Assembly (NCBI GenBank): GCA_946624575.1
Contig: CAMOSH010000010.1
Span: 1-45,178, forward strand
Direction: 5' to 3'
Origin: an uncultured Verrucomicrobiota bacterium
GTDB taxonomy: Bacteria > Verrucomicrobiota > Kiritimatiellia > RFP12 > UBA3636
Length of the DNA stretch: 45,178 bases
The notes beneath the pieces were generated by a model. It did not search any database. It was not told where the DNA came from and saw only the letters and a program-made list of their open reading frames with translations. Positions within the stretch are counted from its first letter, which is position 1; every line of letters begins with the position of its first letter. Made by a program: the position numbers and the translations under genes. Shown here piece after piece: positions 1-45,178 of the stretch.

Positions 1-324
1 TTGCGATTCATCGTGATTGTTACCGCAGCGGCAAGGCGTCTGAAAATGGCAGGTTGGGGGGAATGTTGGCAACAGAAGAAATGCAGGGCTGTGAAATTGA
101 AACCACGGGCGGAATGATATGTGTTTGTCGTCGGAAATGCAAGAAAAAACGGAGATAGCGGCAAAATTGGGAACCGCAAGATAAACAGGTGCTGTGGCAT
201 GTGTTGTGGAGACAATGGCTGATTCGCGGCCTGAGTTTCGAGTGGCTGTGGTTTTCGAAGATCGCGACAACCTCGATGTTGCCATCCGCCATAATCTTTG
301 TTGTCTTACATGTAGTTTGCAGAG
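1..324. other. Left edge, no confident gene
   Basis: This stretch has lower G+C than the rest of the window and contains only short open frames. A plus-strand frame runs open from the left edge to a stop at 156-158, and a second short frame starts at ATG 215 and stops inside the first repeat unit (338-340). Neither has a recognisable motif, a good ribosome binding site or neighbours that would support it. They may be decayed remnants, and I assign no function. Confidence 0.4.
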
Positions 325-622
325 GAAAATGCGCCTTTGAGCAAACAAACGCATCGCTGAGTTAGAAAATGCGCCTTTGATCAAACAAACGCTCATTGAA
401 TTAGAAAATGCGCCTTTGAGCAAACAAATGCATCGTTGAGCTAGAAAATGCGCCTTTGATCAAACAAACGCATCGCTGAGTTAGAAAACACACATTTGAT
501 CAAACAAACGCGCCTTTGAGCAAACAAACGCATTGTTGAGTTAGAAAATGCGCCTTTGAGTAAACAAACGCTCATTGAATTAGAAAATGCGCCTTTGAGC
601 AAACAAACGGATCATTGCGTAA
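325..622 (+). repeat. 39/40-bp tandem array, seven units
   Basis: Units begin at 325, 365, 404, 444, 484, 544 and 583 and share a core GAAAATGCGCCTTTGAGCAA followed by ACAAACGC. Unit lengths are 40, 39, 40, 40, 60 (containing an internal partial duplication), 39 and a partial unit. The G/T alternation in TTGAGCAAA versus TTGATCAAA makes some copies locally palindromic. The 39-bp units are exactly 13 codons and stay open in one frame, reading ENAPLIKQTLIEL; the 40-bp units break that frame. A decayed coding repeat is therefore possible, but a non-coding array is equally compatible. There are no variable spacers, so this is not CRISPR. Confidence 0.85.
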
Positions 623-1487
623 ACAAAATGCACTCCGTGCTAACAGCTCCATTACATAACTAAATTCATGCCCCTGCAAACAAACGCACTTGATCAGGTG
701 CGGTTAGGCCAGAGACCTACGCTCGTTGCTAAAAAGGCATTTGGTTATGGATGGGTGGAAGTGCCGATTTAAGACACTTTCTCCGATTTTCATTGCCTAG
801 AGATGTATGTGGATGTTGTGTGCTGTGTTTCATGCGCATGTGTGTTGCTAAAAGGGAATGTGGTCGAAGTCTTGGTATGCACGACGACACTCCCGCGCGG
901 CGGACTCGCGGCGCTTGTTTGTCCGGAGCAGATTTGTTCATTTAACAGTCAATTTGGCCGATTGTCGGTAATTTCGACGATCGACGGGGCCAATTATGGA
1001 GCTCTTCCCTAGTGGTGTTTCCAAACTTTTCGGCCAGCGTTAGTTGCGGTCTCGGCTGGCGGGTTGCCTGCTTGATGCTCTGCCGCCGGGGCGCAGGACT
1101 CCACGCTCACGCTTGATCGGTCCGCCGGCTGCGTGGTTCAGGCAACGATTCTCCCAGAGGAGTTTCTTCCGTCGATTTTCGGGCGTGTCAACGTCATCCA
1201 TTTCCTGCGGCCTTTGCGAGCCGCAGATCGTGGTGGCGTTTGCGAACACGCTCAAAGGGCCAAACTCCTCCGCAGTCGTAGGCATGGTCAGCGCGGACAT
1301 GCCAAGACCATTCACGCGCGACAAATACCTTTGTGCCCGAAGTTATGGGCATGGACGGCTTCAGCATTCTCCTCGCAAGGTTTCAGGACATCCGCTACGG
1401 CGAGACTGGTCCGTCACCCATCGAGGTATGCGCGCCAGGCGCGGTCGCCTGTCCGCACGGTCGAACCCGCGCGTGGAACATGTGCTG
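623..1487. other. Gene-poor stretch
   Basis: Several overlapping frames are open on both strands here, but none has a convincing start, a recognisable domain or an amino-acid composition like its neighbours. The right-hand part (about 1040-1487) rises to the high G+C of the gene-rich region, which creates chance open frames. I see no RNA gene. It may hold remnants of older genes upstream of the permease 3' end. Confidence 0.4.
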
Positions 1488-2447
1488 TCAGCGGCAAATG
1501 AGAAAAAGTCCGACGAGACACGAAAGCACCGCAAGTGCAACCAGTTTTGTGGCCTTTTCCTTGAGGACGAACGTAGAGTAGGCGGTGAAGGCGAGGACGC
1601 AGCTGCCGACTAGGATCGGCCAACAGAGGGCGCCGGCGCCCGCACGGCCAAGGGCATCCATGCCCGGATAGAAGAGCGTGTAGGCGAAAAGAAGTCCGAA
1701 GAACTGCATCCCAAGCGCATAGAGCCAGAGGCGTCCGCGAGCGAGCGATGAGACTTTCCTGAGGAAAGCGGCCTTGTCGCGCGCCGCGCCCGCCAGAAGC
1801 ATCGCGACGGCGGGACAAAGCGTTCCCGTGGAGGCGGCGATGGCGCGGAGCAAGGGCGAAACGGCCCGCGCCTGCTCAAAGTGGGAAGGGGCGGCCGCAA
1901 GATTCTGCTGGACGGCGCAAATGGCAAGGGAAAGAAACGCCCAGAACCGCCAGCCTGCGCCAGAACGCGACGCCGCGGTTTTTTCGGGCGCGGGGCCCTC
2001 GTCCTTCGCGATGGCGAAGAGCGCTATGGCGGCGACCAGAAAAGCCATGCCGACAATGCGCGGTGGCGTGAGCGGGTCTCCGAAAAACACGACGCCGCCG
2101 AGGAAGGAGAAAAGCTGCGCCGACTGCATGATTCCCCAGACGCGTCCGTTTGGCCCGCGCTGCATCCCGACAGCCATGGCCTGGAGAGCGGCGAAGTTCA
2201 GGGATCCGGCGAGGGCGTAGGTGCCGAGCGTCGCCGCCAGGACCCTTCCCCCGACGGGAGACGGCGGCAGGAGGAGCGCGCCGAGAATAATCCCGGCGAC
2301 GATGGACACTACGGACGAGCCGAGTTGCACCATCCCGGTGTCGAGCCCGTCTTTAGGAGCTCGTCCGAGAATCGCGCCCGTGAGGCACCAGCTGGAACCG
2401 ACAATGGCAAGCGCGATTGCCCCGAAGGCCATGGAATCGCATTGCAT
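1488..2447 (-). CDS. DMT/EamA-type permease
   Basis: A 319-residue inner-membrane transporter of the drug/metabolite (EamA/DMT or RhaT-like) type. The chain is almost entirely hydrophobic, with about ten predicted membrane segments. The first is FGAIALAIVGSSWCLTGAIL, and the last ends VALAVLSCLVGLFLIC. A polar loop near residues 148-165 (KDEGPAPEKTAASRSG) separates two five-helix halves, as expected for the internally duplicated family. I chose the start at 2447 over the Met five codons later because AAGGAG lies nine bases upstream of it. A good sigma70 promoter lies about 75 bases farther upstream. The substrate cannot be read from the sequence; neighbouring carbohydrate genes suggest a sugar or sugar acid, which is only an inference. 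Confidence 0.85.
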   Translation of the reverse strand: MQCDSMAFGAIALAIVGSSWCLTGAILGRAPKDGLDTGMVQLGSSVVSIVAGIILGALLLPPSPVGGRVLAATLGTYALAGSLNFAALQAMAVGMQRGPNGRVWGIMQSAQLFSFLGGVVFFGDPLTPPRIVGMAFLVAAIALFAIAKDEGPAPEKTAASRSGAGWRFWAFLSLAICAVQQNLAAAPSHFEQARAVSPLLRAIAASTGTLCPAVAMLLAGAARDKAAFLRKVSSLARGRLWLYALGMQFFGLLFAYTLFYPGMDALGRAGAGALCWPILVGSCVLAFTAYSTFVLKEKATKLVALAVLSCLVGLFLICR

Positions 2448-2472
2448 GAGAAAACTCTCCTTGTGGGAACAT

Positions 2473-2488
2473 TTCCGATTGTCCGGAA
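2473..2488 (-). promoter_or_regulatory. Inverted repeat in the permease leader
   Basis: TTCCG-N6-CGGAA lies between the predicted transcription start and the ribosome binding site of the permease gene. Its place in the 5' leader suggests a repressor operator or a small RNA hairpin. No known consensus is matched. Confidence 0.4.
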
Positions 2489-2522
2489 TTGCGTCTCGCC
2501 GACGGACGTGACGCGGGCGCGG

Positions 2523-2551
2523 AGAATACTACATGGGATGGCCTGGGTCAA
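2523..2551 (-). promoter_or_regulatory. Sigma70-like promoter of the permease
   Basis: Read on the minus strand, TTGACC (2551-2546), a 17-bp spacer and TATTCT (2528-2523) form a near-consensus promoter. It would start transcription near 2516, leaving a leader of about 70 bases. It separates the permease from the upstream fusion gene, so the permease is probably its own transcription unit. Confidence 0.65.
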
Positions 2552-2674
2552 TCGTGGCCAGCGGTATTGGATGACGACGACAGAGCCATCTTTGCGAATG
2601 ACTCCGATGGAGACGCGGATGTTCCTTTCGCTGGCGGCGGCATGGCGACTCGCAGGGTTTGCCGCGCAGCGGTT

Positions 2675-3844
2675 TTACTTTTCGGCGCCGCTGCGGCCAT
2701 GAAGCGTGCGCCAGGCGCGGGGCGTGAGGCCCGTGTCGCGGCGGAAGCGGCTGACCAGATACGAGGCGTGGCAAAAGCCGCACTTCGCCGCGATCTGGTC
2801 CAGCGGGAGATCTGTGTCGCGCAGAAGGTTCCGGGCCGCGACAAGGCGCTGGCGCAGGATCTCCGCGCCCGGCGTCCGCCCGAGTTCCGCCTGGAAGTGC
2901 CGCGCGAGCCTAAGCGGCGTCACGCCGAGCGCTTCGGCCATCTGCGCGACGCCCCACGGGCGGGAGAGGTTCCCGGCGAGGAGGGCGAGGGCGCGCGCGA
3001 CCAGCGGGTCGGCGGCGGCGGTGTGGTCGGTGCTGGCGCGCACCGTCACGTCGCCCGGCGGAACGAGAACCGGGCCGACCGGCGGCTTTTCGCCGTCCAT
3101 CAGCCGCGCGAGCAGGGCCGCTGCCTCGTAGCCGTGGAGCTTGCCGTTCATCGGGATGCAGGAAATCGGCACGGACTGGTTTTCGCAGACGTATTGGAAA
3201 TCGCCGCAGGAGAGGATCGCGATGTCGTCCGGGACGGCGATTCCGAGGGCGCGGCACTCGGCGAGGACGCGCGCGGCCCCGGCCATTTCGTTGCAGAAGA
3301 CGGCAGGATGGTCGATCGCGCGTACCTTTCGGTCCACTTCGTCGATGATGTCGCGTCCGATCTCCTTCCTGCGCTTCGCTTCCACGATGCAGATGGTCCG
3401 GCGCGTCTGGATCATCAGGTCGATCTGGCATCCCGGTCGGCCGCGAGGCCCCTTCGCCGCCCGTCGCAGATAGGGACCCGCGGACGTGATCGCAAGCCCT
3501 TCGAGATGGAGGTGCGGGAGAAGATGCCGATAGTTGTTGGTCACGAGGTTCTCGAACGCAAGGCCCATCACGGCGTCCCAGCCCTCCAGTTCGCGCAGGG
3601 ACGCGATGGAAAAGGCCCCGTCGTCGATGACGCCCTTGTGCGGCGCGATGCACTTGAGGCAGAAGCGCGCGTAGTTGTCGCGAAGCCGGAACCGTCTCTG
3701 GCGAAGGGCCTGTCCCGTTTCGGGATTGATTCTCCCGGCCTCGGCAAGGAATCCGGCCTCGACCAGATTCTCCAGGACGGCGGTGACTTCCCCGCCCTTT
3801 TCGATCCCCAGCGCCTCGAAACCGACCGCCTTGTCAAGAGACAA
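2675..3844 (-). CDS. In-frame fusion: DUF234 ATPase tail + XylR-like regulator
   Basis: An open frame joining parts of two unrelated families. The first about 175 residues match the C-terminal part of the ATPase at 16874-18319: both carry INPETG or VNPETG, LRDNYxRF, GWDxVMGLAFENLV and CQIDL, here followed by VEAKRRKEIG. The ATPase Walker A and B half is missing. Near residue 175 (about 3315) it switches to the second half of an AraC/XylR-type regulator: a ligand-binding part (GIAVPDDIAIL, then GYEAAALLARLMDG) and an AraC-type two-HTH domain ending LTPRAWRTLHGR. The regulator's N-terminal half is also missing. There is no ATG at a sensible place; the frame is open back into the esterase gene, and TTG at 3844 is only a candidate start. 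Probably a deletion product, expressed or not; an assembly join cannot be excluded. Confidence 0.6.
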   Translation of the reverse strand: MSLDKAVGFEALGIEKGGEVTAVLENLVEAGFLAEAGRINPETGQALRQRRFRLRDNYARFCLKCIAPHKGVIDDGAFSIASLRELEGWDAVMGLAFENLVTNNYRHLLPHLHLEGLAITSAGPYLRRAAKGPRGRPGCQIDLMIQTRRTICIVEAKRRKEIGRDIIDEVDRKVRAIDHPAVFCNEMAGAARVLAECRALGIAVPDDIAILSCGDFQYVCENQSVPISCIPMNGKLHGYEAAALLARLMDGEKPPVGPVLVPPGDVTVRASTDHTAAADPLVARALALLAGNLSRPWGVAQMAEALGVTPLRLARHFQAELGRTPGAEILRQRLVAARNLLRDTDLPLDQIAAKCGFCHASYLVSRFRRDTGLTPRAWRTLHGRSGAEK

Positions 3845-3908
3845 TCGTGCACCTATTTTGCAATCGCAAATCAGGTGTCCATTATTTGCAAATGGCGGGC
3901 GAGGGATG

Positions 3909-6659
3909 CTATTGCGCCTCGAGCTCGAACGGCCCCGACGGGAGGTTGGCCTCGTTGCGGATGCAGCCGAACCAGGGGCGCGAATGGAGGTAGCGCAGTT
4001 TGACCGGGACGTCGACGCCGGCGGCGGCGGCGACAAGGCGCGGGCCGGCGATTTTCCCGCCTATTCCGTCGAGATTGCGGATTATCGCAGGCCGCCATTT
4101 GCCGTCGGCCCCGCAGATTTCCAGCCCTGCGTCGAGCGACTTGTCGGGGTTGTAGAGGTAGAGCGCCTTCGCGTGGTCGAACTCGACGACGAATGCGTCA
4201 TCCTCGACCCGCCATTCGCGCGGCACGGGCGAATCGGACTCGACGGCAAGGCCGTAGTCGTGTTCGAGCGCGAGTAGGGCAAGGCGTTGTCCGACGGTCT
4301 CCTTGTCGGCGTAGTGGATGTCGTGGAGGTTCCCGACGTCGTTCACGGTGGCCATCGCGGCGTTCGGCTCCTCGGCGGCGAACTTCGCCTGCGCCATCTG
4401 GAGCGCGGGGACGCGGTCGTCGCCCCACGGCGCGAGCTGGACGAAGCGGATTCGCAAATCGGGGTTCTCGAATTCGCGTGCCCAGCCGTTGTAGAGGGCG
4501 CGCATCTTCGGCGCGTAGGCCGCGCCGTCGGCGACGTTGTTCTCGCCCTGGTACCAGATGAACCCGCGCATGGCGTAGGGGGCGAGCGGAGCCAGCATGT
4601 CGTTCCAAAGGACGCGGGGCTGGTCCTGCGCCCGTTTCCAGTTGCCGAAGCCCCCCTCCCCGGGAAAGTCCGGAGTCCCCTTCACTTCGACTTCCGCCAA
4701 CGCCGCCGTTTCGGGGACGGACGCGAGTCCTTCCGCTGGCGTCCACGCCTCGATGGGGGTTCCGCCCCACCAGGCGCCGACGATCCCGATCGGCACGTCG
4801 AGCGCCGAAAACAGTTCCAGCGCGAAATAGACGCCCATCGCGGAGAAGGAGGGCTTTTGGAGGTTTTCCGGCGTGAAGGGCCTCCAGTCGGACTTCCAGC
4901 GGCACTCGCGGCGCGGCTCCGCGCTGGTCTTGTAGGTGCTGTGACAGCAGAAGCGGACGAGCGGCTTGTCCGTCATCTGAGCGCGCATGGCCCCCTTGCC
5001 GTCGCGGAAGCGCGGAGAGCCGCCGACGAGCGGCAGCTCGACGTTGCTCTGTCCGGAGCAGAACCAGACCTCGCCGACCAGGACGCCGCGCGCCTCTGCG
5101 GGCGCGCCGCCGGAGGAGCCGGTCGCCGTGAGGGTCCGTCCTTCGCGGCAGGTCTCCATTGGGGCGAGATCGGCGCGCCAGCGTCCATCGGCGCCCGCGG
5201 TGGCCTCGACTGTCTGGCCCGCGAACGACACGTGGACGCGCTCGCCGGGCTTCGCCGCGCCCCACACGGGGACGCGCATCCCGCGCTGCAGCACGGCTCC
5301 GTCCGAAAACGGGCTTGCGAGAGTGACCGAGGTCGCGGCAAACGGGACGAACTCGATGCGGATGCGCGGGTCGGCGCACTCGCCGACGACGCCTTCGACG
5401 GCGTGTTCGGCATCGTGGCCGCGGACCGAGATGACGTTGCAGGCGCCTTTGGGCGCGTCGGCCGGGAGAACGATGTCGCGGAAGGTCACGCTGCGGATGT
5501 ATCCCGCCGTCTCGTCCCGTCGCCACTGGTTGCGGACGATGCCGGTCTTCACGCTGGCCAGGAGATCGTCGGCCTTCACGGAGTCGAAGCGGAAGCCCTC
5601 GAAGACGAGGTTTTCGAAGATGGTGCCGTTCGACGCTTCGACATTCACGGCGTGCTGCCATCCCCTGGGGTTGGCGACGGCCTGGTGGACGATGTCGATT
5701 CCGCTCGCGCGGATCCCGCTGAAACGGCGTTCCGGCCCGTCGCACTCGCATCCGATGCGGAAGATGTTCGCCACGTCTGCCCAGAGGGTGCAGTTCTCGA
5801 CCGACAGGTTCTCGCACCAGTATTTCGCGCAGACGCAGTCGTCCTGCGTCCGTATGAAGCAGTCGCGGATGGTCACGTCTCGCGAGCGGCAGACGTCGAT
5901 GCCGTCGTCGTTGAGGACGTGGCCGCCAAGGACGTTCAGTCCCTCGACGCGCGCGCCCTCGACCTTATTGAGGACAACCGTCCAGTGGAAACTGCCGATG
6001 ACGGTGAAGTCGCGGAGCGTAATGTCCGCGCCCTCGAAGTGGAGCATGTGGTTCGCAGGGCCGCCGTAGTGCGGCCAGCACAGGCCGGAGAGGACTCCGT
6101 GGCCACGCACCGTGATGTTCGTGCCGGTGCCGATGACGGCGGCCTCGACGAAGGCGCCGGGGGCGAGATACAGGGTTTCGCCTGAATGGAGTTCGATGGG
6201 CTTGTCGAAGTGGTGGCGCCCGGGGCCGAGCCACTTCACGGCGGGGTCGCCGGGGTCTGGCGGATCGGGGTCCGGCGGCCGCGCCGAGACGACGAGCGCC
6301 CCGTGGCGCGGGCGCGGCTCGACCGCGAGGGTGAAGGGCGGCGTCGCCTTGAACTCCAGCGCGTGCGCTCCGTCCAGGCAGGGCGCGATGTTGCGCGAGA
6401 GCGGCAGAATGCGCGTGGCGGAGAGGTCGGACTCGCTCTCCACGCGCACCGTGACCTCGCCTTCGGCGTCGAAGAGCGCGGCCCAGTAGGGCTGCGCCGC
6501 CTCGTCCGGCAGTTGCCAGTCGTGGTGCGACGGCGCGGGGATGTCCAGCACCTCCACGGGGCGGTCGTTTACCCACACCCGGTATTCCGGGGATGCGCGG
6601 CCGGGGATGGCGCAGCCAAGCACCATCGCCGCCGCCATCGAAAACGCCGCAGCACGCAT
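3909..6659 (-). CDS. Secreted GH28-like / sialate O-acetylesterase-like fusion
   Basis: A 916-residue exported protein with two catalytic-type domains. A signal peptide (MRAAAFSMAAAMVLGCAIPG) is followed by a small beta domain and then a right-handed beta-helix of the polygalacturonase (GH28) type, residues about 145-450, with NDDGIDVCRSRDV and TQDDCVCAKYW supplying the paired Asp residues of that fold. The C-terminal half is a sialate O-acetylesterase-like (SASA, CE20-like) SGNH domain: FCSGQSNVELPL near residue 535, GAWWGGTPIEAW, WYQGENN and a DIHYADK segment carrying the Asp-His pair. A likely role is removal of acetyl groups and cleavage of a pectin-like or other uronate-containing chain by one polypeptide outside the cell. 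AAGGAG lies seven bases before the start. It follows the LamG gene by 22 bases, so the two are co-transcribed. Confidence 0.85.
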   Translation of the reverse strand: MRAAAFSMAAAMVLGCAIPGRASPEYRVWVNDRPVEVLDIPAPSHHDWQLPDEAAQPYWAALFDAEGEVTVRVESESDLSATRILPLSRNIAPCLDGAHALEFKATPPFTLAVEPRPRHGALVVSARPPDPDPPDPGDPAVKWLGPGRHHFDKPIELHSGETLYLAPGAFVEAAVIGTGTNITVRGHGVLSGLCWPHYGGPANHMLHFEGADITLRDFTVIGSFHWTVVLNKVEGARVEGLNVLGGHVLNDDGIDVCRSRDVTIRDCFIRTQDDCVCAKYWCENLSVENCTLWADVANIFRIGCECDGPERRFSGIRASGIDIVHQAVANPRGWQHAVNVEASNGTIFENLVFEGFRFDSVKADDLLASVKTGIVRNQWRRDETAGYIRSVTFRDIVLPADAPKGACNVISVRGHDAEHAVEGVVGECADPRIRIEFVPFAATSVTLASPFSDGAVLQRGMRVPVWGAAKPGERVHVSFAGQTVEATAGADGRWRADLAPMETCREGRTLTATGSSGGAPAEARGVLVGEVWFCSGQSNVELPLVGGSPRFRDGKGAMRAQMTDKPLVRFCCHSTYKTSAEPRRECRWKSDWRPFTPENLQKPSFSAMGVYFALELFSALDVPIGIVGAWWGGTPIEAWTPAEGLASVPETAALAEVEVKGTPDFPGEGGFGNWKRAQDQPRVLWNDMLAPLAPYAMRGFIWYQGENNVADGAAYAPKMRALYNGWAREFENPDLRIRFVQLAPWGDDRVPALQMAQAKFAAEEPNAAMATVNDVGNLHDIHYADKETVGQRLALLALEHDYGLAVESDSPVPREWRVEDDAFVVEFDHAKALYLYNPDKSLDAGLEICGADGKWRPAIIRNLDGIGGKIAGPRLVAAAAGVDVPVKLRYLHSRPWFGCIRNEANLPSGPFELEAQ

Positions 6660-6681
6660 GGCCGTTCTCCTTGCCGTCCGC

Positions 6682-9600
6682 CTAGCGGACGATCATCACG
6701 AATGGCTTCTGGACGCGCCATTCAATCTTCACAAGCGGGGGTGTTCCGTCGGCGGTCTTGTCGTAGGTGTATGAACCGCCTGCCGTGAAACCCTGGAGTG
6801 TCCGCCACTCGCCGTTGCCGTTCGGGACGGAGAGGCGGTAGCCGAGGCCGGCGCCGCCGGCGGCCGTGAAGGTGTATTCCCCTTCGACGAAATACGCCTC
6901 GTCGGCGGTTTCCGCCGCCGTGATGCGGGAGCCGTCCTCCACGGCCACGATGACATTCGTCGTCGCCAGCGCGCCGAAGAAGCGGGCGCTGTCAACCTGC
7001 CGGTTGTGCGCCACTTCCGCGTCGCTGAGAACGCGGTCGTAGAAACGATAGCTCTTGAGCGTCCCGCTGAAAAGCTCGTCCGTCTTCGGATAATGTCCGC
7101 CGATGCTGTAGCCGTCCGCGAACGTGACGGCGGATTGGGCGGAGGGCAGCGTGGAATGTCCGTAGCGTCCGTAGGAGTCGGTGGATGCCGTCCAAGGCGC
7201 CTCGGTTCCGGCGAACACCACGCCGTCCGTCTCGTCGAGCATGGCCGTCGCGTAGGAGAAGGAGCCGGCCTGGAACGCGGGGCGATGGTCGCTGTGCACC
7301 GTGAAGCAGCACGTGTTGTCGACGCCATGTCTCCAGAAGCCGGAGGAGCGAATGCAGAGCGAGCACTTGTTCCAGTTGTTCGCGTTGTAGTCGCACAGGA
7401 GGTAGCCGATGCCGTTCTGGGCGGCGGCGGTGGCGTCGACAAGCGTCTGGATGGTGTATCGCGAGGGAACCGTGAACGAAGTCGATTCGTGGAAGACGGC
7501 ATCCTTGGCGAAGACGAAGCCGTCGTCCGTCCACGAACCCGCCGCGGCGCCGGCCGCCCACGCCGAACCGTCGAACGAGTAGCGGGTCATGTTGTATGTG
7601 CCCGGATTGGCGCAGTTCACCCACGTGGTGGCGGCGGGGTCGTGGGCCGCGTCCGGTCCCGCGTTGAGGATGCCGTCGTAGTTCACGACGAGGCCGTCCT
7701 GCACGTAGTCCCCGATGCCGTAGGCTGCGGCGGTGCGGATGCCGTGCGTGGCCCTCCACTTCCAGGTGAGGCGGACGAGCCCTTCGGCGGTCGTGTAGGC
7801 GTAGGACGCGCCATCGTGCGCGACGGGCGCGCCCCATGCGGAGCCGTCCCACGTCTCGATCGTGTAGCCGTCCGGCGCATAGGTGATGCCGTTCGCCGCC
7901 GTCACGCTTTCCGGCGCGACAAAGGTGTAGGAGCCGTCAACGTCGTATACGCCGCACTTGTCGCAGCCTTCAAGGAAGGAGAAGGACGATCGCACGACGA
8001 CGTTGGTCTCCGCGAGGCGTCCGAAGATGCGGAATTCATCGACCGTGCGGTTCTGCGCGACTTCGGCGTCGGTCAGGGCGCGATTGTAGAAGCGGAGGTT
8101 GTGGAGCGTCCCCTTGAAGCATTCCAGATCGGCCACGGCGGCCACAGACTTGCCGTGGAAGCCGCCCGCGCTGAACCAAGTCAGGTCCGTCGCGGCCGAT
8201 GCGCCGGCGATGGACGGCGCGTCGTTGCCGCCGCCCGCGGGACGCGAGGTCCCCTCGAAAATGTAGGTGTGGCCGGTGTCGTCATGGTCCACGATCGCCG
8301 TCACGTAGGACGGCTTTGTGTCGGCCGGGTAGAAGTTGGGGCGCGCGCCACCGGCGAACAACGCATTGTTGACGTAATAGACACTGTTGGCATTGCCGTG
8401 CGCCGCGTCGTAATTCGTCTTGCGCATCCCGATGCCGCCCTTGTCCCATCCCGAACCGGGCACCCAGAGATAGGCGACGTTCCCATGCTGGTCGGCGATG
8501 GCGCCCGTCACCGACACCTGCATCGTGAAGTTGGTCGGGACGGAGAAGGGGTCTCCGTCGTCCCACTTGGCGAAATACCCCTTGCCGGTGAAGGCGAAGC
8601 CGTTGTCCGTCCAGGCGCCTTCCGTAGCGTCGTTGCGGACCGACGCATAGCCGCTGCCGCTATCGACGTAGGAGCACCGGTCCATCGGCCACCGGTTCTC
8701 GTAGCCGGGGGCGATGTTCCTCCACTGCAGGGCTTCTGGGTCGTGCGCGGCGGTTGCGCCGGCGTTGCGGATGCCGTCGTAGTGCAGGAGAAGGCCGTCC
8801 TGGACGTAATCGTCGATATCATAGACGACGAGACGCCCCTCGCCTTCGGGGCGCGCGTACCGCCAGGTGAGGCGGACCTTCGCCGTCGTGTCGGAGAGTG
8901 TGCAGGACGTTTCGCCGTCATGCGCGGCGGGCGAGCCCCAGGCGGAGCCGTCCCACGTCTCCAGCGTGTAGCCGGAAAGGACGTAGCGCCGCCCCTTGAC
9001 CGTCCGGCTTGCGGGGGCGGAGAAGGTGTAGCCCTCGGCGTCGAGCGCGAAATGGCTGTCCTCGCTTCCGGGAATCGTCGTGGAGAGGACAATGTTCGTC
9101 ACGGGGATCGCGGCGCGGCGATTGAAGTAGCGCGCCTCGTCGACGACGCGGTTCCACGCCACCTCCTCGTCCGAGAGAACGCGGTCGTAGAAGCGGTAGC
9201 TCTTGAGCGTCCCGCTGAAAAGCTCGTCCGTCTTCGGATAATGTCCGCCGATGCTGTAGCCGTCCGCGAACGTGACGGCGGATTGGGCGGAGGGCAGCGT
9301 GGAATGTCCGTAGCGTCCGTAGGAGTCGGTGGATGCCGTCCAAGGCGCCTCGGTTCCGGCGAACACCACGCCGTCCGTCTCGTCGAGCATGGCCGTCGCG
9401 TAGGAGAAGGAGCCGGCCTGGAACGCGGGGCGATGGTCGCTGTGCACCGTGAAGCAGCACGTGTTGTCGACGCCATGTCTCCAGAAGCCGGAGGAGCGAA
9501 TGCAGAGCGAGCACTTGTTCCAGTTGTTCGCGTTGTAGTCGCACAGGAGGTAGCCGATGCCGTTCTGGGCGGCGGCGGTGGCGTCGACAAGCGTCTGGAT

Positions 9601-9999
9601 GGTGTATCGCGAGGGAACCGTGAACGAAGTCGATTCGTGGAAGACGGCATCCTTGGCGAAGACGAAGCCGTCGTCCGTCCACGAACCCGCCGCGGCGCCG
9701 GCCGCCCACGCCGAACCGTCGAACGAGTAGCGGGTCATGTTGTATGTGCCCGGATTGGCGCAGTTCACCCACGTGGTGGCGGCGGGGTCGTGGGCCGCGT
9801 CCGGTCCCGCGTTGAGGATGCCGTCGTAGTTCACGACGAGGCCGTCCTGCACGTAGTCCCCGATGCCGTAGGCCCTGAAGGCGGGGTCATCCCAGTACTT
9901 GATGCCGGCGAGCGACGGCGCGGCGGCCATGGCGGCGGCGACGAGCGCGGCGGTCACGCGCGGCGCGGAGGAAACAGGAAGAACGAATCGCTTGTTCAT
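6682..9999 (-). CDS. Secreted triple-LamG surface protein
   Basis: A 1105-residue exported protein with no catalytic motif. After an N-terminal signal segment (VTAALVAAAMAAAPSLAG) come three copies of a module made of a LamG/concanavalin-like domain (starting YGIGDYVQDGLVVNYDG or YDIDDYVQDGLLLHYDG and ending FYDRVLSDEEV or similar) and a small beta domain with GYTxETWDGSAWGxPxAHDG. The first and third LamG domains are identical in protein and DNA; the middle one is diverged. LamG domains usually bind glycans, so a role in adhesion to the substrate or as surface coat is likely. AAGGAG lies six bases before the start at 9999. It ends in FVMIVR, without LPxTG or PEP-CTERM. The downstream gene is the pectin-lyase-fold/esterase protein. 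Confidence 0.8.
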   Translation of the reverse strand: MNKRFVLPVSSAPRVTAALVAAAMAAAPSLAGIKYWDDPAFRAYGIGDYVQDGLVVNYDGILNAGPDAAHDPAATTWVNCANPGTYNMTRYSFDGSAWAAGAAAGSWTDDGFVFAKDAVFHESTSFTVPSRYTIQTLVDATAAAQNGIGYLLCDYNANNWNKCSLCIRSSGFWRHGVDNTCCFTVHSDHRPAFQAGSFSYATAMLDETDGVVFAGTEAPWTASTDSYGRYGHSTLPSAQSAVTFADGYSIGGHYPKTDELFSGTLKSYRFYDRVLSDEEVAWNRVVDEARYFNRRAAIPVTNIVLSTTIPGSEDSHFALDAEGYTFSAPASRTVKGRRYVLSGYTLETWDGSAWGSPAAHDGETSCTLSDTTAKVRLTWRYARPEGEGRLVVYDIDDYVQDGLLLHYDGIRNAGATAAHDPEALQWRNIAPGYENRWPMDRCSYVDSGSGYASVRNDATEGAWTDNGFAFTGKGYFAKWDDGDPFSVPTNFTMQVSVTGAIADQHGNVAYLWVPGSGWDKGGIGMRKTNYDAAHGNANSVYYVNNALFAGGARPNFYPADTKPSYVTAIVDHDDTGHTYIFEGTSRPAGGGNDAPSIAGASAATDLTWFSAGGFHGKSVAAVADLECFKGTLHNLRFYNRALTDAEVAQNRTVDEFRIFGRLAETNVVVRSSFSFLEGCDKCGVYDVDGSYTFVAPESVTAANGITYAPDGYTIETWDGSAWGAPVAHDGASYAYTTAEGLVRLTWKWRATHGIRTAAAYGIGDYVQDGLVVNYDGILNAGPDAAHDPAATTWVNCANPGTYNMTRYSFDGSAWAAGAAAGSWTDDGFVFAKDAVFHESTSFTVPSRYTIQTLVDATAAAQNGIGYLLCDYNANNWNKCSLCIRSSGFWRHGVDNTCCFTVHSDHRPAFQAGSFSYATAMLDETDGVVFAGTEAPWTASTDSYGRYGHSTLPSAQSAVTFADGYSIGGHYPKTDELFSGTLKSYRFYDRVLSDAEVAHNRQVDSARFFGALATTNVIVAVEDGSRITAAETADEAYFVEGEYTFTAAGGAGLGYRLSVPNGNGEWRTLQGFTAGGSYTYDKTADGTPPLVKIEWRVQKPFVMIVR
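7049..7725 (-). repeat. 677-bp perfect direct repeat, copy A
   Basis: By eye the 677 bases match 9197-9873 without a difference, 2148 bp apart in the same orientation. It covers the third LamG domain of the surface protein. Sequence on both sides is diverged, so this is a recent duplication or gene conversion rather than slow domain divergence. Confidence 0.9.
9197..9873 (-). repeat. 677-bp perfect direct repeat, copy B
   Basis: Second copy of the 677-bp block, coding for the first LamG domain. Recombination between the two copies would remove exactly 2148 bp, which is 716 codons, and leave an in-frame single-LamG protein. The locus could therefore vary in length. Confidence 0.9.
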
Positions 10000-10042
10000 G
10001 GAAGGCTCCTTGATGGCATGTCTTTCGGGTGTCGTTCCGGAC

Positions 10043-10063
10043 TGTCCCGCGACTCACGGGACA
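10043..10063 (-). promoter_or_regulatory. Hairpin in the LamG gene leader
   Basis: TGTCCCG, a seven-base loop and CGGGACA form a stem 44 bases upstream of the LamG start codon. It has no following U-run and lies upstream of a good ribosome binding site. A leader hairpin, an operator or a REP-like palindrome would all fit. Confidence 0.4.
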
Positions 10064-10147
10064 CTCCCACGGAACCAAACGCAAACGATTATGCCACGAC
10101 CGCAACCCGAAATCTTCAAGTTTGAGAAAAAAATGCGGAACGCAACG

Positions 10148-11368
10148 CTAGTGCCGGAATTCGGCGGACTTGTTCCGCCTGCGCCATTCGCCTGCCGACA
10201 TACCGCATCGCGACCGGAAAAGCCAGTCAAGGGCGCGGTAGCAGCCGAAGCCGCAGAAATCGGCCACCGCGCCGACGGGGATGTCCGTGCGCGCGAGCAG
10301 GTCGAAGGCCTTCTCCATGCGGACGTGCAGGATTTCGTCCAGGACGCTGTGGCCGACCGCCTCGCGGAAGCGCATGTCGAAGAGGCGGCGAGTTCCGGGG
10401 AAGCGCGCGGCGAGCGCGCGGGCCGTGAGTCCGTCGCACGCCTCGTTCCGGATGATGGACATGGCCTCTTCCATGCACGGTTCGTGCCGGCCGCGCCCGC
10501 TCGTCGAGTTGCGCCGCACGACAAGGAGCGGGCCGACGGTGGCGTGGCTGTTCTTTTCAGCCGCAGAGTACGCTGAGTCCGCAAAGCCCTTGCGATCCCT
10601 TGCGTTCTTTGCGGCCCATGCTTCCGCCAGCATTTTCGCGGCGAGGAATCCGGCGTGCTCGAAGTCGATCCGGATGCTGGACAGAGGGCGTCCGTCCGGG
10701 CCTTCGTTTGCGGCCTCGTCGTCGACTCCCACGAGCGCGATGTCCCTGGGAATGTGGAGGCAGGCCGCGCGGCAGGCGCGCAGGACGGCGGTGGCCGTGT
10801 TGTCGTTGACCGCGAAGACCCCGCACGGGCGCGGCAACGCGGAAATCCACCGGGCGAGCCTGCCTACGCGCGAACCGACGGATTCCCCGCGCCGCGACGC
10901 GAAGACATGGCATCGCGGACCCTCCGCGGCGGCGATCGCGCGAAAGGCCCTCGCCCTGGCGCTCGACCACGGCGACGGAATCTCGCGCTCGACCACGGCG
11001 ACCGAAGCCGGGCGCCATCCAGCGAGTTCGCGCATCGCGGTACGGGCGATGGCCTCGTTGTCGATGGAAACGCAGCGACGCCCCCCCGGGCGCGGATCGG
11101 GCGGGGAGTCCAGATAGACGGCCGGCATCGGCCCGAAAAGCCGGTTCGGGAGGCGATCCCTGCGCCCGCGGCATTCGATGACGCAGCCGACGGGCCGGAA
11201 TCTTCGGAAAAGCCCCGGAATCCCTCCGGGGCCCTCCTCCGGTCTGGGCGCGGACACGGCGTCCCAACCGCGCGACGCGGCATAGCGCCGGACGCCCGCG
11301 AACTTCTTCTCCTGAACGAGGCTGGCATCCGGAACGCCAAGATAGAGGATGCATGGCGAATCGCTCAT
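10148..11368 (-). CDS. AraC/XylR-like transcriptional regulator
   Basis: A 406-residue cytoplasmic regulator. Residues about 5-275 resemble a LacI/ribose-binding-protein sensor domain (CILYLGVPDA at the start, FAVNDNTATAVLRACR, HIPRDIALVGVDDE, then SSIRIDFEHAGFLAAKMLAE). The last about 100 residues are an AraC-type double HTH (MRFREAVGHSVLDEILHVRM, then IPVGAVADFCGFG and a terminal MSAGEWRRRNKS). This architecture is typical of XylR-type activators that sense a sugar. AGGAGG lies seven bases before the start. An interdomain linker is encoded by a dispersed CTTTGCG-type repeat (10559-10617). The adjacent LamG/esterase operon, 150 bp downstream on the same strand, is a plausible target. Confidence 0.85.
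   Translation of the reverse strand: MSDSPCILYLGVPDASLVQEKKFAGVRRYAASRGWDAVSAPRPEEGPGGIPGLFRRFRPVGCVIECRGRRDRLPNRLFGPMPAVYLDSPPDPRPGGRRCVSIDNEAIARTAMRELAGWRPASVAVVEREIPSPWSSARARAFRAIAAAEGPRCHVFASRRGESVGSRVGRLARWISALPRPCGVFAVNDNTATAVLRACRAACLHIPRDIALVGVDDEAANEGPDGRPLSSIRIDFEHAGFLAAKMLAEAWAAKNARDRKGFADSAYSAAEKNSHATVGPLLVVRRNSTSGRGRHEPCMEEAMSIIRNEACDGLTARALAARFPGTRRLFDMRFREAVGHSVLDEILHVRMEKAFDLLARTDIPVGAVADFCGFGCYRALDWLFRSRCGMSAGEWRRRNKSAEFRH
10559..10617. repeat. CTTTGCG-family repeat inside the regulator linker
   Basis: The plus strand here carries CTTGCGATCCCTTGCGTTCT followed by TTGCGGCC, the same A-free motif family that encodes signal peptides near 25228, 26763, 35367, 41455 and 42661. 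Read on the minus strand it adds about 20 polar residues (AAKNARDRKGFADSAYSAAE) between the sensor and DNA-binding domains of the regulator. Confidence 0.7.
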
Positions 11369-11413
11369 GCGCCATCCTCCTCGTTGGCACTGATCGTCAA
11401 GACCAGACTTGCA

Positions 11414-11458
11414 TTTCTCTCGGTGAACATGGCGGCCATACTAACATTTTTCTCTCGG
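11414..11458 (-). promoter_or_regulatory. Direct repeats and -10-like box before the regulator
   Basis: On the minus strand CCGAGAGAAA occurs twice, at 11458-11449 and 11423-11414, 35 bp apart, flanking a -10-like TAGTAT. Two equal sites placed around a promoter suggest autoregulation by the XylR-like protein, which binds direct repeats in known family members. The -35 box is weak. Confidence 0.4.
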
Positions 11459-11567
11459 AAAGAAAAGGAGATTTCGACATTTTTTTTCGGATGTGGCATT
11501 CATGCTAAAGAATGCCGTGGCGAGCGGCCGGTCTCCCAGTCATGCCGCCGCAAAGGAGGAGGAAGAA

Positions 11568-11870
11568 TCATGCGTGGAGGGCGAGACGGCGGTGCCAGCG
11601 GTCAATGTCCTCGGGCGCGTAGAGCAGCAGCCCGTCCTCGTCGCCGCGAAGACGGCTCCGGCAGTCGGCGGCGATCTCCTCCGCCGTGCGCGCCTTCGTC
11701 CAGACGTCGAGCGCGACGTCGGACGAGGAGACCGGGAAGCGGTCGCCGCTCGCCACCGTCGCCTGGAAGAGCGACAGCTTGTGCTGGCGCAGGCCGAGTT
11801 CCGTTTGTGTTTCGCCGGGCCCGGCTGGCGCCGGCTTCGCCCACCCGATCAGGGTGAAGCACCGCCGATT
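11568..11870 (-). pseudogene. C-terminal fragment of a LamG-type protein
   Basis: About 100 codons are open on the minus strand below an in-frame TAG near 11871. The end resembles the last strands of a LamG/concanavalin domain: HKLSLFQATVASGDRFPVSS, then VALDVWTKARTAEEIAADCR, the family's common closing motif. There is no start codon with a ribosome binding site and no upstream part of the domain. I read it as the stump of a deleted gene. It lies just before a truncated GH5 gene, so this spot has lost material on both sides. Confidence 0.55.
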
Positions 11871-12009
11871 CTATGCCATGGCGGGCGGGAATGGAATGCC
11901 GGAACGGGCGAAAAACATATCCTTTCCGACAACCCGGCCCTTCGGACGCCCGCCGAGGAGCCGGCGGCGGCATGGCCGATTCGTCGGACGGTTTCTGGCC
12001 GGATCGTCG

Positions 12010-12038
12010 TTGCCTGCGGAAGAAATGGCGGGTAATAT
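12010..12038 (+). promoter_or_regulatory. Promoter almost abutting the GH5 start
   Basis: TTGCCT, a 17-bp spacer and TAATAT end nine bases before the ATG at 12048. The expected transcription start is within two or three bases of the start codon, so the message would be leaderless or nearly so. Confidence 0.55.
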
Positions 12039-12047
12039 GAAGCCCGT

Positions 12048-12869
12048 ATGAGAGATTCCGTCACATTTTCCGTTTTCGCCGATCTCCACTTCGCGCCCGG
12101 CGGACGCGAAAGCGGCTCCGAGACGCGGATGTTTCACGACGCGGAATGCGCCGCGCGCTTCCTCGACGTCTGGCGCCGCATCGCCGCGCGCTTCTGCGGC
12201 AACGCCGACGTCATCTATGGCTACGACCTCGTCAACGAGCCGGTGCAGCGCAGGGAGGCGCTTCCAGGCTGCGACGGTTGGACGCTCCAGCGCCGCGCCG
12301 CAGAGGCGATCCGCGAAATCGACCCGGAGACGCCGGTCATCGTCGAATCCAACCTGCTCGACCATCCGGAAACCTACGGGTCGATGTCGCCGCTCGACCT
12401 CGCGAACGTCATCTACGAAGTCCACGTTTACAACCCGGTGGACTTCACGCACCAGGGCGTCGGCGGCCCCTACGAGCCGAAATCCTACCCGGACGTCCGG
12501 CGCGGCTGGGACAAGGACTTCCTGCGCCGCGTCCTCGCGCCGGTCCGTGCCTTCGAGAAAATGCACGGCGCGAAAATCTACGTCGGGGAGTTCAGCGCCA
12601 TCGCCTGGGCGGACGGTGCGGACAAGTGGCTCGCGGACGCGATTTCCCTTTTTGATGAATACGGCTGGGACTGGACGTACCACGCCTTCCGGGAGTGGAG
12701 CGGATGGAGCGTCGAGCACGAAGGGCCTGACGCGAAGCACATGGTCCCATCCTCGGACAATCCCCGCAGACGCGCCCTGCTCGACGGCCTGAAGGGCGGC
12801 GCGGACAGTGAGTCCTCCTTCCCGACCGCCGTGGAAAAGGCGGGGCGAGCCGTCCCGGCGAGCCGGTAG
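12048..12869 (+). CDS. 5'-truncated GH5-type glycosidase
   Basis: A 273-residue protein matching the C-terminal two thirds of a glycoside hydrolase family 5 (cellulase/mannanase-like) barrel. The acid/base is Glu64 in YDLVNEPVQ and the nucleophile Glu181 in IYVGEFSAIAW; VHVYNP and ADLHFAPGGRESGSE are also family landmarks. GH5 domains normally have about 100 residues before the DLH-x-PGG motif; here there are only 12, and no signal peptide. The first 14 residues (MRDSVTFSVFADLH) look like the start of a calcineurin-like metallophosphoesterase. A recombination through the shared DLHF segment would explain this, which is an inference. The barrel lacks its first strands, so activity is doubtful. 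The C-terminal tail, after LLDGLKGG, is low-complexity. Confidence 0.7.
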   Translation: MRDSVTFSVFADLHFAPGGRESGSETRMFHDAECAARFLDVWRRIAARFCGNADVIYGYDLVNEPVQRREALPGCDGWTLQRRAAEAIREIDPETPVIVESNLLDHPETYGSMSPLDLANVIYEVHVYNPVDFTHQGVGGPYEPKSYPDVRRGWDKDFLRRVLAPVRAFEKMHGAKIYVGEFSAIAWADGADKWLADAISLFDEYGWDWTYHAFREWSGWSVEHEGPDAKHMVPSSDNPRRRALLDGLKGGADSESSFPTAVEKAGRAVPASR

Positions 12870-12888
12870 AGATTCTGGTTGTGAAGCC

Positions 12889-13003
12889 GGCCGGACTGGC
12901 GGGACTGGCGGGACTGGCGGGACAGGCGAGGGGACTGGCGGGACGGGTGGGACTGGCGGGACTGGCGCGACTGGCGGGACCTGCGCGACAGGCGGGACTG
13001 GCG
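12889..13003 (+). repeat. GGACTGGCG 9-bp tandem repeat
   Basis: About a dozen degenerate copies of GGACTGGCG, some with GGACAGGCG or GGACCTGCG, directly follow the GH5 gene. The repeat ends in a palindrome (GGGACTGGCGCCGGTCCC, about 12994-13011). In frame it would encode a Leu-Ala-Gly repeat, but no gene is evident. Slippage-prone. Confidence 0.85.
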
Positions 13004-13031
13004 CCGGTCCCGCTCGTCCCGCCCGTCCCTG

Positions 13032-13118
13032 ACTTTTCAACCTTTCAACTTTTCAACCTTTCAACTTGGCGTTAGCCCAACCTTTCAACTTGGCGTTAGC
13101 CCAACTTTTCAATTGGCA
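13032..13118 (+). repeat. TTTCAAC repeats with a 24-bp tandem duplication
   Basis: A run of CAACCTTTCAACTTTTCAAC-type units is followed by two adjacent copies of AACCTTTCAACTTGGCGTTA (24-bp period including GCCC). The same CTTTCAAC motif occurs inside the GH5-like gene near 27300-27345, so this is a dispersed family and not a purely local microsatellite. Confidence 0.8.
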
Positions 13119-13122
13119 ATGC

Positions 13123-13151
13123 TTGGCGTTTGCCGCGCATTGTGGTATGAT
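13123..13151 (+). promoter_or_regulatory. Promoter overlapping the ATPase start region
   Basis: TTGGCG (13123-13128), a 17-bp spacer and TATGAT (13146-13151) form a strong promoter. The -10 box contains an in-frame ATG at 13147, so that ATG cannot lie on this transcript. Transcription would begin near 13158, next to the ATG at 13159. Confidence 0.6.
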
Positions 13152-13158
13152 TTCCGCC

Positions 13159-14784
13159 ATGCAAGACACGGAACAGACACTGCCTAAAATCAATGACGTA
13201 AGCGACGACTTTGCGGAACTTCGCAAAAACGATGCGATTTACGTCGACAAGACGGCGTTTGTCCACAAGCTTGTCTCCGACAGGAATTCGAACATCGTGT
13301 TCGTCTCGCGTCCGCGGCGCTTCGGCAAGTCGCTCACGGTCTCGCTACTGAAAAATCTCTTCAATGGCCGGCGGGAGCTGTTCAAGGGGCTCGCCATCGA
13401 GCGGACGGACTGGAAGTGGCTCAAGCACCCCGTGATCTATTTCCGGTTCAATGAACTTACCACGGTTAGCGTCGAGGAGTTTGCGGCCGACTTCGAGTCA
13501 TACGTGAACAAGCAGCTGCGATACGCGGGGTTCGATTGCGATGACACCCAGTCATGCTGGCAGAATTTCGGCCAAGCCATCGAAACGCTCGCCGAGAAGT
13601 CGAGCCGGGATGCAAGGGAGCGTCCTGACGAGTTCGGCGAGGGCGTGGTGATTCTGATCGACGAATACGACGCGCCGGTCGGTCACGCGCTTGCGGATGT
13701 CGAAAAGGCCGAAAAGATCCGCGACAGGATGTCGTCGCTCTACGCGCAGATGAAGTCGCGCACCGGCGACATCCGCTTCCTCTTCATGACCGGCGTCTCC
13801 AAGTTCACCAAGCTTTCCGTCTTCTCCGCCCTGAGCAACATCAAGGACGTGTCGATGCTCGACCCCTACGCCACGATGTTCGGCTACACGGAGGAGGAGC
13901 TCGGTGAATACTTCGAGCCGCACATGCGCGTCCACGCCGCGAAGATGGGGCTTTCCTACGAGGACTACCGCGCGGAGATGAAGCGCTGGTACAACGGCTT
14001 TCGCTTCTCGCCGGAGAGCGAAACAACGGTTTACAACCCGATATCCGTTGCATACACGCTGAAAGACCAGAAAAGGCACTTCTCTGCCACGTGGGCGACG
14101 ACGGGACGGCCCTCGATGCTGATGAACTTTCTCAAGCGCGAGGATGTCCTCCAAGTCAACCCGGAAGCCGTTGAAGATGTAGATGCGTCCGAGTTCGATG
14201 TCGCGGAGTTGAACAACCTTTCCGCAATCGCGCTTCTGTTCCAGTCCGGCTATCTGACGATCAGGGACTACGAACCGCTTACGGAAAGCTACACGCTCGG
14301 CGTGCCGGACGAAGAAGTCCGTCGCGACCTGTGCACGCTCATGGCGGGGGTCGCCGCCCGGCAGAGCAACGCCTGGGCGGCCTCGCTTGGCAAGAAGCTC
14401 CTCAATGCGAAATGGCCGCAATTTTTCGAGGGCCTGAAATCCCTCTACGCGGCGATGGCCTACGGATCGACGGAAGGAAGCGTCCATGAGAACTCATACG
14501 GGCGATGCCTGTCGTTTCTGCTGGCCGGCTGCGGATTCCGCTTTCGGATGGAGGACGTGCAGGCAAGCGGCCGCGCCGACATCGTGGCCGACCATCCGGC
14601 CCTGACCTGCATCTTCGAGCTCAAGGTCGGCGAGCCGGTCGATGAGGCGTTCGCCCAGCTCCGCGAAAAGGGCTACGCCGATCCGTATCGCGCCTCGGGC
14701 AAGCCAATCTGGCTCATCGGCCTCTCCTTTGACCGCGAGACGCGCAAGCTCGTCGATTGCGCTGCGAAGCCGTATGAGGCGTAG
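13159..14784 (+). CDS. AAA-ATPase-like protein with PD-(D/E)XK domain
   Basis: A 541-residue cytoplasmic protein of the widespread AAA-ATPase_like/PDDEXK_9 family, common in gut anaerobes. It begins with the family's usual LPKINDVSDDFAELRKND and YVDKTAF. Walker A is VSRPRRFGKSLTVSLL, Walker B is VVILIDEYDAPVG, and the C-terminal nuclease-like fold has RADIVADHPALTCIFELKVG. The role of the family is unknown; defence or mobile-element functions have been proposed. Start choice: ATG 13147 is inside the predicted -10 box, so I prefer 13159, which gives a leaderless message. Nothing links it functionally to the neighbouring sugar genes; such genes are often mobile. Confidence 0.85.
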   Translation: MQDTEQTLPKINDVSDDFAELRKNDAIYVDKTAFVHKLVSDRNSNIVFVSRPRRFGKSLTVSLLKNLFNGRRELFKGLAIERTDWKWLKHPVIYFRFNELTTVSVEEFAADFESYVNKQLRYAGFDCDDTQSCWQNFGQAIETLAEKSSRDARERPDEFGEGVVILIDEYDAPVGHALADVEKAEKIRDRMSSLYAQMKSRTGDIRFLFMTGVSKFTKLSVFSALSNIKDVSMLDPYATMFGYTEEELGEYFEPHMRVHAAKMGLSYEDYRAEMKRWYNGFRFSPESETTVYNPISVAYTLKDQKRHFSATWATTGRPSMLMNFLKREDVLQVNPEAVEDVDASEFDVAELNNLSAIALLFQSGYLTIRDYEPLTESYTLGVPDEEVRRDLCTLMAGVAARQSNAWAASLGKKLLNAKWPQFFEGLKSLYAAMAYGSTEGSVHENSYGRCLSFLLAGCGFRFRMEDVQASGRADIVADHPALTCIFELKVGEPVDEAFAQLREKGYADPYRASGKPIWLIGLSFDRETRKLVDCAAKPYEA

Positions 14785-14877
14785 CGGCGGGATGGAATCT
14801 CTGCTCCGAATTTCGAATTAGGCCGATTCGCCTTCGTGGGGATAGTTGGTAGTATTGAAAGCGCAGGAGTGATGGCC

Positions 14878-15627
14878 ATGAAGACGCCGCTTTTGCTTGA
14901 CGTGAAGCGCCTGGCAGTCCACGACGGCCCCGGCATCCGCACGACCTTCCACGTCAAGGGATGTCCGCTCCGGTGCCTTTGGTGCCACAACCCCGAATCT
15001 CAGTCGCCAGAGCGGCAGATCGCACGTTTCCGGCACCTCTGCCGGCACTGCGCCAAGTGCGCCATGGACGAAGCGACCTGTCCCGGCCGCGCCTTCAAGG
15101 TTTACGGCAGGGAGTGGACCATTCCGGACATCGTCGCGAAGGCGCTGGAGGACAAGGCGTTTTACGACGATTCCGGCGGCGGCGTCACGATTTCCGGTGG
15201 CGAGCCGCTTTTCTTCCCCGAGTGGACGGCCGCGCTGCTGCGCGCCCTCAAGGACGCCGGGCTCCACGTCTGCCTTGACACGTCGCTCTTCGCGTCGCCG
15301 GCGGTCGTCGATTCGCTTCTGCCGCTCGTCGATATGTGGCTCCCGGACCTCAAGGCCGATTCCGACGAACTGCACCGGCGCTGCACGGGCGTCTCGAACG
15401 CTCCGATCAAGGAAAATCTCGCGCGGCTCGCCGCCGCGGGGGCGAATCTCGAAGTGCGTTGCCTCTCGGTCCCCGGCCTCACCGATGGCGCCGACCTCGC
15501 CGCGCGCCACGACTTCCTCCGCTCGCTCGGCATCCCCGACACTGCCGTCGTCGATCTCGCCTACCACGACATGGCCCGCTCCAAATACCTCGCCCTCGGA
15601 ATGCGGGACACGATGCCGTCATTGTGA
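14878..15627 (+). CDS. Glycyl-radical enzyme activating protein (radical SAM)
   Basis: A 249-residue PflA-like activase that installs the glycyl radical on a partner enzyme using S-adenosylmethionine and a [4Fe-4S] cluster. The cluster motif CxxxCxxC is Cys29, Cys33 and Cys36 in GCPLRCLWCHNPES. A second cysteine group (CRHCAKCAMDEATC, residues 54-67) suggests an extra cluster or a reduced version of the ferredoxin insert of larger activases. GGGVTISGGEPLF is the SAM-binding GGE motif, and VDMWLPDLKA is also typical. I chose ATG 14878 over 14872 because AGGAG lies eight bases upstream. The only glycyl radical enzyme visible starts at 21903, 6.3 kb away, and is the presumed partner. The gene ends 23 bases from the convergent regulator. 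Confidence 0.9.
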   Translation: MKTPLLLDVKRLAVHDGPGIRTTFHVKGCPLRCLWCHNPESQSPERQIARFRHLCRHCAKCAMDEATCPGRAFKVYGREWTIPDIVAKALEDKAFYDDSGGGVTISGGEPLFFPEWTAALLRALKDAGLHVCLDTSLFASPAVVDSLLPLVDMWLPDLKADSDELHRRCTGVSNAPIKENLARLAAAGANLEVRCLSVPGLTDGADLAARHDFLRSLGIPDTAVVDLAYHDMARSKYLALGMRDTMPSL

Positions 15628-15650
15628 TGCGTTTCGCAACGCGGCTGGCG

Positions 15651-16856
15651 TCATCCGCCGCCGCGCTCCGCGCGGCGCCACTCGCCGGGCGTCTGGCCGG
15701 TGCGGCGGCGGAAGACGAGCGAAAGGTACTGCCGCGAGGCGAAGCCGCACGTTTCGGCGATGGCGGCGAGGGGGAGCGCGGTCGTTTCGAGAAGGTGGCG
15801 CACCCGCTCCAGGCGCTTTTCCTCGACGTGTTCGCGGATCGTCCTGCCGGTCGGGAGGAAGAGCCGGGCCGCCTGCCGGACGTTCGTCCCCATGGCGGCG
15901 GCGATGTCGCGGACCCCGAGGAACGGGTCGTCGAAGTGCGACGCGATGAAGTCCAGCCCCGCCGCCATGCGCGGGTCCGTTCCCGGATCGTCGCGCCGTG
16001 TGCTGCCGCGCCGCGCCACGCCAAGCGGGCCGTACAAAACCGTGGGAATCCGCGTTTTGCCCTTCCGGGGCTGGCCGTTGCGGCGGGCCGGCCTCCCCCG
16101 GTCCATGAGCTTGGCAAGCAGTTCCGCGGCCATGCGCCCCGCGCCCTCGAAATCGACGCGGATGCTGGAAAGCGTCGGCCGCGTGGAAAGGCAGAGCGTT
16201 TCATCGTCGTCGGCGCCCAGGATGGCGACATCCCCCGGAACGTCTAACCCCGCGTCGCGGCATGCGTCAAGCGTGAACTTGGCCAGGAAGTCGTTTCCCG
16301 CGAAGGCCGCAATCGGTCGCGGCAGTAACGAGAGCCACTTCGCCAGCGCGTCGCGCTCCTTGGTCCAGCCCCATTCCGTCTGCGGTTCGTAGAGAAAAGC
16401 ATTTCTTCCCGCTGCCCGTATCTTCGCTAGGAAAAGTTCCCCGCGCTTTGCGGTCCAGCGCTGCGCCTTCGGCATTGGGACGAACACGTAGCTGCGCCGG
16501 CCAAGCGAGAGCAGTTCTTGGACGGCGAGGTCCGTTTCGGCACCGGCGTCGCACCGGACGCGGCCGTTGGCGCGCGGGTGGATGCCGTCAAGCTGCACGA
16601 CGGGAGTTTCAGGCGGCAGCAGCGCGGCGGCGTTTTCGAGATGCAGGTTTTCGCGCACGATCACGCCGTCGGCGCGGGCGAAAAGCGGCGCGAAGGGGGC
16701 CATGTCCGGCCCCGTCTGCGCCGGATCGACCGTCTCCAGCGTCCAGCCCGCCCGCGCGGCGGCGCTTTCGACGCCTCGCAGTTCCGCGCTGCTCACGCGG
16801 ATGCCCGTCGAAAGCACGGCCACGACAAGCGGCTTCTTTTCCGCAGGTTTGTCCAT
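15651..16856 (-). CDS. AraC/XylR-like transcriptional regulator
   Basis: A 401-residue regulator with a sensor half like a LacI/periplasmic binding domain (KPLVVAVLSTGIRVSSAELR at the start; IAAFAGNDFLAKFTLDACRD; LDVPGDVAILGADDD; LSSIRVDFEGAGRMAAELLA) and a C-terminal AraC double HTH (VRDIAAAMGTNVRQAARLF; LAAIAETCGFASRQYLSLVF; TGQTPGEWRRAE). It is the best model for the intact form of the regulator half present in the fusion at 2675-3844. It starts 17 bases after the ATPase at 16874 on the same strand, so both are probably on one transcript. No clear ribosome binding site was found. The convergent glycyl-radical activase or the operon at 21903 could be a target; not shown. Confidence 0.85.
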   Translation of the reverse strand: MDKPAEKKPLVVAVLSTGIRVSSAELRGVESAAARAGWTLETVDPAQTGPDMAPFAPLFARADGVIVRENLHLENAAALLPPETPVVQLDGIHPRANGRVRCDAGAETDLAVQELLSLGRRSYVFVPMPKAQRWTAKRGELFLAKIRAAGRNAFLYEPQTEWGWTKERDALAKWLSLLPRPIAAFAGNDFLAKFTLDACRDAGLDVPGDVAILGADDDETLCLSTRPTLSSIRVDFEGAGRMAAELLAKLMDRGRPARRNGQPRKGKTRIPTVLYGPLGVARRGSTRRDDPGTDPRMAAGLDFIASHFDDPFLGVRDIAAAMGTNVRQAARLFLPTGRTIREHVEEKRLERVRHLLETTALPLAAIAETCGFASRQYLSLVFRRRTGQTPGEWRRAERGGG

Positions 16857-16873
16857 TGTTTCGCGGCAGTGCC

Positions 16874-18319
16874 CTACAATCCAAGCAGTTTCGATGCGGG
16901 GACGACGGCGTCGAAGTAGCCGTCCCCCTCCACGACGGGGTCGAGCTCCCCGTCGAAGACCAGAACGGGGCGGACGCTTACGCCCCTGCGAAGCGGAATG
17001 CGCGAGAGCCGCTGTTCCATCTCATCCTCGATTTCCGGGCCGATCCGGGTCTTTCGCTTCACCTCGACCGCGTATGCGGTGCGCGGGGTCTGAACGAGGA
17101 GGTCGATCTGGCATCCCCGGTCCGATCCGTCGCGCCCGTGCCGCGCATGGCGGAAGGGCGCGGCGGAAAGTATGGTCGCGTTTCCGATCCCAAGGAAGGG
17201 TACGAGTTCCATCGCGTTGTTGACGACCAGGTTCTCAAAGGCAAGCCCCATGACGGAATCCCAGCCCGGAAGCGAGGAAAGTCGCGTGAAGCGGAATGCG
17301 CCGCGTTCGATGGCCCTTTTGTTCGGCTCCACATATTTGAGGAAGAAGCGCGTGTAGTTGTCGCGAAGGCGGTATCGGAGGATGCGCGATTCGACGCCTG
17401 TTTCGGGATTGACTCCCTGGTCGTCGGACAGGAAACCTCCTTCGGCGAGTTCTTTCAGCGTAGCCGCGAGGTGCCCGTTTCTCGGCTCTCCAAGGCTCGC
17501 CGCGATTTCGGTTCCTGAAAGCGGGCCGCCCGCGAGCGCGGCGAGAATCTTCCGCTTGAATTCGGACTTGGGGCCGTAAAGCGGGTTGAAGATGGCATCG
17601 AAGTCCTGAAACAGCGTCCCGCCCTTCGTAAAGCAGAGGCGGCGGATGTTTTCGTCGGCGGACAGCCCCGGATCGATTTCCTCCAGATAGCGTGGGACGC
17701 CGCCGGTGACGGACAGGACGTCCAGCATTTCCCTGGCCGCGATTCGCCCCGCAGCCGCGCCCCAAAACGCCGCGCAGTCCGCAAGTGGCAATTCGGAAAG
17801 GACATAGTCGCGCGAGAACCGGCCGGTGAAGCCCGTGTTGCCAAGAATGTTGCGCTTAATCCACGCGGAGACGGAGCCGCACACCACGACGACAAGTTTT
17901 TCGTGCCGGTGGAAGAAGGTCTCCCACGCGGTGCGCAGCGTCCCCGGGAAGTTTCGGTCGTCGCCGCCCATCCAGGATATTTCGTCGAGGAGGACGACCG
18001 TTCGCCTGGAGTCGTCAATGGCTTTGTCCAGCCAGAAAAAGGCGTCATACCAGTTGGGAAGCGAAAGTATCGGTGAATTCGTCTGGCGCGCAAGCGCGGC
18101 CGCGAACGCCCCTAGTTGCTCGGAATTCGGCACCGGGCGCCCGTCGCGTGGCGGCAGCCCCTCGAATTCCAGATAGGCGTCGGCCGTCCGCTTCGCGAAT
18201 TCGCGGAAGAGCGTAGATTTTCCGATGCGGCGCCGACCGCGACAGGCGACAAGCGACGATGTCCGCTTGCGCCAAAGAGCTTCAAGGTCTTCCAGTTGTT
18301 CCTTGCGGCCGAAAAACAT
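16874..18319 (-). CDS. ATPase with DUF234-type C-terminus
   Basis: A 481-residue cytoplasmic protein of the archaeal-type AAA (ATPase_2) plus DUF234 family. Walker A is CRGRRRIGKSTLFREF near residue 27-42; Walker B is TVVLLDEISWMGG; a sensor-like VVVCGSVSAWI follows. The C-terminal half has a winged-helix-like section and a PD-(D/E)XK-like part with GCQIDLLVQTPRTAYAVEVK. The start at 18319 is fixed by AAGGAG eight bases upstream, although the frame is open further upstream. Function is unknown for the family. A truncated relative forms the first half of the fusion gene at 2675-3844. It shares a predicted operon with the regulator at 15651. Confidence 0.85.
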   Translation of the reverse strand: MFFGRKEQLEDLEALWRKRTSSLVACRGRRRIGKSTLFREFAKRTADAYLEFEGLPPRDGRPVPNSEQLGAFAAALARQTNSPILSLPNWYDAFFWLDKAIDDSRRTVVLLDEISWMGGDDRNFPGTLRTAWETFFHRHEKLVVVVCGSVSAWIKRNILGNTGFTGRFSRDYVLSELPLADCAAFWGAAAGRIAAREMLDVLSVTGGVPRYLEEIDPGLSADENIRRLCFTKGGTLFQDFDAIFNPLYGPKSEFKRKILAALAGGPLSGTEIAASLGEPRNGHLAATLKELAEGGFLSDDQGVNPETGVESRILRYRLRDNYTRFFLKYVEPNKRAIERGAFRFTRLSSLPGWDSVMGLAFENLVVNNAMELVPFLGIGNATILSAAPFRHARHGRDGSDRGCQIDLLVQTPRTAYAVEVKRKTRIGPEIEDEMEQRLSRIPLRRGVSVRPVLVFDGELDPVVEGDGYFDAVVPASKLLGL

Positions 18320-18349
18320 TCGTGGTCTCCTTCCCGTGCGACGCAGATC

Positions 18350-18378
18350 ATCATCCCATAATTCGCACGAATTGTCAA
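18350..18378 (-). promoter_or_regulatory. Promoter of the DUF234 ATPase
   Basis: On the minus strand, TTGACA (18378-18373), a 17-bp spacer and GATGAT (18355-18350) precede the ribosome binding site. The start would be near 18343, with a leader of about 24 bases. Confidence 0.65.
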
Positions 18379-18386
18379 GAAAATAC

Positions 18387-18472
18387 GGCGCAAAATTCGA
18401 AAATTCAATTTTTGCGCCCGGGAACCGGAATGATTTCGGGCGCAAAATATGCAAAATGCAATTTTTGCGCCC
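18387..18472. promoter_or_regulatory. Twin palindromes upstream of the ATPase promoter
   Basis: Two similar palindromes lie at 18387-18418 (GGCGCAAAA ... TTTTGCGCC) and 18438-18472 (GGGCGCAAAA ... TTTTGCGCCC). Their arms are perfect and the interior is A/T-rich. The centres are about 52.5 bp apart, five helical turns, and the nearer centre is about 60 bp before the predicted start. This is the geometry of two dimeric sites on one DNA face, as for class-I activators. Neither is followed by a U-run, so they are unlikely to be terminators. Confidence 0.6.
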
Positions 18473-18529
18473 ACACTCCGATGGCACTCATGCCTGAATG
18501 TCAAACCAATATTGCATTTTGAGACCCTC

Positions 18530-18640
18530 ACGGGGGAGTTTGACGGATTTTCACGGTGGAGTTTGACGGGTTTTTACGGGGGGTTTGACGGTTTTCGTGG
18601 GAGGGTTTGACGGTTTTCGCGGTGGAGTTTGACAGGGTGC
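18530..18640 (+). repeat. Five-copy 22-bp direct repeat array
   Basis: The motif GAGTTTGACGG or GGGTTTGACGG recurs with GTTTGAC starting at 18538, 18561, 18583, 18605 and 18627, a period of 22-23 bp. Segments such as TTTTCACGG and TTTTCGCGG separate the cores. The spacing, near two helical turns, resembles iterons or a cooperative operator array. Confidence 0.8.
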
Positions 18641-18659
18641 CGGAATAATCAATGTCCTA

Positions 18660-18688
18660 AAAGTTGACACTTCGCGTGTCCCAACTTT
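18660..18688. promoter_or_regulatory. Strong stem-loop
   Basis: AAAGTTGACAC, loop TTCGC and GTGTCCCAACTTT pair as an 11-bp stem with a two-base bulge. There is no open gene on either side close enough to need a terminator here and no U-run, so it could be a small RNA, an operator or an element end. Confidence 0.4.
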
Positions 18689-18787
18689 CAGCCTAGGCAG
18701 GCGATGGGGAACGGGGTAAAATTGTTGGCGTTGTTTCCGCGCATGGTGTGCCATGTTGCAGCGCGAAGCGATTGAGGTCGATTTTCA

Positions 18788-19021
18788 ATGATGAGTGGCA
18801 GTGCCGATCATTCCAGAAAGGACATGCAGTGGGGTGCGACGTTTGGCTTCTACGCGCCGCGCGGCTTTACCATCCGCGGCAAGAAGGCCGAGGGCGTCTT
18901 CTCCCGCTGGGCGCGCGGCAACAGCGCCCATGGCGACACAGCTTTTCCGATGGCGGCGAGTGCCGCCTCGGCCACAACAACCAAAGAAACACATGGAGAA
19001 AACCATGAACTTCACAAATGA
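18788..19021 (+). other. Small open frame, possible gene fragment
   Basis: A 77-codon frame overlaps the start of the large secreted protein. Its middle, MQWGATFGFYAPRGFTIRGK, has a plausible protein composition and could be the first residues of a TIM-barrel glycosidase, but the match is by impression only. The tail after about residue 45 is just the out-of-frame leader of the next gene. It is either a remnant or a leader peptide; no function is assigned. Confidence 0.25.
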
Positions 19022-21758
19022 AACCTCAAAGGTGCTTCGCCTTCTCGCGAACGCGGCCGTTCTCGCCGCCTCGCTCACCGCAGGCTCCGCCCTCGCTGAC
19101 GGACCGAGGCGTGTAATCGGATCGGGCACGGGAACAGCCGGAGCCATGACCAGCTCTTCTGTCATATCCTGGAGCTGGGAGGACACGTCCATCACGGATC
19201 CGGTTGTGACCCCATGGAGCGAGGGAAGCAACACCTGCGTGTATGTCTTGCATTCAGCGAGTGACAAAACCAAGCAGTTGAGGTTGAGCGGGACTTCAAC
19301 TCTTCCCGATGTCCCCGTCGAACTTGACAACGGTTATCCCATCAGGGGTATTGCCACTTCGGACAAAACATACACATTCCCGCAGATGACAGTCAAGGAG
19401 GGTAACGCCGGCCTTCTTCAATCCACATACAGCACGGCAACTTTCAACGGCGGCTACACAATCGAACCGGGAGCCTCCTTGCCGCTAACTGTCTGGAATA
19501 CCGGAAACGGCGCAAAGACAGCCAACATCACGTTCATCAATTCGTCCACCTCGTATCTGGCGAGCGATGCCGATGCGGTTGTGTCCTACGGATATACCGT
19601 AAATGCCGACAATGTCGATTCCGCAAACGGCAATACCATCGATTCAACGCTGACAATCGGCATCGGCGACGCTTCGGCCTTCGAGGGGAAATATGTCATT
19701 TCCGACCCCCCGAAGGACAAGGAGTGGACGAATTTGGTGAACAACGGCTACTCCGTTCGCGGGCATCTCAAGTTCGTGTCAGCCACCGCCTTTGGCGACC
19801 CTACTTCGGTGAAAGCCGACGCGGTGACGCTCGGCGACTGCGCCTATCTCTCGCTTGGGACGAACGTCGAGCAATACGCCACGCGCGGCATCACCGTCAC
19901 CGCTGGGAAGAAGGGTGGCATTGAGGCCGCTTCGGATCTGACGCTCACTGCGCCCGTCACAACCGGCACCGGCGCGACGTTCGCGAAGATCGGCGCGGGC
20001 ACCGTCACGCTCGACGGCGACTGCACCGGCGCAGCCGCGATGGAAGTGACGGAAGGGACGCTCGTCCTCGGAGCCCTCGGCTCGTTCGCGAACGGTCTCG
20101 CCGTCACGGTGAAGTCCCGCGCGACGCTCGTCCAGAACAAGTATGTCGGCAACATCGCCGTCACTTGCGAGGAGGGCGGAACCCACATCGTCGATGTCCA
20201 ATACATCGTCCCCTACTCCGACGCCACCGGCGCTTCGACGCCGCTAGACTTCACCGCCGCCGTTCCAGCGCTGCCGCTTTCGATCCGGCTTTCCGAGCCG
20301 GTCGAGATCGCCTCCTTCGCGGACAACGGCTGGACGGCCAAGCGCATCACGGTCGCGCGGCTTCCTGCCGCCACGACGGCCACGGCGGCGGACTTCGCCG
20401 ACGCCACCGAGAAATACTGCTGTCTCCCGAAGACGTCCTTCGAGATTGTCAACGGCGACGGCTGCAAGGAACTCGTCCTCGTCGCGAAGCCCGTCGTGTG
20501 GTCGATAGCGGCATTCAATGACACGGTCAACAAGGACGACACAATCAATGGCAAGGCCGGATACTGGTCTTACGGCAACACGGCGCAGTCGGGCTACGAC
20601 TACTTGATGACGAACTGGCTTGCACGCACTGGAAATCAATACCAGACAACATCCGCCGCCTTCGTCGGCGATTCGTTAACTTTCTGCGGCAACGGAGAGT
20701 ATCAGTCTCTCGCTATGAACACGCCAAATGCCGATTTCGGCGACGCGACATACTGCGGAACTGTGAATCTCTACTACAACAACGGCTCCATTAAGGGGGC
20801 CGGCTACACGGGCATCACGCGCGGCACGGCGACGATTGCGGACGGCGCGACGCTGCGGGTCCAGACCCGTCAGCCAACGGGCGCATCGACGATCATGACA
20901 AACCGCATTGCGGTGGCAGTTTCCGGCGAAGGCAATTTGGAACTGACAAGCACGAAGCTGAAGAGCACCAATCCGTATTACTGCGTCCCAGGCGGTGCGC
21001 CGGTCTATCTCACGGGCGACAACTCCGGCTTCTCCGGCAAGATGACCGTCACGTGCTATGGTTCACCCACCGAGAGCGACGGCACGACGCTCCACCTCGG
21101 CCAGAGCGCAAGCTTCGGCGGCGCGATGACGGCTGCGACGGCGGACGGTGTGCTGCTCGAAAAATACGGCTTCCTCATGCCCGAGCAGACGATGACGCTC
21201 AACGCGGCGAACCGCGGCATCACCGTCACCGCCGGCGGCTTCGACGTGCCGGAGGGGGTCTCGCTCACGGTCTCCGTCCCGCTCACGGTGGACGGCACGG
21301 CCATCAAGCGCGGCGCGGGCGAACTGGCGCTTTCCGGCGCGGCGACGTTCGCGAGCGGCGCGACGTTCGCCGTGAAGGAGGGCTCCGTCCGCGCGCTCAC
21401 TGACGCAGCGGTCGCGGGCGACTTCTCGTTCGCGGACGGCACGACCATCGTCCTCGATCCCGACGCCTCTCTCGTGAACGGCTACTTCGGCAACTTCGCC
21501 GTCACCGGCGAAGGGACGCCGAAAGTGACCGTCGCCGTCGATACGACGAGCGCGGCGTTCAGCGCCGACGGCGCGGCGACGCTGCCCATCTGCACCGTCC
21601 CGGCGACCGCCGCTGACCTGACGGGTTCGTTCACGCTCGCGAAGGTCCGCGGGTGCAGCGCCGAAATCGTCAAGGAAAACGTCACCGTCGAGGGCGCCCA
21701 GTGCGTCCGCTACTCGGAGCACTTCTCCAAGTCGGGGACGGTTCTCTACGTGAGGTAG
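19005..21758 (+). CDS. Large secreted autotransporter-repeat protein
   Basis: A 917-residue exported protein. ATG 19005 follows GGAG by about eight bases and opens a signal peptide (VLRLLANAAVLAASLTAGSA, then LADG). The rest is Ser/Thr/Gly/Ala-rich beta-structure with autotransporter-associated repeat motifs, for example FAKIGAGTVTLDGDCTG with LEVTEGTLVLG-like continuation, and KRGAGELALSGAATF followed by AVKEGSVRAL. No C-terminal barrel, LPxTG or PEP-CTERM signal was seen; it ends SGTVLYVR. Such proteins are thought to form long surface beta-helices. Anchoring is unknown. The upstream intergenic region holds the repeat array and stem-loop, so expression may be controlled from there. Confidence 0.75.
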   Translation: MNFTNETSKVLRLLANAAVLAASLTAGSALADGPRRVIGSGTGTAGAMTSSSVISWSWEDTSITDPVVTPWSEGSNTCVYVLHSASDKTKQLRLSGTSTLPDVPVELDNGYPIRGIATSDKTYTFPQMTVKEGNAGLLQSTYSTATFNGGYTIEPGASLPLTVWNTGNGAKTANITFINSSTSYLASDADAVVSYGYTVNADNVDSANGNTIDSTLTIGIGDASAFEGKYVISDPPKDKEWTNLVNNGYSVRGHLKFVSATAFGDPTSVKADAVTLGDCAYLSLGTNVEQYATRGITVTAGKKGGIEAASDLTLTAPVTTGTGATFAKIGAGTVTLDGDCTGAAAMEVTEGTLVLGALGSFANGLAVTVKSRATLVQNKYVGNIAVTCEEGGTHIVDVQYIVPYSDATGASTPLDFTAAVPALPLSIRLSEPVEIASFADNGWTAKRITVARLPAATTATAADFADATEKYCCLPKTSFEIVNGDGCKELVLVAKPVVWSIAAFNDTVNKDDTINGKAGYWSYGNTAQSGYDYLMTNWLARTGNQYQTTSAAFVGDSLTFCGNGEYQSLAMNTPNADFGDATYCGTVNLYYNNGSIKGAGYTGITRGTATIADGATLRVQTRQPTGASTIMTNRIAVAVSGEGNLELTSTKLKSTNPYYCVPGGAPVYLTGDNSGFSGKMTVTCYGSPTESDGTTLHLGQSASFGGAMTAATADGVLLEKYGFLMPEQTMTLNAANRGITVTAGGFDVPEGVSLTVSVPLTVDGTAIKRGAGELALSGAATFASGATFAVKEGSVRALTDAAVAGDFSFADGTTIVLDPDASLVNGYFGNFAVTGEGTPKVTVAVDTTSAAFSADGAATLPICTVPATAADLTGSFTLAKVRGCSAEIVKENVTVEGAQCVRYSEHFSKSGTVLYVR

Positions 21759-21762
21759 GCAA

Positions 21763-21896
21763 ATGAAAATTGCCGCGCTTCTTTGCGTTCTTTGCGTGGA
21801 AACGGCATGGTCGCGCTCGCGAGGGCCTACGGCACCGCCGTTGCGGAGGCGCTCGGCTTTGGAACGCAGGGTTCCATTGACGGAAACCCCAATTGA
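21763..21896 (+). pseudogene. Deletion scar: signal-peptide start joined to SGNH hydrolase end
   Basis: Two gene pieces meet out of frame. ATG 21763 begins a signal peptide of the local repeat type (MKIAALLCVLCVETA). At about 21803-21809 the sequence switches to the last codons of an SGNH hydrolase: GMVALARAYGTAVAEALG, stop at 21894-21896, matching GMVALAKAYGAAVAEALA at the end of the intact gene 41455-42654. The joint holds ACGGCATGG, which occurs both after an intact signal peptide (near 26830) and at the equivalent place in the intact SGNH gene (near 42571). The body of the gene, about 350 codons, is missing. A deletion between nine-base repeats explains it. Confidence 0.75.
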
Positions 21897-21920
21897 GCAG
21901 CAATGACGCAAATGCCAATG
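21876..21920 (+). repeat. Gene-junction repeat before the glycyl radical enzyme
   Basis: CCCCAATTGAGCAGCAATGA and then CGCAAATG belong to the same junction family as the sites at 35341, 41429, 42634 and 44596. Its AATTGA contains the stop of the dead SGNH remnant and its CAATGA contains the first ATG of the next gene. Confidence 0.65.
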
Positions 21921-24074
21921 AGGATTTCCATGGACGCACTCGATGCCGACATTCCATACCTCCGTGACAAATGGCGGAGGGACTGCACCGATCCCTCGAC
22001 GGGTCTCGGCCTTTCCGAACTCAAGGTCGAGGTCGCCAGGATCGTCGCGGCGGAGAAGGACAAGGTGCCGTGGTGCGTCGTGAAGGCGCACTTGTTCGAG
22101 GCGATCTGCGACAAGATGGCCGTCGGCTTTTCGCCGCACGACTTCTTCCCCGCATTCGCCTGCTGGAGCCGGAAAGACCGCATTCTCACGAGGGTGCTCG
22201 ACGAACGCATCGCGGAGATCGACGCCCGCTTTTGTCCGGATGCAACCGGACGGGCGGCCGAAGTCCGCGGCTCGTGCATCCGGCACGACTACGACCACGC
22301 CGTGCCGGACTGGGACCGCATTCTCGCACTGGGCTTTCCCGGCATCTTGGAGTCCGCCGCCGCTTCGCCTGCGACGGGCGACTTCATTGCCGCGATGCGG
22401 ATTGCCGCCGGCGCCATGCTCCGCTGCGTCCGGCGCATGGCCGAATGCGCGCGGCGCTCGCCCTTCGCCTCCGACCCACGGGTTGCCGCGGAAGCCTCCG
22501 CGCTGGAAAGACTGGCGGAAGGACCGCCGCGCACATCCTACGAGGCAATGCTCTTCCAGCTCCTGTTCTTCGTGTTCGGCGAACACGCAGACCATCTGCA
22601 AGTGCGTTCGCTCGGCAACTGGGACAGGCTGATGCGCCCCTATTACGAGGCCGACCTTGCATCGGGACGCACGACGCGCGGGGAGTTCAAGGCATTGCTG
22701 AAGCATTTCTTCTGGCAGTGGGGATCCATCGACAACAAATGGGGCCAGCCCTTCTACCTTGGCGGCACGAAGGACGACGGCTCGACGGAATACTGCGACC
22801 TTTCGCGCGTCGCACTGGAAGCCATCGACGAACTTGGTTTGCCGACTCCCAAGGTCCAGCTGAAGATCGCGCCAAACACGCCGGAGGACGTTTTCTCGAT
22901 GGCGCTCGACATGGCGCGCCGCCACCGTCCCGTCGTCTTCTGCGGCGAGGAGCCGATGGCGAAGGCCATGGCGGCTATGGGTTTCTCCGCCGAGGAGGTC
23001 CGCACGTGCGACCTTTGGGGATGCTACGAGTTCCAGCCGCGCGCCGCCGCCAACACGACGCTTCCCTGCATCGTCAACATCCCGCAGATCGTCGCGGATC
23101 TTCTTGAAGAGGCCCGGGCCGGACGCTTCGCCCCGGAATCGTTCGACGGGTTTGTCTCGGCTTTCCACGGCATCCTGCGCAAACGCGTCGCCATCGCGCT
23201 CGATGTCGTCCGCGACTACGAGGCGCACATGGACGACTGGATTCCGGCGCTCGTCCATTCTCTCTCCATCGCCGATTGCGTGGCAAGGGGCGGAAACGCC
23301 ATCGGAACCGGCATGAAATACAATCTCTCTGTCATCCTGCAGACGGGTGGCGGAACGGCCGTCGATTCCCTCGCGGCGGTGAAGGAGCTCGTCTTCGAGC
23401 GCCGCGAAATGACGCTTGCCGAACTTGGCGGAATCATGGCCGCGGACTGGGAGGGGCACGAGCCGCTGCGGCTCCGGATGCGAGCCTCCCGCCGCAAATG
23501 GGGCAACAACGATCCGCTCACGAACGCGCTTGCCCACGGCCTCTACGGAGTTTTCGGCGAGGCCGTGAACGGCAAGCCCAATTCGCGCGGCGGCAAGTTT
23601 TACGCGGCCGGGCACAGCATCTCGTATTTCGTCAGCCTCGGACGCCGCACTGACGCGACGCCGGACGGACGTCGCGCCGGCGAGGAGTTTTCCAAGAACA
23701 TCTCGTCGGCCCCGGGGGCGGACAGGGAGGGGCCGACCGCCCTGATCGGGGGAATCGCCGCCATAGACGCCACGGACATTCCCGGCGATGTCATTCTCGA
23801 CGTCACGCTCCATCCCTCGGTCGCCGCCGGGGACGAAGGGCTGGCGGCCATGGGGACCCTCGTGAACGAATTCTTCCGCCGCGGCGGATGCGCGATCCAG
23901 TTCAACGTGTTCGGCTCCGAAGAGCTTCGGGACGCGCAGGCGCATCCGGAGAAATACGAAAACCTCCAGGTGCGCGTCTGCGGCTGGAACGCCAGATGGA
24001 ACTGCATCCCGCGCGAGCAGCAGGACGCCTACATCCGCCGCGCCGAGGCGGCGGGGGAAAGTCAATGGCCGTGA
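21903..24074 (+). CDS. Glycyl radical enzyme (PFL/dehydratase superfamily)
   Basis: A 723-residue glycyl radical enzyme, somewhat shorter than the usual 760-850. The thiyl-radical cysteine is Cys374 in LWGCYEFQP; the GCxE pattern with Glu376 is the one found in glycerol, propanediol and choline-type lyases rather than the Cys-Cys pair of pyruvate formate-lyase. The radical glycine is Gly694 in LQVRVCGWNARW, 30 residues from the end. That loop deviates from the usual RVxGY by having Cys before Gly and Trp after it. The substrate is unknown; a sugar-derived diol or similar is an inference from context. The first ATG (21903) comes from a junction repeat; ATG 21930 with GAGG upstream is an alternative start. 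It probably needs the activase at 14878. It opens the long operon, and the next gene overlaps it by ten bases. Confidence 0.85.
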   Translation: MTQMPMRISMDALDADIPYLRDKWRRDCTDPSTGLGLSELKVEVARIVAAEKDKVPWCVVKAHLFEAICDKMAVGFSPHDFFPAFACWSRKDRILTRVLDERIAEIDARFCPDATGRAAEVRGSCIRHDYDHAVPDWDRILALGFPGILESAAASPATGDFIAAMRIAAGAMLRCVRRMAECARRSPFASDPRVAAEASALERLAEGPPRTSYEAMLFQLLFFVFGEHADHLQVRSLGNWDRLMRPYYEADLASGRTTRGEFKALLKHFFWQWGSIDNKWGQPFYLGGTKDDGSTEYCDLSRVALEAIDELGLPTPKVQLKIAPNTPEDVFSMALDMARRHRPVVFCGEEPMAKAMAAMGFSAEEVRTCDLWGCYEFQPRAAANTTLPCIVNIPQIVADLLEEARAGRFAPESFDGFVSAFHGILRKRVAIALDVVRDYEAHMDDWIPALVHSLSIADCVARGGNAIGTGMKYNLSVILQTGGGTAVDSLAAVKELVFERREMTLAELGGIMAADWEGHEPLRLRMRASRRKWGNNDPLTNALAHGLYGVFGEAVNGKPNSRGGKFYAAGHSISYFVSLGRRTDATPDGRRAGEEFSKNISSAPGADREGPTALIGGIAAIDATDIPGDVILDVTLHPSVAAGDEGLAAMGTLVNEFFRRGGCAIQFNVFGSEELRDAQAHPEKYENLQVRVCGWNARWNCIPREQQDAYIRRAEAAGESQWP

Positions 24075-25231
24075 GCGTCGATCCCTGGGACATCGTTCTG
24101 GCGGCAAGAGACACGCCGGAGGCGCTGAAACGCCATGCGCGCGAAGTCTGCCCGGAGGGCGACGCGAGGCCGGCGCTCCAGCGCGCCATCGACGAGGCCG
24201 GCGCCCTCAACGTGCGGTGCGTCCTGCTTCCCGGCACCTACCGCATAGATTCGCGCGGGGAGCGCAGCCCCAAGGGCGCCCTCTGCTTCTGGAATGACCA
24301 GACCGAGGAGAGGTGGTATTCACACGAAAGGCCGCGCTTCCGAACGCTGGAAGGGGCCGTGGAGCCGATGGCCTGGCATTCCGGGGCGATCATCGAGATG
24401 GGGCGCGCCCTCTACGATTCGCTCGGCGCCGACGAGGAGTTCTCGCTCCTCTACTGCGACGGCGGCGGCATCTTCGGGCGCGCCTGGATCCTGCGCAACC
24501 TCGTGATCCGTCTCCCGGATGTCGGGAAGAGGGTGGTCGCCGTCGATGGCCGCTTCTGCGGCGCGCTCAAATACAATGACCTCTGGGTGGCGGCGCGCGA
24601 CCCGCGCCTCTTCAACCCGGCGACCTGCGAGGGGCTTGCCGCGCCGCATCCCCTCTCCGTCGGCATCCGTGGGACGGCGGGGTCGAACCACGGCGTCCTC
24701 AACGAATGGAAGCGCTGTTCTGCGCTCGGCTTCGGGACCGGCTTCGACATCGGCGGCGAACATGTCTATTGCGAGAGCCTGGAGGCGAAATACAACGTCA
24801 CCGGCTTCGCGTTCGATTGTTACAAGGGCAAGTGCTCCATCGACGCGCCGGACGACGAGCCGCCGCGCGGAGGGTGCTTCTACCCAATCCTCTGCGTCAA
24901 CCTCCTCGACGAGCACAATGTCCACATGCCACGCTTCGGCTCCGCGAGCCATCGCGGCGTGGCGCGCGAAAACAGGGCGCAGTCCGTGACGATCCACGCC
25001 ATGAACGTCCAGTGGCCAAACACCGCCCCCGGCTTCACCGACCGCTCCGCGTCCGACTTCACCGCCGGCCGGCGCCGCGCGACCGAAGACACCCCCGGCG
25101 CCTGGCGCGGTTCGGTCGAATATGTCATCGACCACACGACGTCCGAAGGCCGCGTGAACCTCGTGGATGAACCGTTCTTCGAACCCGGACACGGCGGCGG
25201 GATCCGGTCTCGTAACCTCACCTTTTCATGA
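24065..25231 (+). CDS. Right-handed beta-helix (pectate-lyase-like) protein
   Basis: A 388-residue protein with no signal peptide. The N-terminal DARPALQRAIDEAGALNVRC and LLPGTYRI are the opening of the pectate-lyase-superfamily (Pectate_lyase_3-type) beta-helix, followed by GRAWILRNLVIRLPDVGKRV, GTGFDIGGEHVYCESLEAKY and similar strands. Catalytic residues cannot be assigned. It could be a lyase, an epimerase or a non-catalytic helix protein acting in the cytoplasm. The start overlaps the end of the glycyl radical enzyme by ten bases (ATG 24065, TGA 24072-24074), so translation is coupled. Its own stop overlaps the next start (ATGA). Confidence 0.7.
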   Translation: MAVSVDPWDIVLAARDTPEALKRHAREVCPEGDARPALQRAIDEAGALNVRCVLLPGTYRIDSRGERSPKGALCFWNDQTEERWYSHERPRFRTLEGAVEPMAWHSGAIIEMGRALYDSLGADEEFSLLYCDGGGIFGRAWILRNLVIRLPDVGKRVVAVDGRFCGALKYNDLWVAARDPRLFNPATCEGLAAPHPLSVGIRGTAGSNHGVLNEWKRCSALGFGTGFDIGGEHVYCESLEAKYNVTGFAFDCYKGKCSIDAPDDEPPRGGCFYPILCVNLLDEHNVHMPRFGSASHRGVARENRAQSVTIHAMNVQWPNTAPGFTDRSASDFTAGRRRATEDTPGAWRGSVEYVIDHTTSEGRVNLVDEPFFEPGHGGGIRSRNLTFS

Positions 25232-26766
25232 AACCCCTTCGCGTTCTTTGCGTTTCCCTTTGCACTCTCTGCGTTGAAAACATGGCCTTCTCCGCGCAGG
25301 AACCCTTGCGGATAGAAAACGCAAATCCTTCAGAAATGAACTTGACAACCATACGAATCGATCCAGATGTCATCGTCGGTCCCGTCAAGCCAGTGAACGG
25401 CGTCGGGCAGCCGCCCATGTTCGGGGCCCTCGGCGACTGGCCGATGTTCCATTACCTCGCCGAGGCGGGAATCCCCTTTTCGCGTCTCCACGATGTCGGG
25501 GGCTGGCTGGGAGGCGGACTGTTCGTTGACATCCCGAATCTCTTCCCCGACTTCGGCGCCGACGAGACGGATCCGGCGAACTACCGCTTCGCCTACACCG
25601 ATTCCCTTGTGTCGGCGCTTCTCGCGAACGGCGTGGAGCCATTCTTCCGGCTTGGTGTCACGATTGAGAACTTCGTCGAGAACGGCTATCCGCGCGTGAA
25701 CACGGCGCCGCCGCCGGACTTCGCCAAATGGGCGCGCATCTGCGAGCATGTCATCGCCCACTACAATGAAGGCTGGGCGGGAGGAATGCGCGCCGGAATC
25801 CGCTATTGGGAAATCTGGAACGAGCCGGAGAACCACCCGGACGATACGCTCAACCTGATGTTCGGGGCGCCGTTCTCCGAATACATGCGTCTCTACGGGG
25901 TTGCGGCGACCCACCTCAAGGCCCGGTTCCCGGACCTCAAAATCGGCGGCTACGGCAACTGCGGCTTCTACGCGGGCGTAGGCTCCGACCAGTTGCCGGG
26001 AGCCAACACGACGCCGCGCAAGGAATACTTTCTGGAATGCTCGCACCGCTTCCTCGCCGCCGCGCGCGACAATGGCTGGCCGCTCGACTTCCTCTCGTTC
26101 CACTCCTACTCCAAACCGGGGGAGATCATGCGCCAGGTGCGCTTCGCCGACGAACACCTCAACGAGTATGGATTCACGCGCGACCGCTGCGAACGCATCC
26201 TCGACGAATGGCTCACCTACCTCAACCAGAAGAACACGGGTTCGGCGCTCCAGGCAGCCGCCATCGCCGCCGTGCTGATTTCCCTCCAGAACGGCCCGTG
26301 CGACCTGGCGTGCATCTACGACGCGCGCTGCGACGTCGGCAGGTACTCCCCGCTCTTCGACCCGTCCACGCTCACGCCGCGCAAGGCATACTACGCTTTC
26401 ACCGCCTTCAACGAGCTGCGCCGGCGCGGCACGGCGGTCAAGGTGGAAATGTTCACAAAAGACAATTCCAACAATTGTTCACAAATTGCAAATGCAAATC
26501 TCTACGCCGCGGCAGCGCGCGGCGAGGACGGCAGCATCGCCGTCATGCTCGCCAACGATTCGGATGAAGCGGCTCCGTTTGAATTGTCGCTAGAGGGCAC
26601 TTCTATTCTACATTCTACATCCTGCATTCTGCATTCGCCGGAGGCGGCCCCGTCCGCCTCCGTGCGTTGCCGCATCACCGACGGAGACCGCACCGACGAA
26701 TCCGTGCCGATGCCATCGGCGATGCCGCCGCATTCCTTCCTCGTGGCCATTCTGACATTGCAATGA
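25228..26766 (+). CDS. Secreted GH39-like glycosidase
   Basis: A 512-residue exported enzyme resembling family GH39 (beta-xylosidase / alpha-L-iduronidase). The signal peptide MKPLRVLCVSLCTLCVENMA is encoded by a CTTTGCG repeat. The acid/base is Glu199 in YWEIWNEPENHPD; the likely nucleophile is Glu327 in RILDEWLTYLN. A C-terminal beta domain follows; it contains a stretch read from two other dispersed repeats: TKDNSNNCSQIANANLYAAA (near 26455-26510) and TSILHSTSCILHSPEA (26600-26640). These insertions sit in a region that can probably tolerate them. Start and stop overlap the neighbouring genes by four bases (ATGA at 25228 and 26763), typical of tight coupling. Substrate: a xyloside or uronide is likely from the family, not proven. 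Confidence 0.8.
   Translation: MKPLRVLCVSLCTLCVENMAFSAQEPLRIENANPSEMNLTTIRIDPDVIVGPVKPVNGVGQPPMFGALGDWPMFHYLAEAGIPFSRLHDVGGWLGGGLFVDIPNLFPDFGADETDPANYRFAYTDSLVSALLANGVEPFFRLGVTIENFVENGYPRVNTAPPPDFAKWARICEHVIAHYNEGWAGGMRAGIRYWEIWNEPENHPDDTLNLMFGAPFSEYMRLYGVAATHLKARFPDLKIGGYGNCGFYAGVGSDQLPGANTTPRKEYFLECSHRFLAAARDNGWPLDFLSFHSYSKPGEIMRQVRFADEHLNEYGFTRDRCERILDEWLTYLNQKNTGSALQAAAIAAVLISLQNGPCDLACIYDARCDVGRYSPLFDPSTLTPRKAYYAFTAFNELRRRGTAVKVEMFTKDNSNNCSQIANANLYAAAARGEDGSIAVMLANDSDEAAPFELSLEGTSILHSTSCILHSPEAAPSASVRCRITDGDRTDESVPMPSAMPPHSFLVAILTLQ
26600..26640 (+). repeat. CATTCTACATTC-type repeat inside the GH39-like gene
   Basis: The tandem-like CTATTCTACATTCTACATCC and TGCATTCTGCATTC are read through as SILHSTSCILHS. 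A GC palindrome (CCGGAGGCGG ... CCGCCTCCG) follows at about 26638-26661. The reading frame is preserved. Confidence 0.65.
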
Positions 26767-29120
26767 AACACACACAGAAAACACTTCGCGCTCTTTGCCT
26801 CTCCCATTGCGTTCTTTGCGCTGGAACGGCATGGGCAGGGACGGCAACATCCGCGCCCGTCGATATCGAGGACGCCCCGGCGGCGGAGTTCGCCGCCGAA
26901 GAAAACGAGACAAAGGCTGTCCGGTCAGGGCCGCTCGTCATCGAGCGCGGCGAACGCTGGGCGCCGCTGGAAATCCGGCGCGAGCCAGTCCCCGGCTCGG
27001 CGCTGGACTTTTCCGGCATGGGTCTCCAGGACGCCCCGGCGGGCAAGCACGGGTGGCTCAAGAACGTCGGCGGCCATTTCGAGTTCGAGGGGCTTCCCGG
27101 TGTGGAGCAGCGCTTCTACGGCGCGAACCTCTGCACCGCGGCGAACTTCCCCGACCACGCCACCGCCGACCGCCTCGTCGCCGCCCTCGTCCGCCGCGGC
27201 TACAACTCCATCCGCATCCACCACACCGACAAGGTGTGGGCTGCGGCCCGCGCCAGTCGAAAGGTTGAAAAGTCGAATGGTCGAAAAGTCCCGCAGCAAT
27301 CGGCTTCCGACCTTCAACCTTCAACCTTTCAACCTTTCAACCTTTCAAATTCGTCGATGTCGTCGCCGCAAGACGGCGACGACATCGACCGCCTCGACTA
27401 CCTTCTCTCGCGACTGTACGCCGCGGGCATCTATGTGACCACCGACCTCTTCATGTCCCGCACCGTGATGTGGCGCGACATCGGCATCGACCGCGACGGC
27501 AGGGTGAGCAACAAGGCGCTCTACAAAACATACGTTGGCATCCACGACGGCGCCTTCGCCGACTGGTGCTTCTGGGCACGGGACTTCCTGGAGCATGTGA
27601 ACCCCTACACGGGCCGCGCCAACAAGGACGAACCGGGAATGCCCTTCATCTCCCTCGTGAACGAGAGCCGCCTCCACAACGGCTGGGACTGGAAGAAAGA
27701 CGACCCCATCGTGCTTGCCGCGTGGCGCGAGTTCTCCGGCTCCGACGCCCCGCCGCCGCCCTGCGACGTGGGTTCGGTCGATCCCGACGACCCCTTCAAC
27801 CAGTTCGACGACTGGATCAACCGCCGGATGTGGGAACGCTGCTCCTCGTTCGTGCGCTCGCTCGGCTGCCGCGCGCTGCTCACAAACGACAACAATGGCC
27901 GCCGCCATGGCGAGGGCCAGGACTGCACCCCGCTCTACGACTACGTGGACAGCCATTCCTACGTCTATGTCCCGCACTGGCAGGGGGACCGGAGGAAGGG
28001 CGCCCCTCTGCTCTGCCGCCAGATCAACCCCGTGCGCCACAGCCTGCCGAACATCCTCTTCCTGAGCGGATGGGCGAAGGGCGCCTCGAAGCCCCACACG
28101 ATCTCGGAGTGGAACCTCTGCGCGCCGGGACGCTGCCGCTCCGCGACCGGCCTCATCTACGGCGCGCTCGCCGCCGCAGGCGAGTTCGACGCCCTCTGGC
28201 GCTTCGCCTACGCCCACCAGAGCGACATCCTCGTCGATCCTCCGGGCGGGCGGGGAACGATCCAGTCGCCCCTTTACGACATCGCCGCCAACCCCGACAT
28301 GATAGCGGAGGACTACGCCGCCGTCTGCCTCTTCCTGCGCGGCGACGCCAAGGGCAACCCTGACATCCGTGTCGACCACGAACGCGGTGCCCTGTCGGTC
28401 GCAACCCCGCTCACCTGCGGCGGCTTCGCCGAAAGCGGCCGCATCGACGCCGGCGCGCTGAAAGTTGAAATCGTGGCCACAAAGAACACAAAGGACACAA
28501 AGAGGATTTGTGATTTGCCATTTGTGGGCAATGGTGAACAATTGGGATTTGTGAACAATTCGTCGGCAACGCCGACGACGGTATGGGTCTCCTCGCTCGA
28601 CGGCAAGCCCGTCGCGGAGTCGTCGCGCATGCTTCTCGTCCACCTCACCGACGTCCAGCGCGAGGGCGCTGTCTTCTCCGACGAAACCTTCGGCGTGATG
28701 CTCACGCCCGGCACCGCGCCGCTCGTCGAGGCCGGCGCCGCCGAGGTGGAACTAAGATTGTCCACAAATGACAATTGCCACAATTGTTCACAAATCTACA
28801 ATGCCACCAATGCCAATTGCGGCCCGCTCGGCGAGCGGGCTCTTCCGGTAGGGGCCGACCGCCGGGCGGCCCGAAATTGTGATTTGCGATTGGTGAACAA
28901 TGAAGATTGGGAATTTGTGAACAATTGCCAATTGCCAATTGTGAACATTTCCTTCCGGGTCTTCTCCCTCGACGCCGCCGGCAACCGCACGGGCGTGGTG
29001 CCTGCCACGTTCTCCGACGGCGCCCTCCGCTTCACCGTTTCCACCGTCGCGCCCGATGGCACAGGGCGCATCTATTACGAGATCGTCCGAGACGACACCG
29101 TGCCGGAGTTTCAACCATGA
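26763..29120 (+). CDS. Secreted GH5-like (clan A) glycosidase loaded with repeats
   Basis: A 785-residue exported enzyme. A repeat-encoded signal peptide (LRALCLSHCVLCAGTAWAG) is followed by a TIM barrel typical of clan-A endo-mannanase or cellulase relatives: RFYGANLCTAANF near residue 120, a proton donor Glu301 in ISLVNESRLHN, and a nucleophile Glu449 in HTISEWNLC. A C-terminal beta-sandwich region follows. Residues about 164-195, 568-598 and 665-730 are encoded by dispersed repeats (27253-27350, 28465-28560, 28756-28955) rather than by family sequence; the reading frame survives each time. The first is a loop in the barrel after RIHHTDKVWAAARAS. Coupled to both neighbours by ATGA overlaps. 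The family assignment below clan level is uncertain. Confidence 0.75.
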   Translation: MKHTQKTLRALCLSHCVLCAGTAWAGTATSAPVDIEDAPAAEFAAEENETKAVRSGPLVIERGERWAPLEIRREPVPGSALDFSGMGLQDAPAGKHGWLKNVGGHFEFEGLPGVEQRFYGANLCTAANFPDHATADRLVAALVRRGYNSIRIHHTDKVWAAARASRKVEKSNGRKVPQQSASDLQPSTFQPFNLSNSSMSSPQDGDDIDRLDYLLSRLYAAGIYVTTDLFMSRTVMWRDIGIDRDGRVSNKALYKTYVGIHDGAFADWCFWARDFLEHVNPYTGRANKDEPGMPFISLVNESRLHNGWDWKKDDPIVLAAWREFSGSDAPPPPCDVGSVDPDDPFNQFDDWINRRMWERCSSFVRSLGCRALLTNDNNGRRHGEGQDCTPLYDYVDSHSYVYVPHWQGDRRKGAPLLCRQINPVRHSLPNILFLSGWAKGASKPHTISEWNLCAPGRCRSATGLIYGALAAAGEFDALWRFAYAHQSDILVDPPGGRGTIQSPLYDIAANPDMIAEDYAAVCLFLRGDAKGNPDIRVDHERGALSVATPLTCGGFAESGRIDAGALKVEIVATKNTKDTKRICDLPFVGNGEQLGFVNNSSATPTTVWVSSLDGKPVAESSRMLLVHLTDVQREGAVFSDETFGVMLTPGTAPLVEAGAAEVELRLSTNDNCHNCSQIYNATNANCGPLGERALPVGADRRAARNCDLRLVNNEDWEFVNNCQLPIVNISFRVFSLDAAGNRTGVVPATFSDGALRFTVSTVAPDGTGRIYYEIVRDDTVPEFQP
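27253..27350 (+). repeat. Insertion of GTTGAAAAG/CTTTCAAC repeats in the GH5-like gene
   Basis: The sequence holds GAAAGGTTGAAAAGTCGAAT on one side and CTTCAACCTTTCAACCTTTC on the other, forming a long imperfect inverted repeat. It adds about 32 residues (VEKSNGRKVPQQ to FQPFNLSN) in a barrel loop, in frame. The same family forms the intergenic array at 13032-13118. Confidence 0.75.
28465..28955 (+). repeat. Cluster of dispersed repeats in the GH5-like C-terminus
   Basis: Within one coding frame lie an ACAAAGAACACAAAGGACAC element (28478-28505), TTTGTGAACAATT elements (28515-28560 and 28880-28955), a CACAATTGTTCACAAATC element (28770-28800), and a double hairpin with GCCCGCTCGGCGAGCGGGC (28839-28857). 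Between them remain short pieces of normal beta-sandwich sequence such as FRVFSLDAAGNRTG. Confidence 0.7.
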
Positions 29121-29998
29121 CAGAAGAACAACACGAACCGACAACCGCCGGAGCGATGCCGCTTGGCGTCATCACCTATTCGTTCGCCTCGATGCCGCTT
29201 CGGCCCTTCGCCGTCGCGGAATACGTCCGCGAGGCGGGGCTGACGCGGGCCGAGCTCAAGATCGAGCATCTCCAGCTCGACGCCGGGGCGCCGGGGAACG
29301 GGAAGAAGCGGTGGACCTTCGACGAGGCCACGAAGGCGGCCTACGACGACTGGTTCAAGGGCGTGACACTCGACACCTACAAGGAGGTGCGCAGGCGTTA
29401 CGACGCCCTCGGCGTCGATATCCACATTCTCAAACTCGGACTCGACGAGCCAATCTGCAAGGAGGGCGGCACGGCGGACTTCTGGTGCGACGTTGCGCAC
29501 GCGCTCGGCGCGGACGAGATCACGACGGAACTGCCGCCGCCGGAGACCTGGGCGGCGAAAGGCCCGTTTTACGCCCGTCTCTGCGAACGCCACGGCCTGC
29601 GCATCGGACTCCACAACCACACGCAGCTCAAGCCAGAATCCTTTTCCGGGCCGGACTCGATCTTCCAATACTCGGACAACATCGGGCTCTGCTTCGACAT
29701 CGGCCACTTCGTCGCCGCGAACGGGAGCGCGGCGACGATGGATTTCGTGAGGCGCCACCGAGACCGCATCTTCTCCCTCCACGTCAAGGACCGCAAGGAA
29801 CTCGACCTGGACACGAGGCCCGTTCCCTTCGGCGAGGGCGACGTTCCGTTCGCCGAACTCTTCGCCTTCATCAAAAAGGACAAATGGACGATCCCTGGCG
29901 ACATCGAGATCGAATACGCCATCCCCGAAGGCTCGAACGCCGTCCTTGAAGTCGCGAAGTGCGCGAGGCGGTGCAGGAGGATGTTTGAAGATGCATGA
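29117..29998 (+). CDS. Sugar isomerase/epimerase-type TIM barrel
   Basis: A 293-residue cytoplasmic protein of the AP-endonuclease-2/xylose-isomerase-like superfamily. It begins PLGVITYSFASMPLRPFAVA and carries likely metal ligands in AELKIEH, IGLHNHTQ, CFDIGHFVAANG and SLHVKD, ending with IEIEYA. The family includes ketose epimerases and inosose or hydroxypyruvate enzymes. In this setting an isomerase or epimerase for a liberated sugar is likely. ATG 29117 overlaps the upstream stop (ATGA), and its own stop overlaps the next start by eight bases. Confidence 0.75.
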   Translation: MTEEQHEPTTAGAMPLGVITYSFASMPLRPFAVAEYVREAGLTRAELKIEHLQLDAGAPGNGKKRWTFDEATKAAYDDWFKGVTLDTYKEVRRRYDALGVDIHILKLGLDEPICKEGGTADFWCDVAHALGADEITTELPPPETWAAKGPFYARLCERHGLRIGLHNHTQLKPESFSGPDSIFQYSDNIGLCFDIGHFVAANGSAATMDFVRRHRDRIFSLHVKDRKELDLDTRPVPFGEGDVPFAELFAFIKKDKWTIPGDIEIEYAIPEGSNAVLEVAKCARRCRRMFEDA

Positions 29999-31676
29999 CG
30001 TCACAATCGACAAGCCGTATTTCCGCTGGCTCTTCGGCGGGTTCGGCTTCCAGCATTCCGAGGCCAACTTCACGGCGCTCATGCCGGACGACTTCCGCGA
30101 CCAGCGCGTCCTGAAGACCTTTGCGGAACTCTCTCCGACGTTCGGGCGCGTCTATGCCGGCTTCGCGGACCAGTCGCGCGAACAGGCCGACCGCTTCGCC
30201 GACTACTATGACAGGACCTTCCGCAAGGCCAGCACGACGCTCTACGCCGTCCCGTGCGCCATGCCGGCGCTTGCGGAGACGCTCGACGCGGAGGAATACG
30301 CCGAAAAGGTCGCGGGGAATCTCGAATACCTCGTCAAGGAGCGGGGCTGCCGCAAGATCCGCTACTACTGCCTGACGAACGAGCTCATGAACGGCGGCCG
30401 GAGCGGCTGGTTCGCCCGCAACCCCGAAGTCTTCAAGCGCTTCAACGCGGCGCTCTTCCAGGCCTTCCGCAAGCACGGACTCGACATCCCGCTTCTCGCC
30501 TCCGACGAGCCCTGCACGTGGATGGACCGTGGCAAGGTGCTGACTCTCCTTGACTGGATCAAGGACAACATGGACGACTATGTCGGCGCCTATGGCACCC
30601 ACTGGTATGTCTCCGGCCGCAATCCGTCCGATCCCGGGCTGTGGGAGGAATACAACGCCTACTTCGCCTGTCTCGTCCACCGGGCGCTTTCTTGCGGCGG
30701 CAAGCGCTACATCCTCGGCGAATACGGTTTCAAGCCGGCGAGGACGCCGCGCGACGTGATGCTCCAGGACGTCAACTTCCCGATCAGCCAGCCGGCGACG
30801 GAGGAGGAGAGCGTCCTTGCCAAATGCGAAATCGGCCTCGCCGCGATGAACCAGGGCGCCTACGCCTGCGTGGACTGGAGTTTTGCCGACTACCCCGATC
30901 CCTTCGTGGCGGAGGACGGCGACACGCCGGAGGAGCGCGCCGCATACGAGGCGGCGAAATGCGGCTTCCGCATGGACGCCAAATACAACAAGTTCGGCGT
31001 CTTCCGCTGGGGTTCGACCGACCGCGACTACCGGGCATACGCGGAACTCTACGCGATGGGATGGCTCGTGAAGCTCTTTCGCAAGAACGCGACCGTCCTC
31101 CAATGCTCCTTCGCCGACCCGCTGCTGCGCGGCGGCGCCGTGCTGAACCCGGACCTCTCCTTCTCGGCCGTGCTCGTCAACCGCGGCCCCGCGAAGACGG
31201 CGACGGTCGATTGCTCGTCGTGGAAAACGCGTGTGGACGGAGCGCCTTCGCTCGACAAGCCGCTGCGCAGATACGTGTATGAAGTCGGGAGCGTCCCCTA
31301 CAGCCCGTTTGGCGACCTGCAGTCGCCGTCCGGGACGGTCGAGGCCAGGGACGGCGCTTTCAGCGTGGACCTTCCGGCGAAGTCCATCGTGTTCCTCACG
31401 ACGGACTACGAAGACCGCCGGCCGGCGGCCGTGAAGGACGTGCGCCTCGATGGCGGAGTCCTGCGCTGGACGGCGAGCGAGGCGCCCGAGCACCGCTACT
31501 ACCGCGTCTTCCACGAGGGCCACCAGATCGCCTCCACGGTTGCAGAGCATCTGGACGTGGCATGCCAATGTGGCGACGACGCCCGCGTCGTCGCGCGACG
31601 GCGAGGCGCCGTCGCCACATCCGCTCCCGATTTCCGCGTCGTGTCTGTGGATCGTTGGGGCAACGAAGGGAAGTAG
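29991..31676 (+). CDS. TIM-barrel glycosidase, paralogue 1
   Basis: A 561-residue protein without a signal peptide. The pattern suggests a clan-A retaining glycosidase of no family I can name: proton donor Glu131 in YYCLTNELMNGG, nucleophile Glu244 in RYILGEYGFK, and a following VDWSFADYPDPF segment. A C-terminal beta-sandwich ends with KSIVFLTTDYEDR and an FN3-like strand set. The next gene is a clear paralogue with the same motifs. The last about 40 residues include a two-hairpin palindrome (31568-31620) that is identical in the paralogue. AGGAGG ends ten bases before ATG 29991. Being cytoplasmic, it would act on imported oligosaccharides. Confidence 0.75.
   Translation: MHDVTIDKPYFRWLFGGFGFQHSEANFTALMPDDFRDQRVLKTFAELSPTFGRVYAGFADQSREQADRFADYYDRTFRKASTTLYAVPCAMPALAETLDAEEYAEKVAGNLEYLVKERGCRKIRYYCLTNELMNGGRSGWFARNPEVFKRFNAALFQAFRKHGLDIPLLASDEPCTWMDRGKVLTLLDWIKDNMDDYVGAYGTHWYVSGRNPSDPGLWEEYNAYFACLVHRALSCGGKRYILGEYGFKPARTPRDVMLQDVNFPISQPATEEESVLAKCEIGLAAMNQGAYACVDWSFADYPDPFVAEDGDTPEERAAYEAAKCGFRMDAKYNKFGVFRWGSTDRDYRAYAELYAMGWLVKLFRKNATVLQCSFADPLLRGGAVLNPDLSFSAVLVNRGPAKTATVDCSSWKTRVDGAPSLDKPLRRYVYEVGSVPYSPFGDLQSPSGTVEARDGAFSVDLPAKSIVFLTTDYEDRRPAAVKDVRLDGGVLRWTASEAPEHRYYRVFHEGHQIASTVAEHLDVACQCGDDARVVARRRGAVATSAPDFRVVSVDRWGNEGK
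31568..31620 (+). repeat. Two-hairpin palindromic element, copy 1
   Basis: Outer arms ATGTGGCGACG and CGTCGCCACAT enclose two inner hairpins, GACGACGCCCGCGTCGTC and GCGACGGCGAGGCGCCGTCG(C). Read in frame it encodes CQCGDDARVVARRRGAVATS. A surrounding 127-bp block (31516-31642) is identical to 33253-33379. Confidence 0.85.
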
Positions 31677-31697
31677 GTTGCCGGCTGAGGAAACGCA

Positions 31698-33428
31698 ATG
31701 AAAGCACAGACATCCGAAATTCGATTTGCGAAGCCGCCCCTGCGGTGGCTGTGGGGAGGCTTTGGCTTCCAGAACTCCGAGTCCCTGATGACGGGCCTCA
31801 TGACGGACGAATTCCGCGACGAGCGCGCGCTCAAGAGCTTTCTTGAAATCTCGCCCTCGTATTCGCGCGTCTTCGCGGGCTTCGCCGACTGGACGAAGGA
31901 GGCGATGGACCGCTTCGCCGACTGGTACGATGCCTCGTTCCGCAAGTGCGGCACGACGCTCTACGCCGTCCCGGGCCGGATGCCCATGATCATGGAGGAC
32001 TTCGACTGCGACGCCTACGCCGAGTCCACAGCCCGCAATCTCGAATACGTCGTGAAGGGGCGAGGATGTTCGCGCATCGCCCACTTCGCCGTGACGAACG
32101 AGTGTTCGGTGGGGCCGGTTTACAACTGGTTCGGGAAGCCCGACCCCGACGGGCGCGACCGCTGGAAGATCTTCCGCGACCTCAACCGCGCGATGTTCCG
32201 CGCCTTCCGCCGCCACGGCCTCGACATCGGGTTGATGAACACCGACCAGTCCGGCGTCCAGCGCCTGAAGGACATCGAGGCGGCGATGACGACGCTGGCC
32301 GAGATCACGGACACTTGGTGTTGGCACTTCTACGACTGGGAGGCGGTCGCGGGTGCCCCCGAAAACTACGGACGCTGGATCGCGCTCTTCCGCGATGTCG
32401 TCGCGATGCTGGAGGGCAAGGTGTCGCAACGCATCGCCTTGGGGGAGTTCGGACTCAAGGGCCGCGCGACGGCGCGCGCGGAGTGCGGCTGCGACGGCGT
32501 GATGCGAGACGACCGCAGCTACACGGCCCGCCACCCGGCGGAGGCGGCCATTTCGGCGATGTCCCGCGCGGAGATGGGGCTCGCCGCCATGAATGCCGGT
32601 TTCGTGACGGCCGTGAGCTGGACGTTCTGCGACTACCCCGATCCCAGCCTCGGATGGCCGGGCGGCAAGACGCCGCGCGAGCAAGCCGAGCGGGAACTGA
32701 GGGAACACGGCGGCATGGGACGCGACGTACGATACAACAAGTGGGGACTGTTCCGCTGGGACGACGAGGGCCATGACTACTCTTCCTACCCCGACCTCTA
32801 CACGATGGGCTGGCTCGCGAAGCTCTTCAGGCGCGGCGGGCGCGTTCTGCCGTGGGCGACGGAGGACGAGACGCTCCGCGTCGGGGCCGTGACAAACGCG
32901 AATGGTTCGCTCTCCATCGCGCTCATCAACTGGGGCGACGCCAAGGAGGCGACGCTCCGCATCCCGCACCCTGTCGCCAAGCCGATGCGGCTCTACGAAT
33001 ACGACAGCGCCAACATTCCGTTCAGCCCCTTTAACGACCTCCAGGGCGTCAAATGCCTGGTCGAGGCGGATACGGGCGCGGACGGCGAAAGCGTCGTGCG
33101 CGTCCCGCTCGCGGCGAAGTCGATGGTCTTCCTCACGACCGACTACGAAGACCGCGTTCCGGCCCCTGTCCGCGACGTGCGCCTCGACGGCGCGATGCTC
33201 CGCTGGATCGCCCCCGACGACCCCGACCACCGCTATTTCCGCGTCTTCCACAAGGGCCACCAGATCGCCTCCACGGTTGCAGAGCATCTGGACGTGGCAT
33301 GCCAATGTGGCGACGACGCCCGCGTCGTCGCGCGACGGCGAGGCGCCGTCGCCACATCCGCTCCCGATTTCCGCGTCGTTTCCGTTGACCGCTGGAACAA
33401 CGAAGGCCGCAGAAATGAAGCGCTTTGA
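31698..33428 (+). CDS. TIM-barrel glycosidase, paralogue 2
   Basis: A 576-residue cytoplasmic paralogue of the preceding gene, sharing WGGFGFQNSES, RVFAGFADW, TTLYAVPGRMPM, the donor Glu135 in FAVTNECSVG, the nucleophile Glu250 in IALGEFGLKG, VSWTFCDYPDPS and the C-terminal KSMVFLTTDYEDR. It differs in a larger insert after GEFGLKGRATARAE (CGCDGVMRDDRSYTARHP). The two are well diverged except for the last about 42 residues, where DNA is identical; this suggests gene conversion or spread of the palindrome with flanks. It starts 21 bases after paralogue 1 and overlaps the following SDR gene by 14 bases. Tandem paralogues often split related linkages of one polymer. Confidence 0.75.
   Translation: MKAQTSEIRFAKPPLRWLWGGFGFQNSESLMTGLMTDEFRDERALKSFLEISPSYSRVFAGFADWTKEAMDRFADWYDASFRKCGTTLYAVPGRMPMIMEDFDCDAYAESTARNLEYVVKGRGCSRIAHFAVTNECSVGPVYNWFGKPDPDGRDRWKIFRDLNRAMFRAFRRHGLDIGLMNTDQSGVQRLKDIEAAMTTLAEITDTWCWHFYDWEAVAGAPENYGRWIALFRDVVAMLEGKVSQRIALGEFGLKGRATARAECGCDGVMRDDRSYTARHPAEAAISAMSRAEMGLAAMNAGFVTAVSWTFCDYPDPSLGWPGGKTPREQAERELREHGGMGRDVRYNKWGLFRWDDEGHDYSSYPDLYTMGWLAKLFRRGGRVLPWATEDETLRVGAVTNANGSLSIALINWGDAKEATLRIPHPVAKPMRLYEYDSANIPFSPFNDLQGVKCLVEADTGADGESVVRVPLAAKSMVFLTTDYEDRVPAPVRDVRLDGAMLRWIAPDDPDHRYFRVFHKGHQIASTVAEHLDVACQCGDDARVVARRRGAVATSAPDFRVVSVDRWNNEGRRNEAL
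33305..33357 (+). repeat. Two-hairpin palindromic element, copy 2
   Basis: Identical to 31568-31620, at the same codon position of the paralogous gene. Confidence 0.85.
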
Positions 33429-34329
33429 AAACAAGGTCGTCCTCGTGACCGGCGGAAGCCGGAACACGGGGCTGGAAATCGTGGATCTCTTCCTGCGTGA
33501 AGGGGCGCGGGTCTTCTTTTGCGGCACGTCGGAGGCGTCCGTCGCGAAGGGCGAGACGGAGCTTGCGCGACGCGGCCACACCGGCTTCCACGGCATCGTC
33601 TGCGACGTGGGGAAGACCTCTGACGTGACGGCGATGATGGATGCCATCGAGTGCGAAGCGGGCCGCCTTGACGCCGTGGTGACGAACGCCGCGAACCTCG
33701 GCCAAGGCGAACCCGCCGCGCCGGAAGTTGACGAGGCGGCGTTTCTCGACGTCCTCAATGTCAACCTCGGCGGGACGCTCCGCGTCGTGCAGGAAGCCGC
33801 TCGCCGCTTCTTCCTGCGGCAGGAGCTGAATCCGGCGACGGGCCAGCGCGGCGCGGTCGTCTGCATCGGCTCCAACACGGCGCACCACGTCCAGCGCCGC
33901 CACGTCTCCTACTGCACCTCCAAGGGCGGGCTTGAATCGCTCGTGAAGTGCCTCGCCCTCGACCTGGGCTCGCGCGGCGTCCGCGTGAACCTGCTTGAAC
34001 CCGGCTACATCTGGACGGAGCGCTGGAACGACCTTCCGGAAGCGGTCCGCCGCAAGCGCCGCGCCAACACGCTCACCGGACGCGAGGCGACCGGCGGCGA
34101 CGTGGCCGCGGCCGCCGCGTTCCTCCTTTCCGACGAAGCCCGCGCCTTCCAGGGCTCCATCCTCAAAATGGATTCCGGCGCCACCGTCGCGCTCTACCCA
34201 CCCTACGCCGAAGACAACGTGCCCCTACCGGAAGGTTGGTGCTGTGGCGATGACGCCTCGTCATCGCTCTCTGAAGCGCGCGACGACGGGGGCGTCGTCG
34301 TCACATCGACAACAGGGAGAGAGCGTTAA
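33415..34329 (+). CDS. SDR oxidoreductase, probable mannonate/fructuronate reductase
   Basis: A 304-residue short-chain dehydrogenase/reductase. The cofactor motif is VTGGSRNTGLEIV (residues 11-23), followed by NAAN, the catalytic serine in VVCIGSNT and the Tyr166-Lys170 pair in SYCTSKGGLES. Directly before uxuA, an SDR of this type most likely reduces D-fructuronate to D-mannonate (the UxuB step), though many SDR enzymes look alike. The last about 27 residues (after EDNVPLPEGW) are not family sequence; they come from a two-hairpin palindrome (34243-34314), giving an odd tail CCGDDASSSLSEARDDGG. The start overlaps the previous gene by 14 bases and its TAA overlaps the next ATG. Confidence 0.8.
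   Translation: MKRFENKVVLVTGGSRNTGLEIVDLFLREGARVFFCGTSEASVAKGETELARRGHTGFHGIVCDVGKTSDVTAMMDAIECEAGRLDAVVTNAANLGQGEPAAPEVDEAAFLDVLNVNLGGTLRVVQEAARRFFLRQELNPATGQRGAVVCIGSNTAHHVQRRHVSYCTSKGGLESLVKCLALDLGSRGVRVNLLEPGYIWTERWNDLPEAVRRKRRANTLTGREATGGDVAAAAAFLLSDEARAFQGSILKMDSGATVALYPPYAEDNVPLPEGWCCGDDASSSLSEARDDGGVVVTSTTGRER
34243..34314 (+). repeat. Two-hairpin palindromic element, diverged copy 3
   Basis: TGTGGCGATGACGCCTCGTC and ATCGC form the first hairpin; CGACGACGGGGGCGTCGTCG the second, closed by TCACAT. The layout matches the copies at 31568 and 33305, but the sequence differs, so the stems are conserved by compensating changes. It encodes the C-terminal tail of the SDR protein. Confidence 0.75.
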
Positions 34330-35360
34330 TGAAACTTGGACTTGGCATGCACCCCGAGCGGTGGAGCGACGCGCATCTCGCGATGGCGCGGCAACTGGGC
34401 TGCGAGACCGTGGTGCCGTGGGTGCCGTTCGACCCCGGCGACGGCGTGTGGCACGAGGAGCAGTTCGCCGCGCTGAAGGCGCAGGCAAAGCGCCACGGGC
34501 TAGAAATCGCGGCCGTCGAGAACTTCCACTGGGAGCACATCGACCACATCGTCCTCGGCGAGGAGGGGCGCGACGAACAGCTTGAAAACCTCTGTCGCAC
34601 CATCGAGAACGCCGGGAACTGCGGCATCCCGTGCTTCGGCTACAACTTCAGCGTCTGCGGCGTCCAGGGCTACTACGCCGAGGTCGGCAACGCCGCCGGG
34701 CGGGGCCTCGCCTCGCTCAAGTGCTTCGACGAGTCGAAGGTCGATCACGCCCCGCAGCCCAACCGCAAGTTCTGGTTCAAGGACGAAATCACGCGCCGCT
34801 CCCCGGAGGGCTTCATCCCGCCTGTCGGCGAGGACGAGTTCTGGGGACGCATCCGGTATTTCCTCGACGCCGTGCTGCCCACCGCCGAAAAGGCGGGCGT
34901 GAAGCTCTGCGCGCATCCCGAAGACCCGCCGATCCCGTTCCTGAAGGGCACCTACCGCGCTCTTCACTCCATCGAGGGGCTGCGGCGGCTCCTGGCGCTC
35001 TCGCCAAGCCCCAGCAACTGCCTGGAGTTCTGCCAGGGCACAGTCTCCACCATGGCCGGCGTGGACATCTACGCCGCCATCGAGGAGTTCGCCTCGTCCG
35101 GGCGCATCGGCTACGTCCACTTCCGCAACACCTCCGGGACGCGGCCGCGCTACAACGAGGTCTTCATCGACGACGGCTACGTTGACATGAAGCGCGCGAT
35201 GGCGATCTACGAACGATGCGGCTTCGACGGCACCATCATCCCCGACCACACGCCGCGTCTCGACGCGGCGGACTGGTGGGAGACCGGCATGGCCTTTGCG
35301 CTCGGCTACATGCGGGGAATCATGCGGAGCGGCAATGGAAATGACACAAACACGAAATGA
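34329..35360 (+). CDS. uxuA: Mannonate dehydratase
   Basis: A 343-residue UxuA-type mannonate dehydratase, which converts D-mannonate to 2-keto-3-deoxy-D-gluconate in the hexuronate pathway. It carries the family's sequence landmarks: MKLGLGMHPERWSDAHLAMA, ENFHWEHI, CAHPEDPPIPFL, LEFCQGTVSTM, YVHFRNTSGTRPRYNEVFID, and IPDHTPRL with metal-binding His and Cys residues. Length is a little shorter than the about 390 of E. coli, as for many anaerobe versions. Its ATG overlaps the SDR stop (TAATG). The C-terminal GNGNDTNTK is encoded by the junction repeat. It is the strongest marker that the operon handles glucuronate or a related uronic acid. Confidence 0.92.
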   Translation: MKLGLGMHPERWSDAHLAMARQLGCETVVPWVPFDPGDGVWHEEQFAALKAQAKRHGLEIAAVENFHWEHIDHIVLGEEGRDEQLENLCRTIENAGNCGIPCFGYNFSVCGVQGYYAEVGNAAGRGLASLKCFDESKVDHAPQPNRKFWFKDEITRRSPEGFIPPVGEDEFWGRIRYFLDAVLPTAEKAGVKLCAHPEDPPIPFLKGTYRALHSIEGLRRLLALSPSPSNCLEFCQGTVSTMAGVDIYAAIEEFASSGRIGYVHFRNTSGTRPRYNEVFIDDGYVDMKRAMAIYERCGFDGTIIPDHTPRLDAADWWETGMAFALGYMRGIMRSGNGNDTNTK

Positions 35361-35395
35361 GCATCAATGACACAAATGCAAATGAAAATCTCCGC
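35341..35395 (+). repeat. Gene-junction repeat after uxuA
   Basis: AATGACACAAACACGAAATG and then AGCATCAATGACACAAATGC encode the end of UxuA with its stop and the MTQMQM start of the next protein. Same family as 21876, 41429, 42634 and 44596. Confidence 0.75.
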
Positions 35396-36296
35396 GTCTC
35401 CGCGTCTCTGCGAGAAGAAATCTATCTTCCGCATTCTCTGCGCCATCCTTTGCGCCCTCTGCGTTGAGACGGCGTGCGCCGATGTGGCGGCGGCGGTCGC
35501 GACAAGCGCGACCCTCCCGAGGGAGGGGCAACGTCCTCGTTGCCCGTCATCCGTCGAAAGCCAACGCCCCGACACCGACGCCACGATTGCGAGTCGCGTC
35601 GTGGAATGGGAAGGCGTGTCGAACGCGCGCGATCTCGGCGGGCTTCCGGGCCTCGGTGGCAGAATGGTTCGAACCGGGCGCATCTACCGCTCCGCCGGTC
35701 TCAACAAGAACGCGCACTTCAAGGGCAAGGACGGGAAGCGTCTGCCAAGGAGCGAATGGAAAGGCCCCGGCGAGACGCTTGTGACTCCTGAGGCGGCGCG
35801 GCACATCGTCGGGACGCTTGGCGTCAAAATCGACCTCGATCTCCGAAACGATGCCGAGACTTTCGGCATGGAGGCATCCCCGCTTGGCGCGGACGTGCGC
35901 TGGATTCTTCTGCCGTCGAGCGACTACGGGAAGCTGGCGGGCGAAAGGGGCCGCAAGGCCTTCGCCAAGGGGTTCAGACTTTTCCTCAACGAGGGCAACT
36001 ACCCGATTCTCTTCCATTGCAAGGGAGGGGCCGACCGCACGGGAACGCTCGCGTGCATTTTGAACGGGCTTCTCGGCGTCGAGGAGGATTTGCTTTACCG
36101 CGACTGGCGCTTTACCTGGACTGATAGCTTCAAGAAGCCCGTGCCGGAGGAAGCCTGGGGGAGGCTGATGGCCGTCTTCGCCGAATACGAGGGCGAAACG
36201 CTCAACGAGCGGATTGAGAAGTTCGTGCTCTCCTGCGGCATCGCCCCCGGCGAAATCGAAACGTTCAGGAACATGATGCTGGAGAAAACGCCATGA
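35367..36296 (+). CDS. Secreted tyrosine-phosphatase-like protein
   Basis: A 309-residue exported protein of the Y_phosphatase3/dual-specificity type. The P-loop is HCKGGADRTG with Cys218 and Arg224; GVSNARDLGGLPG and RTGRIYRSAGLNK are the usual N-terminal motifs. The signal peptide (IFRILCAILCALCVETACAD) is made by a CTTTGCG repeat; the preceding MTQMQMKISASPRLCEKKS comes from the junction repeat and a longer version of the same repeat. Residues about 45-70 (LPREGQRPRCPSSVES) are from a two-hairpin GC palindrome at 35514-35548. In other bacteria such enzymes act on phosphoinositides or phosphorylated sugars; a dephosphorylating step outside the cell is possible, but its place in this operon is unclear. 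Confidence 0.75.
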   Translation: MTQMQMKISASPRLCEKKSIFRILCAILCALCVETACADVAAAVATSATLPREGQRPRCPSSVESQRPDTDATIASRVVEWEGVSNARDLGGLPGLGGRMVRTGRIYRSAGLNKNAHFKGKDGKRLPRSEWKGPGETLVTPEAARHIVGTLGVKIDLDLRNDAETFGMEASPLGADVRWILLPSSDYGKLAGERGRKAFAKGFRLFLNEGNYPILFHCKGGADRTGTLACILNGLLGVEEDLLYRDWRFTWTDSFKKPVPEEAWGRLMAVFAEYEGETLNERIEKFVLSCGIAPGEIETFRNMMLEKTP

Positions 36297-38218
36297 ACCT
36301 GAGTCCCCTCGACATGCGCTGGACCTTCGGCGCGCACGAGCCATACACGATGTACCGCCGCGTCGGGAACCGCTGCACGGGCGGCATCGACGGCAACGCC
36401 AAGTGGCTCAAGCCCTGGATGGACTGGTTCGACGCCGAGTCGCCCGCGCTCATGGAGGAACTGGGTTTCAACGGACTGCACTGCCGCTTCTACAAGGGCA
36501 TGGGCTGGGAGGAGGAGCGGAAGGACTTCCCGAACGTGAGGCGGTTCGTCGAGAACTGTCACCGCCACGGCGTCCGCGCCCTCGCCTACGTGCAGTTCTC
36601 CACGCTCTACCCCGAAACGATGGGGCGCGAGATTCCAAATCTCGGCGACTGGGAGCAAATCGACGAGAACGGGAGGAAGCGCACCTACTTCGCGAGCTAC
36701 TTCCGCTCCCTTCCTTGCGTCACGTGCGACGAGTGGGTGGAATACCTGAAGAAGGTCTGCACCATCGCCCTCACGGATGGCGGCTTCGACGGGATCATGT
36801 TCGACAACGCCTGGGCGATGCCCTGCTATTGCGGCCGCTGCGAAAGGCGTTTCCGCGAACACCTCTCGAAGATACCCGACCCGGCGGAGCGCTTTGGCTT
36901 CGACGACCTCTCCCGCGTGGCGCAGCCGCGCGTCAATCCGGAAAGCCTCCCCGGCGAGATTCGCGATCCCGTCGTGCAGGAGTGGATTCGCTGGCGCGAG
37001 ACGACAATGGAAGATGTCTTCGCCCGGTTGCGGACGCACGTCAAGGCCGTGAAGGCGGACGCCATCGTCTGCGCGAACGCGCAGCCATTCCGCCGTGAGG
37101 ACACCCAGTCCGCGTGGTCGCTGAACATGGAGCGCTTCTCCCGCAACCTCGACCTCCTTCTCATGCAGAGCGCAAACTTCCCCGAAGTCCTGCCCGACGG
37201 CGGGATCGTGAGCCGCGTTCGCGATCTCAAGATCTGCCGCGAACTCGGCAAACCAGCCGTGGCGCTCTGCGACTCCGACGCTAAGCTCACGGAAGAGCGC
37301 GAGCGCCACTATCTGCTGCCGCTGCTAGAAGACCTGATCTGGGGCGGCGTCCCCACCGACCGCACGATTCTCTCGCCAAAGCCCGTTCCGGGTTTCGTGG
37401 ACAAGGGGATGGTCGCGCGGCGGCGTCCGCAGCTTGCGGCCTTCAACGCCTTCGCGCGCTCGCATCGCGCCGCGCTCGAGGCGCCGCCGTGGCAGCCGGT
37501 GCGTCTCCTCTGGACACCCGACGCGACGGGCTTTTCGCGCGAGGTGCACCTCGGACTCGCCGCAGCCGAGGAAATCTGCCTGCGCAGCCAGGTGCCGTTC
37601 GGCTACGCGATCGCGTCCGGCGACGGTGCGTTCGCGATTCCTGACGACTGTGAAGTGCTGGTCGTCGCGAACCAGGTTTGCCTTTCCGACGCGCAGGTCA
37701 CCTCCATCGTGGAATTCGCGGAGCGCGGCGGGCGGCTCGTCGTCACGGGCGACAGCGGCCGCTACGACGAATGGAACGCGCAGCGGCTTGAGAACCCGCT
37801 TCTGCCGCAAATCGCGGGGCTTCCGAATGTCGTTTTGCGAGCGGAGCCGGACAAGCTTCCCTCCGCGGCGTTCGGCTGGGCGTATCGCGCCGCGCCGCCG
37901 GCGGACGGCGGGACCGCGCTGATGGCCGACATCTCCGCTACTGGCTGGAAGCCGCCGGCGCGCGTCGTCGGCGCGCTGCCGCACGTCTTCGCGGAGTTCA
38001 AGCGCACCGCAAACGGCTTCGCGCTCTTCCTGCTCAACTACGACCCTGACAAGCCGGCAGAGGGCGTCTCAATAGTAGCGCCAGCTGGCCGGGAGATTCG
38101 ATTTGAGGAGACGCCCGGAATCGGTACCCATGCGACGCCACTCGCGCCCGCCACAGATGGGGCCATTCGCCTCCCTGCGTTCAAACTCGGCGCATTCGTC
38201 GAACTGGAAATGAATTGA
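36293..38218 (+). CDS. TIM-barrel glycosidase (GHL6 / GH42-like architecture)
   Basis: A 641-residue protein without signal peptide. The N-terminal barrel has FNGLHCRFYKGMGW, VRALAYVQFSTLYPE, GGFDGIMFDNAWAMPCYCGR (the conserved catalytic-type Asp region of hypothetical glycosyl hydrolase 6) and DLLLMQSANFPE. A flavodoxin-like domain resembling beta-galactosidase trimerisation follows at residues about 400-520 (CEVLVVANQVCLSDAQVTSI and GGRLVVTGDSGRYD), and a C-terminal beta domain. Likely a glycosidase acting on imported oligomers; the linkage cannot be told. ATGA overlap with the phosphatase gene. Confidence 0.7.
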   Translation: MNLSPLDMRWTFGAHEPYTMYRRVGNRCTGGIDGNAKWLKPWMDWFDAESPALMEELGFNGLHCRFYKGMGWEEERKDFPNVRRFVENCHRHGVRALAYVQFSTLYPETMGREIPNLGDWEQIDENGRKRTYFASYFRSLPCVTCDEWVEYLKKVCTIALTDGGFDGIMFDNAWAMPCYCGRCERRFREHLSKIPDPAERFGFDDLSRVAQPRVNPESLPGEIRDPVVQEWIRWRETTMEDVFARLRTHVKAVKADAIVCANAQPFRREDTQSAWSLNMERFSRNLDLLLMQSANFPEVLPDGGIVSRVRDLKICRELGKPAVALCDSDAKLTEERERHYLLPLLEDLIWGGVPTDRTILSPKPVPGFVDKGMVARRRPQLAAFNAFARSHRAALEAPPWQPVRLLWTPDATGFSREVHLGLAAAEEICLRSQVPFGYAIASGDGAFAIPDDCEVLVVANQVCLSDAQVTSIVEFAERGGRLVVTGDSGRYDEWNAQRLENPLLPQIAGLPNVVLRAEPDKLPSAAFGWAYRAAPPADGGTALMADISATGWKPPARVVGALPHVFAEFKRTANGFALFLLNYDPDKPAEGVSIVAPAGREIRFEETPGIGTHATPLAPATDGAIRLPAFKLGAFVELEMN

Positions 38219-38223
38219 AAGTG

Positions 38224-40038
38224 ATGACTATGTTTTCCGACGATTCCGATTTGATGGTATTTCCGGCCCGCGACGCCGCCTTCACAGTGCGGACGCGCCT
38301 GAAGGACGGATCGGTCCGCGTCGCGGAGCGGCCGTTCAAGGCGATGTCGGACGGCGCGCTGCGCGCCCGAATTCCGGCGTCTGAAATCGATCCCGGTGCC
38401 GAGTGGGTCGAAATCGTCCACCCGCGCTTCCGCGCACGGCGCGGCGACTCCGGCTACTGGCTGGGGCCGCGCGGGCAGCTGGGGCATTTCACACGCCAGA
38501 CCGGCTGCTCCTGGACAACGGACGTCTACAACAACTTTCTGCTCCTCCCCGTCTGCGGCTTCAAGACGGATGCGGGCTTCGTCCTCGCCTGGATTAAGGG
38601 ACTGCGCTTCGAGACGGAAATTCGCGTCGATGTCTCGGACGGCCTCCATGAAATGCCGATCCGCTTCCGCGTCGCGAAGATCGGCTTCGCTCCCTACGAG
38701 GACGCCGTCGTCGATTTCTACGATCTCGGCCCCGACGCCGACTACTCGCGCGCCGGGAGGTTCTTCCGCAAGACCCGGCTTGCGCGCGGCGAAATTGTCC
38801 CTCTTTTGGAGAAGATGCGGCAGCGCCCGGAGGTCGCCTACCTCGCGGAGGCGCTTGTTGCGCGGCTGCCGCATTTCGCGGAGAAGGAGCGCCGCCCCGG
38901 AGACCAGACGCCCGAAACGGAGCCTCCGGTCGAAGTCAAATACACCTACGCCCAGGCGCTGGACCTCATGCGCCGTCTCAAGGCCGCCGGTGTGGAGAGG
39001 ATGGAGTTCTGCGCGAGCGGGTGGTCGTGCGGCGGCTACGACGGTCGCTACCCGGCGTTCTTTCCGTCGGAGGAGAAACTTGGCGGCGACGAGGCGCTGC
39101 GCGCCTTCGTCCGCGAGGCGGAGACGCTGGGCTTCCGCGTCGGCCTCCAGAGCGCCTACACGGCGGCGTTCAAGATTTCCCCCCGCTGGTCGGAGGACAT
39201 CGTCTGCAAGAATCCCGACGGCTCGCTCACGCGCGGCGAGACCTACTGGTGCGGCGGGGACTGCTACAGGGCGTGCGTCAGGCGCGTCGCCGATCTCTAT
39301 CTCGACGAGGACATCGCCTCGTGGAAGTCGCTCGGCCTCACCGGCGCCAACTACCTGGATGTCTTCACGGCGATTTCTCCCTGCCCGTGCAGCGACCCGA
39401 ACCACCCGCTCAACCGGGCGCAGGCCGCCGAGACGCAGAGGGCGATCGCGCGGCGCTGCATCGACGAACTCGGCGGCTTCGCCTCGGAGTGCGGCGAAGA
39501 CCATCTGATAAACGAACTCTCCTACATTAACTACGTCGCCCCCGACATCGCCCACTGGCAGGGCTACCAGAGGATGATGCGGATTCCCGATCAGGAGGCG
39601 GCCTTCCCGCTCGAAGTCCTCGACAAAGACCGCGACCCCATCGACGAAATCGTCCCCTTCTGGGAAATCGTCTACCATGGCTTCGTGTTCCACCCGACCG
39701 ACAGGCTCACACAGAGCCACACGATAGCGCCCAGCAGGAAGCGCAGTCCCTCGACGTGGCTGCTCTCCGTGGAGTTCGCGGGACGCCCCATCGCCTACAT
39801 TGAGCCGGACACCCCCGTCGAGGAGATCAAGCGCCTGTGCGACGACTGGAAGCCGCTCGCGCGCTTCGACACGCTCTTCCTCGACGAACATCGCCGGCTC
39901 TCCGCGACGGCGCGCCTGATCCGCTATTCTGATGGGACCGAGGTTGTCGTCAACTACGGGCGCAGACCGTTTGCGCACCTGGGCGAAAGCGTGCCGCCGC
40001 GCTCCTACCGCGTCTTCCCGCCGGACGGAGCGGACTGA
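38224..40038 (+). CDS. Putative TIM-barrel glycosidase, family uncertain
   Basis: A cytoplasmic protein of about 604 residues. After a beta-rich N-terminal part (to about residue 200) comes a barrel with YAQALDLMRRLKAAGVERME, FCASGWSCGGYDGRYPAFFP, LGFRVGLQSAYTAAFKISPR, GANYLDVFTAISPCPCSDPN and a C-terminal beta domain (TARLIRYSDGTEVVVNYGRR). It resembles DUF5696-type proteins, which are distant relatives of GH101-like barrels, but I cannot confirm a family. Start choice is open: TTG 38215 would overlap the upstream stop, while ATG 38224 or 38230 follow closely; I chose 38224. Its position between the GHL6-type enzyme and the MFS permease places it in the same pathway. Confidence 0.65.
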   Translation: MTMFSDDSDLMVFPARDAAFTVRTRLKDGSVRVAERPFKAMSDGALRARIPASEIDPGAEWVEIVHPRFRARRGDSGYWLGPRGQLGHFTRQTGCSWTTDVYNNFLLLPVCGFKTDAGFVLAWIKGLRFETEIRVDVSDGLHEMPIRFRVAKIGFAPYEDAVVDFYDLGPDADYSRAGRFFRKTRLARGEIVPLLEKMRQRPEVAYLAEALVARLPHFAEKERRPGDQTPETEPPVEVKYTYAQALDLMRRLKAAGVERMEFCASGWSCGGYDGRYPAFFPSEEKLGGDEALRAFVREAETLGFRVGLQSAYTAAFKISPRWSEDIVCKNPDGSLTRGETYWCGGDCYRACVRRVADLYLDEDIASWKSLGLTGANYLDVFTAISPCPCSDPNHPLNRAQAAETQRAIARRCIDELGGFASECGEDHLINELSYINYVAPDIAHWQGYQRMMRIPDQEAAFPLEVLDKDRDPIDEIVPFWEIVYHGFVFHPTDRLTQSHTIAPSRKRSPSTWLLSVEFAGRPIAYIEPDTPVEEIKRLCDDWKPLARFDTLFLDEHRRLSATARLIRYSDGTEVVVNYGRRPFAHLGESVPPRSYRVFPPDGAD

Positions 40039-40089
40039 AATTGGTATTTGTGGCATTGGGGATTTGTGAACAATGAGGATTTGTGAACA
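40039..40089 (+). repeat. TTTGTGAACAAT repeats between genes
   Basis: GGGATTTGTGAACAATGAGG and ATTTGTGAACAATGACATG are two adjacent units of the dispersed family also found inside the GH5-like gene. The second unit supplies the ATG of the MFS gene. Confidence 0.7.
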
Positions 40090-41448
40090 ATGACATGTGG
40101 GGCATCTAAAAACGTCCTTGGACGTCCGCTCACGGCGGAGGAGCGCCGCGTGTCGCAGCGGGGCTATTGCCTCTACATGCTCGTGAATGGCGTGAGCTAC
40201 ATGTGCCTTGGCGAGAACATTCTCGTGCTCTTCGCGGCGCGGCTCGCCGCGCCCGATGTCGTCGTGGCGCTTCTCGGCACGATGTTCTACGTCGGCTACG
40301 CCATGATCCCTCTTGGCGTGAGGCGGACGGCCTCGCGCGGATGCGCGGCGTCATTCGCGGACTTCTGGGTCGCCCGCAACGCGGCGGCGCTGCTGACAGC
40401 CTCCGCGGCGCTCGTGGCCCTCGCGTCGCCTGCGGCGTCGTGGGCCGTCCTCCTCCTCGGCTCGCTCCTCTTCTACGGATTCCGGGCGGCGGGCCACATG
40501 ATGACGACGCCGCTCGTAGGCGAAATCTCGACGGAGGAGGAGGCGCCTACAGTCCTGGCGCGCTCACAGGGGCTCTTCGACGGAAGCGCCGTCATCGTGC
40601 TGGTGGCCATCACGCTGGCGACGGCCCGCTGGAGCGGCATCGGCGCGCTCTCGGCGATCATCGTCGTCGGGGCGCTGTGCGGCTTCTGGTCGTCCGTCTT
40701 CCTGCGCGGCGTCAAGGAGACCGGCGCGATCCGCGACGCGGCGCGCGTCCCGTTCGGACCCGAAGTGCGCAGGACCTTCCGCGAGCGCGACCTTCGGCGT
40801 TTCGCCTTCGGCTGGTCGGCGCTTAACGTCTTCCGGATGCTGTCGGTGCCGATGTCGCTGCTGGCCTTGAAGCGCGGTTGCGGGCTCGGCGACTCCGCGG
40901 CCCTTCTCTGCGCGTGCGCGCAGTTCGCCGCCGCAAGCGCGGCGTCCTTCGCGAGCGGGCCGATGTGCCGCCGCTTCGGACCGCGTCAGGTCATGCTTGG
41001 CGCTTCCGTTGGTTATTTGGCCATTCCTTTCGTCTGGCTCGCGATGCCGTCCGGCGGCATCGCCGCGATTGCCGCCGGGGCTGCGCTCTTCGCCCTCCTA
41101 GGGGCGCTCAACACCTTCGTGTTCAATGCGTCGGCAGCATACTTCCTGCTAGCCTGCCCCGCAAAGGAGCGGCAGATCGGTGCCTCCGTGGCGCTCAACC
41201 TCGCCTCCAGCGCTGGCGCGGGTATTGTAGGCTCGGCGCTGGGCTCATGGTTCGTCATGGCTGCGTCGCGGCTCGCACCTCATCTAGGAAACCGTTTCGG
41301 CGGTCTTTTCTCCGACGCTTCACTCGGCACATACCGGCTGTATTTCGTCCTTCTGCTCCTACCGGCCATCGCCGGGGTCGCCGCCGCATGGCGCATGCGG
41401 CGCTTCGTCTATGGAGGGAAGCAGCATACTGACACAAACCCCAATTGA
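40090..41448 (+). CDS. MFS permease
   Basis: A 452-residue major facilitator family transporter with about twelve membrane segments; examples are LLGTMFYVGYAMIPLGV, SWAVLLLGSLLFYGF, GSAVIVLVAITLATA, IGALSAIIVVGALCGFWSSV and YFVLLLLPAIAGVAAAW. A polar central loop (KETGAIRDAARVPFGPEVRR) lies after helix six. It has no close match to a named sugar carrier that I recognise. Placed after the glycosidases and before the esterases, it is the likely importer of the oligosaccharides or uronides. Its last residues (KQHTDTNPN) come from a junction repeat. GAGGA lies ten bases before ATG 40090. Confidence 0.85.
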   Translation: MTCGASKNVLGRPLTAEERRVSQRGYCLYMLVNGVSYMCLGENILVLFAARLAAPDVVVALLGTMFYVGYAMIPLGVRRTASRGCAASFADFWVARNAAALLTASAALVALASPAASWAVLLLGSLLFYGFRAAGHMMTTPLVGEISTEEEAPTVLARSQGLFDGSAVIVLVAITLATARWSGIGALSAIIVVGALCGFWSSVFLRGVKETGAIRDAARVPFGPEVRRTFRERDLRRFAFGWSALNVFRMLSVPMSLLALKRGCGLGDSAALLCACAQFAAASAASFASGPMCRRFGPRQVMLGASVGYLAIPFVWLAMPSGGIAAIAAGAALFALLGALNTFVFNASAAYFLLACPAKERQIGASVALNLASSAGAGIVGSALGSWFVMAASRLAPHLGNRFGGLFSDASLGTYRLYFVLLLLPAIAGVAAAWRMRRFVYGGKQHTDTNPN

Positions 41449-41460
41449 ACATCAATGAAA
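41429..41460 (+). repeat. Gene-junction repeat after the MFS gene
   Basis: CTGACACAAACCCCAATTGA and ACATCAATGA encode the end of the permease with its stop and the first ATG of the SGNH gene. Confidence 0.75.
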
Positions 41461-42654
41461 AACACACTCTGCGTTCTCTGCGTTTTCTTTTGCGCTCTCT
41501 GCGTTGAAATGAATACATTCGCCTCAGCCTCTCCACCCGCGCCACAGAACGACATCGCCAATTGGGATCCGAACATGGCGGCGGAAACCGCCGTCGTGGA
41601 TGCCAATGGCGTAAGGTGGATCGACGGGATGGACCTTCCCATCGAGGGGCGCGTCTTCGATGACGTGGAGCACTATTTCGACCGACTCCCGGCTAACGTC
41701 TCGACGAACGTCAACGCCGGTGTCCGGAACATGAAGCACCACACGGCGGGGATGCAGTTCCGGTTCAACACGAACTCGAAAAAGCTCCGCTTCAAGTGGA
41801 CGCCCTACTCCTCGCGCCTCGCGATGGGCCACATGCCCTCGACCGGTGTGAGCGGCATCGACATCTACCGCTGGAACGCCGGCAAGGGACGCTGGGTCCA
41901 CGTGAAGTGCTTCCGTCTGCCAGATGAGGCGAAGGAGGACTTTTCCTTCGACCTCGACTGGAAATACGGCGGGCCGTGCCTCGTCTACCTGCCGCTCTAC
42001 AACGGCATCCGTTCCTTCTCGCTCGGCATCGACCCCTCGGCCTCCGTCGAGCCTCTGCCACCTCGCCAGAGCGGCGTTGAAAAGCCGGTCGTCTTCTACG
42101 GAACGTCCATCACGCAGGGCGCGTGCGCGTCCCGTCCCGGCATGTCGTTCGTGAACATCGTCGGACGCGACCTCGACGTCCCCGTCGTGAACCTCGGCTT
42201 CGCCGGCAACGGATGGATGGAGCTTGAAATGAGCGAGCATCTGGCGCGCATCGACGCGAGCTGCTACGTCCTCGACTGCCTCTGGAACATGGGAAGCGCG
42301 AACGCCGACAACCGCCCAGGCCGGAACGTCGAGGAGAACTACGAACCCTTCATCCGCAACCTGCGCGCCCGGCGCCCCGGCGTCCCGATCGTCATGGCCG
42401 GACAGTGCAATGTCCGCAACGGCGCGCCAAACGCCAAGGAGCGGTTCGTCAAGGCGCTTCACGACCGGCTTGTGGCCGAGGGATGGGACAATCTGGTTTT
42501 CCTCCCCGGCGCCGGAATGTTCGCCGATGACTCCGAAGGCACCGTCGATGGGTGCCACCCGAACGACTACGGCATGGTCGCGCTCGCAAAGGCATACGGC
42601 GCCGCCGTGGCCGAAGCGCTGGCAGCAAAAGGGAATGACACAAACAACAATTGA
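41455..42654 (+). CDS. Secreted SGNH/GDSL esterase (GxDLY type)
   Basis: A 399-residue exported esterase. The signal peptide MKNTLCVLCVFFCALCVEMN is encoded by a CTTTGCG-type repeat. An N-terminal beta domain carries the GxDLY-like motif SGIDIYRWN. The SGNH domain has Ser218 in YGTSITQG, GFAGNGWME, and Asp365/His368 in VDGCHPNDYG; LDCLWNMG lies between. Such enzymes usually remove acetyl or other acyl groups from polysaccharides. The C-terminal KGNDTNNN is from the junction repeat. The scar at 21763-21896 carries a diverged copy of this gene's last 30 codons. Confidence 0.85.
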   Translation: MKNTLCVLCVFFCALCVEMNTFASASPPAPQNDIANWDPNMAAETAVVDANGVRWIDGMDLPIEGRVFDDVEHYFDRLPANVSTNVNAGVRNMKHHTAGMQFRFNTNSKKLRFKWTPYSSRLAMGHMPSTGVSGIDIYRWNAGKGRWVHVKCFRLPDEAKEDFSFDLDWKYGGPCLVYLPLYNGIRSFSLGIDPSASVEPLPPRQSGVEKPVVFYGTSITQGACASRPGMSFVNIVGRDLDVPVVNLGFAGNGWMELEMSEHLARIDASCYVLDCLWNMGSANADNRPGRNVEENYEPFIRNLRARRPGVPIVMAGQCNVRNGAPNAKERFVKALHDRLVAEGWDNLVFLPGAGMFADDSEGTVDGCHPNDYGMVALAKAYGAAVAEALAAKGNDTNNN

Positions 42655-42675
42655 CCATCAATGACACAAATGAAA
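42634..42675 (+). repeat. Gene-junction repeat after the SGNH gene
   Basis: AATGACACAAACAACAATTG and ACCATCAATGACACAAATGA encode the end of the esterase with its stop and the MTQMK start of the deacetylase. Confidence 0.75.
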
Positions 42676-44619
42676 ATCTCCGCGTCTCCGCGTTTCTGCG
42701 AGAAGAAATCTCTCTTCCGCGTTCTCTGCGCAACCCTCTGCGTACTCTGCGTTGAAATGCCATCCCTTGCCACCGCAGCCGAATTCCCCTCCTACCACCA
42801 GACGCTCGAGGCGACCTTCGCCACCGCCGAGGAGGCGGCGCGGGCGGAGTGCTCCATTGCGCCGCTTCCCGGAGGCGCGGAGCTGGCTTTTGGATGCCGC
42901 TGGGACGACTCTTCCCCCGCCCATCTCGCGAAGGCCGCGATGATGGAGCGCGCCGGCGTGAAGGGCACCTTTTACGTCAGCGCCGGCCGCGCGGAGTTCA
43001 TGGAGTCCGGCGTTCTCGGCAAGCTCATGGAGGGCGGCCACGCCATCGGCAACCACACATGGAGCCATCCCCAACTCTTCGAGCGGAACCCCAACGCCGG
43101 CTTTCGCGAAATCGCCGAAAACCGCGTCGCCCTCGAAACGGCCATCCAGCGTCCGGTCATTTCCTACGTGAGTCCCTTCGGGTGGAGCAAAAACCCGCTC
43201 GATCCGGAACACCGGCCGGCGCTGGCGGCGGCGGTCGTCGCGACCGGCCATTTCGTGACGCAGGACAACCCCGGCTCATGGGGCGACGCGCCCTCCGCCA
43301 CGGACCTCATGCCCTGCTGGCGCTTTTCCGCCAATGACGCCAAGCCGTCGCGCGAACTCTTCGAGGAGGGCTTCCGGGAAATGCTCGGCAAGGCGCGCGG
43401 GACGCCCGACATCCCGCGCTTCGGCCTCGGGACGCACTCATGGTGCGACGAATCGGGCAACGCCCTCCAGGAGGACTTGCTCAAGGAGCGTTGCCTAAAT
43501 CCTGACTGGGCGCAGCTGAACGACTGGGAATACGGCGCCTACCGCTACGAGGCCGTGCATGGCGGCGTCCGAAAAGTTTCGGTGCGCGGCGCAACGGCGA
43601 CCTTCGAGGCGACGCGCTTCCTCCCGGCGTTCACCGGCGCCGTCCTTCCGCTTTCGCTGGTCTTCTCCGGCGCGGAACCCGTCGCTGTCGGAACGTCCGA
43701 AGGCGACCTCGCGCGCGGCGAACGCGGGACGTGGGCGCTTCCCCACGCGACGGAGGCCGGACGCCTCCACGACCGCATCGCGCGCGCAGACGCGGACGGT
43801 CTCTGCGCGGCGTTTCCCGGACTGCGCGTCGCGGTCGAGCCGGACGAGGCGGCGGGGCGGCTCCGCGTCCGCGTCGAAAACCGGACGGGTCGCGTCTTGC
43901 ACCGCATCCGCGCCGTGGCGGCGTTTCCGCCCAAGTGGACGGTCCGCAACGCGATTGCGGCGGCGGACATCCTGCCAGATGGCGACGCATGGGAAGCCTC
44001 CTTCGAGATGGGGCGCATCGCGCGGCCGGACTACGCCTTCGGTGCGGCATACTATCCCGTCTCCGTCGATTTCGCGGATGGCGAGGGTCTGTATCGCGTC
44101 TGGGCCGAAAGGACCATGCCGCGCGTCGAAGTGCCGCCTGCCGCGCCGGCCCACGCCGCGCGCATCTGGGGTCCGGCCGATGCGACCGCGCTCGAAGGCG
44201 CGGACTGGGCGGCCGCGTCCATCGCCGGGGCGTCGCTTCCGGACGAGGAAAACTGGCATGCGCCGGAGGCGGACGACCCGGACGGCCTCTGGTGCCTCGT
44301 GGAAAAGAAGCGCAACGCGAAAGGCCCGGCCAACGCGCACGTGCGGGCACTCGCCGAGGATCCGCGGCAGGGCCGCTTCGTTGTCTACGATTTCGACGCG
44401 CCCGAGGCGGGGGCGATGCGACTCAAGACCAATGTGCCGGCCACACGGCGCAACGTCGTGCTCTGGGTCAATGGCGAAAGCGTGCCATTCCACAACTCCT
44501 CGCTCGACATCCCCGTGCGCAAAGGGCGCAACCGCGTCATCCTGCGCGCCGACATGGTTCTCGGCGGAACGAAGACCGATGCGCTCTACCTAATGGTCAA
44601 TGACAAAAACTTCAATTGA
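42661..44619 (+). CDS. Secreted polysaccharide deacetylase (CE4-like) with beta domains
   Basis: A 652-residue exported protein. The repeat-encoded signal peptide (LFRVLCATLCVLCVEMPSLA) is preceded by MTQMKISASPRFCEKKS. The NodB-like domain (residues about 70-285) has GCRWDDSSPAH, with Asp82 and Asp83 as the usual base and metal ligand, GVKGTFYVSAGRAEF, and the metal-binding His132 and His136 in GNHTWSHPQ. The usual DDG is DDS here. FVSPFGW-like and HSWCD motifs are also present. The remaining 360 residues form beta domains, perhaps for carbohydrate binding. It would remove N- or O-acetyl groups from the same polymer as the esterase. The start is from the junction repeat; ATG 42670 is the alternative. 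Confidence 0.8.
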   Translation: MTQMKISASPRFCEKKSLFRVLCATLCVLCVEMPSLATAAEFPSYHQTLEATFATAEEAARAECSIAPLPGGAELAFGCRWDDSSPAHLAKAAMMERAGVKGTFYVSAGRAEFMESGVLGKLMEGGHAIGNHTWSHPQLFERNPNAGFREIAENRVALETAIQRPVISYVSPFGWSKNPLDPEHRPALAAAVVATGHFVTQDNPGSWGDAPSATDLMPCWRFSANDAKPSRELFEEGFREMLGKARGTPDIPRFGLGTHSWCDESGNALQEDLLKERCLNPDWAQLNDWEYGAYRYEAVHGGVRKVSVRGATATFEATRFLPAFTGAVLPLSLVFSGAEPVAVGTSEGDLARGERGTWALPHATEAGRLHDRIARADADGLCAAFPGLRVAVEPDEAAGRLRVRVENRTGRVLHRIRAVAAFPPKWTVRNAIAAADILPDGDAWEASFEMGRIARPDYAFGAAYYPVSVDFADGEGLYRVWAERTMPRVEVPPAAPAHAARIWGPADATALEGADWAAASIAGASLPDEENWHAPEADDPDGLWCLVEKKRNAKGPANAHVRALAEDPRQGRFVVYDFDAPEAGAMRLKTNVPATRRNVVLWVNGESVPFHNSSLDIPVRKGRNRVILRADMVLGGTKTDALYLMVNDKNFN

Positions 44620-44640
44620 GCATCATTGTCAAAAATGAAA
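44596..44640 (+). repeat. Gene-junction repeat before the GH130 gene
   Basis: CAATGACAAAAACTTCAATT and GAGCATCATTGTCAAAAATG encode the NDKNFN end of the deacetylase with its stop and the ATG of the next gene. Confidence 0.7.
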
Positions 44641-45178
44641 ATCCAAGAAGCCATGACGCGCCATCCGCTCAACCCGATCCTGTCCGCAAAGGACATCCCC
44701 TACGACGCGACGCTCGTCTTCAACGCGGGCGTCTGTAAGTGGCAGGGCAGATACGTCATGCTCTTCCGCAACGACCACGGCATCACGGAGGAGGAGTACC
44801 GCGCCGCGCGGGCGCGTGGCGAAGTGAAAGGGTTCTCGACCAACGTCGGCATTGCGACAAGCGCCGACGGGGTATACTGGGAAGCCGGGCCGAAACCGGT
44901 CTTCCAGATGCGCGACGACGAGGTGCTGCGCGTCTACGACCCGCGTCTCACGGTCGTCGAGGGGCGGCCCGTGCTGTGCTTCGCCATGGACACGCGGCAC
45001 GGCCTCAGGGGCGGCGTCGCCGTGACCGACGACTTCGAGCGCTTCGAGGTGCAATCCCTTTCCGTCCCGGACAACCGCAACATGGTCCTGTTCCCGGAGC
45101 GGATCGGCGGCCGCTACGTGCGCCTGGAGCGCCCGATGCCGGTTTATTCGCGCGGCGCGAAGGAGGCCTTCGACATCT
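44635..45178 (+). CDS. GH130-type glycoside phosphorylase (partial, runs off the end)
   Basis: The first 181 codons of a cytoplasmic GH130-like protein. Landmarks are RHPLNPILSAKDIPYDATLV and FNAGVCKWQGRYVMLFRND, then VGIATSADGVYW, VYDPRLTVVEGRPVLCFAMD and RNMVLFPERIGGRYVRLERP, the five-bladed propeller pattern of mannosyl-glycoside phosphorylases. GH130 members cleave beta-mannosides with phosphate to give mannose-1-phosphate, so a beta-mannosidic linkage in the polymer is likely. The first codons after ATG 44635 follow a junction repeat. The gene continues beyond 45178 and its C-terminal part was not seen. Confidence 0.85.
   Translation, partial: MKIQEAMTRHPLNPILSAKDIPYDATLVFNAGVCKWQGRYVMLFRNDHGITEEEYRAARARGEVKGFSTNVGIATSADGVYWEAGPKPVFQMRDDEVLRVYDPRLTVVEGRPVLCFAMDTRHGLRGGVAVTDDFERFEVQSLSVPDNRNMVLFPERIGGRYVRLERPMPVYSRGAKEAFDI

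What the first reader, a model, noticed from the sequence alone, without database searches (positions are those of the whole stretch)
2675..3844. In-frame fusion of a DUF234 ATPase tail to the second half of a XylR-like regulator
Both parents have intact relatives in this window (16874-18319 and 15651-16856), so the two halves are clearly recognisable. The ATPase lacks its Walker half, and the regulator lacks half its sensor, yet the frame is open across the joint near 3315. No standard start codon is present. It may be a dead deletion product, an expressed fusion with nuclease-like and DNA-binding parts, or an assembly error.
Basis: partly seen in the sequence, partly recalled or inferred. 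Interest (0 to 1): 0.68.

Follow-up and report, generated by a model that had tools for sequence, protein, structure and literature searches.

The report
Remnants of two broken neighbouring genes
A gut bacterium's DNA holds a stretch where deletions have fused the tail of a predicted phage-defence ATPase gene to the back half of a sugar-response regulator; it reads as one open frame but is almost certainly a dead leftover, because its promoter, start and half of each protein domain are gone.

Summary
The in-frame fusion is real: one open minus-strand frame joins an ATPase fragment (3814-3305) to the C-terminal half of a XylR-like regulator (3304-2675). It is best read as a deletion remnant, not a working chimera. 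Intact relatives of the ATPase (PADLOC family PDC-S27) carry inverted repeats just upstream of their promoter. The fusion keeps one such repeat (3877-3850) and the -35-like TTGACA (3837-3832). The -10, ribosome site, start codon and first ~277 codons are then missing. A second deletion removed the ATPase's last ~38 codons and the regulator's first ~170. The joint occurs in no other genome searched. In two sister species the same regulator survives only as 69-84 codons beside a truncated GH5 gene, and in one the ATPase survives as a 238-bp scrap. The open frame means little: a random join is in frame one time in three, and 53% of joins stay open for 600 nt or more in this 64% GC DNA. Assembly error is less likely (no repeat at the joint) but not excluded. 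Side result: PDC-S27 genes in this lineage nearly all carry gene-specific inverted repeats, often paired about 55 bp apart, that covary with the protein's winged-helix residues, suggesting self-regulation.

The parts
2675..4060 (-). open frame (461 codons, stop to stop) that carries the fusion; first possible start TTG 4036, next TTG 3844
3305..3814 (-). PDC-S27-type ATPase fragment, about codons 278-447 of 485: second half of the winged helix, linker and most of the PD-(D/E)XK-like domain (motif ID...EAK kept); Walker half and last ~38 codons lost
2675..3304 (-). XylR-like regulator, C-terminal half: C part of Peripla_BP_3 sensor plus complete AraC-type HTH; first ~170 codons lost
3850..3877 (-). 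remnant operator: inverted repeat CACCTGATTTGC-GATT-GCAAAATAGGTG, 12 nt upstream of the -35 as in the intact G009 gene
3832..3837 (-). -35-like TTGACA of the lost ATPase promoter; no -10 follows at the right distance
3814..3831 (-). interval holding the breakpoint of deletion 1 (promoter to about ATPase codon 278)
3304..3305 (-). joint of deletion 2 (ATPase to regulator), at most a few bp of microhomology
16874..18319 (-). intact relative of the ATPase (481 aa), two inverted repeats upstream; followed 17 bp downstream by a XylR gene
15651..16856 (-). intact relative of the regulator (401 aa, Peripla_BP_3 + HTH_18)
12069..12869 (+). 5'-truncated GH5 gene; in G001 and G006 the regulator's C-terminal scrap is joined directly to it

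Best explanation
The ORF is a composite pseudogene. A PDC-S27-type ATPase gene once stood here with its operator and promoter, with a XylR-like regulator downstream on the same strand. Deletion 1 removed everything from just after the -35 box to about ATPase codon 278. Deletion 2 removed the ATPase's last ~38 codons and the regulator's first ~170 and joined the stumps. The frame stayed open because one join in three is in frame and stops are rare in 64% GC DNA. Shown: homology boundaries, the kept operator and -35, the missing -10 and start, absence of the joint elsewhere, scraps of the same genes in sister species. Inferred: the order of the two deletions, that the two genes were direct neighbours, and lack of expression.
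For: The DNA just upstream of the ATPase fragment matches the operator/promoter region of the intact ATPase of G009 (79% over 39 bp), with the same 12-nt spacing between inverted repeat and TTGAC; coding homology resumes only at about codon 278. Both protein folds are cut at the joint: the nuclease core lacks its last strands and the sensor lacks its first half. No promoter-like site on the minus strand upstream of the ORF. No match spans the joint in 58 related genomes by protein, or by DNA in the 18 other family genomes. In G001 and G006 the orthologous regulator is only an 84- or 69-codon scrap joined to a truncated GH5 gene, with differing joints; in G001 a closely related ATPase survives as a 238-bp internal scrap. 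A second PDC-S27 gene in the same genome (C48) also has an internal deletion. Random joins: 33% in frame, 53% open for 600 nt or more. In G001 the same regulator scrap lies in a 589-codon open frame read through antisense GH5 DNA.
Against: No stop codon or frameshift is present in either half, and pairwise dN/dS values (0.18 and 0.36 on 84 and 64 codons; 0.09-0.18 for the ATPase part) show no clear relaxation; they would also fit a recent break. A TTG start with an SD-like AGGTG exists at 3844 (the AGGTG is the repeat's right arm), and internal ATG/GTG starts exist. No reads or RNA data were available. The tight ATPase-XylR pair at 15651-18319 shows the arrangement is possible, but the closest paralogues of this regulator are not beside an ATPase.
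Confidence: 0.85

Rival explanations
1. Expressed chimeric protein: a truncated nuclease-like domain fused to half a sensor and an AraC-type HTH, started at TTG 3844 or an internal ATG/GTG, acting as an altered regulator.
For: Open frame through the joint; intact HTH_18; PD-(D/E)XK motif residues kept; TTG with SD-like AGGTG; no stop codons in either half.
Against: Promoter lacks a -10 and no other minus-strand promoter-like site is seen; both flanking domains are incomplete at the joint; not conserved in any relative; orthologous regulator also decayed in two sister species; open frames are cheap here.
Confidence: 0.06
2. Assembly artefact: two separate loci or strains joined at 3304/3305 in the metagenome assembly.
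For: The source is a 288-contig draft genome whose named relatives are metagenome assemblies; the joint is seen in one assembly only.
Against: The 81 bp round the joint match nothing else in the genome over more than about 25 bp (longest exact match 17 bp), so there is no repeat for a false graph join; the region's history of truncations is independently visible in the G001 and G006 assemblies.
Confidence: 0.07
3. Variant of the remnant reading: the joint is the edge of a rearranged or inserted ~8.8-kb segment (3305-12068) rather than a simple deletion between two neighbours; the ATPase fragment came with the insert.
For: In G001 and G006 the regulator scrap is joined straight to GH5 at 12079-12102, within 10-33 bp of the point where GH5 homology ends in the window (12069).
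Against: G001 and G006 have different joints, and the second can arise from the first by a further small deletion, which fits serial deletions; no intact donor segment was found.
Confidence: 0.15

Closest known systems
PDC-S27 (PADLOC candidate anti-phage system: ATPase fused to PD-(D/E)XK domain; PMC12988326)
   Same: The intact ATPase relative at 16874-18319 matches PDLC04984 with E 1.9e-72; the fusion's ATPase part matches profile 274-413 with E 9e-14.
   Different: The fusion lacks the Walker half, half the winged helix and the end of the nuclease domain.
XylR-type AraC regulators (Peripla_BP_3 sensor + AraC HTH)
   Same: C half of the sensor and the whole HTH are present; 65-69% aa identity to intact regulators in G000, G001 and G006.
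   Different: N half of the sensor lost and replaced by ATPase sequence.
Deletion-derived bacterial pseudogenes / remnant gene fusions
   Same: Two truncated genes joined with little or no homology; private to one genome; scraps of the same genes in sister species.
   Different: Frame happens to be open across the joint.
Archaeal Walker-type ATPase PABY2304 (PDB 2qen) and STAND/NLR ATPases
   Same: Nearest folds to the predicted structure of the intact ATPase.
   Different: Only the intact relative, not the fusion, has this ATPase fold.

Membership tests
PDC-S27 ATPase | match to PADLOC PDC-S27 profile over the whole protein | tested here: not met
   fusion matches only profile 274-413 of 474; the intact relative at 16874 matches 4-413
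PDC-S27 ATPase | Walker A/B ATPase core | tested here: not met
   homology begins at about codon 278
PDC-S27 ATPase | PD-(D/E)XK-like C-terminal domain | tested here: inconclusive
   motif CQID...VEAKR kept, but the last ~38 residues, which hold the final strands in the model of the intact relative, are lost
DUF234 (Pfam) | match to the Pfam DUF234 model | tested here: not met
   no DUF234 hit for the fragment or the intact relative up to E 10
XylR-like AraC regulator | AraC-type double HTH | tested here: met
   HTH_18 1-78/80, E 2.5e-20
XylR-like AraC regulator | complete periplasmic-binding-protein-like sensor | tested here: not met
   Peripla_BP_3 profile 65-167/167 only
functional fusion gene | conservation of the joint in other species | tested here: not met
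   no spanning match
functional fusion gene | promoter and start | tested here: inconclusive
   -35 kept, -10 and native start lost; only TTG or internal starts
functional fusion gene | expression | not testable with these tools
   no RNA or protein data

The most novel reading that the evidence does not exclude
The fusion is expressed from a weak or rebuilt promoter under the kept operator and acts as a new DNA-binding protein in which an AraC-type HTH has lost part of its sugar sensor and gained part of a defence-type nuclease domain.
Probability: 0.04. Interest if true: 0.55.

Novelty: new member of a known kind. Interest (0 to 1): 0.2.

Why it matters
As a gene fusion it would matter only if expressed, which is unlikely. 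Its value is as a fossil: the promoter scrap it keeps led to a family-wide pattern, in which almost every PDC-S27 gene in these Kiritimatiellae-type genomes carries its own inverted repeat(s) next to the promoter. That pattern makes the regulation of a poorly understood candidate defence family directly testable. It also shows that open frames across joints are weak evidence for function in GC-rich genomes rich in paralogues.

Tried and rejected
(1) General ATPase-XylR linkage as the origin: 67 fetched loci plus the intact pair in the window show a XylR close by in only a few loci, mostly in genomes with very many XylR copies; one tight pair (17-21 bp apart) is conserved in G000, G006 and G023. 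(2) The ATPase as a transposable element with internal-deletion derivatives: no conserved downstream end was found. (3) dN/dS as a test of life or death: too few sites and saturated. (4) Literature on DUF234, COG1672 or inverted repeats upstream of such ATPases: nothing relevant; the passages read in the PDC-S27 papers do not mention such repeats.

Full report
WHAT IS THERE. The minus strand carries one open frame from 4060 to the TAA at 2677-2675. Codons 70-252 align with the C-terminal part of a multi-copy ATPase, and codons 253-461 with the C half of XylR-like regulators. By DNA comparison, ATPase homology ends at about 3306-3314 and regulator homology starts at 3304, so the joint is at 3304/3305. 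The regulator half holds the C part of Peripla_BP_3 (65-167 of 167) and a complete AraC-type HTH. The window's intact relatives are at 16874-18319 and 15651-16856, 17 bp apart, in the order ATPase then regulator, the same order as in the fusion. The ATPase is not a Pfam DUF234 hit; it is a strong match to PADLOC PDC-S27 (E 1.9e-72), described as an ATPase fused to a PD-(D/E)XK domain (PMC12988326). Its predicted structure (mean pLDDT 91.6) is closest to the archaeal ATPase 2qen, followed by STAND/NLR proteins.

THE UPSTREAM END. TTG codons are present at 4036 and 3844, but comparison shows what this DNA was. The 39 bp upstream of the fragment match the region just upstream of the intact G009 ATPase gene (79%), and part of it also matches the region upstream of an ATPase in G001. 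Listing the upstream regions of the intact copies showed inverted repeats followed by a TTGAC -35 box and a -10 box. The fusion keeps one inverted repeat (CACCTGATTTGC-GATT-GCAAAATAGGTG, 3877-3850) and, 12 nt later, TTGACA (3837-3832), the same spacing as in G009. After that, coding homology resumes only at about codon 278 of the ATPase, near 3814. The -10, ribosome site, start codon, Walker core and first half of the winged helix are therefore deleted. TTG 3844 lies between the old operator and the old -35, and its SD-like AGGTG is the repeat's right arm. No promoter-like site was found on the minus strand upstream of the ORF.

THE JOINT. The ATPase lacks its last ~38 codons, which hold the last strands of the nuclease-like domain in the model of the intact relative, and the regulator lacks its first ~170 codons. 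Both domains next to the joint are broken. The 81 bp round the joint have only short chance-level matches elsewhere in the genome (longest exact match 17 bp), which makes a graph-type assembly error unlikely but not impossible. No other genome has the joint: none of 58 relatives by protein and none of the 18 other family genomes by DNA, where every match stops at or starts from the joint.

HISTORY IN SISTER SPECIES. In G001 the adjacent EamA gene is 98% identical, but only 84 codons of the regulator remain, joined directly to a GH5 gene that is 5'-truncated in all three genomes; in G006 about 69 codons remain, with a different joint. In G001 a close relative of the ATPase survives elsewhere as a 238-bp internal scrap (87% identical) between unrelated sequences. 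Another PDC-S27 gene in the window's own genome (C48) keeps both upstream repeats, the promoter and 22 codons, then jumps in frame to the nuclease-like domain. Truncation of these genes therefore recurs in this lineage.

HOW MUCH IS THE OPEN FRAME WORTH. Random joins of an intact ATPase and an intact regulator are in frame in 33% of cases, and 53% stay open for 600 nt or more past the joint, whatever the frame. A 517-codon antisense frame covers the same region, and in G001 the regulator scrap lies in a 589-codon open frame through antisense GH5 DNA. Pairwise dN/dS is low, but the number of changes is small and mostly reflects time before the break.

VERDICT. A composite deletion remnant of two genes; probability 0.85. 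Whether the second event was a plain deletion or the edge of a larger rearrangement (3305-12068) is open. The organism is a Kiritimatiellae-type genome of the ruminant gut, judged from the named relatives.

SIDE RESULT. In 64 loci with ATPase genes, 97% have at least one and 73% at least two inverted repeats (9-nt arms, at most one mismatch) in the 220 bp upstream, against 33% and 4% in dinucleotide shuffles and 27-42% and 2% in control stretches. A second set of 79 loci from named genomes, which partly overlaps the first, gives 97% and 58% against 29-41% and 3-4%. In a subset of 44 genes, 35 had a pair by the search used, which itself favoured similar arms: the two copies share 7.7 of 8 arm bases within a gene but only 2.5 of 8 between genes, and lie 55.6 +/- 2.9 bp apart. 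Arm similarity follows the identity of the recognition helix (Spearman 0.34) more than that of the ATPase core (0.24) or nuclease domain (0.09); genes with an NGH turn mostly have GGG/GGC-type arms and genes with GGR/GGK mostly have other arms. Paralogues are not independent, so these figures are only indicative. The simplest reading is that each PDC-S27 protein binds its own operator pair, about five helical turns apart. The repeat left beside the fusion matches none of the intact copies found in this genome, so it looks orphaned.

Noticed in passing
upstream of 16874-18319 (18319-18480, minus) and loci L061-L064, L071, L073, L091-L230: Nearly every PDC-S27 ATPase gene is preceded, next to its -35 box, by one or two ~35-bp inverted repeats; the two copies of a gene match (7.7/8 arm bases), lie about 55 bp apart, and differ between paralogues (2.5/8); arm sequence covaries with recognition-helix residues, suggesting each protein regulates itself. 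Not found described in the papers searched.
   Followed up: partly
L065 3329-3685 (-), G000 contig C48: A 118-codon mini version of the ATPase: both upstream repeats, promoter, ATG and 22 codons, then an in-frame internal deletion straight to the PD-(D/E)XK domain, which runs to the normal stop.
   Followed up: partly
whole genome G000: 119 matches to the fusion, most of them XylR-like AraC regulators, in a 3.9-Mb genome; sister genomes G001, G006, G023 and G032 give similarly large candidate counts, while most other genera have few.
   Followed up: no
L072 9002-9042 and 7728-7768 (G001 contig C15): In G001 the last 41 bp of the regulator occur twice, flanking the EamA gene, which suggests the EamA gene moved in by recombination between regulator ends; in G006 the EamA gene is on another contig.
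   Followed up: partly
window 15651-18319; L104; L121: An ATPase-XylR pair with a 17-21 bp gap is conserved in G000, G006 and G023 (a different family of the order), a possible operon linking a candidate defence ATPase and a sugar regulator.
   Followed up: no
window 12069-12869 (+): GH5 cellulase gene lacking its N-terminal ~100 profile positions; probably a remnant, truncated at nearly the same point in G001 and G006.
   Followed up: partly
window 13066-14784 (+): A different AAA-ATPase_like (PF09820) plus PDDEXK_9 gene lies close to the PDC-S27 gene.
   Followed up: no
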